Shown here: positions 1-39,683 of the stretch, in pieces
Layout: every line of letters begins with the position of its first letter
How positions within the stretch are numbered: position 1 is the first letter of the stretch
From: Cyanobacteria bacterium REEB459
GTDB taxonomy: Bacteria; Cyanobacteriota; Cyanobacteriia; Phormidesmidales; Phormidesmidaceae
Direction of reading: 5' to 3'
DNA: 39,683 nt
Assembly (NCBI GenBank): GCA_018970085.1
Contig: JAGWXD010000029.1
Location: 1 to 39,683 of the forward strand
Made by a program: the position numbers and the translations under genes
Notes under the pieces: generated by a model
Database searches by the model: none
What the model was told of the DNA's origin: nothing
What the model saw: only the letters and a program-made list of their open reading frames with translations

Positions 1-113
1 TGACCGGCGATATTTCCCCCTGCCCTATTTCCTACCTGATCGAGTTGCTGAGGAGAGGAACCCAGGGTCGGGCAGTGCCGCTAACCATCCTTGACACCCC
101 TGGTGACAGTGCT

Positions 114-404
114 ATGACATCCCCCCCCATTCACCTGAGATTACGGCTCTACAGTTCTTCCCACCTCTCCTTACCCTCCTTAGTGGAGGAACTGGCGGAC
201 AGTTGTCGAGTAGCCATCCAATCGATTTCCCGGCAAGAGGGGGCGGCCAGTTTCGCTGTGCGCCAGCTTACCCGCACCGATCCCCTGGATGTGGAGTTGT
301 CAGGGCCGATCCAGGCGGTGCAGTGCTGGCTGCAACAGTTAGAACGCCACGCCATCACTATCCAGGGTAAGGGCCATTGCCATGGTGATGGTTGGTACTA
401 CTAA
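114..404 (+). CDS. NIL-domain-like small protein
   Basis: A predicted protein of 96 residues. Its second half, around LDVELSGPIQAVQCWLQQL and the following AITIQ, matches the usual end of NIL domains (a small ACT-like ferredoxin fold known from the C-terminus of the methionine importer ATPase MetN): a hydrophobic strand, 'elsG', a helix, then a final strand. The early strand IHLRLRLY also fits. NIL domains bind methionine in MetN, so a place about 490 bases upstream of metY-metX is suggestive of a sulfur or methionine link, but that is inference. The start is uncertain: ATG at 114 gives a normal single-domain length, but the frame is open to the left edge of the window (position 3), so the protein could be longer. 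No clear ribosome binding site precedes 114. The end, GHCHGDGWYY, is unusually rich in His/Gly. Confidence 0.5.
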   Translation: MTSPPIHLRLRLYSSSHLSLPSLVEELADSCRVAIQSISRQEGAASFAVRQLTRTDPLDVELSGPIQAVQCWLQQLERHAITIQGKGHCHGDGWYY

Positions 405-456
405 CCCCCTGACCCTGCCTCCCATCTGTTCCAAATCCTGTTTCTCCCTCTTTGCC

Positions 457-750
457 ATGATTTCTTCTCCCCTGGTTATTGCTGCCCCCACCCTGGGGGG
501 CTCTCCCTCCGTCCAAGGACCTACTATCCATAGACTGCCCCAGGCTCCTGGCCTGCGGTCCCGACGCTGGAGCTACGGACGCAGCTACGTTATCGTCGCC
601 CTGCTGGCTCCGGTTGTCCTGGCTAGCCTGGGCCTGGTTTTCCTCCACCACCGCCTCAAGCTGACCCTCATCCTGGCCCGCCTGCCCTTCAGCCGGCAGG
701 GCCGTAGCCCCGTTTGGCCAGGTCGACGGCAAACGCCGACGTCGATCTGA
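457..750 (+). CDS. Possible small membrane protein in the metY upstream region
   Basis: The stretch 405-890 has no recognisable gene. The best coding candidate is this frame, with ATG at 457 (also open from ATG 382, overlapping the previous gene). The product of 97 residues would have a short hydrophobic N-terminus and one clear membrane span (YVIVALLAPVVLASLGLVFL) followed by a basic tail. Against it: the tail is low-complexity Arg/Pro, no ribosome binding site is visible, and a long opposite-strand frame (358-861) covers the same DNA, as is usual in GC-rich noncoding sequence. The 140 bases from 751 to 890 hold two copies of CCCAACCCTGC (762-772 and 857-867); no methionine or SAM/SAH riboswitch was recognised upstream of metY. 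Treat as doubtful. Confidence 0.2.
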   Translation: MISSPLVIAAPTLGGSPSVQGPTIHRLPQAPGLRSRRWSYGRSYVIVALLAPVVLASLGLVFLHHRLKLTLILARLPFSRQGRSPVWPGRRQTPTSI

Positions 751-881
751 GCCCGGTTGAGCCCAACCCTGCACCAGGGGCTCGAGGCAGTCTTGCCCAT
801 CTTTCCCGTCCAGCTTCGCAGGTCTCACCCTTCTAGCCTCAGGTGAGTGAGGTGAACCCAACCCTGCCCCCTTCCCTTTGA

Positions 882-2186
<1,305 letters not shown>

Positions 2187-2225
2187 CCCTGGCTGATCTT
2201 TACTGGCCGTCAACGGCTTGACTGC

Positions 2226-3332
2226 GTGTCCTACCTTGATTTGGTTTCTCCCCTGACTCGGGTGTATCGCTTGCCAACCCCCCTGGATCTGGAGTTGGGG
2301 GGCACCCTACCCCAGGTGCAGGTGGCCTACCGCACCTGGGGAACCCTGAATGCCGCTGGAGATAACGGGGTTTTAGTCTGCCATGCCCTCACCGGTAACG
2401 CCGATCTAGATGATTGGTGGCAACCCCTGCTGGGGGAGGGGCAAAGCCTTGACCCCAGCAGAGATTTTGTGGTCTGCAGTAACATCCTCGGCAGTTGCTA
2501 TGGCACCACCGGCCCCACCAGCCTCAACCCGGCTACGGGTCAGCCCTATGGGCCTGAATTCCCCGCCATTACGGTGCGAGACATGGTGCGGGCCCAGGGG
2601 CAACTGCTGGCGGGCCTGGGGGTCCGGTCTCTGCGACTGGTGATTGGGGGTTCCCTGGGGGGCATGCAGGCCTTGGAATGGGTGCTGCAGTATCCCGACC
2701 AGGTGCAGAGTCTGGCGGTGATTGCGGCCCCGGGTCGCCACTCGGCCTGGTGTATTGGGCTCAGTGAAGCTCAGCGTCAGGCTATCTACACCGATCCCCA
2801 GTGGCGGGAGGGCTACTACTCAGCGGATGCTCCACCGGTTCAAGGACTGGCGGTAGCTCGCATGATCGCCATGAGCACCTACCGGTCCTGGGCTAGTTTT
2901 CAACAACGGTTTGCCCGTAACGCAGCGGATCGGGGGTTGGGCGATCGCCCCCCCTCCCCCTACGCTATTACCGATTACCTGCACTACCAGGGGGCCAAGC
3001 TGGTCAGTCGCTTCGACGCCAACACCTACGTCACCCTGACCCGGGCCATGGATTACCATGATGTGGGCGCTGGCCAGGTTAGTCTGGGCCCCACGCCGGA
3101 TCAGCGCTATCGGGCGGCCCTGGGTCAGATCACCCAGCCTACCCTGGTGGTGGCGATCGCCAGCGACATCCTCTATCCTCCCGTCGAACAGAAGGAGCTG
3201 GTGAACCTAATTCCCAGGGCACAGCTGAGCTGGCTCCAGTCTCCCCACGGCCATGATGGCTTTCTCATTGACATGTACCCTTTAAACCAGCAGGTGCGTC
3301 AGTTTCGCCTTCACACCAGGGCAGGGGAGTAA
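2226..3332 (+). CDS. metX: Homoserine O-acetyltransferase
   Basis: Alpha/beta-hydrolase-fold acyltransferase that activates homoserine with acetyl-CoA, feeding MetY encoded just upstream. The catalytic triad is readable: nucleophile Ser143 in GGSLGGMQALEW, Asp314 in AIASDILYPP, and His343 in SPHGHDGFLID. The oxyanion/substrate region HALTGNADLDDWW and LGSCYGTTGPTSLNP are standard MetX motifs, and the length of 368 residues is normal. Some family members use succinyl-CoA instead; the sequence seen here does not settle that, but the adjacent MetY (an O-acetylhomoserine user) favours acetyl-CoA. Translation probably starts at GTG 2226 (Val-codon start, read as Met); no in-frame ATG gives a complete N-terminus. 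A hairpin downstream (3366-3403) may end the transcript. Confidence 0.96.
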   Translation: MSYLDLVSPLTRVYRLPTPLDLELGGTLPQVQVAYRTWGTLNAAGDNGVLVCHALTGNADLDDWWQPLLGEGQSLDPSRDFVVCSNILGSCYGTTGPTSLNPATGQPYGPEFPAITVRDMVRAQGQLLAGLGVRSLRLVIGGSLGGMQALEWVLQYPDQVQSLAVIAAPGRHSAWCIGLSEAQRQAIYTDPQWREGYYSADAPPVQGLAVARMIAMSTYRSWASFQQRFARNAADRGLGDRPPSPYAITDYLHYQGAKLVSRFDANTYVTLTRAMDYHDVGAGQVSLGPTPDQRYRAALGQITQPTLVVAIASDILYPPVEQKELVNLIPRAQLSWLQSPHGHDGFLIDMYPLNQQVRQFRLHTRAGE

Positions 3333-3365
3333 AGACCTGCCCTGGCCCCTGGGTCAAGGGGGATG

Positions 3366-3403
3366 CATTGCTGCTGAGTCTGGTGATCGCCTGGGCAGCA
3401 ATG
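3366..3403. terminator. Inverted repeat between convergent genes, possible terminator
   Basis: Perfect 9-bp arms CATTGCTGC (3366-3374) and GCAGCAATG (3395-3403) enclose a 20-base loop that itself holds GGTGATCGCC. It sits between the 3' ends of metX (+) and the phosphohexomutase (-), where a terminator acting in both directions would be useful. No T-run follows on either side, so an intrinsic-terminator role is uncertain. Confidence 0.4.
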
Positions 3404-3404
3404 G

Positions 3405-3424
3405 ATTAATGCGTATTAATGCGT
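3405..3424. repeat. Two tandem 10-bp repeats
   Basis: ATTAATGCGT occurs twice head to tail immediately after the inverted repeat and 11 bases before the phosphohexomutase stop. It is too short to assign a role; slippage duplication is the simplest explanation. Confidence 0.6.
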
Positions 3425-3435
3425 CTAGAGCCTCC

Positions 3436-4977
3436 CTAATCAACCCCTAGGGCAGAACTATCTAAATCCCTCAGGGACTGAAAAAAAGTCCCCAGGCGCT
3501 GGGTAATACGGGCCACCCCCCCGGCTACGTTAGACTCAATATTGAGGGGCAGGACGGGATCATGGAGAGACAGCCGCAGGAGGAACCAGCCCTTTTCCTG
3601 GGGCGATTGACAGGCTACCCGTATCCCCTCGTAGTTCTTGGGTACCACTTGCCAGTCAGGCTGGCTATCAACAAAGGTTTTAAGCTGGTCTATGACCTCC
3701 AGGCCAGAGGTTTTAAAGTCCGGTACCTGAATGGTCAGGCGAAACTCCCGGCTTTCCTGGGGTTCTTCCAGGGTGGCAATTAGATCACCGAGCTGGCGAC
3801 CGGCCAGGCGAGCCCTGGCCAGTTCTACGAGTAATTTACTCAATAAATAGGCCCCATCGTCTAGGAAGTAGTTTTCCTGCATGGCGGCGTGGCCCGAGGT
3901 TTCGATCGCCAGCCAGGCGGGTTGACCCGCCTGATTCAGACGCTTGGCTTCATTGATGACGTTTTTATAGCCCCGCTTAAACCGGTGGTGAATCCCCCCC
4001 AGGTGGTCCTCAATAAAGGGGGTGAGGCCATCGCTGGTAATAGAGTCGGTGACAATGGTGGAACCGGGGTGTTCCCCCAGGACAATGGCCGCCATCAGCG
4101 CAATTAAGCGATTGCGACTAAGCTCCCGGCCCTCTCGATCAACGGCGGCGCCCCGGTCTACATCCGTATCAAAGATCAGGCCAAAGTCCGCCCCCTGGGC
4201 CACCACGGCCTGGGCAATGGAGGCCATCGCCGCCGGGTTCTCGGGGTTGGGAATGTGGTTGGGAAAGGTGCCGTCGGGTTCTAAAAACTGACTTCCTGTG
4301 GTATCGGCCCCCAGGGGTACCAACACCTGGCTAGCATAGAACCCACCAGCCCCGTTACCGGCATCAACAATAATATGGAGCCCCGCCAGAGGTTGATCAA
4401 AGTGATCGGGATGGTTAATGGCCCGGCGCATCTGCTGCACCAGGTTAGCGGCATAGGCGCCGATCAGGTCGCGCTCCACAACTGGGCCACCCACCTCAGC
4501 CTCGGCAAAGCTGGTAGCGGCCGCTAATTGGAGAATGGCAGTAATATCTTGGGAATTTAACCCTCCCTGACGGGTAAAGAACTTCAAGCCGTTGCGATTA
4601 AAGGGCAGGTGACTGGCGGTAAGCATGATCGCCCCATCGCAGTTAAAGTCGGGCAATACCGTACTCATAAACATGGCGGGAGTCGAAGCCATGCCCACAT
4701 CCAGCACCCGGCTACCCAGGGCAGCCATAGCAGCGATCGCGGCCTCCATTAATTGGGGACCAGAGAGGCGACTGTCTCGGCCAATGGCGATGGTGAGATT
4801 AGCGATCGGCTGCCTGACCTCCGCTGCCAGCCAGGTGACAAAGGCTTGGGCCAGGGTACCCGCCACCTGGGGAGTCAGGTTAACGGCTTCCCCGGGTATG
4901 CCCTGCAGGGCCACCCCCCGAATGTCCGACCCATTTTGCAAGTCAGCCCAGTTCACCAACGCAGTCGATAGGGTCAT
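3436..4977 (-). CDS. Phosphomannomutase/phosphoglucomutase family enzyme
   Basis: Alpha-D-phosphohexomutase superfamily, 513 residues, cytoplasmic; interconverts hexose 1- and 6-phosphates through a phosphoserine. Four-domain landmarks are present: the active serine Ser122 in TASHLP, the metal-binding loop DTDVDR (Asp270, Asp272, Asp274), the sugar-binding loop ETSGHAAMQENYFLDDGAYL, and a C-terminal phosphate-binding region with EGIRVACQS. N-terminal NGSDIRG also fits. The SGHAAMQEN loop in place of the SGEESGH seen in many phosphoglucomutases argues against classical Pgm and for the PMM/PGM branch, but substrate choice (mannose, glucose or glucose-1,6-bisphosphate synthesis) cannot be read from sequence. 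It is a single gene, convergent with metX and divergent from the ABC permease at 5113. Confidence 0.9.
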   Translation of the reverse strand: MTLSTALVNWADLQNGSDIRGVALQGIPGEAVNLTPQVAGTLAQAFVTWLAAEVRQPIANLTIAIGRDSRLSGPQLMEAAIAAMAALGSRVLDVGMASTPAMFMSTVLPDFNCDGAIMLTASHLPFNRNGLKFFTRQGGLNSQDITAILQLAAATSFAEAEVGGPVVERDLIGAYAANLVQQMRRAINHPDHFDQPLAGLHIIVDAGNGAGGFYASQVLVPLGADTTGSQFLEPDGTFPNHIPNPENPAAMASIAQAVVAQGADFGLIFDTDVDRGAAVDREGRELSRNRLIALMAAIVLGEHPGSTIVTDSITSDGLTPFIEDHLGGIHHRFKRGYKNVINEAKRLNQAGQPAWLAIETSGHAAMQENYFLDDGAYLLSKLLVELARARLAGRQLGDLIATLEEPQESREFRLTIQVPDFKTSGLEVIDQLKTFVDSQPDWQVVPKNYEGIRVACQSPQEKGWFLLRLSLHDPVLPLNIESNVAGGVARITQRLGTFFQSLRDLDSSALGVD

Positions 4978-5112
4978 GGCTGTAGGATTTTAACGGCTAT
5001 AGATTTAACCATAGAAGCTATGGCGCAGCTCCAAGGATTTCTTTAGCTTTTTTGCACCTTGAGGCGACAGATTACCCCAGAGACTGAAAACCCCCCACGG
5101 AATAAAGATAGG

Positions 5113-5919
5113 ATGAATTTGACTTTACACTTTCCGATGGTAATGAAATATTGGCGAGAAACCCTGGCGGTAGCCCAGCGAATTCTAGCGGAGCTCTGGT
5201 GTCGAAAACGCAGCTTGATCTTTTGGGCCATTTTCCCGGCTCTGCTATTAATTCTCAATAGTTTGATCTTTCAAGAACGTACCCAGATTTCCCTGGCCCA
5301 GGCCTATGCCAATGCCCTGTCTCCCACCCTGGTGGGAGCCGCGCTATTTTTTAGTTGTCTGGGGGGAAGCCTGGCCACCGTCGTATCTGAGCGCGAACAA
5401 CAAACCCTGAAGCGATTGTTTCTCTCCCCTTTGAGTGGCGTGTCTTACTTTATGGGTATTTGTTTGGCCTATACCGTCATTGGTCTGGCCCAGGCGGCCC
5501 TGATGTATGGCATCGCCCTATCCCAGGGGTCTAGCCTGAAAGGTAACCCCCTCGCCAGTTTGACTATTATTTTGCTGAGTATTACCGCCTACGTGGGCGT
5601 GGGCTTTCTGCTAGGCACCCAGCTGGCCCGCCGCACTGAAGATGTCAACTCCCTGGTGGCGGCCTTTGGCATCCCCCTGATGATTTTGGGAGGGGCTTTT
5701 TTACCCACAGCCTTTTTCCCCCAGTCGCTGCTGTCCCTCACCCGGTTTAATCCGATTTACCACATGATTGAGGCCATGGCGGCGGTGGCTGGGGGTAAAT
5801 CCCTGGTGGATCAAGCGGTCCTTAACCACACCCTATTTCTAGTTGTTTTTGCCCTGGCCATGGTAGGCACAGGGGGCCTGGCCTACCAACGCATGGTTCG
5901 GGTAGAGCGCCAACTCTAG
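5113..5919 (+). CDS. ABC-2 type transporter permease
   Basis: Integral membrane protein of 268 residues from ATG 5113; the frame is open from 5059, but the extra 18 residues are polar and not family-like. It shows about six hydrophobic spans: one near WAIFPALLLILNSLIF, then LVGAALFFSCLGGSLATVV, YFMGICLAYTVIGLAQAALMYGIAL, LTIILLSITAYVGVGFLLG, IPLMILGGAFLP and TLFLVVFALAMVGTGGLAY. The cytoplasmic stretch SEREQQTLKRLFLSPLSG between spans 2 and 3, and the SLTRFNPIYHMIEAMRA-like end (LTRFNPIYHMIEAM), are hallmarks of ABC-2 permeases (export of drugs, polysaccharides or lipids). No ATP-binding subunit is encoded in this window, so the partner ATPase must lie elsewhere and the substrate is unknown. 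Confidence 0.88.
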   Translation: MNLTLHFPMVMKYWRETLAVAQRILAELWCRKRSLIFWAIFPALLLILNSLIFQERTQISLAQAYANALSPTLVGAALFFSCLGGSLATVVSEREQQTLKRLFLSPLSGVSYFMGICLAYTVIGLAQAALMYGIALSQGSSLKGNPLASLTIILLSITAYVGVGFLLGTQLARRTEDVNSLVAAFGIPLMILGGAFLPTAFFPQSLLSLTRFNPIYHMIEAMAAVAGGKSLVDQAVLNHTLFLVVFALAMVGTGGLAYQRMVRVERQL

Positions 5920-5928
5920 GCCCTGGGG

Positions 5929-6678
5929 CTAGTAACGGATTTGCAAGGTGACCGTGGCCTGGACCACTTGTTCACCCCCAATTACGGGGGTAGGGGCATC
6001 TGCCTGGGCCAGCCCCACCGCCTGCCGGGCCATGGGCATGGGGATGGGGGAGGGAGCCATGGCCCCATTTACCTGGATGCTCAAAACTTCTTGGGAACGT
6101 AGATTTAAAACCCCCAGCACCGCTGCCGCCTGGGCTTGGGCATCGGCTACCGCCTTTTTGAGGGCCTGCTGACGAGCTGCCTCTAAGGCTTGATCGGCGG
6201 CCACAAAACTAATGCCTCGAATCTGATTAGCCCCTGCTTTAACCGCATCATCTAGCAAGCTGCCCACCGCTTCTGTGGCCAGGGTAAAGCTCACCGTATT
6301 GCTGGCGCTGTAACCCACCAGTTGGGAGCGCTGGTTGTCGTAGGTGTAGCGAGGGCTGAGCTGTATACCTGTAGTTTGCAGCTTTTCTACCCGTCGCGAT
6401 CGCAGCAGTTCGACCACCGCAGTGGTACGCCGCGCCACCTCTTGTTGCAAGGCTACCGGATCCTTACCTTCCCCATCAACCCCCAGGCTAACCTGGGTTT
6501 TGCTGGTTTGCACCCCCTGTTCCCCCTGGCCAGTTACGGTTAACGTGCGAATGGTATTTTCCTGGGCCATAGCTATAGTTGTCACCATGGGAGTAAAGGG
6601 TAGGGCAGGCCCAAGGGCGATCGCCGCTACCAGGGCTAGGATGAGTCGTCGAGCCGGATAAAAACGAGTAGGTTTCAT
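5929..6678 (-). CDS. SIMPL-domain (DUF541) secreted protein
   Basis: Predicted secreted or periplasmic protein of 249 residues when started at ATG 6678, which is preceded by AGGA in 'ataggatc'. A signal peptide follows: basic KPTRFYPARR, hydrophobic LILALVAAIALGPALPF, with cleavage probably after AMA. The mature part begins NTIRTLTVTGQGEQGVQTSKTQ, the typical start of SIMPL/DUF541 proteins (E. coli YggE-like), and continues with the family's VGYSASNTVSF, the AGANQIRGISF strand and a long Ala/Gln helix (ALKKAVADAQAQAAAVL). The upstream extension to 6747 is unlikely because it would put 23 residues ahead of a good signal peptide. Molecular function of the family is not established; oxidative-stress roles have been proposed. 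It is convergent with the ABC permease, 9 bases apart. Confidence 0.85.
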   Translation of the reverse strand: MKPTRFYPARRLILALVAAIALGPALPFTPMVTTIAMAQENTIRTLTVTGQGEQGVQTSKTQVSLGVDGEGKDPVALQQEVARRTTAVVELLRSRRVEKLQTTGIQLSPRYTYDNQRSQLVGYSASNTVSFTLATEAVGSLLDDAVKAGANQIRGISFVAADQALEAARQQALKKAVADAQAQAAAVLGVLNLRSQEVLSIQVNGAMAPSPIPMPMARQAVGLAQADAPTPVIGGEQVVQATVTLQIRY

Positions 6679-6799
6679 GATCCTATTGAAATCGAATGAC
6701 TTCCCTAATCTGCCACACCCTCCTCTAAGCGGAGCGATGGTTACCAAATTCGATACACCATAGGATAGGGTAGGAAAGGTGATCTCAGCGATCGTCTCT

Positions 6800-7321
6800 A
6801 TGGCTGATTTTTCCCTACCTGGTTACCACATAAAGACCGGCTCTTCCCTGGATCGCTCACGCCTGGTCAGGGTGATGGAACGTCACCAGCAGGAACTCAC
6901 TCCCCACAGTTCACAGCCCTCTATGGAGGCGACGGTGGACCGCTACCTATCGAGCCAAACTCCCCTCTGGTGGGTCTGGCCGCACTCTGGTGTCCCCCCT
7001 GAGGCCCAGGACCCAGGATTTCAGGCCGGCCTAACCCCGCCATGGGAGGCAGTGGCCTGTCTGTGGTTAGGGCAGGCCATTGACCAATCCAATGGCTGCC
7101 CCCATCCCTACATCCTATTACTCTACGTCAGCCCCCACCATCGCCGCCGGGGCGTTGCCACCGCCCTTTTGCAAAGGGCCCATAGCTGGGCCAGAGAGCA
7201 GGGCTACCGCCAGATCAGCCTGCAGGTGTGGACCCACAACCAACCAGCCCAGGCCCTATACCGCAAACTGGGTTACCAACCCCAGGCAATTCTGATGAAA
7301 TCTTGCCTGGAAGAAGGGTAG
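6800..7321 (+). CDS. GNAT-family N-acetyltransferase
   Basis: Predicted acetyl-CoA-dependent N-acetyltransferase of 173 residues. The core GNAT motif is LLYVSPHHRRRGVATALLQR: the beta strand followed by the RRRGVA pyrophosphate-binding loop. It continues with the motif-B part QVWTHNQPAQALYRKLGYQ, a standard GNAT ending. The N-terminal region (LPGYHIKTGSSLDRSRLVRVMERHQQEL) resembles cyanobacterial GNATs of otherwise unknown substrate. ATG 6800 is preferred because family-like sequence starts within a few residues; GTG 6779, preceded closely by AGGAAAG, would add seven residues. The gene stands alone between a convergent-side YbjN gene and the divergent SIMPL gene. Substrate unknown. Confidence 0.85.
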   Translation: MADFSLPGYHIKTGSSLDRSRLVRVMERHQQELTPHSSQPSMEATVDRYLSSQTPLWWVWPHSGVPPEAQDPGFQAGLTPPWEAVACLWLGQAIDQSNGCPHPYILLLYVSPHHRRRGVATALLQRAHSWAREQGYRQISLQVWTHNQPAQALYRKLGYQPQAILMKSCLEEG

Positions 7322-7434
7322 ACCTCAACCCCAGTAGAGAAAAATTATGGGCGGGTTAGCAGCCACGGGACACTTAGGGATAGAGTGGAATGGAACTACA
7401 TTAACTACCCCGCCGCAGTTCAGGAGAACATACC

Positions 7435-7911
7435 ATGGGACTTGACTGGTCGAATCTAGAGGCAACTGCTGACCCTACAGCGGAAAATACCACCCTAAGC
7501 TCCAACTCCTATGTCACCCTGATTGAAACCGTCATTGCTAGCCTAGACCAGGGGGATGGAGCCATGGCCAGCAAAAATCAGGCCGGGCGGCTCTGGATGT
7601 TCCATTACGGCAGTGTCAAAGTCTACGTACAACTGACTGGAGAGACACCGGAAGATACCTTGAGTCTGTGGTCTCCTGTGCTTTCCCTGCCGGCGAAGGA
7701 GGAACCACGGCTGTTTAGGCAGCTGCTGGAGAGGAACTGTGGTGAGACCCTAGAGGCTCGCTTCGGGGTCTCGGGCGACCAGGTTCTGGTGATTACCACC
7801 CGCACCCTGGAGGATATTTCCGCCGCTGAGATTTCCCGCTTAATGACCATTGTTGCCACTATTGCCGATGACGCCGATGACGCCCTTAAGGCTGAGTTTG
7901 GACTGGCTTAG
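7435..7911 (+). CDS. YbjN-domain protein (type III secretion chaperone-like fold)
   Basis: Protein of 158 residues with a good start: AGGAG at 7422-7426, eight bases before ATG 7435. The pattern fits YbjN/DUF1821-type proteins: an N-terminal helix (SYVTLIETVIASL), a beta meander including RLWMFHYGSVKVYVQL and LSLWSPVLSLP, a helix with PRLFRQLLERNCGETLEARFGV, a strand DQVLVITTRTLEDIS, and a final helix ending ADDADDALKAEFG. These folds resemble CesT-type chaperones, but no secretion system is present and cyanobacterial members have no proven role. The last 26 bases overlap the 3' end of the convergent protease gene. A second, more distant protein of the same class lies at 25665-26111. Confidence 0.75.
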   Translation: MGLDWSNLEATADPTAENTTLSSNSYVTLIETVIASLDQGDGAMASKNQAGRLWMFHYGSVKVYVQLTGETPEDTLSLWSPVLSLPAKEEPRLFRQLLERNCGETLEARFGVSGDQVLVITTRTLEDISAAEISRLMTIVATIADDADDALKAEFGLA

Positions 7912-9127
7912 GGGCTAGGACCGGGCGATCTTGGCTAACGGCCTGGGCGATAGACCCCAGTTGGAACCCGGGGGGATACTGGCCTTCTTCCTTAATGCGC
8001 TGAATCACGGGGGGCGGTATGCGGAGCTTCAGGCGATCGCCTAGAACCCTGACAATATCGCCCCGGTCTAGAATTCCCCCCACTGCATCAGCGGGGGTTA
8101 GCACCGTGAGACGCGCCAGGGATAGAGTCTCCAGTTGGGTAATCGCCTCCGCCAGGGGGGTATTTTCCCGCAGAGACGGTAGACTGGCCAGCGGCCTGAC
8201 CAACTGGTGCAGGGTCAATCGTTCCCACTGGCTGCGCTCTAAGTTGCGCAGGTCCTCCACCACCACCATGCCCCGGTACCGACCTTCCGAGGCAGCAAAG
8301 TAGACCGGAGCATGGTTTTCTTCCAGCAGGTAGGTGTCGGCGAACTGGCGCACAGTCTGGTTTGCATCTATGACTCGAAAGTCACGACTCATGGCATCGC
8401 CAGCAGTCAGAGATAGGATTGCCTCCTGCAGGTTGCTGACCTGGTGGTAGGAGGCCGCATTGCGCCAGGCAAACCAGCCAATGGCGGCAATCCATAGCCC
8501 AGAAAAGAACTGATAAACCAGCACCAGGGTCAGGCCCAGCAGCATGGCCACAGAACCCAATACCTGCCCAGATCGCGCCGCCCACCGAATCCCTTGAATG
8601 CGACTGTCGGTAATTTTCCACACCAGAGCCTTGAGTACCTGGCCGCCATCTAGGGGAAGGCCCGGAATTAAGTTAAACAAGGTCAACACTAGATTAATCT
8701 CGGCCACACTGCCGGTAATCACCGCCACTGGTGCGGGCAAATCTGGCAACTGGGAAAATCCCGTGAGGGACAAAAACAGGCCGAAACTGACCAGGGGACC
8801 CGCGATCGCCACTTTGAAGGCGGCCATCGGAGTACTGGACTCCCGATCAATGGCGGCAATGCCGCCAAACAAAAATAAGGTAATGGAGTTAACGGCGATT
8901 GCCTGGGCCCTGGCGGCCAGACTATGGCCCAGTTCATGGAGCAACACCGAACTAAATAGTAACAAAGCCAGGGCAAACCCCATCAGCCAGGCACCTTCGC
9001 CCCAGTTCTGATGCCAGTCAGGATCCAGGCCGTAGGAGATAGTCACCAGAGCTAGGATCACAAACCAGGAACTATCTATAAATAGGGGAATACCCAGAAT
9101 AGAACCCACACGCCAGCCAGATTGCAT
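7886..9127 (-). CDS. Site-2-protease-family membrane metalloprotease with C-terminal CBS-like domain
   Basis: Predicted intramembrane zinc protease of 413 residues. HELGH (residues 64-68) lies within a hydrophobic segment and supplies the two His ligands and the Glu; the third ligand is Asp160 in NLIPGLPLDGGQVL. About six membrane spans occupy residues 1-220, including a final pair near SVAMLLGLTLVLVYQFF and LWIAAIGWFAW. Residues about 230-370 form a soluble CBS-pair-like region (AGDAMSRDFRVIDANQTV, APVYFAASEGRYRGMVVVEDL, LAEAITQLETLSLARLTVL), as in the Rip3/SpoIVFB-like group where CBS domains sense nucleotides. The substrate is unknown; regulated cleavage of a membrane-bound factor is the family role. 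The 3' end overlaps the convergent YbjN gene by 26 bases. The 200 bases upstream to psaK's end hold nothing recognised. Confidence 0.9.
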   Translation of the reverse strand: MQSGWRVGSILGIPLFIDSSWFVILALVTISYGLDPDWHQNWGEGAWLMGFALALLLFSSVLLHELGHSLAARAQAIAVNSITLFLFGGIAAIDRESSTPMAAFKVAIAGPLVSFGLFLSLTGFSQLPDLPAPVAVITGSVAEINLVLTLFNLIPGLPLDGGQVLKALVWKITDSRIQGIRWAARSGQVLGSVAMLLGLTLVLVYQFFSGLWIAAIGWFAWRNAASYHQVSNLQEAILSLTAGDAMSRDFRVIDANQTVRQFADTYLLEENHAPVYFAASEGRYRGMVVVEDLRNLERSQWERLTLHQLVRPLASLPSLRENTPLAEAITQLETLSLARLTVLTPADAVGGILDRGDIVRVLGDRLKLRIPPPVIQRIKEEGQYPPGFQLGSIAQAVSQDRPVLAPKPVQTQP

Positions 9128-9327
9128 CGCCGAGACCTCCCTCCTGCGTTTTCAATGGCCTGATAGGGAATGAGCGACGGCATGCTCAATCGGCCCAAAT
9201 ACCCTAACCTTATTGTAGATTCTAGTCCACCTGCTGGCCAGGCCCACTAAACTCTAGACCCGGCTCAGCAGGCTGACAGCAGACCTGAACTTGGGCCCAG
9301 CCTTGACCCCAAGCAATGGCCCCGCCT

Positions 9328-9600
9328 CTATAGCAGGCCGGCGTTACCCAGGCCTAAAATCATACCCGCCCCAAGCAGATGGCCAAAACTACCAATAGCC
9401 AGTAATTCGGCCAGGCCAAAGCCTTCAAATACCATGGGCAGACTGAGGGGCAGAGCCGGACCGACCCCTGGTTTTTGAATAGCATACTTACCAATGGCCA
9501 GCACAAACAGGTTGCAGGTGATCATAATCAAAGCCACCTTCAAAGACCACTCAGGGGTGGTAGGTACGACTTGGGCCAGCACTAGGGCAGAATTAATCAA
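9328..9600 (-). CDS. psaK: Photosystem I reaction centre subunit X (PsaK)
   Basis: Small thylakoid membrane protein of 90 residues with two helices (WSLKVALIMITCNLFVLAIG and GLAELLAIGSFGHLLGAGMI) on either side of a short stromal loop containing GKYAIQKPGVGPALP; this layout and the FGLAELLAIGSFGHLLGAG ending identify PsaK, a peripheral PSI core subunit near PsaA. The start is non-standard: no ATG is in place, and TTG at 9600-9598 is preceded at eight bases by AAGGAG (in 'cctaaggagcgataccc' on the minus strand), so TTG is the most likely initiator. A likely -10 box lies at 9660-9665. The gene is divergent from trpF. Cyanobacteria often carry two psaK paralogues with different light regulation; which one this is cannot be told here. 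Confidence 0.94.
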   Translation of the reverse strand: MINSALVLAQVVPTTPEWSLKVALIMITCNLFVLAIGKYAIQKPGVGPALPLSLPMVFEGFGLAELLAIGSFGHLLGAGMILGLGNAGLL

Positions 9601-9659
9601 GGGTATCGCTCCTTAGGAATTTAAAGAAAGATGAATAAAGGGCACAGTAACTCTCCTGG

Positions 9660-9665
9660 ATTATA
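9660..9665 (-). promoter_or_regulatory. Likely -10 box of psaK
   Basis: On the minus strand this reads TATAAT, about 60 bases upstream of the TTG start and within the 109-base psaK/trpF divergent spacer. No good -35 hexamer lies 17 bases upstream, which suits an activator-dependent promoter. Further upstream, GTTAACTCTGTTGAATA (minus strand, around 9697-9713) faintly recalls the paired GTTACA-type HLR1 sites bound by RpaB at PSI promoters, but the match is poor. Confidence 0.45.
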
Positions 9666-9709
9666 GAAAGCCAGGGAATTAAACTTATGAAATATTCAAC
9701 AGAGTTAAC

Positions 9710-10354
9710 ATGCGGGTTAAGATTTGTGGCATTACCCGGCTTGATCAGGCCCTGGAGATCGCGGCTCTAGGCGCTACCGATCTGGGTTTTATCTGCGTTC
9801 CTCGGTCCCCTCGCTACCTGCCAGTAGATCACCTGGGGCAGCTTCTGGGTGGTCTGCGCCATGGCCAGGTGCGGGTCGGCATGGTGGGGGTCGTTGCGGA
9901 TCGCAGCCTAGCAAGTCTGCAGGCGATCGTGGAGCAAACCGGTTTGAGCGCCCTCCAGCTCCACGGGGATGAAACCCCAGAAGACTGCCGCCAAATCCGT
10001 CAGACCCTACCTGGTTGTGAGTTAATCAAGGCGATTCGGGTGGCTACCAGGGCCGATCTAGAGCGGGCCCTCACCTATGCTGACTGGGTCGATGCCCTGC
10101 TTCTAGATGCCTATCATCCCAGTTCCCTGGGCGGTACCGGCCTCACCCTGGACTGGGCCAGTCTGACCAACTTTAGACCCCCTTGCCGCTGGTTTTTGGC
10201 CGGTGGCCTGAGCCCTGATAACATTCAAAAGGCCCTGGAGGATCTATCCCCCGACGGCATTGATCTCTCCAGTGGCCTGGAAGTGCGCCCAGGGTGGAAG
10301 GACCTGGCTCTGGTAGACCGCCTGTTTCAACGGTTAGGCCCCTGGCTGACCTGA
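9710..10354 (+). CDS. trpF: Phosphoribosylanthranilate isomerase
   Basis: TIM-barrel enzyme of tryptophan synthesis, 214 residues, cytoplasmic; converts N-(5'-phosphoribosyl)anthranilate to the carboxyphenylamino-deoxyribulose phosphate. The general base Cys6 lies in MRVKICGITR and the general acid Asp133 in LLLDAYHPS. Other family motifs are LGFICVPRSPRYL, LQLHGDET, GGTGLTLDW, the phosphate-binding FLAGGLSPDNI and GIDLSSGLEVRPGWKD. Start at ATG 9710 places the motif exactly as in the family. No other trp gene is in the window, which is usual in cyanobacteria where trp genes are scattered. Confidence 0.96.
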   Translation: MRVKICGITRLDQALEIAALGATDLGFICVPRSPRYLPVDHLGQLLGGLRHGQVRVGMVGVVADRSLASLQAIVEQTGLSALQLHGDETPEDCRQIRQTLPGCELIKAIRVATRADLERALTYADWVDALLLDAYHPSSLGGTGLTLDWASLTNFRPPCRWFLAGGLSPDNIQKALEDLSPDGIDLSSGLEVRPGWKDLALVDRLFQRLGPWLT

Positions 10355-10370
10355 CCCCCGCCTGGGGTCA
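10352..10370. terminator. Short perfect hairpin at the end of trpF
   Basis: TGACCCC (10352-10358) and GGGGTCA (10364-10370) form a perfect 7-bp stem with a 5-base loop; the first three bases are the trpF stop codon. No T-run follows. It may act as a weak terminator or 3' stabiliser before the next gene at 10419. Confidence 0.4.
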
Positions 10371-10418
10371 AAGGGCTGTGCTACATTGATTGCTATTGGT
10401 TGAGCCTGGGCTTTCTGC

Positions 10419-12722
10419 ATGGAATGGCTGCAACGTCTAGATAGTATCAGTCTGGATCATCATTCCCCAGCCGGACCTCCAGTCAATTACCTGGGTTTGC
10501 TGGCTCAACATCAGCTACCGGTGAGCACCGGTTGGGTGCTGGGGCCTAAGGTTTGGAGCCAAGTCTGGCAGCACCTGATCGAAGCTGACCCCTGGCTGCA
10601 AGCAGGGATTGCCACCCTGAACTGGCAGGACTTCAGCCATCTGCAACGGGTTAGCCAGCGAGCCCAGGCTTCGTTTCAAGCGATCGGCCTGCCGCCGGCC
10701 CTGATTAGGGATCTAGCCGTCTGGCCCTACTCCGACTGGTTACTACAGGCCAGCCTGGAGACTGGTGATCGAACCCGAGAATTCCTGACCCGCCAGGTTA
10801 GTAGTCAACCCCACCAGACCCTGGCCCAGTCCCTTCACCAATTTTGGAGCCAGCTATTTACCGCCCGCAGTCTGGTTGTCTGTCAGCGCCACTGCCAGTA
10901 CCTGGTCAATTTGCCGCTCACCACCCAGATTCTGCCCCTCTCTCCCCTACTGGCGGCCGGCACCCTCAGTCTTAGCGGTAATCAAGGCGAGATTAGGGCT
11001 GTGCTAGGGCTAGACCTACCCCTCAGTCGCGGTGAAGCCTGGCCCGCTCGCTGCCATTTCAGCCTGCCTCTGACAGATGCCCTGGTTTGGCAGCCAGGCT
11101 TTCAGGAGGAGGTATATCAGGTCGATCACACCAAGGTTGGGGTGCAGGTGAACCAGCGGTCAACCCCCGAACTTGTCGATCCCCTCACCGTTGCCCAGGT
11201 CCAGCGGCTGATTCAGCTGGGCCGACAAGCCCAGGCTGTTTTTCAAGAGCAGCCCCCATCCCCCTACCCTGGGTACCTGGACCGGCTGGGTCTACGGTGG
11301 TGGTTAGGTGCCCAGGCCAGCGCCCCAGGCTGGCAATTTTGGCTGACCCAGGTAGAGCCCGACTGGAGTGACCCAAGGGCTGTGCCCCGGGCTGCACCAG
11401 CAGCGGCCCTACCCCCTGCCCTACCAGGAGTGAGCACGGTCATTCAGGGGATCGGGGCAGCGGCGGGCCAGGTGGAGGGCATCGCGGTAGTGGCCCAGCG
11501 ATCGCAGGATTTGCCAACCCCCCTACCCCCCCATGCCATTGTCATCTTGCCAGACCTTCAACCCGATGTATTTCTAGAATTGGGAGCCGTAGCCGGAATT
11601 GTCACAGAGCGGGGCGGGGCCACCTGCCATGCCGCCATTCTGGCCCGGGAAATCGGCATACCAGCGGTGGTGGGGGCACCCCAGGTAACGGAATTCCTCC
11701 AGAGTGGGGCGGTAATCTGGCTGGATGGCCATCGCGGCCTGGTTTACGAACTACCAGAGCCGACCATTCCTCAGACCGGTTTACTCCCCAGTCGGCAAAA
11801 GCCTCCCCTGGCCCCATCGCCCCGGCTCTACACCGACCTGCGGACTCGGGTGATGGCTAATATTAGCCAGATTCAATGTCTATCCAGTCTGCCGGTGGAC
11901 CAAATTGCCGGGGTTGGACTCTTGCGATCGGAATGGCTACTGCTAGAGGTGCTGGATGGCCGCCATCCCTGGCACTGGATTGACCAGGGGCAGGAAGCCG
12001 AGCTGCAAACCCGCTTGGTTGAGCAGCTGGAACCCTTGCTGACGGCCCTGGGGCCTAAACCCCTGCGCTATCGTAGTTTGGATCTGCGTTCCCACGAATG
12101 GCAGGCCCTGGTCGGCAGCCCAGCCCTGGAGCCCAATCCCATGCTGGGGTTGCGGGGCACCCTCAGTTACACTCTAGATGATCGTCTATTTCAGGTGGAA
12201 CTGGCATCCCTGGCCACCCTCCAGCGAGCCGGCCATCACCACCTCCAGCTGATTTTGCCCTTTGTGCGCACTGTGGAAGAGGTGATTAGTTGCCGACGGC
12301 TGATTACCCAGGCGGGGCTGGCGGACTACGAACATTTTGCCCTCTGGATTATGGCGGAGGTGCCCTCTGTCTTGTTTTTGATTCCCGCCTATGCCCAGGC
12401 TGGCGTGCAGGGGATTACCATTGGCTCCAACGACCTGACCCAGTTACTGCTGGCGGTGGACCGGGACCAACCCACCATAGCCTCGGCCTACGATGAACGC
12501 CATCCCGTGGTCCGCATGGCCATGGCCCACCTGATCCGTGAAGCCCGTCGCTGTGGGCTGGTGTGCTCTATCTGTGGGCAGGCACCGGTACGCCATCCCG
12601 ATCTAATTGCCGATCTGGTGAACTGGGGTATTAGCTCCATTTCCGTTGAAGCTCCGGCTCTGGCCTTTACCCTGGAGGCGGTTTGGCAGGCTGAACAGAG
12701 CCTAAAGGGCACTGGAATCTAA
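10419..12722 (+). CDS. PEP-synthase-like phosphotransferase with degenerate ATP-grasp half
   Basis: Protein of 767 residues laid out as pyruvate,phosphate dikinase / PEP synthase. The central swivelling domain has the phospho-histidine His404 in [23 protein letters not shown]. The C-terminal PEP/pyruvate barrel has [21 protein letters not shown], a metal Glu in IMAEVPSV, a metal Asp in [15 protein letters not shown], and the proton-donor Cys719 in SICGQAP. The N-terminal ATP-grasp part (about 1-330) is weak: there is a trace of the 'SLftpRa' helix ([15 protein letters not shown]), but the RSSATAED and GLGE-type nucleotide motifs of PPDK/PpsA cannot be found. The barrel motif usually R-x-x-D-x-x-x-DK reads RSLDLRSHE, so one substrate residue differs. 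It may not bind ATP, or may act with another partner. The 3' end overlaps convergent cysH by 21 bases. Confidence 0.8.
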
Positions 12723-13478
12723 ACTGGCGGCTTCCTCCGGTGATTGGGGCAGGTGCAGGCCACACTCCTGTTTTAGTCCCCGGAAGCGGGTATCCCGCTC
12801 ATTGCTGTCGGCGGCGGTGAGGGGGCGGCTGGAGTGCCAGTCGCCAACGGTGACGTAACCCTTGTCAAATAGAGGATGGTAGGGTAAGTCGTGGGCCACC
12901 AGGTATTGGTAAATCTCCCGGGCGTTCCACTTCAGGATGGGCATGAGCTTGTAGTAGCCATCCTGCTGACCTACCCGCTGCAGCGATCGCCGGTGATTAG
13001 TCTGATCGGCCCGCAGCCCGGTTAACCAGGCCGTCGACCCGAGTTCCCGTAGAGCCCGTTGCATGGGTTCCACCTTGCGAATCTGGTCGTAGCGATTCAG
13101 GTCCGCCACCTCCCCCTGCTCCCACAACCGTCCGTAGAGAGCCTCCATGCGGGCCGGACTGAGGGGAGACTGGTAAACCTTAAGGTTGAGCTGTAGCCGG
13201 TTCGTGAGTTCTTCGGCAAAGCGATAGGTCTCTACGGGTAGATAACCCGTATCCACCCAAATTACTGGAATGGCCGGTGCTACCTGGGTAACCAGGTGTA
13301 GCATCACCGCCGATTGAATGCCAAAACTGGTACTTAGCACCAGGCCATCCCCAAAGGTATCGTGGCCCCACTGTACAAACCGTAGGGCATCACCATCGGC
13401 CCATTGCCGATTTACCGCCTCTAAATCCAGAACCGGACCAGTGCGTGGATGGTTCTGTAAAAGCATGGTATCGGTCAT
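12702..13478 (-). CDS. cysH: Phosphoadenylyl-sulfate (PAPS) reductase
   Basis: Reduces PAPS to sulfite in assimilatory sulfate reduction, using thioredoxin (or glutaredoxin). Length 258 residues. The nucleotide-binding loop is [10 protein letters not shown] (49-58), followed by [23 protein letters not shown] and [11 protein letters not shown] bind substrate, and the catalytic cysteine is Cys239 in ECGLH. The paired-cysteine motifs that hold the 4Fe-4S cluster of APS reductases are missing (the site before RKVEPM reads YDQI), so it is a PAPS-type rather than APS-type enzyme. Start at ATG 13478; an in-frame ATG four codons on is possible. Sulfite produced leads to the sulfide used by MetY, linking it functionally to metX-metY though 10 kb away. 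Confidence 0.94.
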
Positions 13479-13730
13479 GGGCTTACTTCCTTGATTGAAT
13501 GCAGTCCTAGCCTATGGATCAAGACCAGAGACCCTCTAGCCAGTATGCCGTTTCAGGCTACTCTTTCCACACCAGTTTATCGCGGCCTCAGTACCAGGGC
13601 AAAACTCCCATGGGGAAGTGTATAAAAACAAGCGGCCGGGCCAATCCCCCGTTACCTGGAGCTAGGACCCTAGCCCCTAAACAGCCCCATCCCCCCTTAC
13701 AATAGGAATAACCAACTCACCATCACAAAT

Positions 13731-13748
13731 CCGTGATGTCGTGATCAA
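13731..13748. promoter_or_regulatory. Short inverted repeat upstream of the peroxiredoxin
   Basis: CATCAC (13731-13736) and GTGATG (13743-13748) flank AAATCC, 26 bases before the bcp start codon; GTGAT recurs at 13751. It could be an operator or a small leader hairpin. It does not match the PerR box. The 295 bases from 13479 to 13773 otherwise hold no recognised element; TACAAT at 13700 is a possible -10. Confidence 0.3.
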
Positions 13749-13773
13749 CCCGATAGCCCTCCCAGGATAAATT

Positions 13774-14211
13774 ATGCCTCTAACAGTTGGAACCCCCGCC
13801 CCTGCCTTTACCACCAAAGACACCCAGGGCAATACCGTTTCTTTGGCTGACTTCGCCGGTAAAACCGTAGTGCTCTATTTCTATCCCAAAGACGACACGC
13901 CGGGTTGCACCAAGCAGGCCTGCAGCTTTCGAGATGCCCAGGCCGAATACGCCAGTAAGAACATCGTGGTGCTGGGGGTAAGCGCTGACGACGAAGGCGC
14001 TCACCAGGCCTTCACCGCTAAGTACGGTCTTAACTTTCCCCTGCTGGCCGACACCGACAAAAGTATTATCAAAGCCTACGACGTTGATGGCGGTGGTTAC
14101 GCCAAACGAGTTACCTATATCATCGACCCCCATGGGGTGATTAGCCATGTGGATGCGGCTGTTAACACCACCACCCACGCCAGTGATGTTCTAGCGGCTT
14201 TGGGGTTGTAG
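13774..14211 (+). CDS. bcp: Peroxiredoxin of the BCP/PrxQ type
   Basis: Thiol peroxidase of 145 residues that reduces H2O2 and alkyl hydroperoxides with thioredoxin. The PrxQ signature is YPKDDTPGCTKQAC: peroxidatic Cys45 and resolving Cys50 four residues later, the mark of alpha-helical 2-Cys PrxQ. The thioredoxin-like fold continues with VLGVSADDEGAHQAF, NFPLLADTD and VTYIIDPHGVI. The N-terminus (LTVGTPAPAFTTKD) fits the family at ATG 13774. Cyanobacteria usually have several PrxQ copies, some lumen-targeted; this one has no signal peptide, so it is cytoplasmic. It is convergent with the cyclo-ligase gene, 21 bases apart. Confidence 0.95.
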   Translation: MPLTVGTPAPAFTTKDTQGNTVSLADFAGKTVVLYFYPKDDTPGCTKQACSFRDAQAEYASKNIVVLGVSADDEGAHQAFTAKYGLNFPLLADTDKSIIKAYDVDGGGYAKRVTYIIDPHGVISHVDAAVNTTTHASDVLAALGL

Positions 14212-14232
14212 GTTTGGCCTTGAACCAGGGCG

Positions 14233-14841
14233 CTAGCTAAAAAATAAGCCGGTCTCCGAACAAACCCCCTGGAGAGGTTGGTCCCAGCTATCCTGGGGAA
14301 CTGTTTCCAGACGAGCATAGTCAAACACAATGCCAAGGGTGGGAATGGTGTTCCAGGGAGACTGGCTGAGCAGGCGATCGTAGTATCCCGCCCCGTAACC
14401 CAGCCGGTACCCCCGGCGATCGCAAGCTACCGCTGGCACTAGGATCAAATCAACCAGGCTGGGATCTACCCGGGGCGACTGGGGATGGGGCTCGAGAATG
14501 CCGTAGGCCCCCTGGTTCAAGGGCCAGGGGCTTTTTACTGACCAGGCATGCCAGTGCAGGGTGCGGTCTACACAGCGGGGTAGGCCCCAGTCGCCATGGT
14601 GATGGGCCAGTGGGCTGAGGTCGGGCTCCTGGCGAAAGCTGGTATAGCTGAGGATCACCCGGCAGTGGTGAAAGTAGTCCCAGTTTAAGAGGTGGGCACA
14701 GATGCGATCGCTGTTTTGCCGCCACACCTGGCTCGAAAGCTGCTGGCGCTGACGAATCAGCTGACGGCGCAGGGCTGCCTTAGGCAGATCGGTGGGCTGG
14801 GGAGCAGGGGGCATAGTCACCGCTAAGCCAGAAGAAAACAT
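14233..14841 (-). CDS. 5-formyltetrahydrofolate cyclo-ligase
   Basis: ATP-dependent enzyme that converts 5-formyl-THF to 5,10-methenyl-THF, returning folate to the one-carbon pool. Recognised by KAALRRQLIRQRQQLS (the N-terminal helix with 'K..lR'), ILSYTSFRQEPDL, GAYGILEPHP with the nucleotide/folate-contacting GILEP (114-118), DLILVPAVACDRRGYRLGYGAGYYDR (signature LGYGAGYYDR, 147-156) and the closing ETGLFFS-type end. The length of 202 residues is usual; ATG at 14814 (residue 10) is an alternative start that removes a non-conserved hydrophobic tip. The gene is monocistronic, convergent with bcp. Confidence 0.93.
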   Translation of the reverse strand: MFSSGLAVTMPPAPQPTDLPKAALRRQLIRQRQQLSSQVWRQNSDRICAHLLNWDYFHHCRVILSYTSFRQEPDLSPLAHHHGDWGLPRCVDRTLHWHAWSVKSPWPLNQGAYGILEPHPQSPRVDPSLVDLILVPAVACDRRGYRLGYGAGYYDRLLSQSPWNTIPTLGIVFDYARLETVPQDSWDQPLQGVCSETGLFFS

Positions 14842-15198
14842 AGCCCTGGCCGCCAGGGAGGATTAGGGACCAGGCCATCAAGGATCGCAGAGGCGGTAAT
14901 GAGCATGTCATCGCGCTCTAATAGAGCTGGCATCAATCGTTCCGATCCCAATTACCGATGACTTTATCTATCGATGATTTTATTCTAACCCTTGGGCCTC
15001 TGGGTTATTCCCAGGCCCCTGGGGCTATAATGAATGTTAAGCACGGTATGGCCATCAGGATTAATGGCTGACCTGGCGGGTTTTAAGCCCATGCTTTAAA
15101 TCTAGCCCCTGGCATCAATCCACCGACTGTCCTTATCCCTGACTCCTGGGTGCGGAGCTACCTGATGAATCCCACCGAGTACCAAAAATACCGGGTGC
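14842..15198. other. Intergenic stretch with a possible sigma-70-like -10
   Basis: No gene is supported here. Reading +, TATAAT occurs at 15026-15031 within GGGGCTATAATGAATG, but lacks a convincing -35; it could drive the small gene at 15199, giving a leader of about 160 bases. Short self-complementary patches (TTCCCAGGCCCCTGGGG near 15008-15024) precede it. Minus-strand promoters for the cyclo-ligase must also lie at the left end. Confidence 0.4.
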
Positions 15199-15450
15199 AT
15201 GGCTAAGTCTCAACCGCCCCTCCAGGGTCAGGCCCTGGTTAAAGAGGTCTGCCGCCGTATTCGGGTAGCCCGGTCTTACTGGAATGTCCACAACAATCGC
15301 GCCTGCCGCCACGAGCGGGAAAAGGCCCTGGTTCTTTATCACACCCTCACCCCAGAGCAAAAACAGGCTATTCCCCAAACCCTGCGGGTGTGGTTACGTT
15401 ATCGCAGTGAGAAATACTTTGGAGCTCACCGCACCCCTCCCAGCCCCTGA
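15199..15450 (+). CDS. Small conserved-looking basic protein of unknown function
   Basis: Predicted 83-residue soluble protein, rich in Arg and aromatic residues, mostly helical: GQALVKEVCRRIRVARSYWNVHNN, then HEREKALVLYHTLTPEQKQAIP, then LRVWLRYRSEKYFG. The regular helix-turn patterns and lack of low complexity argue for a real gene. I believe similar short proteins occur in other cyanobacteria but cannot name one. No membrane span, signal peptide or catalytic motif is visible. There is no obvious ribosome binding site before ATG 15199 (context GGGTGCATGG). The 109 bases to the next convergent gene hold nothing recognised. Confidence 0.65.
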   Translation: MAKSQPPLQGQALVKEVCRRIRVARSYWNVHNNRACRHEREKALVLYHTLTPEQKQAIPQTLRVWLRYRSEKYFGAHRTPPSP

Positions 15451-15559
15451 GCTATGGCAGCGCCGCTATCGCCAGGGCCAACGGGTGCCCATTTCCGTAG
15501 CGGCCGACCATACCAGGTAAAGCACCAATAGGCCCAAGGTAGCCAAGAAGACCAGCAGA

Positions 15560-16015
15560 TCATGATCCATCGCGTTCTAAGTGGGTATACAGTTCAACCG
15601 TCACTTCCTCGGTATAACCGGTAATTAGGGACGGCCAATCGGGGGCCCCGACCCGCAGAGCTGCCCCCAAGCGATAGAGGGTTTTCGCCTTTAAACCAAT
15701 GGAAAGGGGTGATCCCAGGGTCAGACTAGGGGTGTAGATGAACACCCCAGGCCTGGTATGAATCACCAAACTGCCCAGATCAACCCCTGCCTCGGGCCCC
15801 AGGGGCTTGGTGTAGAAACTAATCTGAATGGCGGGCGATAGGGGCATCAGGGCGATCGCCCCAGGCCCAGAAAACTCAACCGTCACCTGGAGGGAAAACG
15901 GTTGGTTACTCTGCAGAACCGTGGCGGAAAAGTCAGGATTACCGGTGTCGGTCGAGACCATCAGGTTGGAAAGACGACAGGCAATCGGGCCAATGTTGAC
16001 ATAGGACTCACTCAT
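15560..16015 (-). CDS. Unknown protein, stand-alone copy of the shared beta-module
   Basis: Protein of 151 residues with no recognised family and no signal peptide. Almost all beta: alternating hydrophobic strands separated by Gly/Pro loops. Residues about 38-142 follow the same order as three neighbours: PFSLQVTVEFSG (strand), AIQISFYTKPLG (strand), DLGSLVIHTRPGVFIYTPSL (loop then strand), LKAKTLYRLGAALRVG (turn then strand) and EEVTVELY (last strand). The equivalent points in the 19589-20017 product are GFTITVDFKG, YIVTVYYES, GKHVYTQTL, EGLYQVAATVRI and DTFIQV. This suggests an immunoglobulin-like sandwich of about 105 residues. It is last in a run of five minus-strand genes. Upstream (16031-16103) is a structured-looking leader. 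Function unknown; it could be a structural, binding or adaptor module. Confidence 0.65.
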   Translation of the reverse strand: MSESYVNIGPIACRLSNLMVSTDTGNPDFSATVLQSNQPFSLQVTVEFSGPGAIALMPLSPAIQISFYTKPLGPEAGVDLGSLVIHTRPGVFIYTPSLTLGSPLSIGLKAKTLYRLGAALRVGAPDWPSLITGYTEEVTVELYTHLERDGS

Positions 16016-16030
16016 TATCGGTTGGGTAGA

Positions 16031-16103
16031 TGCAAACTAGGGGGGCGTTGCTACGGCAACATAACCATCTCCAGCGCATCATACTACCCCGACCCAGTTT
16101 GCA
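16031..16103 (-). promoter_or_regulatory. Possible structured leader of the 15560-16015 gene
   Basis: Outer arms TGCAAACT (16031-16038) and AGTTTGCA (16096-16103) are perfect 8-bp complements 57 bases apart; between them GTTGC-TACG-GCAAC (16047-16060) is a perfect small hairpin with a four-base loop. The element ends 16 bases before the start codon on the minus strand, a place where a 5' leader structure could affect translation. Class unknown; no known riboswitch was recognised. Confidence 0.35.
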
Positions 16104-16235
16104 CGCAATACTTCAGTCATATTTTGGCTGATTAGCTGAGGATGGGTGAAAGACATGAGGGCCGACCTATTCTCCGTCCTCGTCCCTCTCTGCTACGATG
16201 GCACAGTTATTTCCAGGTTCCCAGCTGCACTGAGG

Positions 16236-16730
16236 CTATAGCTGTTGATTTAAGCGTTGCACAATCGGGGAGGTCTGGTTTTGTTTGATTTGTCGATAGG
16301 TGGCAATAATTTCTGCCGCCACCTCCTCTTCCACCGCCTTAGCCGCCTCGGGGCTGCCGCAGTCCTGGTAGAGTTGGGGGCTACGGCAAGCCTGAAACAG
16401 GGTTTGGGTAACCTCGGTAAATAGGTCCTCAGCGATCGCCGGTGCCACCGGGTCGGCCTGGCTCAGGGAGGGGGCCATGTCCTGGGATAAGGGCGTTGGG
16501 TTGGGCGAGGGATGGAGGGCCATCCCCAGGGTTAACTGAGCGGCCCCAGCCTCAGACTGGCGAGATAGGGAGGGCAGGGCTTTACCCGGTTGGGCGGTCT
16601 GGAGATAGGTTTGGCCGCCCCACCGTTGTACGGAGGCTGTCACGGTTTCGCCGGTAAGGTCCGCCAGCAGTTGGTTATGGGCGGTAAAGCGAATAAAGGC
16701 GCGGGAGGGATAGAGGTTTGGATCCAGCAT
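16236..16730 (-). CDS. Unknown protein with helical ends and Pro/Ser-rich middle
   Basis: Protein of 164 residues, not recognised. The N-terminal 50 residues (YPSRAFIRFTAHNQLLADLTGETVTASV and following) look like a compact alpha/beta start; residues about 55-95 are Pro/Ser/Gln-rich and probably disordered; the C-terminal 65 residues (IAEDLFTEVTQTLFQACRS, then KAVEEEVAAEIIATYRQIKQ) are helical and could pack or dimerise. No signal peptide or membrane span. It lies between the SMI1/KNR4 fusion (114 bases upstream) and the stand-alone beta-module gene (220 bases downstream), all on the minus strand, and so probably belongs to the same functional group, though it does not itself show the beta-module. 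Confidence 0.6.
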   Translation of the reverse strand: MLDPNLYPSRAFIRFTAHNQLLADLTGETVTASVQRWGGQTYLQTAQPGKALPSLSRQSEAGAAQLTLGMALHPSPNPTPLSQDMAPSLSQADPVAPAIAEDLFTEVTQTLFQACRSPQLYQDCGSPEAAKAVEEEVAAEIIATYRQIKQNQTSPIVQRLNQQL

Positions 16731-16844
16731 GATCGTGGCACCTGCGGAAGCAATGGTTAAGGCTATCTTAACCCCTTAGCTCCAGGGTCAACTCAAGTTG
16801 AGCGCCAGGATCACCGGCGGCAGAGGCAGAGGGAGAAAGCCGCC

Positions 16845-18485
16845 CTACACCACATTTAACAGTGGCAGTTCAAAGGAGGCCAGGGCCAGGGCCGCCCCTG
16901 AAAACCGGGTGAGTACCTGTAGCCGATACATACCGGTCTCCAGGGTCTGGTTAAACAGGGTGGTGCGGTAGGCTAAACAGCCCGGGGTCAGAGGGACGGG
17001 GCAGGTTTTCCCCAATTCTAGCCATTGGCTGCGGGCTCGGTTTTGAGCAAATACCTGCACCCTGTAGAGCACCTGATCCAGACTGGGATGTTCGAGGGGT
17101 TCCCCCAGTAAACGAAAGGCCACCTCAATGGCAAAGGGCTGGTGACCCACCAGGGAGCCCATTTCCAGGTATTTAGACGAAGGGGGGCTAAGGGGGTTGA
17201 TCACCAGGGAATTGCCCGGACGGGCTGGGTCCCCAATCATCAGTTGCTCTAGCTGTAAATTCAGGGGTAGGGGCGGGGTATCTGGCAGGGGAGATTGAGT
17301 CAATCTGGGGGGCTGGGGGTCAGGGGAGATCGCCGGTAGAACTGCGGTGGCAAGGGTGGCGGGGGCGCCAGCGAAGGCGGGGGGTAGGGGGGTTTTCTTG
17401 GTTGCCTTCAGGTGCCGCCGCAGCCATTGCTTCACCTTTTGATCGGGCAGACCGGTCCACACCTCATCGGTCAAGTTATCCGCCTGGCGCAGCAGGGTTC
17501 TGTACTCTAGCCTGGCCTGGGTGGGTCTGGCCTGCACCTCGATCGCCAGGTACTTTAACCGTTGCCAGGGCATCTCCTGCGGGTCTGGATCCTCTAATTC
17601 TGGGGCATCCCCTGGGAGAGGATCAGGCCCGGCGGCGGCCGCCGCCGGGAGGGGGTCATCGCTGGGCGGAGCTGGATCGGGGGGCGTCGGTTGAGGGCGG
17701 CTGTCCTCAACCGGCGGATCGGGGGGAGAGGGAAACATGGATAGGGTTGCCCCATCCGCCGCTGCCGCAGTGGGCTGGGGCTGGGGGGCTGGGCCAGTCT
17801 TCGGGCTGGCGACCGACTCAGTCAGGGGCTTGAGCCCATCTAAAAAGTTTTGGTACTCCGCCTCCATCAGGGCTTGAAAGCAGGGATAGCGATCGGCCCC
17901 TCCCAGATAATCCGCCAGAAACCAGGCCTCCCACTCCCCCGCCGCTGTTACCGCCTGGGGATTGAGCAAATAAATCGAGTCCAACCCCACGTCACTGATT
18001 TCCAGGGCGGTCGGCAGGTACTCCAGTCTCAGCCTGGTGGGGTCCTGATCTTCGCCGTAAACGTAGTACTCCTCGTCGCTGATGCCCACCGGCTGCCAGG
18101 CATCGTCCAGGTCGTCCAGGCTGTCCTCCGGGCTCAGGGGGGTTAGATCCTGGCCATTGCAGAAGCTTTTAATCCACTGGGGGTGGCGGGCGATGAAGCG
18201 ATCGATGGCCTCGCAGGACCACAGCCGATGGTTAGAGCCATCCCCTGGCTTCGCGGTCAGTCGCCAACCGTTGCTGACCTGCAGAAAGGCCCGATAGGAG
18301 GGGGGCAGCCTTACCCCCAGGCGGGTTTCCGTTCGCTGCAGATCCGCCTCACTAGCGCCGGGGTAGCCCAGCCAGCCGGATTCAATCACCTCCGGGGGTA
18401 GCAGCTGGCGATCGGCCTCATCCATAGATGCCAGGATGGCCTGGCTCCATTGCCTCAAAAAAACGTTCCAGTCAAATGCACCCAT
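16845..18485 (-). CDS. SMI1/KNR4 (SUKH) domain protein fused to the shared beta-module
   Basis: Multidomain protein of 546 residues. Residues about 30-190 are an SMI1/KNR4 (SUKH-superfamily) domain: WLGYPGASEADLQRTETRLG, then the signature RLPPSYRAFLQVSNGW, and later GISDEEYYVYG. This superfamily includes toxin-immunity proteins and scaffold proteins. Residues about 215-300 are Pro/Asp/Ala-rich linker; about 300-370 form a charged helical segment (RLKYLAIEVQARPTQARLEY, then QKVKQWLRRHLKATKK). A second Pro-rich linker leads to the C-terminal module (about 410-546): PFAIEVAFRLLG, VLYRVQVFAQ, LELGKTCPVPLTPGCLAYRT, LETGMYRLQVLTRFSG, FELPLLNVV, matching the neighbouring proteins strand by strand. 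No toxin gene is adjacent, so an immunity role is not supported; a soluble adaptor that joins different module-bearing proteins is an alternative. Start at ATG 18485. Confidence 0.8.
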   Translation of the reverse strand: MGAFDWNVFLRQWSQAILASMDEADRQLLPPEVIESGWLGYPGASEADLQRTETRLGVRLPPSYRAFLQVSNGWRLTAKPGDGSNHRLWSCEAIDRFIARHPQWIKSFCNGQDLTPLSPEDSLDDLDDAWQPVGISDEEYYVYGEDQDPTRLRLEYLPTALEISDVGLDSIYLLNPQAVTAAGEWEAWFLADYLGGADRYPCFQALMEAEYQNFLDGLKPLTESVASPKTGPAPQPQPTAAAADGATLSMFPSPPDPPVEDSRPQPTPPDPAPPSDDPLPAAAAAGPDPLPGDAPELEDPDPQEMPWQRLKYLAIEVQARPTQARLEYRTLLRQADNLTDEVWTGLPDQKVKQWLRRHLKATKKTPLPPAFAGAPATLATAVLPAISPDPQPPRLTQSPLPDTPPLPLNLQLEQLMIGDPARPGNSLVINPLSPPSSKYLEMGSLVGHQPFAIEVAFRLLGEPLEHPSLDQVLYRVQVFAQNRARSQWLELGKTCPVPLTPGCLAYRTTLFNQTLETGMYRLQVLTRFSGAALALASFELPLLNVV

Positions 18486-18548
18486 GACGATTTACTCTCC
18501 GGACATCAAGCCTAGAAACCCCTGACGTAAAATATCTTAATGCAATTG

Positions 18549-19178
18549 TTAAATAACCTGTAAATTAGGCCCTTGCCATAAGCTGAGGGGAATAGAACCG
18601 TTGAGTGACAGAATGAAAACCTCTACTTGGTATTGCCCCGAGGATAGGGAAAGACTCTCTAACGGAGCAATGTAGTAATAGTCTGGGTCAGGGTCTGCGA
18701 AATTTAAGACTTCACTTTTAACCAATCTCTCCTCACGGGTGACTAGATTATGAAATCTAGCGTAAATCTGATAGCTGAGCTGCTTCTCACTCAGGTGGTT
18801 TACTGCGAGGTTAGCCAAGCTGAAGATCACTTCTCCTGAATCCAGCAGATCACCCTCGATCACCGGATTGGATAGGGCACTAGCTTGAGTGATGATAAGG
18901 TCGGGAAAGTTTTGATCAGAGTTGAACAGTCGTAACCCTTTAATCTGATAGAAGTGATTCTTGCCTGCCGTCGAACCCTGGTCCGGTTCGTTATCTAATA
19001 GGGCTCTGATCCGACTGAGAACCCCAGTATCTATCCGCTGCTGACCCTGACTCTTTTTAATCTTGGTTACTAAGGGAAGTTCCTGTGAATCCGGAGCTTC
19101 CCTGTCTTCCTCAGGATTTAGTCGGTTTCTATTCTCTAAATCTTGGCTTTCATGGGTTTTGTTCGACTGCTTATCCAT
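18549..19178 (-). CDS. Unknown protein with C-terminal beta-module
   Basis: Protein of 209 residues. The first 75 residues are polar and charged (DKQSNKTHESQDLENRNRLN and following), probably disordered, with a KIKKSQGQQRIDTG patch. From about residue 85 the protein becomes all-beta: GLRLFNSDQNFPDLIITQAS, GEVIFSLANLAV, LSYQIYARFHN, YYYIAPLESLSLSSGQYQVEV and PLSLWQGPNLQVI, in the same order as the module in the 15560, 16845 and 19589 genes. DNA here is clearly more AT-rich than the genes on either side of the cluster. No enzyme motif, signal peptide or membrane span. It is 63 bases upstream of the SMI1/KNR4 fusion gene, likely the same transcript. Confidence 0.65.
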   Translation of the reverse strand: MDKQSNKTHESQDLENRNRLNPEEDREAPDSQELPLVTKIKKSQGQQRIDTGVLSRIRALLDNEPDQGSTAGKNHFYQIKGLRLFNSDQNFPDLIITQASALSNPVIEGDLLDSGEVIFSLANLAVNHLSEKQLSYQIYARFHNLVTREERLVKSEVLNFADPDPDYYYIAPLESLSLSSGQYQVEVFILSLNGSIPLSLWQGPNLQVI

Positions 19179-19588
19179 GGTATTTACCCCCCGATCCAGA
19201 TGGCAACTCTCTGGGTAGTAGTTGATAGGTCATAGAACATAACCGATTGATGGGAGAAACTGCCTTAAAAGGCGTTTGAAAAGTTGTATAGAGTAGCTTT
19301 GAACTATCCTGAGCACAGAGAAGTTACTATGCGGAAATAACGGTTTTCAAGATAATGGTTACCCGTATAGGTAGCTTTTACTTCTCGATCTGATCCCTTT
19401 AAGACAACCTCTTAAGTCCTAACTCCTCTAACTTCAATAACATGCTTACAATAAATATTGTTAGAAGACTAAGTAAGATGAGGGGGCCTTGAGAACCCCT
19501 TCTCCTTAAGGAGAAGGGGTGGCGAGATGAGAGGAAAGAAATGACTTTGTGATCTACTTAATTCCCCCACCTCAGGTATCAGGTATTA
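19179..19588. other. AT-rich intergenic stretch
   Basis: No gene is supported. The stretch has low GC, many short runs of A/T (for example ATAAATATTGTTAGAAG near 19451), and holds the 26-bp palindrome listed separately. Its right end follows the stop of the 19589 gene and its left end must carry any promoter of the 18549 gene. Confidence 0.5.
19495..19520. repeat. Perfect 26-bp palindrome
   Basis: ACCCCTTCTCCTT at 19495-19507 is followed directly by its exact reverse complement AAGGAGAAGGGGT, with no loop. On the minus strand it lies about 70 bases after the stop of the 19589 gene, so it may terminate or protect that message; no T-run follows. Similar C-rich/G-rich palindromes occur as dispersed repeats in cyanobacterial genomes, so a repetitive element is equally possible. 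Confidence 0.75.
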
Positions 19589-20017
19589 CTAGGCACCTGC
19601 GGAAACTTGAATAAACGTGTCTTGTTTGAATCCAACCCACGTAGGAAAGGCTGGAATTCGAACGGTAGCGGCAACTTGGTAAAGACCTTCAGGTAAGGCA
19701 AGCGGACTACCAGCAGGCACCGATAGAGTTTGCGTATACACATGTTTACCTGGTACAAGGTCGCCACCAATAGTAGCGAGTGTGCCCTCAGGAGCTCCAC
19801 CAATTGATTCGTAGTAGACGGTGACAATATATGGCAACTTTAGGCCCGTCATTCCAGTCCACCAAGCCCCAAAAATTGGGTCCGCCGGATCACCCTTAAA
19901 GTCAACGGTAATAGTGAAGCCTCGCCCTACGCCAATAATATTAGGAGGCGCAACCCCACCTACTTCAGTAAACGTAACCCCAGTAACATCAAATGCACCA
20001 GCAGGTTGTCCAGACAT
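19589..20017 (-). CDS. Unknown protein, stand-alone copy of the shared beta-module
   Basis: Protein of 142 residues, no signal peptide, no membrane span. It is nearly all one predicted beta-sandwich: first strand AFDVTGVTFTEV, then GFTITVDFKG, YIVTVYYESIGG, a Gly-rich loop TLATIGGDLVPGKHVYTQTL, ALPEGLYQVAATVRI, and a last strand FKQDTFIQV. It is the cleanest copy of the module found in three downstream proteins. On the minus strand, 'aaggagcaaaatt' gives an AGGAG about seven bases before ATG 20017, a good ribosome binding site that fixes the start. It is first in the minus-strand run and faces the roughly 1-kb leader before the LuxR-type regulator. Function unknown. Confidence 0.75.
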   Translation of the reverse strand: MSGQPAGAFDVTGVTFTEVGGVAPPNIIGVGRGFTITVDFKGDPADPIFGAWWTGMTGLKLPYIVTVYYESIGGAPEGTLATIGGDLVPGKHVYTQTLSVPAGSPLALPEGLYQVAATVRIPAFPTWVGFKQDTFIQVSAGA

Positions 20018-20997
20018 AATTTTGCTCCTTGTGGTTTTCCAAAGGGTTAGTCAATAATCAGAGATGGCTTTTATCAGCAAGGATTGGGTGAACTCCACTT
20101 TGATTGGGTCACTCAAGATATTGGGAAGGCTATATAGGAATCCGTTTACCTTTGTTGTTCCTTGCTTGCCACACTTCGATAATCGCAGGGATTTCCCTGG
20201 GCCGCGTACTCATCCGAGGGCTATTTCTACCCTTCTCGCCCCCAACGCCACGCAAATCAACCGCCTGGGCTGACCCAAGGGGGAATCCGCCCGCCTCAGC
20301 AACCCCAACCCTATTGCGAAGTATTACGGAGTGAGGCGTTTCTGCCACTCTGGAGGATTTTTCTGCATAGTACTTAACAGAGGCCCGGCCTGCATTACTC
20401 ATGGCGGGAGTAGTACTGGTTGGAGTAGTCTGACTCTAAGGCAAACCGCCAGCTGATTAACTAATTAAGACTGTGTCAGTCACCCCAGAGAACTACAATT
20501 GCTTGAGTAGCTACTGCTATCTTTAAATTAAGCGATGACTCCTATCTACCGCCGCATCTACCCGCAGGTAATGCCTCACACCACAGAGGTGATAGAACCG
20601 TAATTTCTCGAACCCTATAGCCGTTGACTGAATATTTAAGTATGCCTGAGCATATACGGAAAAATAATGGTTTGATTAGTAACTATGACAAAGGCTAGAA
20701 GATCAGTAGATTTGCGAGACTACCTTTCTGATTCCACGAGTAAAAAGATACAAAATTCTCTTAAGTGTATTAAGAGTAGCGATTGTTGCGTTTTTAGGCG
20801 TATTTTCTTCCTTTGGTATTTAGGCTAAAAATTAATACTATCTGTAAAATACTGTGTTGCTTATCAAGAATGGAGGATCAGGAGTAGCTTTCGTCACTCC
20901 AGTTGCTCCGTAGCAGACAAGTTATTCGAATTACTGATTTTATCTACGCCAGCCATGGTGATTAGGTTTTCCCATCAATCAGGATCGGTGTGTAATC
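20018..20997. other. Gene-poor 980-base spacer with a possible decayed repeat or RNA element
   Basis: No frame here is convincing. The left half (about 20130-20405) is GC-richer than the rest and has overlapping frames on both strands: on -, a 90-residue frame beginning MSNAGRASVKYYAEKSSRVA; on +, a frame ending LLRSITE then a stop, with in-frame continuation GVSATLEDFSA. I have an uncertain memory of similar translated scraps in other cyanobacterial genomes, which would suggest a repeated element or structured RNA rather than a protein. The right half (20406-20997) is AT-rich and holds only short A/T tracts; promoters for the genes on both sides must lie here. Confidence 0.45.
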
Positions 20998-21651
20998 ATG
21001 TTATTTATTCGAGTACCCGTAGAAGATCTCACTAAGGTAACGACTTTTTCCGGAGCTGGGTTTGAGACCGGCAACAAAAATCAGGTGGATATTCAAGACC
21101 CTGTAGTGGAAGAAGCCCTGACCAAATTAACTAATGGGATTTTAATTATTACCGAAGGCAAGCAGGTGCTCTACGCTAACGACTGCGCCTGTCGGATTCT
21201 GCGCCAGATTAGTCAGGAGCGCAATGCCCCGGAGGCGATTCCTACGGAGATCAGCTATCTATGCAACTCAGCAGCGGATGCACGGCGACGGTTTCCAGAA
21301 CAACACTGGATTATTAAAACGAAGATTTGCATTAGTAGTTCAATCGCCTTTACGGTTACAGCCCGTTACATGAAGCTTGATACCCTGAACAAGTACTGCA
21401 TCGTGCTGGAACTTAAAGACCAATATCAGTTAATCAAGGGAATCGCTATGGAAGAAGCCCAGCACTATGGGCTTACCGATCGCGAAACCGAGATCTGGAC
21501 GCTACAGCGGGCTAACTATACCTACAAGCAAATTGCCGATGAGCTGTTTATTGCCCCCAACACGGTCAAAAAGCACATGCAGAATATTCATCTTAAACAA
21601 AAAGGTTTCGCTGCGCCTACCATGGGTCGAAACAGTCTGGCTGAAAGATAG
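20998..21651 (+). CDS. LuxR-type transcriptional regulator with N-terminal PAS-like domain
   Basis: DNA-binding regulator of 217 residues. The C-terminal helix-turn-helix (about 155-205) is of the LuxR/GerE type: YGLTDRETEIWTLQR, YTYKQIADELFIAPNTVKKH, MQNIHLKQKG. Residues about 35-145 resemble a PAS-like sensor: TNGILIITEGKQVLYANDCACRILRQI (strand, turn, the ANdaa helix) and FTVTARYMKLDTLNKYCIVLELKD. There is no phosphoacceptor receiver domain, so it is not a classical response regulator; the signal is unknown. This layout occurs widely in cyanobacteria. The start at ATG 20998 lacks an obvious ribosome binding site; the next in-frame ATG is far inside. Placed divergent to, and 980 bases from, the beta-module cluster, it is a plausible but unproven controller of it. 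Confidence 0.85.
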   Translation: MLFIRVPVEDLTKVTTFSGAGFETGNKNQVDIQDPVVEEALTKLTNGILIITEGKQVLYANDCACRILRQISQERNAPEAIPTEISYLCNSAADARRRFPEQHWIIKTKICISSSIAFTVTARYMKLDTLNKYCIVLELKDQYQLIKGIAMEEAQHYGLTDRETEIWTLQRANYTYKQIADELFIAPNTVKKHMQNIHLKQKGFAAPTMGRNSLAER

Positions 21652-21802
21652 GCGCTGCTGGGCTGAACTGGAGGCAGGTAGCCCCAAGGGTAGAGCCTGG
21701 CGTAGCGGTTGTACTGCCACCAATGGGGGTACCAGACTGCCCCCAGTTGACTCGGCCTGGGCCAGGGGCTTTGGAGCAGAGCTATATTAAGATGATAGGG
21801 TT

Positions 21803-21840
21803 GGTTTTCCGAGGGTTGGCGAACCGCCCACGGAAACCCC
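21803..21840. promoter_or_regulatory. Nested hairpin upstream of the lipoprotein gene
   Basis: GGTTTTCCG (21803-21811) pairs with CGGAAACC (21831-21838) with one bulged T, and inside it GGTT-GGCG-AACC (21814-21825) forms a second small stem. It ends about 28 bases before the lipoprotein ATG and about 150 bases after the LuxR gene. It could be a 3' end of the regulator transcript or a leader structure; TATATT at 21783 is a possible -10. Confidence 0.35.
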
Positions 21841-21867
21841 TGTTACCTTTGTTCTTCTCCATCCCCT

Positions 21868-22104
21868 ATGCAGTCTAAAACCGTCGCTCTATTTCTTAGC
21901 CTGGGTCTAACCTCTACCCTGGCCGCCTGTGGTGCCCCTAGCAACCAGGGTAGCCAGACTCCTCCCGCTGCTAACCCGGCTGCCCCTGGCTACCAAAAAC
22001 CCACCCCTACTCCCCCGACAACCGACGCCCAGGGCAAAGATAGTAAACCTAAGACTCCCAGCCAGTCTAAGGAAGGGGGCGAGGGAGGAGAATCGGGTAC
22101 CTAG
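21868..22104 (+). CDS. Small predicted lipoprotein, Pro/Thr/Lys-rich
   Basis: Protein of 78 residues with a short signal sequence (QSKTVALFLSLGLTSTLAAC) ending in a lipobox LAAC, with Cys21 the predicted lipidation site followed by GAPSNQ. The rest is low-complexity Pro/Thr/Gln/Lys/Gly and probably an unstructured tether; the end KEGGEGGESG is Glu/Gly-rich. Such small lipoproteins are common and usually of unknown function. Anchoring would need Lgt/Lsp and possibly Lnt, and lnt is encoded 4 kb downstream at 26151. No clear ribosome binding site. Confidence 0.7.
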   Translation: MQSKTVALFLSLGLTSTLAACGAPSNQGSQTPPAANPAAPGYQKPTPTPPTTDAQGKDSKPKTPSQSKEGGEGGESGT

Positions 22105-22209
22105 GCAGGTGAGTCTAATCTCTCAGTAGTCCCAACCCATCCTAGTTGACTGGGTGCTGCAGTCTAGTGCTGGCCTGGTAGCGTTTTTCTGGTGATGCTA
22201 AGGCCGCCC

Positions 22210-23031
22210 CTAAAGGACTTTGTCCAGGCCGTAGATTAAGGACTTGAGGGCCATGACCCGACGAATGCACAGTAACACACCCGGCATAAAGCTAGCCCGA
22301 TCGCTGGTGTCGTGGCGCAGGGTATAGAGTTGACCCGGTGCCCCAAATAGGATTTCTTGGTGGGCGATTAACCCTGGCAACCGCACACTATGGATATGAA
22401 TACCCTCCGCTGTTTGGCCTCCCCGGGCGCCGCTGAGGGTCTCAGTTTCGCTCACCAGGGATGGGTTAAAGTTTTTGTGAGTTTGGGCCAGCATTTGAGC
22501 GGTTTGCACCGCCGTTCCACTGGGGGCATCAGCCTTTTGGTTATGATGCAGTTCGATGATCTCTACATGGTCAAAGTACTGGGCGGCCTGCTGGGCGGCC
22601 TGTTGCATCAAGACTACCCCAATGGAAAAATTAGGCACCACCAGGCAACCCGTGCTGGCTTTATCGGCAAATTCCGCCAGGTCTAGAATTTGGCTGGTGC
22701 TGAGACCCGTAGTCCCAACCACAGGCCGCACGCCATAGGCGATCGCAGCTCGTACTGATTCATACACGCTATCGGGATGGGTGAAATCAACCATCACCGC
22801 CAGCCCCTGGCTTTGGGCCATCACCAGGGTGGCTTCGAGGTCACTCATCACCGGCACTTCCAGAGGTTGGTAGCCAATCACGGTGCCAATATCCTCCCCC
22901 ACCAGTTCAGGCTTTTTATCAATCGCCCCCACCAGCATCATGTCTTCAGCCTGGGCCACCGCCTTGATCACCTGCTGGCCCATTTTGCCGCAGGCACCGT
23001 TGACCACAACGGGAATCGGAGTTGGAGTCAT
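22210..23031 (-). CDS. dapB: 4-hydroxy-tetrahydrodipicolinate reductase
   Basis: NAD(P)H-dependent second step of the diaminopimelate/lysine pathway after dihydrodipicolinate synthase, 273 residues, cytoplasmic. Rossmann motif GACGKMG (12-18), then [17 protein letters not shown] and [11 protein letters not shown]; the catalytic/substrate-binding segment is [15 protein letters not shown] (160-174) with His162/His163 and Lys166. The C-terminal [31 protein letters not shown] (within it [16 protein letters not shown]) is normal. The ATG at 23031 shares its A with the stop TAA of ilvH (TAATG), so translation is probably coupled. Confidence 0.97.
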
Positions 23032-23597
23032 TAGAGTTTCCGTTCCAGGGACTTCAAATATTCGGTATTGACTCCAGACTCACGGGGCAGGGCAATTTTA
23101 CCCGTACGGGCTACCTCCCGTAAACCAAAGCGACTCAACACCTGCACAATGGCCACCATTTTGCCGGGGTCACCCACCACCTCCAGGGTCAGGGAATCCT
23201 CCGACACATCCACCACCCGAGCCCTAAAAATTTGGGCCAGGTCAATAATTTCAGCCCGATTAAGGCTGGTAGCATTGACCTTCAGCAGCATCAGTTCCCG
23301 CTCCACGCAGGGAACATAGGTGAGGTCATTGACCTTAATCACATTGATCAACTTGTAGAGCTGTTTTGTCAGTTGTTCAATCACCTGTTCATCCCCCGGT
23401 ACCACCATGGTAATACGAGAAATACCAGGATTTTCTGTGGGCCCCACCGCTAGACTTTCGATATTAAAGCCCCGGCGGGCAAACAAACCGGCAATGCGGG
23501 TTAGGACCCCAGCCTCGTCTTCAACCAGCACCGCCAGGGTATGCTTGATGGTTTGGGGAACAGCAGTCGGAGTCGGCAAGGCGGCGGTATTCACCAT
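23031..23597 (-). CDS. ilvH: Acetolactate synthase small (regulatory) subunit
   Basis: Regulatory subunit of acetohydroxyacid synthase for branched-chain amino acid synthesis; it gives valine feedback control to the large subunit. An N-terminal ACT domain is clear: [48 protein letters not shown]. The second half ([50 protein letters not shown]) matches the C-terminal domain. ATG 23597 (residue 20 of the longest frame) is preferred over 23654 because the extra residues are Pro/Phe-rich and not family-like; the product is then 188 residues. It overlaps dapB by one base, forming a two-gene unit; the large subunit ilvB is not in the window. Confidence 0.95.
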
Positions 23598-23865
23598 AGA
23601 CTTCAAGGGGAAAGGGAAGGGCATCAGGGGGGTTGGGGCTGCGGGGAATGCCAAAGGGCGTAGTCGCTAGAGCGATCGCTAAAGCTAGCAGGTCGTAACC
23701 AGACCCCCTTGGAAACCTCAGGGCTGGGTCAGGTTTAGCCCCGCCACCGCCCTTGCTTCCGCGAGCTGTACCATACTCTATCTATACCATCAGGGTAGGC
23801 TCAGGCTGCAAGAATGTAATTAAAAATGTAACTAAACAGTTCTACCTTGCCCCTGGCCAGATTAG

Positions 23866-25395
23866 CTAACCTAACTTGGCCGCCAGCTCTTGTTTGATGC
23901 GATTTAAGATTGAGCGCTCATCCAGGTTATCTAAAATCCGCTGAATCACCACCCGAGCCCCCCCCGGCCCCCAATTAGCCCCATTGGCCAGGTAGGTTTT
24001 AGCCACCTGGCCAATGCCGTAGGTAGATAGGCCAGCAATTCCGGCCTGGGTCAGGGCCACTGGCAGATAAGGAGCCAGGGTCAGACCACCGGTGCCAATG
24101 GCGGCGGCTCCTAAGAGTCCCTTCACAGAGCTCAGTCCCAGGTTAACCAGTAACTCACTCAAAGATAGCCCCCCCAGCCCCAGGGCAATCTGGCGCAGTA
24201 GTTTCAGGGCCCCGACCTGGGTCATAGGCAGGCCGTACAGCCTGGCCAGGGCCAGAATCAATGCCACGTCAATCACCGCACCACTGAACAGATCGGCCGC
24301 CGTTACCGGGTTCAGAGCTACGGCAACGGCCTTGATCATCGCCCCATTCCAGATCAAGTCATGGGCACTGCGATCGCAAAGTTGACCTTTGCGCTCCAAC
24401 AGGTCAGCGGTCACCCCACTGGCGTAGAGCAAACTATTTAAGGCAACCAGGGCCTTACCCTCGCGCTGCAAGATATCTAAAATTTTCATTTTCAAGTCCC
24501 CCACCAGGGGGTCTCCCCGCTGCAGATGATGGTCCACCGAGCCATCCGGGTGGGCTAGGGGCTGTACTACCAGGGGGGCTGCCGCCGCCATGACAATTTC
24601 ATCCGGTGAGATCAGGTCTTGCAGGTGGTGGTCTTGCAGAGCGGCATAGATCTGCTGGCGGTCTATCCCGGGTAACTGATCAATCTTATTAACCACCAAC
24701 AGAATGGGTTTACTCGCCTGGCGTAGAGTTTTGAGGGCTTCGTACTCAACCCGGGTGAGGTCACCGGCCACCACAAATAAAATCAAATCTGCCTGACGGG
24801 CGGTGCGTTGAGCCAGAGCTTCCCGGTCCTGACCGTCGATTTCTTCCAGCCCCGGGGTATCGATCAGCTCCACCCGCGAGGCCCCCAGGCCGGGCAGGGC
24901 TACCCGCTTCCAGCCCGAGTCTTCCCCTGGCTCAGGCTGGAGTTCCCAGGTCACCCCCTCGACCCTCTGGGTAACGCCGTGGGTAGGTCCGGTGGCAAAC
25001 AGAGGTTGACCAGCCAGGGCATTGAGCAAGGAGGATTTACCCCGTCCCACTAGTCCAAACACGGCAATATGCACCACCGTATGCTCCAGCTTGGTATTTA
25101 ACCCCACTAATTGCTCCAAGACTTGATCTAGGCCCTGACGCTCCCGGGGACTGAGATTAAGGCGTTCCACCAGTCGTCCCAGAGCCTCCTGGGCCTGCCC
25201 ATAGTTAACATCATCCTGGATCTGCTGGAAATCTCCTACCACCTGGTCTAGTTCAGCGGCCAGCTGGTCCCAGGCCGGATCGACCGCTCCGGGCAAGTCC
25301 CCCTGGGCTTCTGGCCAGCTAAGCATGGCCTCTACCTCCTCCCAGGGGAGGACCTGGCCGGGGTCAGCAGGGGAGGTGGAGTCGGGGTGAGTCAT
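23866..25395 (-). CDS. Era/TrmE-like GTPase with hydrophobic C-terminal (DUF697-type) region
   Basis: Protein of 509 residues. GTPase motifs: G1 GLVGRGKSS (114-122), G2 near GPTHGVTQRV, G3 DTPG (179-182) and G4 NKID (236-239), with the G1 loop variant GRGKSS rather than GxxGxGKS typical of many relatives but seen in this class. The N-terminal 100 residues are helical with acidic charge. The C-terminal 180 residues alternate hydrophobic helices (KAVAVALNPVTAADLFSGAV, LILALARLYG, ALGLGGLSLSEL, GLLGAAAIGTGGLTLAPYLP), the pattern of DUF697/HSR1-related membrane-associated GTPases common in cyanobacteria. Role unknown; membrane remodelling or ribosome-related jobs are both possible. It is monocistronic. 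Confidence 0.85.
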   Translation of the reverse strand: MTHPDSTSPADPGQVLPWEEVEAMLSWPEAQGDLPGAVDPAWDQLAAELDQVVGDFQQIQDDVNYGQAQEALGRLVERLNLSPRERQGLDQVLEQLVGLNTKLEHTVVHIAVFGLVGRGKSSLLNALAGQPLFATGPTHGVTQRVEGVTWELQPEPGEDSGWKRVALPGLGASRVELIDTPGLEEIDGQDREALAQRTARQADLILFVVAGDLTRVEYEALKTLRQASKPILLVVNKIDQLPGIDRQQIYAALQDHHLQDLISPDEIVMAAAAPLVVQPLAHPDGSVDHHLQRGDPLVGDLKMKILDILQREGKALVALNSLLYASGVTADLLERKGQLCDRSAHDLIWNGAMIKAVAVALNPVTAADLFSGAVIDVALILALARLYGLPMTQVGALKLLRQIALGLGGLSLSELLVNLGLSSVKGLLGAAAIGTGGLTLAPYLPVALTQAGIAGLSTYGIGQVAKTYLANGANWGPGGARVVIQRILDNLDERSILNRIKQELAAKLG

Positions 25396-25664
25396 CGGGT
25401 GAGGGCCAGGAAAGGGGAGCCGCTAATGGCCTGATTCCAGCATAGCGAAGTCAATAGTTTATGGAACAGTGAGGATAACCCCAGGGGCTGGGCCTCAGGA
25501 GTGATCGGCCACTGAAGCAAACCCGCCAGAGCGATAAATTCTTAAAAGGGCTCCCCCTAATTCCAGTTGAATGAGAGAATATTGGCAAGAAGTTGTTGTC
25601 GCCGTAGAAGCGCCCCTTCCGATGCCGGCATCTCTGCTAAATCTATCAGGTTACATCCCTATCT

Positions 25665-26111
25665 ATGGAGTTTAAAACACCAGGTCAGGCAGAAGTTTAT
25701 CAGCGGATTTTACCCTGGATGCATGAATTGTTTGGGGATTCCCTGGTGGTTTTTGAAGATGAACCGCTTTTAATCGTCAATTTTGGCTCCGCCGTGGCCT
25801 CCACCCGGGTGGTGCCCTGGTATCAAGAAGAAACCCTGATTACTACCCGCTCCTACGTTGTCACCGATATTCAAATTACCGCCGAGTTAAGCTACTACCT
25901 GCTGCGAGAAAATAACAGTATCTATTTTGGTCGCTTTGCCTACGACTCTGAGGATGACATTGTTTTTGAGCATAGCCTGGCGGGCACAGCCTGCGATCGC
26001 CTGGCCCTGAATCATTCTGTCATCACCGTGGTACGCATCGCCGACACCTACGATGACGAGATTGTCGCTCGCTGGGGCGGCCAGCGCGCCCTTGATCGCT
26101 GGGCATCCTAG
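25665..26111 (+). CDS. YbjN-like (CesT/YbjN fold) protein
   Basis: Predicted 148-residue cytoplasmic protein. It carries the YbjN-like sequence LSYYLLRENNSIYFGRFAYDSEDDIVFEHSLAG (here in pieces: LSYYLLRENNSIYFGRF, then DIVFEHSLAG), followed by a helix with VVRIADTYDDEIVARWGG. This matches the 'low-complexity-free beta meander then amphipathic helix' form of type III secretion chaperone-like proteins in cyanobacteria. It is distinct from the protein at 7435 but of similar class. It is 39 bases upstream of lnt on the same strand, so co-transcription is likely. No experimental role known to me. Confidence 0.7.
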   Translation: MEFKTPGQAEVYQRILPWMHELFGDSLVVFEDEPLLIVNFGSAVASTRVVPWYQEETLITTRSYVVTDIQITAELSYYLLRENNSIYFGRFAYDSEDDIVFEHSLAGTACDRLALNHSVITVVRIADTYDDEIVARWGGQRALDRWAS

Positions 26112-26150
26112 CCCCGCTACCCGCCTAACTCTCCACCCCACCGGTTTCCC

Positions 26151-27755
26151 ATGGTCCGATTTTGGCGATCTTCCCCGGAGCAGCTCCGCCCCTGGCAGCG
26201 CCTGCTGCTGGCCGCCGGTAGCGGCGGCCTCACCGCCCTGGCCCTGCCCCCCGTCAGCCTCTGGCCTCTGGCCTGGATTAGCCTGATTCCCCTATGGTGG
26301 CTGGGGCTGGCAGCCCCAGCCCTACCCTGGTGGCAGGCGCCCATCTGGGGCTTGAGCTGGGGTCTAGCCTACTACGGGCTTTCCTTGGTCTGGATTACCC
26401 ATCTCCATCCCCTGATGTGGTTGGGGATTCCCTGGCTCAGCAGTCTGGCGATCGCCCTGGGGGCCTGGGCCTTTATCACCCTCTGGGGGTCTCTCTGTAT
26501 AGCCCTCTGGAGCCTGGGACTATGGGGACTGGTGCGTTACTGGCCTCACCATCGGCGGCTGCATCTGTTGGGGGGAGCCGCTCTGTGGTGTGGCCTGGAG
26601 GCTGGCCGCAATGCCTCGCCCCTGGACTGGTCACCCCTGAGCCTGACCCAAAGCCCTGGCAATCTTTGGATTTTACACCTGGCCCGGTTCTCAGGCCCAG
26701 CGGTGATTACCGCCCTGCTGGTAGTTGTCAATGGCCTGGGGGCCGAGCTGCTTTACCATCGTCGCCTGCCCCAGACTGGTGCCTGGCTCAGGGCCCATCG
26801 CCCCAGTCTAGTGGTGGGGCTGGGCCTGATTGTGACGATGTCGGCCACCGGGTGTGGTCTCTACTACCAGACCAACCCGGACCAAGGGACTGAGATTCTA
26901 CACCTGGGCCTGATCCAGGGGAATATTCCGACTCGCCAGAAGCTCACTCTGGCTGGAGTCAGGCAGGCCCTGGAAGTCTACAGCCAGGGCTATAAAACCT
27001 TGGCCCGGGCTGGGGTGGATGCGGTGCTGACACCGGAGGGAGCGGTGCCGGTCACCTGGCAAGAGGGCAGTCCCTCCACCCGCCTGTTGACCACCCTGGT
27101 GCGCCAGACCGGCACGCCCCTGTGGCTAGGAACCTTTGCCGCGCTGGCCCCTGGCCAGCCCGGATCCTACACCCAAAGTCTGCTAGAAATAGGCCCCGAT
27201 GGCCATATCCATGGCCGTTACAACAAGGTGCAATTAGTTCCCCTGGGGGAATACATTCCCCTGTCTGCCTGGTTGGGTAAACTGATTAATCGCCTCTCTC
27301 CCCTGGATAGCTACCTGGTTCCTGGGCAACCTCACCAGCGCTTTAGTACCCTGAGCGGCGTAGCCGCCGTGGGAATCTGCTATGAATCGGCCTACAGTCG
27401 GCTGTTTCGAGACCAGGTTCGGGCCGGTGCAGAGTTTATTGTCACCAGTTCTAACAATGATCCCTATCCCCTGGCCATGATGAGGCAGCACCACGGTCTG
27501 GATGTGCTGCGGGCGATCGAGGCCGATCGCTGGGCCCTGCGGGTGACCAATACGGGGTTATCAGCCCTGGTGGATAGCCATGGTCATACCCGCTGGCAGG
27601 GGTCGCCCCATGATCAGGTGCTTTACCAGGCCAGCCTTTATCGTCGCCATAGCCAGACGACCTACGTCGCCTGGGGAGATTGGCTCACCCCCCTGTTACT
27701 GGGCCTGACCACAGTCTGGGGCCTGGGCCTGAAAATCTTCGTCAAATCACCATGA
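26151..27755 (+). CDS. lnt: Apolipoprotein N-acyltransferase
   Basis: Inner-membrane enzyme of 534 residues that adds the third acyl chain to lipoprotein N-termini. The first 230 residues carry about six membrane spans. The periplasmic nitrilase-like domain has the catalytic triad in context: Glu296 in LTPEGAVPVTW, Lys359 in RYNKVQLVPLGEYIPL and Cys410 in GICYESAYSRLFR. Additional marks are GLIQGNIPTRQKL, NNDPYPLAMMRQHH, LRAIEADRWALRVTNTG and a final membrane span (LTPLLLGLTTVWGLGLKIF). ATG 26151 follows the YbjN-like gene by 39 bases. Presence fits the predicted lipoprotein at 21868. Confidence 0.96.
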   Translation: MVRFWRSSPEQLRPWQRLLLAAGSGGLTALALPPVSLWPLAWISLIPLWWLGLAAPALPWWQAPIWGLSWGLAYYGLSLVWITHLHPLMWLGIPWLSSLAIALGAWAFITLWGSLCIALWSLGLWGLVRYWPHHRRLHLLGGAALWCGLEAGRNASPLDWSPLSLTQSPGNLWILHLARFSGPAVITALLVVVNGLGAELLYHRRLPQTGAWLRAHRPSLVVGLGLIVTMSATGCGLYYQTNPDQGTEILHLGLIQGNIPTRQKLTLAGVRQALEVYSQGYKTLARAGVDAVLTPEGAVPVTWQEGSPSTRLLTTLVRQTGTPLWLGTFAALAPGQPGSYTQSLLEIGPDGHIHGRYNKVQLVPLGEYIPLSAWLGKLINRLSPLDSYLVPGQPHQRFSTLSGVAAVGICYESAYSRLFRDQVRAGAEFIVTSSNNDPYPLAMMRQHHGLDVLRAIEADRWALRVTNTGLSALVDSHGHTRWQGSPHDQVLYQASLYRRHSQTTYVAWGDWLTPLLLGLTTVWGLGLKIFVKSP

Positions 27756-27798
27756 TTAAATCCCTGTAAGTTCTTCCAATCTTTATGGGGGCCTGGGT

Positions 27799-28131
27799 AT
27801 GCTTGATAGCAGGTTGGTTACCCGTTCTTCCCTGGCCCCTTCCATGTCCGAGTCCCTATCCGCCCTCGCCCCTGAAGCCCTTCTGTTTTATAAGATCTCC
27901 ACAGAAGGCGGAAGCATTTGCCTGCGAATTTGGGACAATGGCCTGCATCCAGATGGGCCTGGGTACGCCTTTATTGTCAACTGGCGGGTGGCTACCATCG
28001 CTCAAGCTCGTCATCGGTTGCTTCAGCACCTGGCCCTAAACGGTACCAGTCTGGCCTGTGATCAAGATGATTTACCCATGAAGGGTCGGGTCCGCCTGCT
28101 CAATCACCCCACCTGGAACCAGCAGGGTTAA
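27799..28131 (+). CDS. Unknown small protein
   Basis: Predicted 110 residues from ATG 27799, or 95 from ATG 27844 (the first 15 residues are basic and variable-looking). The body is a plausible alpha/beta fold: ALLFYKISTEGGSICLRIWDN, YAFIVNWRVATIAQARHRLL, HLALNGTSLACDQDDLP, RVRLLNHPTW. No recognised family, signal peptide or membrane span. It is 43 bases after lnt on the same strand and convergent with the helicase gene, 37 bases apart; it could be part of the lnt transcript. Sequence composition is like that of neighbouring real genes. Confidence 0.6.
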   Translation: MLDSRLVTRSSLAPSMSESLSALAPEALLFYKISTEGGSICLRIWDNGLHPDGPGYAFIVNWRVATIAQARHRLLQHLALNGTSLACDQDDLPMKGRVRLLNHPTWNQQG

Positions 28132-28168
28132 GGGCCAGGGACTAGTTGCCGGGTTTTCCCTGGGGGCT

Positions 28169-30838
28169 TCAGCTGACCTCTTCGTTGACCGGAAACCGAT
28201 TTAACAGCTCAGCCGCTATTCGGGCATGGTGGCGCAGGCGATCGCTAATGTAGGGTACATGGGGAATTTGGGACAGTAGGTCAAGGGTGCGTCGCAGGAT
28301 ACGGACAATATCTCCTTCATCCAGGCTGGCGTGGCTACAAAGACTGCCCCAGTCTACCTGCAGGGCCCACTGTTCCACCAGGGGCACTAGGTCGTACTCC
28401 AACCAGATCGGGGCCAGAATGCGTAGCCGCTGCTGTTGTTGAAACAGTTGGCGGCGCAGACTATGGAGCTCCCCCAGGGTCTCTTCAACCTGGGCAGAGA
28501 GTTGATAGCGGCACCAGCTATCGGGACGGGAATTTTCTGTCACCAGGGCGGCACAGGCGGCGGCCAGTTGAGCCGGCTGGAGCTGATCAAACTCTCCTGA
28601 AGCCAGGGCCAGGGCTAGCCACAGCTCATTTTCTCCACGAATGGCGGCGGCTATTTCTCCCAATTCACTGGGACGGTTATCCACCAGCGCCCCAAAGTGC
28701 TTGAGAACCGCCATGATGTGCAAAAATTCCTGCCAGTAGCGACCGCCATATTGCCCCAGTTTTGCCTGCCGGTCTGCTAGCTCCTGGCCCAGGGTCTGAA
28801 GATGTTTCTGGCGCTTCAGCAGGTGACTAGGATTCTCCCAGGATTGGGCCGGGTGCTGGTTTAGCTGATTTTCTAGAGCTTTGACCTGGTCGTGCTGATG
28901 CTTTACCTCAGGAGCCAGATCGGCCAGGGTGGGAGGAGTCGCGATCGCCGCCGCCAGGGGGGCAGTTTGATCGTTGCCGCGGCGGTACTGACCCGCGATC
29001 GGCGAGAGCTCTGCCGGCGGTACCAGCCGGTCCACCGCCTGCAATCGAGGAATATCGGCATGGAGCCCCACCACGTCGGCAGCACTAACGACGTACCAGC
29101 AATTGGTCTGGGTCAAACACACCAGGTAAGGAAACTGCCCCGACCCAGCCACCCGGGTGACCAGCACCGCCGGTAGCGGCTCAGCGGTGGGGATATGCTT
29201 GCCCTTGAGGGAGAGCAGGGTGCCCGGAATGGCAAAGGGCACCACCCCAGCGATATCCTCTGCCAGCACAGCGGCAGCCTGCTGCTGCAACAGCTTCAGC
29301 AGCCGTCGGTCTTCCTTCAGGCGCTCTTTGAGTTTGGCGTAGTCAGCCAGAATATCAGAGTCAACCCTCTCTAGTTGGAACTGATGGCGGGCAATCTCCT
29401 GCTCCAGTCGCTTAATTTCCTCCTGCTGGGGTTGCAGGTGCAGACTGGCCAGGTATTGGCCAAAGCTGCGCTCAATCAGGTCTCTGGCTTCCTCCAGGCT
29501 GTGGGTTTGGAGCAAGTTAAGCACCATACCATAGCTGGGGGTGAATTGGCTGACCAGGGGGTCGGCCCCAGAGGTGGCCAGATGAACCGCCTCGCGCCAG
29601 CCCTCGAAGGGGCTATCGATGGTGACCACATAGCCCTGCTGGTCCATGCCCCGCCGCCCGGCTCGGCCGGCCATTTGCAAAAACTCTGAGGAGGTCAGCA
29701 GGCGATGACCGCTATCAGTGCGTTTCGATAGACTGGCGATGACGGTAGTCCGGGCTGGCATGTTGATGCCAGCCGCCAGGGTTTCAGTGGCAAAGACCAC
29801 CTTAATCAGTCCAGCCTGAAACAGCTCCTCCACCAATCCCTTCCAGAGGGGCAAAATGCCAGCATGGTGGGCTGCGATGCCCCGATACAGGGGATCCACC
29901 TGCCCGGACCGGCCGGCATCGGGATTATGGGCCAAAAAGGTGTCAATCCGTTGTTTCAGGTCCTCTGCTTCGCGGTCATTGACCAGGGACAGACCACTGA
30001 GTTCATCGACGGCTTTATCACAGCCCCGACGGCTAAAAATAAAGTAAATTGCTGGCAGCATATCCCGCTGTTGCAATTGATTTAACACAAAGGGTAGACC
30101 TACTCGCTGACCCGGTTGGCGGGGTTGACGGGGCTGGCGGCGATGCTTTTTGAGTTGGGGATTTACTTTGGTCTGACTACTATCTAGCAGGGGCACCAGT
30201 CGGTTGTTGGTGCAGTAGTAAAACTGTAAGGGAACCGGGCGAAAGTCTGAGTAAATTAGTTCAGTGGGGCCATGCACCTGGTGCAGCCAATCGGTTAACT
30301 GACCACTATTTTCTACTGTGGCAGAGAGGGCCAGCAGCTGAATTTCGCGGGGACAGTAGATAATCGATTCCTCCCAGACCGTTCCCCGCTGGCGATCGTT
30401 CATGTAGTGACATTCGTCTAACACCACCGCCTCGACCTGCTGCAGGGTGGTGCCGGTTTCACCAATGCGGGTGCCGTAGAGCATGTTGCGAAAGATTTCG
30501 GTGGTCATCACCACGATCGCCGCATCCCGGTTAATGGAGAGGTCTCCCGTTAGTAGCCCCACCTGCTGATCGCCAAACTGCTGGCGAAAATCCCGCAGTT
30601 TCTGGTTAGACAGAGCCTTCAGGGGGGTGGTATAAAAAACCCGTTTACCGTGGGCCAGGGCGCGATAAATGGCGTATTCTCCGACCAGGGTTTTACCAGA
30701 GCCGGTGGGGGCGCACACGACTACAGATTTACCGCTGTCTAAAGCGGCGATCGCCTGGTATTGAAAATCATCCAGGGGAAAGGGAAACAGATCACTAGGG
30801 TGGGGCACTGGATTATGATTACAGGGGAGTGTCACCAT
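28169..30838 (-). CDS. Ski2/Mtr4-like DExH-box RNA helicase
   Basis: Large ATP-dependent helicase (889 residues from ATG 30838; the frame extends 17 more to 30889, less likely). Motifs: Q-type FPLDDFQYQAI, Walker A APTGSGKT (residues 60-67 of the longer frame), TTPLKALSNQK, DECH (158-161), SAT (189-191), FATETLAAGINMPART and QMAGRAGRRGMDQQG (405-419). A charged patch KKHRRQPRQPRQPGQR around 247-262 may bind RNA. The C-terminal 250 residues match the DSHCT-type helical end (LGEIAAAIRGENELWLALAL, SLDEGDIVRILRRTLDLLSQI). This is the Ski2-like subfamily widespread in cyanobacteria and plants (in RNA surveillance or processing). It is monocistronic, divergent from dnaJ. Confidence 0.93.
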   Translation of the reverse strand: MVTLPCNHNPVPHPSDLFPFPLDDFQYQAIAALDSGKSVVVCAPTGSGKTLVGEYAIYRALAHGKRVFYTTPLKALSNQKLRDFRQQFGDQQVGLLTGDLSINRDAAIVVMTTEIFRNMLYGTRIGETGTTLQQVEAVVLDECHYMNDRQRGTVWEESIIYCPREIQLLALSATVENSGQLTDWLHQVHGPTELIYSDFRPVPLQFYYCTNNRLVPLLDSSQTKVNPQLKKHRRQPRQPRQPGQRVGLPFVLNQLQQRDMLPAIYFIFSRRGCDKAVDELSGLSLVNDREAEDLKQRIDTFLAHNPDAGRSGQVDPLYRGIAAHHAGILPLWKGLVEELFQAGLIKVVFATETLAAGINMPARTTVIASLSKRTDSGHRLLTSSEFLQMAGRAGRRGMDQQGYVVTIDSPFEGWREAVHLATSGADPLVSQFTPSYGMVLNLLQTHSLEEARDLIERSFGQYLASLHLQPQQEEIKRLEQEIARHQFQLERVDSDILADYAKLKERLKEDRRLLKLLQQQAAAVLAEDIAGVVPFAIPGTLLSLKGKHIPTAEPLPAVLVTRVAGSGQFPYLVCLTQTNCWYVVSAADVVGLHADIPRLQAVDRLVPPAELSPIAGQYRRGNDQTAPLAAAIATPPTLADLAPEVKHQHDQVKALENQLNQHPAQSWENPSHLLKRQKHLQTLGQELADRQAKLGQYGGRYWQEFLHIMAVLKHFGALVDNRPSELGEIAAAIRGENELWLALALASGEFDQLQPAQLAAACAALVTENSRPDSWCRYQLSAQVEETLGELHSLRRQLFQQQQRLRILAPIWLEYDLVPLVEQWALQVDWGSLCSHASLDEGDIVRILRRTLDLLSQIPHVPYISDRLRHHARIAAELLNRFPVNEEVS

Positions 30839-31074
30839 TCTAATTTGCTCAGCTGAGGCTGACCCACCGGGGCCAACGGCAATAGGCAAACCTAGGGCTT
30901 GCCTCTGATGCTAGTGCCTGAGTTCGGTCCTTTGCAACCGGGGGCAAACATTAACCCTGGCCATGGCCGGCAGAGGCCGCTGGTGGAGCTGAAAAAGTTA
31001 CCCATTGGCAGAAAACCGAACTGTCCTCAGCGGTTGAGTTTGCTAGGCTAGAGCTACATCTAAGGAGGAATGCC

Positions 31075-32046
31075 ATGGCGGCCACTGGCTTCAAAGACTA
31101 CTATGCCCTGCTCGGGGTCAGCCGAACAGCCTCAACGGAGGAGATCAAGCAGTCCTTTCGGAAGCTGGCCCGTCAATATCATCCCGATGTTAACCCCGGA
31201 GACAAGGGGGCTGAGGCTAAATTTAAAGAAGTTAGCGAAGCCTACGAAGTCCTCTCTGACCCCGATAAGCGCAAAAAGTACGACCAGTTTGGTCAGTACT
31301 GGCAGCAGGCTGAGCGGGCTGGTGGCGCAACCTATGGCGGGGCACCAGGGGATATGGGGGGGTTTGACTTTAGTGGCTATGGCAGCTTTGACGAATTTAT
31401 TAATGAATTGCTGGGGCGTTTTGCTGGAGCCGCTCCGCGCAGCCGCAGTTATCCCTACGGCGGCGGTGGACCCACTGGATTTGGCTTTGACACCGGTGCC
31501 CCGGCCCAGTCCTTTGATCAAGAAGCCAATATCAGTCTTAGCTTTAGTGAGGCCTTCCATGGGGCCCAAAAGCGATTGCGCATTGGCACCGACGAGGTCG
31601 AGGTGCGGATTCCCCCAGGGGCCAGACAGGGCACCAAGGTGCGCCTCAAGGGTCGGGGACCGGCGCATCCCCACACCAAACAACGCGGCGATATTTATCT
31701 GGTGGTACAACTGACCCCCCATCCCCTATTTAAGTTGGAGGGAGATAATCTGGTCTGCGAAGTTCCCATTACCCCTGATGAAGCAGTCTTGGGAGGTAAA
31801 ATTGAGGTGCCCACCCCCGATGGCAGCGTTTCTATGCATCTGCCTGCAGCCACTAAATCGGGCCAGACCCTGCGTCTGCGGGGCAAGGGCTGGCCCCGGG
31901 CCAAGGGCGACCGGGGGGATCAGCTGGTCAGGGTGGTCATTTTGCCACCCACCCATCCCAGCGCTGAGGAGCGTCAGCTTTACGAGAAAATCCGCGATAG
32001 TCGTCGCGATCACCCCCGACAGGGGCTATTAGATCAAAGGCTGTAG
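31075..32046 (+). CDS. DnaJ-class co-chaperone lacking the zinc-finger domain (type II/CbpA-like)
   Basis: Hsp70 (DnaK) co-chaperone, 323 residues. J-domain at residues 8-70 with the essential HPD (36-38), then [18 protein letters not shown] Gly/Ala-rich linker (about 75-145: [21 protein letters not shown]) follows; there are no CxxCxGxG repeats, so it is not DnaJ proper. The C-terminal substrate-binding domains are [64 protein letters not shown]. The start is well fixed: TAAGGAGG about seven bases before ATG 31075 in CTAAGGAGGAATGCC. It begins a + run with slt and thf1. Confidence 0.94.
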
Positions 32047-32101
32047 ACTTTTCTATGGCTGACTGTGACTGGATTTCTGCGGTAAGGTGCGACTGGTTGC
32101 C

Positions 32102-34294
32102 ATGGCAAAGCGATTCAACATTAGCCTGCCCCGCCTGGTGATCGTCAGTCTGGGTGCTCTCTGTCTGGGCATAGCAACGGCCCTGATTAGCAATGCGCCT
32201 GGTTGCCGCCTGCTCCAGGAAGCCCTGGTGACGCCTTTACACCTGGGCCAGTCTGGCTCCGACAGCGATCCGGTGCTGGGGTTGGTAGACCAGCCGCCCG
32301 ATCAACGCCGGGCCCAATTAACCCGCTACGCCCAGGGGCCCTCCTCCCTCACCCAGCACCGGGCCCGTTACCTGCTGGCCCTGGATTGGCTGCAAACCCA
32401 CCAGGCAGACCGGGCCTTGCCTCTGCTGGCAGGTCTGGAAACCGACTACCCTGTGCTGGGGCCCTATATTTTGTTAGCCCGGGCTGCAGCCCAACGGGCC
32501 ACTGGTCAAACCCAGGCGGCAAACCAAACCCAACACCAATTTGAGCAACGCTATGGTCAAGACCCGGCTATGGCTAACTGGCTTTACCAGTTGGGCCAAC
32601 AGGATGAAACCCAGTGGGACAGGCTACTCCAGGCCTTTCCTCAAGACCCTCAGGCAGCTCAGGTGGCCCAGCAACGCCTGAAGAGCGATGCCCATCGAGC
32701 CGATGCCCTACCCCTACTCATGACCATCGCTGGAGCGAATGTTCGCGGCGTCGATAGCCAGGGGGCCCTGGCTCGCCTCACCAAAGAATTTAGCGGTCAA
32801 TTGCGGCCCCAGGACTGGCAAAGGATTGGCTTTGAGTTTTGGCGGCGACGGCAGTACGCGGCAGCAGGTCCGGCCTATGCCCGGGCGGGGCTATCTCCCC
32901 TCAACCTCTACCGGGCGGCCCGGGGTTACCAAATTGGCCAGCAAAAGGAGCAGGCGATCGCCCTGTTTAACCTGCTCGATCAGCGGTTTCCCCAGGCGGC
33001 TGAAACCGCCACCGGGCTTTTACGACTCACCCTCAGCCTGCCTGACGACAAAGCCCTGGGGGTACTCGATCAGGTGATTAGGCGCTTTCCTGAACGCGCT
33101 GCCGAGGCCATGGCAATGCGGGCTCAGATGCTAGAACGGCGTTCTAACCCCGATCAAGCTCAGGCTACCCGAGACCAGATTTTGCAAGACTATTCCCCCT
33201 CTGAGGCGGCGGCTGAGGTGCGCTTTGAGCGGGCTGAGCAGGCGGCTCGCCAGGGGAACCTAACCCTGGCTCTAGACTGGGGACAGCAACTGTTAAAGGC
33301 CAATGCCCTCAGTGATCGGGCAGCGGCAGCAGGGTTTTGGGTGGGTAAGTGGGCCCAACAGCTAAACCAAGCCAACCTGGCCCAGTCTGTTTTTAAGCAG
33401 GTGATCGCTACTCACCCCGAGTCTTACTATGCTTGGCGAGCGGCCGTAGCCCTGGGCTGGGATGTGGGAGACTTCACCACCTTGCGATCGCAGCCCCCCC
33501 CGTTCGCCCCCCGCCAGCCTCGCCTGGCACTTCCAGCCGGCTCCCCCACCCTTCAGGAACTCTACCGCCTAGGGCAGGACCTGCGGGCCTGGCAGCGCTG
33601 GCAAAGTGAGTTTTTGAACCGCCAACAGCCCCTACCGGCAGAACAATTTGTCGATGGCTTGATGCGCCAGTCCCAGGGAGACTATCTCAACGGTATTAAC
33701 CAGATCACCAACCTGATGGTGGGGCAGACCCCAGAGGGGCAGAAGAGCCTGGATCAGCTAAGGCAACGCCCCGACTACTGGCATGGTATGTATCCCTTTC
33801 CCTATGCCGATCTAATTCAAACCTGGGCGGCCCAGCGCCAGCTTAACCCGCTGCTGGTGGTGGCGCTGATTCGTCAGGAGTCGCGCTTTAGCCCCAACAT
33901 TCGCTCTGCGGTGGGGGCTACGGGGCTGATGCAGGTGATGCCAGATACGGCCCAATGGATCCGATCGCCCGCTGGGCTAGACACCTACGACCTGACTAAT
34001 CCCGAAGATAATATTCGCCTGGGGACCTGGTATTTAGATCACACCCATGGCGAATACAATAACCATGCCCTGTTTGCCGTCGCCAGTTATAATGCTGGCC
34101 CTGGCAATGTAGCCAAATGGATAGGCCAGGGGGGCTATCGGGATAGCGATGACTTCGTCGAGAAAATTCCCTTCCCCGAGACCAAAGGCTATGTCCGTGC
34201 TGTCTTTGCCGGCTACTGGAATTATCTAAGACTCTACAACGATGCCATTGCTAAGCAGGTCAAGCAACTCACGCCATCATCACCAATCCCATAG
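32102..34294 (+). CDS. Soluble lytic murein transglycosylase-like protein (Slt70 type)
   Basis: Cell-wall enzyme predicted to cleave peptidoglycan glycan strands, anchored to or exported through the inner membrane by an N-terminal hydrophobic span (LVIVSLGALCLGIATALIS). From ATG 32102 it has 730 residues (the frame is open from GTG 32087). Residues about 50-530 are helical repeats rich in Gln/Ala (TPR-like U-domain as in Slt70). The catalytic SLT domain is at the C-terminus: NPLLVVALIRQESRFSPNIRS with the catalytic Glu593, then GATGLMQVMPDTAQWI, NIRLGTWYL and VASYNAGPGNVAKWIGQ, then FVEKIPFPETKGYVRAVFAGYWNYLRLY. Signal cleavage is not obvious, so it may stay membrane-anchored. Confidence 0.93.
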   Translation: MAKRFNISLPRLVIVSLGALCLGIATALISNAPGCRLLQEALVTPLHLGQSGSDSDPVLGLVDQPPDQRRAQLTRYAQGPSSLTQHRARYLLALDWLQTHQADRALPLLAGLETDYPVLGPYILLARAAAQRATGQTQAANQTQHQFEQRYGQDPAMANWLYQLGQQDETQWDRLLQAFPQDPQAAQVAQQRLKSDAHRADALPLLMTIAGANVRGVDSQGALARLTKEFSGQLRPQDWQRIGFEFWRRRQYAAAGPAYARAGLSPLNLYRAARGYQIGQQKEQAIALFNLLDQRFPQAAETATGLLRLTLSLPDDKALGVLDQVIRRFPERAAEAMAMRAQMLERRSNPDQAQATRDQILQDYSPSEAAAEVRFERAEQAARQGNLTLALDWGQQLLKANALSDRAAAAGFWVGKWAQQLNQANLAQSVFKQVIATHPESYYAWRAAVALGWDVGDFTTLRSQPPPFAPRQPRLALPAGSPTLQELYRLGQDLRAWQRWQSEFLNRQQPLPAEQFVDGLMRQSQGDYLNGINQITNLMVGQTPEGQKSLDQLRQRPDYWHGMYPFPYADLIQTWAAQRQLNPLLVVALIRQESRFSPNIRSAVGATGLMQVMPDTAQWIRSPAGLDTYDLTNPEDNIRLGTWYLDHTHGEYNNHALFAVASYNAGPGNVAKWIGQGGYRDSDDFVEKIPFPETKGYVRAVFAGYWNYLRLYNDAIAKQVKQLTPSSPIP

Positions 34295-34412
34295 GCGTTC
34301 ACCCCAGGATAAGAACTGGCTGCCCCCAATCGGGGGCGCTCTGCAAGCTGTGACTTGGCAAAGGCACCCTCACACGCGACAATAGAAGTATGTATTTTTT
34401 AACCTCTCGACT

Positions 34413-35156
34413 GTGAACAACGCACCTGTACGCACGGTTTCTGATGCCAAGCGGGACTTCTATACCCACCACACCCGGCCGATTAATTCTATTTACCGTC
34501 GGGTGGTAGATGAGCTGCTGGTCGAGATGCATTTATTATCTGTTAATGCTGATTTCATCTACGACTCCATCTACGCACTGGGAGTTGTGACCACCTTTGA
34601 CAAGTTTATGGTGGGCTATCGACCAGAGTCAGATACCGACTCTATCTTTAAGGCTCTATGCGCCTCTGTGCAAAGCTCCCCTGACCACTATCGTCAAGCT
34701 GCGATCGCTCTGCAGGAGGCCGCTAAGGCCTTAGACGCAGATGGCCTTAAAGCTCTGATAGACCATCCCCATGACAGTCGAGACCACAGCCCCATCGCGG
34801 CCACCCTAGCCACTCTGGTGGATCGGCCAGGCTTCAAGTACAGCCGGGCCTTTGGCATAGGCCTGTATAGCTTGCTAGAACTAACGGCGGGGGAGGCCAC
34901 CCTGGCGGATCAACAGACCCTGACGGAGTGGGTAAACTATCTGGGCGATCGCCTGCATTTACCCGCTGATAAGCTCTCCAAAGACATAGATCTCTACCGC
35001 AGAAACCTAGAGAAGCTAGCCCAGGCTCAAGAGGTCATGCAAGATATTCTGGCGGCGGAGCGCAAAAAGCGAGAAGAGCGATTGCAGGCTGTCACCGCCC
35101 CCGATGAGGCCGGCGTCCAGTCGGCCAGCAGTACCGCCAATAGCCCTGAGGCTTGA
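34413..35156 (+). CDS. thf1: Psb29/Thf1, photosystem II biogenesis and FtsH-associated protein
   Basis: Thylakoid-associated protein of 247 residues, needed for normal photosystem II repair and FtsH protease levels in cyanobacteria and chloroplasts. Recognised by RTVSDAKRDFYTHHTRPINSIYRRVVDELLVEMHLLSVN (signature within: DAKRDFYTHHTRPINSIYRR), FIYDSIYALGVVTTFDKFM, GYRPESDTDSIF, FKYSRAFGIGLYSLLEL and a final coiled-coil (LEKLAQAQEVMQDILAAERK) ahead of a Ser/Ala-rich tail. Translation starts at GTG 34413 (GTGAACAACGCA); no in-frame ATG sits at the proper position. It follows slt by 118 bases on the same strand. A terminator-like hairpin follows at 35164. Confidence 0.95.
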   Translation: MNNAPVRTVSDAKRDFYTHHTRPINSIYRRVVDELLVEMHLLSVNADFIYDSIYALGVVTTFDKFMVGYRPESDTDSIFKALCASVQSSPDHYRQAAIALQEAAKALDADGLKALIDHPHDSRDHSPIAATLATLVDRPGFKYSRAFGIGLYSLLELTAGEATLADQQTLTEWVNYLGDRLHLPADKLSKDIDLYRRNLEKLAQAQEVMQDILAAERKKREERLQAVTAPDEAGVQSASSTANSPEA

Positions 35157-35163
35157 GGTGCAA

Positions 35164-35190
35164 CCGGCTGGGGGGTGCCCTCCAGCCCGG
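35164..35190 (+). terminator. Terminator-like hairpin after thf1
   Basis: CCGGCTGG (35164-35171) and CCAGCCCGG (35182-35190) pair over 8 bp with one bulged C; the loop is GGGGTGCCCT. It is followed by TTTAAT, a short T-run, and begins 8 bases after the thf1 stop. This is the most terminator-like hairpin in the window. Confidence 0.6.
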
Positions 35191-35669
35191 TTTAATACTG
35201 GCTCTTAGAGGCTAGCCCTCTGGCCAGCACCCTGAAGGTGAAAAACCGGCCCCAGGCTCGAGCATCAGAGTCGGGAACTTACCGCCCGCCTCTGCCGTCT
35301 TTATAGTGCCTAGACACTAAGGTCGTAGAGCAAATCGCCAGGCAATCAAACCCCTCCACCGCCTGACCCCTAGTCGACTGGGTCGTTGCGGTTATAGCCA
35401 GACCCGTAGGTCAGGTAATCACCACAATTGCCCACGGCGCATCTTGTCCGCCAGTGGCTGGCTTAAAAGACTCAACTTGAAATTTTTTATGTATTTTTCG
35501 TAAAGCCACGGGAACGGGGACAAAATAGTGACTTTGATCACGTCTAAGACTTTTGGGTAAGTTATTTTTAATGGTATGATTCTTTGTGTTTTGCTACGTC
35601 TGTGTTTGTCAAGCAATTTCTAACAATCCTGGTGGGGTCAGCTTTATAAGCTTAAAGGTGTATTCTAGT
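35191..35669. other. Intergenic stretch between thf1 and the next gene
   Basis: No gene is supported. Left half is GC-rich; right half (from about 35470) is AT-rich with ATTTTTTATGTATTTTTCG and TTATTTTTAATGGTATGATTC, and probably holds the promoter of the 35670 gene. No tRNA or known RNA was recognised. Confidence 0.4.
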
Positions 35670-36935
35670 ATGGTTTCTGAAGATTCCCTCGATGGCGGTT
35701 CTAGCTATTCTGTTTATTCTCCCAACACCGCAGAAGAAGAGGTTCTCTATCAGTATTTTCAGCATTGGCGTCGGCAAGAATCTGCCCATCAGCTACTTGA
35801 GCGATTTCGCAGCTTGTTTTTGGAGGGCAACGTCGATACTGACCATCAGGTTGGTGCGGCCCTATTTGGACTATCTACCAGTCAGGATGCAGAACACAAA
35901 TTTAAATACGTCCTCAACCGGTGCTGTTACATCTTAATTAACTACTGGTATGGCCAGTCTCGCGACCACTGGGCTATACCTGAGCTCATCGCCCTATTTG
36001 ACGATAGAACAACGGTCTCCTCTGTGGCTCAGGTGCAGCGGGTGCGGGCTTTGTTAAGGCAATTTTTGGCCAGTGAACAGTACGTAGCCCTAGATCGACT
36101 GCGAAGAATTTTTCTTGCGCCCAAGGAGTCACCAGCCAATCTGGCGATCGCCGGTGAGCAACCCCTGGCCTCTCGGATTCGCTACTATCCCTTTCTGTAT
36201 GACACCAGTCTGCTCACCCAGGATAGCGGTCAAGAACAGGCCAAAAACATTGGCGACCTGCGGCTTAAGGCAGAGGCCAATTTAGGCATTTGTCTGGCCC
36301 GCTACCACAATTATGGATTGCAGACTCGCCCATCCGCCGGAGCGGCTTCTAACCCTACTCTATTAGAGGCGTCAGAGCTAACCGCAGCCCTTAATTACTA
36401 CACCGGCAAGGTTGATCAGGGGCGCACTCAAAAAGATAGCGCGTCCTGGTTTCAGACCTACAGTAAAACAGCCCGGTGCTTCCGCGACTTTAAAGATGAG
36501 TTTGTTGACTATCTGATCGCCCCCATCGCTGCGGTTGATCCGCGCTATAGCAACAATACCTTTACCCGCAATTTGCGCCAGCACCTGCGGGACACCATGG
36601 CCAATTTTGATGACCAGCAACTCAGTCGCTATATTCATACCCGGTTTTGCCAGCAAGTCTTGAATTTTCTGGTGGTAGACAACCCCCAGCGTCCTGTGTT
36701 TCGGCGATTTTGTCACCTGCTAGAAGATATTGGGTACACCCTCACCATTGGTTTATTGCTGAGGGTGGTACTGTTTTGTAGCGAGGCGAAGCCCTGGCTT
36801 GAGCGACGTTTTTCTGTGTTGTTTAATCTCCATGAACAGCGCCTTTGCAAGGACGTACCCTGGTTAGTTCAGAGCCTGGAACATTTGAATATCGCCCTGG
36901 TGACCAACTTTAACCAAATTGGCTATCAGTTTTGA
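35670..36935 (+). CDS. Unknown large soluble protein, probably conserved in cyanobacteria
   Basis: Predicted 421-residue protein, no membrane span or signal peptide. ATG 35670 is preferred over 35586 because the extra 28 residues are Cys/Val-rich and unlike the rest. Mostly alpha-helical and rich in aromatic residues and Arg: YQYFQHWRRQESAHQLLERF, FKYVLNRCCYILINYWYG, PELIALFDDRT, LRRIFLAPKE, YYPFLYDTSLLTQD, NLRQHLRDTMANFD, RFCHLLEDIGYTLTIGLLLR. The composition and orderly helices mark it as a real gene, but no family is recognised; FKYVLNRCCYILINYW is a good search string. No motif suggests an enzyme. It stands alone between thf1 and the secreted protein gene. Confidence 0.75.
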   Translation: MVSEDSLDGGSSYSVYSPNTAEEEVLYQYFQHWRRQESAHQLLERFRSLFLEGNVDTDHQVGAALFGLSTSQDAEHKFKYVLNRCCYILINYWYGQSRDHWAIPELIALFDDRTTVSSVAQVQRVRALLRQFLASEQYVALDRLRRIFLAPKESPANLAIAGEQPLASRIRYYPFLYDTSLLTQDSGQEQAKNIGDLRLKAEANLGICLARYHNYGLQTRPSAGAASNPTLLEASELTAALNYYTGKVDQGRTQKDSASWFQTYSKTARCFRDFKDEFVDYLIAPIAAVDPRYSNNTFTRNLRQHLRDTMANFDDQQLSRYIHTRFCQQVLNFLVVDNPQRPVFRRFCHLLEDIGYTLTIGLLLRVVLFCSEAKPWLERRFSVLFNLHEQRLCKDVPWLVQSLEHLNIALVTNFNQIGYQF

Positions 36936-36960
36936 GCGGTTAGCTACAGCGGTTAGCTAC
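36935..36960. repeat. Two tandem 13-bp repeats overlapping a stop codon
   Basis: AGCGGTTAGCTAC occurs twice head to tail, beginning at the last base of the TGA stop of the 35670 gene. It may be a slippage duplication; each unit carries the palindromic TAGCTA. Confidence 0.7.
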
Positions 36961-37147
36961 ACTGAGGGACTGGTGAACCGGTACTCACTGGGGTAAGCAG
37001 TTGATGCTAAGTTGCCGGGGGGTTAGTTCCCCCTAGCTTGGTGCGACCTGAGCCCGGATCAGTTGTCTCTGGTGAGGCGATGGCGGGGTAAGGAGTGGTG
37101 CCAATATCAAGAAATCATGATTTTATAGACTTTCTTCCGGTGCTCTC

Positions 37148-37177
37148 ATGCATTGCCATGCATAACTTAAATAAGTT
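37148..37177. promoter_or_regulatory. Paired inverted repeats upstream of the secreted protein gene
   Basis: ATGCAT-TGCC-ATGCAT (37148-37163) is followed at once by AACTTA-AA-TAAGTT (37164-37177). The pair ends 15 bases before ATG 37193 and just before the GGAG ribosome binding site (37182-37185). They could be operator sites or a leader hairpin. The 257 bases from 36936 to 37192 otherwise hold only the tandem repeat listed above. Confidence 0.45.
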
Positions 37178-37192
37178 AACCGGAGTTATTCT

Positions 37193-37726
37193 ATGCGATT
37201 CTATATGATTAAACGGCTGGTGGGGGCCTTGACGATCTCAGTCTCCCTGGGGCTACTCACAGGACCCTCTGCTAAGGCTGGATTATCTACCCTACCTGCG
37301 ATCGCCTACCGCTGCTACATGATTAATGCCCAGGGGGTATTAATTAACCTAGAGCTGGTGTGTGATCCCAACGCCAGATTACGGGCGGCGGCAGCAGCAA
37401 AAGACGCAGAAAGAAGAAAGCGTGCCCTTAAGCAGGGTGAAGCGGTCTACTGTAACTTCCTAACCGAGGCAACAACCCTGACAGAAACTAAAGATAGTAA
37501 GTACAAACTCTCTGTGCCTGCCATCTGCGAAGTTCTTAAAGATGCCAATGGACTAACGCTTTGGATGCAACTGAAAGAGAACGGCAACCGCATCCTTGGC
37601 GAAACCAGTAAAAGTCACTCCCTGGTGCAGGCGGGAGACACTTTTATATTTGATGCAGAGTTTTTTGGGGAGTTTGCCCTGAATCCTGCTAAGGAAGACC
37701 TGAGTGTAATCTACCTGGTCAGGTAA
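37193..37726 (+). CDS. Unknown secreted protein
   Basis: Predicted exported protein of 177 residues with a Sec signal peptide: IKRLVGALTISVSLGLLTG then PSAKA, with cleavage likely after AKA at about residue 29. The mature part has a cysteine pair context (AIAYRCYMINAQGVLINLELVCDPN), a charged helical patch (RAAAAAKDAERRKRALKQGE), and a beta-rich end (AVYCNFLTE, YKLSVPAICEVLKDANG, GDTFIFDAEFFGEFALN). Four cysteines in the mature region could form disulfides. GGAG nine bases upstream supports ATG 37193. No family recognised; a periplasmic or surface role is inference only. Confidence 0.7.
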   Translation: MRFYMIKRLVGALTISVSLGLLTGPSAKAGLSTLPAIAYRCYMINAQGVLINLELVCDPNARLRAAAAAKDAERRKRALKQGEAVYCNFLTEATTLTETKDSKYKLSVPAICEVLKDANGLTLWMQLKENGNRILGETSKSHSLVQAGDTFIFDAEFFGEFALNPAKEDLSVIYLVR

Positions 37727-37791
37727 AGCTGTAATAGTTAGGACTTTATCTGACACACCGCGTAAACTAGCACTGGCTTAGGAGTATCGCC

Positions 37792-38222
37792 ATGACTACC
37801 CAAGAGAAGATTGTGAAGAACAAATTGGGTCTGCTAAACCTGGCCAAGACCCTCGGCAATGTCTCTCAAGCCTGTAAGGTGATGGGGGTCTCTCGAGACA
37901 CCTTCTGCCGCTATCACGAGTTATAGGAAACCGGGAGCGAATTGGCCTTGCAGGAGAGTGATCGTCGTTAACCCTGGGTCAAAAACCGTGTTGACATCGA
38001 TACCTTACCTACACGTGACTGGCCACGGTCACGCTTAAACCCACCCTAGTCGCGGCTGAACTGCTTAATGACCGGGTGTTCCCTTCTATGAAGCCCAGGG
38101 TGTGCGCCTCTTTCGCGTCCTCACCGACCGAGGTACTGACTACTGCGGCAATGTGACCCACCCCGAATACCAGCTCTACCTGGCCATTGAGGACATTGAC
38201 CACAGCCGCCTCCAAGGTCAGC
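37792..38222 (+). pseudogene. Decayed IS481-family transposase
   Basis: Two remnants of one gene. The intact-looking start, ATG 37792 to stop 37926, reads MTTQEKIVKNKLGLLNLAKT, then NVSQACKVMGVSRDTFCRYHEL: the N-terminal helix-turn-helix of IS481 transposases, cut short by a stop. After a gap, different frames give AAELLNDRVFP (from about 38052) and FYEAQGVRLFRVLTDRGTDYCGN (from about 38084), then PEYQLYLAIEDIDHSR, from the catalytic DDE core; LTDRGTDYCG carries one catalytic Asp. At least two frameshifts and an internal deletion of the region with the first Asp are evident, and the C-terminal part is missing, so it is inactive. AGGAG at 37780 is a relic of its start. It abuts the 3' end of the mannosidase gene. 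No terminal inverted repeats were found. Confidence 0.85.
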
Positions 38223-38228
38223 ACAGAT

Positions 38229-39683
38229 TCAGGTTAGGTTTGACGCCACCAGGCTCAGACAGATGATTTGCCAAGGCTTAACCTCCACCTCCACTGGCGA
38301 GCTGCCTGCCAGGTCTTGGGCCCAAGCGGCGGGCCCTGGCTGCTCTAACAGGTTCACCTCACCCCGGTAGTTCAGGGGAATGGGGCTTTGAAGCCTCAGG
38401 GTACAGGGTTGTCCCTTGCTCTCGTAGCCCCGCAAAATATACTGATGGGGATGGTCTTCTGAGGGTTTAAAAGCGGTTACCACAAAGCTGTTGTCCCCTA
38501 AATTGATAAAACTGGCTGTGGCACTCTGGGTCTCAGCTCGGGAGAAATTTTGCTGCCCACCTACCAGCCAGGGGCGCAGGGGCAGACTCAGATTGCGGGC
38601 CAGTTGTACGGTGTTGGCAGTTTGCCAGGATTGGGCGTGGGAATAGAGGGCATAGGTAAACTGGTGAGCCCCGCGATCTGCCTGGGGATCGGGCCAGAGG
38701 GGAGATTTGAGTAGGGTCAGGCGGAGCTGGTCGGGCCTGGCGTCGAAGCCATGTTTGTAATCGGTGATAATGCTCAGCCCCCGATCGCCCTGACTCAGGT
38801 CAGCCCAACGCAAGGCAGGGATCTCCCAACGGGCCTGATCTTTGGGAGTTTGGGGGGTGGTGGGCCGGTCGATCGCCCCAAAGGGGATTTCGTAGGTGGC
38901 CTGGGGAGCGTTGATGGTGCAGGGGAAGGCAGCCTTCACCAGGACCTGGTCTTCTTGCCAATCCACCTGGCTACGAATCACCACCAGGGGAGCCTGCCAA
39001 TCCAGGCTGTAGTCCTGCACAACGGTGGATTGCCGGAACCGCCGCACCACCCGGATGGTCTGGCGGCAGGGGCCGTACTCCAGCCAGGTGAGTTGCTCTA
39101 GCTGAAACTCCGGCAGCGGATGGTGGCTGTAGTCAGGGGCCAGATTCCAGGCATCCCAGTATTGACCCTGATCGGCAAAGGCCTGCAGGTGGTTGCCAGG
39201 GCCGCTCAGGACCTCGGTCTGACTGCGGAGATCGACCAAACTGGCAATATCACCGCTGGTTTGATCCAGCCTAACCCGTAGATAGCCGTTGTCCAGAACC
39301 CAGTCTGCGGGGGGCAGGGGCGGATCATCCCTGGTGTCATCCGCAACTAACCAGAGAACCCTGTAGCCCAGGGGTGGAATGGGGGGGGCAGCAACCAGCA
39401 GGGTTGTCCCCTGCCCATCTACCGCCGCCTGGCTGGGGAGGAATCGACCTTCCTCATCTACCACCCGCCAGGGCCCGACCGGGGGGCAGGGCAGGGCGAC
39501 CACCTCCTGTCGGCTCCAGTTCAGGGAGTTGAAGACCATCCGGGCGATCGCCCCCGGCAACGGGGGGGGCGGCAGGGGGCAATGGCTGGCCAGCCGGGCC
39601 AGGGCATTGTGCAACACTTGGTCGGCACTGGTCAGGGCGGCCTGCCAATCCTGATTGGCCTGGTCAAACACCGCCCCAATCGA
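38229..39683 (-). CDS. Alpha-mannosidase (GH38), C-terminal part, cut by the window edge
   Basis: The frame is open to the right window edge, so only the last 484 or so residues are seen; the N-terminal catalytic barrel lies beyond. The GTG at 39671 should not be taken as the start: the preceding codons read SIGA in frame and the sequence after it, VFDQANQDWQAALTSAD, is internal to GH38 proteins. The visible part is the beta-rich C-terminal domain: IARMVFNSLNWSRQEVVAL, GYRVLWLVADD, VLDNGYLRVRLDQTSGDIASL, AFADQGQYWDAWNLAPDY, WQEDQVLVKAAFP, YEIPFGAIDRPTTP, RGLSIITDYKHGFDARPDQL, LTLLKSPLWPDPQADRGAHQ, FTYALYSHAQSWQ. It would hydrolyse alpha-mannosides; substrate unknown. Ends at TGA next to the IS481 remnant. 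Confidence 0.9.
   Translation of the reverse strand, partial: SIGAVFDQANQDWQAALTSADQVLHNALARLASHCPLPPPPLPGAIARMVFNSLNWSRQEVVALPCPPVGPWRVVDEEGRFLPSQAAVDGQGTTLLVAAPPIPPLGYRVLWLVADDTRDDPPLPPADWVLDNGYLRVRLDQTSGDIASLVDLRSQTEVLSGPGNHLQAFADQGQYWDAWNLAPDYSHHPLPEFQLEQLTWLEYGPCRQTIRVVRRFRQSTVVQDYSLDWQAPLVVIRSQVDWQEDQVLVKAAFPCTINAPQATYEIPFGAIDRPTTPQTPKDQARWEIPALRWADLSQGDRGLSIITDYKHGFDARPDQLRLTLLKSPLWPDPQADRGAHQFTYALYSHAQSWQTANTVQLARNLSLPLRPWLVGGQQNFSRAETQSATASFINLGDNSFVVTAFKPSEDHPHQYILRGYESKGQPCTLRLQSPIPLNYRGEVNLLEQPGPAAWAQDLAGSSPVEVEVKPWQIICLSLVASNLT

Follow-up and report, generated by a model that had tools for sequence, protein, structure and literature searches.

Related enzymes

PEP synthase (PpsA; pyruvate, water dikinase; TIGR01418, NF005057) is among the closest described relatives of the protein analysed here, with which it shares domain order, PEP-side residues and the barrel motif R.LD.RS.E. 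The two differ in that our protein lacks ATP-site residues, scores below the curated cut-offs and lies on a separate branch. PTS Enzyme I (TIGR01417) has the same swivel and barrel domains and may serve, by analogy, as a working model of phosphate transfer from PEP to a His without ATP. Rifampin phosphotransferase and the HpeHI/PpsAB phenol-type kinases are ATP-grasp plus swivel-His dikinases; these keep the ATP site and have no PEP barrel (PMC4844700, PMC12167813). Our protein is their reverse, the barrel being kept and the ATP site lost.

In rifampin phosphotransferase, K22A abolishes activity, Lys22 being in contact with the phosphates of ADP; Arg117 and Thr136 place the alpha-phosphate, and Glu297Ala, at a Mg-coordinating Glu, leaves resistance unaffected (PMC4844700). 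Because of this last result, a missing acidic residue does not by itself prove loss. By our own assignment, Arg117 is the Arg of the RSS motif and Thr136 the Thr of the nearby QET. A search of the open-licence PMC literature returned no paper on the PpsA-like family described below. A published table lists Anabaena 7120 alr3147 and alr3397 as PEP synthases that decrease under the FurA overexpression conditions given (PMC4788461), and another paper lists all0635 as ppsA (PMC7699953).

Gene and domain organisation

The window, by which we mean the whole 39,683-nucleotide stretch of Cyanobacteria bacterium REEB459 DNA that was analysed, encodes a PEP-synthase-like paralogue of 767 amino acids plus stop codon on the forward strand (10419–12722), as indicated by the open frame, its PF00391 and PF02896 matches and its orthologues. 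The 767-codon frame was intact, without an internal stop, and the parts of the protein given below are all on the same strand. A degenerate ATP-grasp (PPDK_N-like) domain occupies approximately residues 1–335 (10419–11423); it was recognised from a profile-profile alignment and from aligned family members that match PF01326. It is followed by a phosphohistidine (swivel) domain at approximately residues 340–445 (11436–11753; PF00391 at residues 370–440) and by a PEP-binding barrel at approximately residues 473–762 (11835–12704; PF02896 at residues 473–756, 4.2e-48). PEP-utilizers (370–440) and PEP-utilizers_C (473–756) were the only two Pfam families detected in the protein at E ≤ 1, and PPDK_N (PF01326) was not matched even at this threshold. 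PPDK_N was detected in 43 of 44 aligned proteins, the window protein being the sole exception.

Scores against the curated PpsA models were 274.7 bits for TIGR01418 (cut-off 739.75) and 294.5 bits for NF005057 (cut-off 598), with both matches starting only at residue 340; five relatives also fell under the PpsA equivalog cut-offs. PDB sequence matches similarly began no earlier than about residue 336, and the top ones were the PEP synthases 8a8e, 9dae and 2ols. Judged by its sequence, the window protein is a PEP synthase paralogue with an apparently intact PEP-handling half, but most of the predicted ATP-holding residues are gone.

The PEP/pyruvate half

The catalytic His404 (11628–11630) and Cys719, at the general-acid position (12573–12575), were present in all 75 aligned family members and in all 31 canonical PpsA sequences, a set that omits C_L070. 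The chemical role of Cys719 as general acid is one that we assume from PPDK. R503, R552, R617, E647 and D672 were identical across the same 75 and 31 sequences, and conservation within the family was partial at Glu505 (72 of 75), Asp555 (73) and Asn671 (71). The residue after the regulatory Thr was Ser in 72/75 family members and Cys in 31/31 canonical sequences; the window protein has Cys. The earlier note had described the phospho-histidine and Cys719 as kept and this half as seemingly active. Both residues are indeed there and invariant in relatives, and with seven PEP-side residues conserved in 75/75 the half looks active.

The earlier note had also reported a departure from the barrel motif R..D...DK. 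A motif ending in DK is the form found in PPDK and Enzyme I. The window protein reads RSLDLRSHE, in which R552, D555 and E560 align with the R, D and E of R.SDFKSNE in the canonical PpsA of the same genome, so the barrel is normal. The supposed departure was therefore a misreading of the PpsA form R.LD.RS.E, and loss of the barrel motif was rejected.

The ATP-grasp half

Five ATP-site positions were followed, namely the Lys of GGK, the Arg of RSS, the Glu of DIEW, and the Gln and Arg of QxR, which we take to be K22, R92, E323, Q335 and R337 of PPDK. All five residues were found in 32/32 canonical PpsA of the cyanobacterial phylum and in 0/75 family members. Within the family, none was kept in 3 proteins, one in 13, two in 14, three in 28, four in 17 and five in none, and the window copy keeps one. 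It reads Pro21 at the phosphate-binding Lys22 position (10479–10481; Lys in 32/32 canonical, 48/75 family and 23/23 genus-mate sequences), Gln110 at the RSS Arg position (10746–10748; Arg in 32/32, 58/75 and 23/23 respectively) and Arg293 at the DIEW Glu position (11295–11297; Glu in 32/32, 35/75 and 23/23 respectively). Glu313 stands at the QxR Arg position (11355–11357); QxR was present in 32/32 canonical sequences, and QxRP after an invariant Trp in 0 of the 73 family proteins searched. Gln311 (11349–11351) is the sole residue of the five to be kept, and is Gln in 52/75 family members.

By PPDK numbering, K22 and R337 presumably align with Pro21 and Glu313. The PPDK mutants K22A (1jde) and R337A (2dik) are laboratory changes at ATP-site positions, to which the window protein would offer a natural counterpart if our reading is right. 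At the positions of Lys22, Arg117 and Thr136 of rifampin phosphotransferase, the window protein has Pro21, Gln110 and Arg.

An independent alignment of 72 family with 32 canonical N domains, profile against profile, returned the same register with a probability of 99.95%. The canonical RSSATAED loop aligned with QASLETGD (residues 110–117) of the window protein and GLGE with GLDL (197–200). The absence of RSSA-type and GLGE-type motifs from the first ~330 residues, as stated in the earlier note, is thus borne out, in line with the unmatched PPDK_N. As read from the alignment, the whole family has lost the RSSATAED loop, the QxR Arg and the GLGE Glu.

Comparison within the genus divides this loss. 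In the genus-mates, Lys, Arg and Glu are unchanged (23/23), the Gln position holds Gln (11) or Glu (12), and the QxR Arg is missing. The window copy is alone among the 24 genus sequences in having lost Lys, Arg and Glu (it reads Pro, Gln, Arg). As the genus-mates keep three residues that the window copy lost, and are themselves without the QxR Arg, the alignment indicates a loss in two layers: the family lost part of the ATP site long ago and the window copy lost most of the rest. The motif loss is not confined to this copy, being partly common to the whole paralogue family. Whether orthologues have normal motifs, a point raised in the earlier note, is answered in part: no relative keeps all five residues, yet some of the loss is the window copy's own divergence. 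That 23/23 genus-mates hold these three charged residues suggests an anionic ligand still bound at their ATP site, and speaks more strongly than any other observation against a family-wide, complete loss of ligand binding. As the erosion is graded within one genus, the residues that set the two half-reactions apart become open to study.

Structure models bear on the descent of this domain. The model of the window protein was weak (pLDDT 61.9, with residues 189–338 mostly <50) and that of a Nostoc orthologue better (pLDDT 74.6, pTM 0.48). The best PDB match of the latter was PpsA 2ols, and 5hv6_A, the ATP-binding domain of rifampin phosphotransferase, also matched it (TMt 0.61). Whole-chain superpositions gave rmsd values of ~27–30, a result of differing domain positions, so the residue equivalences above rest on sequence alignment and not on superposition. 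Together with PPDK_N in 43/44 aligned proteins, the structure match supports an ATP-grasp descent of the N domain, whether or not it still binds ATP.

Proposed reaction

In our main reading, which we give a probability of roughly 45%, the window protein would retain just one half of the three-step dikinase reaction, that of PEP and pyruvate, and pass the phosphate to an acceptor; the half-reaction, its direction and the acceptor are what we infer. The barrel would bind Mg-PEP, phosphate would move reversibly between PEP and His404, and Cys719 would protonate the pyruvate enolate. With the phosphate-binding residues of the ATP-grasp domain gone, the swivel domain would no longer carry phosphate to or from ATP, and might instead hand it to a small molecule, a partner protein or water. 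The earlier note had suggested that the protein might draw on a different phosphate donor or serve as a regulator; PEP itself is the phosphate donor that we prefer, with the phosphate passed onward. Against this reading, 17/75 family proteins lack just one of the five ATP-site residues. With these and with the Lys, Arg and Glu of 23/23 genus-mates, relatives may still bind nucleotide or another anion.

The same residues bear on the alternative that the protein is still a dikinase with an altered site, using ATP in another geometry or another donor (ADP, GTP, polyphosphate). Such an enzyme would fit the clear ATP-grasp descent of the domain, seen both in the profile-profile alignment and in the PPDK_N matches, the retention of Lys (48/75), Arg (58/75) and Gln (52/75) in the family, and the three residues common to the genus-mates. 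We nevertheless consider it unlikely, given the family-wide loss of the RSSATAED loop, the GLGE Glu and the QxR Arg, to which the window copy adds the loss of Lys, Arg and Glu.

The half-reaction, if correct, would place a second protein that consumes or senses PEP at the PEP/pyruvate node of many cyanobacteria. Where annotated, such a protein would be labelled PEP synthase, and the reaction given to it in flux models would be wrong.

A paralogue family in cyanobacteria

Matches to the window protein at E ≤ 1e-20 were found in 141/386 genomes of the phylum. Among the matches listed, the paralogue family was present in 98/386 genomes, including that of the window, and the other matches were canonical PpsA. 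These 98 genomes were picked by a bit score of ~187 or more after dropping G041, whose match was canonical; G296, with a partial 154-bit match, lies outside the 98 and may hold a family member. The 75-member alignment was made without the truncated L041 and the duplicate L004, and the profile also without L051 and L053. Same-genus orthologues were ~56–61% identical to the window protein over full-length matches.

A tree of the PEP half (54 rows; a quick method giving SH-aLRT values without bootstrap) separated 38 family rows from 11 canonical and 5 other PpsA sequences by a branch of SH-aLRT 100. By this tree the window protein is grouped with an unnamed cyanobacterial family of PpsA-like paralogues, apart from canonical PpsA.

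A separate canonical ppsA in the same genome, a check suggested by the earlier note, was found on contig C23 as one 862-aa frame (PPDK_N 408 bits, PEP-utilizers_C 216.6 bits) that clears the TIGR01418 cut-off at 1225.5 bits. Among the matches listed, canonical PpsA was also present in 92 of the 98 family genomes. This co-occurrence, like the relaxed N domain, would suit a pseudo-paralogue that senses PEP or pyruvate or has a regulatory role, and that might for instance join canonical PpsA in a complex and alter its activity. We regard that role as improbable: His404 and Cys719 would be needless for sensing alone and yet are both kept in 75/75, and in six family genomes (G091, G121, G183, G185, G268 and G289) no PpsA reached the TIGR01418 cut-off, although G121, G183 and G268 are single-contig assemblies. 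The counts of ATP-site residues kept, out of five, in five family members from these six genomes are 2, 2, 4, 3 and 3, so that these proteins are not plainly restored PpsA.

Outside these genomes, a scan of a contig collection with the window protein alone gave no match. When a family-specific stretch was used, 349 stretches were confirmed and 80 kept, from Nostocales or other cyanobacterial records, so that the alignments used for modelling are lopsided. One scan of a viral contig collection gave no match. Among plasmids, 440 records had weak relatives, none of them >60% identical.

Selection and divergence

Nine genus or family pairs of relatives gave dN/dS values of 0.04–0.13 for the PEP half and 0.14–0.26 for the N half. 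Both halves are under constraint in relatives, the N domain less so (purifying selection). Mean pairwise identity in the family was 0.581 for the PEP domain and 0.415 for the N domain; the corresponding values for canonical PpsA were 0.809 and 0.749.

The window copy had the lowest mean identity to the 23 genus-mates in both halves (N 0.357, PEP 0.731; the genus-mates' own means were 0.396–0.614 and 0.744–0.829), a pattern also compatible with gene decay. Early pseudogene status for this copy alone, with the family functional in other genomes, would in addition be in keeping with its being the only one of the 24 genus sequences to have lost Lys, Arg and Glu, and with a genome of 3.24 Mb compared to 3.4–7.3 Mb in the 25 genus-mates listed. 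We hold this to be distinctly unlikely, however, as the 767 codons are open with no stop, all seven PEP-side residues are kept, and the PEP half compared to genus-mates has dN ~0.17–0.21 with dS >1.1, which is far from neutral although dS is near saturation.

Genomic context

A trpF-like gene lies upstream of the paralogue gene (9710–10354) and a cysH-like gene downstream (12702–13478); the latter is convergent and overlaps the paralogue gene by 21 bases. Among 100 loci with flanking sequence, no more than one had window neighbours next to the gene. Ten window genes, among them trpF and cysH, served as queries and had no match within the flanks of 29 same-family loci. Elsewhere the paralogue gene stands alone with varied neighbours, and the loci compared revealed neither a conserved operon nor a conserved partner gene. 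A divergent MgtC-like gene (named by eye) recurs in a set made up mostly of Nostocales; its cluster lies near the paralogue gene in 75 loci. A ComF-like gene (also named by eye) adjoins the paralogue in a few others. Such recurring neighbours were taken as location, not function, and an operon partner was rejected. In the Nostocales loci L075–L154, the paralogue is mostly divergent from an MgtC/SapB-like gene, with recF-like and P-type-ATPase-like genes beyond (by eye).

The PpsA regulatory protein (PF03618) was absent from the window's genome and from every same-class genome, and was present in 22/386 genomes, all related at the level of phylum only. Phosphorylation-type regulation by this protein was rejected, as PF03618 was not found in the genome itself.

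HPr (PF00381) gave 0 matches in the window's genome at E ≤ 1e-5, and 31/386 genomes have one. The HPr matches were mostly inside frames of 820–875 aa, suggesting fused PTS proteins. A PTS Enzyme I-like protein, passing phosphate from PEP to HPr, would account for the two shared C-terminal domains (TIGR01417, 114 bits) and for the family being carried by 30/31 HPr-bearing genomes. It is very unlikely indeed: HPr was also absent from 68 of the 98 family genomes among the matches listed, no N-terminal Enzyme I Pfam domain was reported at E ≤ 1, and all scores were far under the Enzyme I cut-offs. The N-terminal domain of the window protein is ATP-grasp-derived and is not the HPr-binding domain of Enzyme I. 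The half-reaction reading could be extended to the whole family, which would then be an ATP-independent, PEP-dependent phosphotransferase whose ATP-grasp lobe now serves as an acceptor surface, giving cyanobacteria an HPr-free, PEP-driven phosphorelay. This broader form we consider doubtful.

Other dikinase-family sequences

The window's genome encodes a second dikinase-like protein without a PEP barrel, L002 on contig C71, a 966-aa frame open at the 3′-end with glycerol-3-phosphate acyltransferase, PPDK_N and PEP-utilizers swivel domains. Two PpsA matches with internal stops (G385:C1:230389 and G326:C89:13834) are possibly broken canonical copies in family-bearing genomes. A 14105-aa frame surrounds the PpsA match of L240 (G051:C1:1536002-1538128), likely due to an N run, since L240 holds 201 N. 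In L239 (G022) and L241 (G064), the canonical PpsA has an in-frame interruption of ~390 residues immediately ahead of the catalytic His, with GGRTC on one side and CHAAI on the other. The insert starts with CFDGETKIL and ends with VVVCN before Cys, ends that look intein-like, and the TIGR01418 match splits at 413/415 in several other genomes too.
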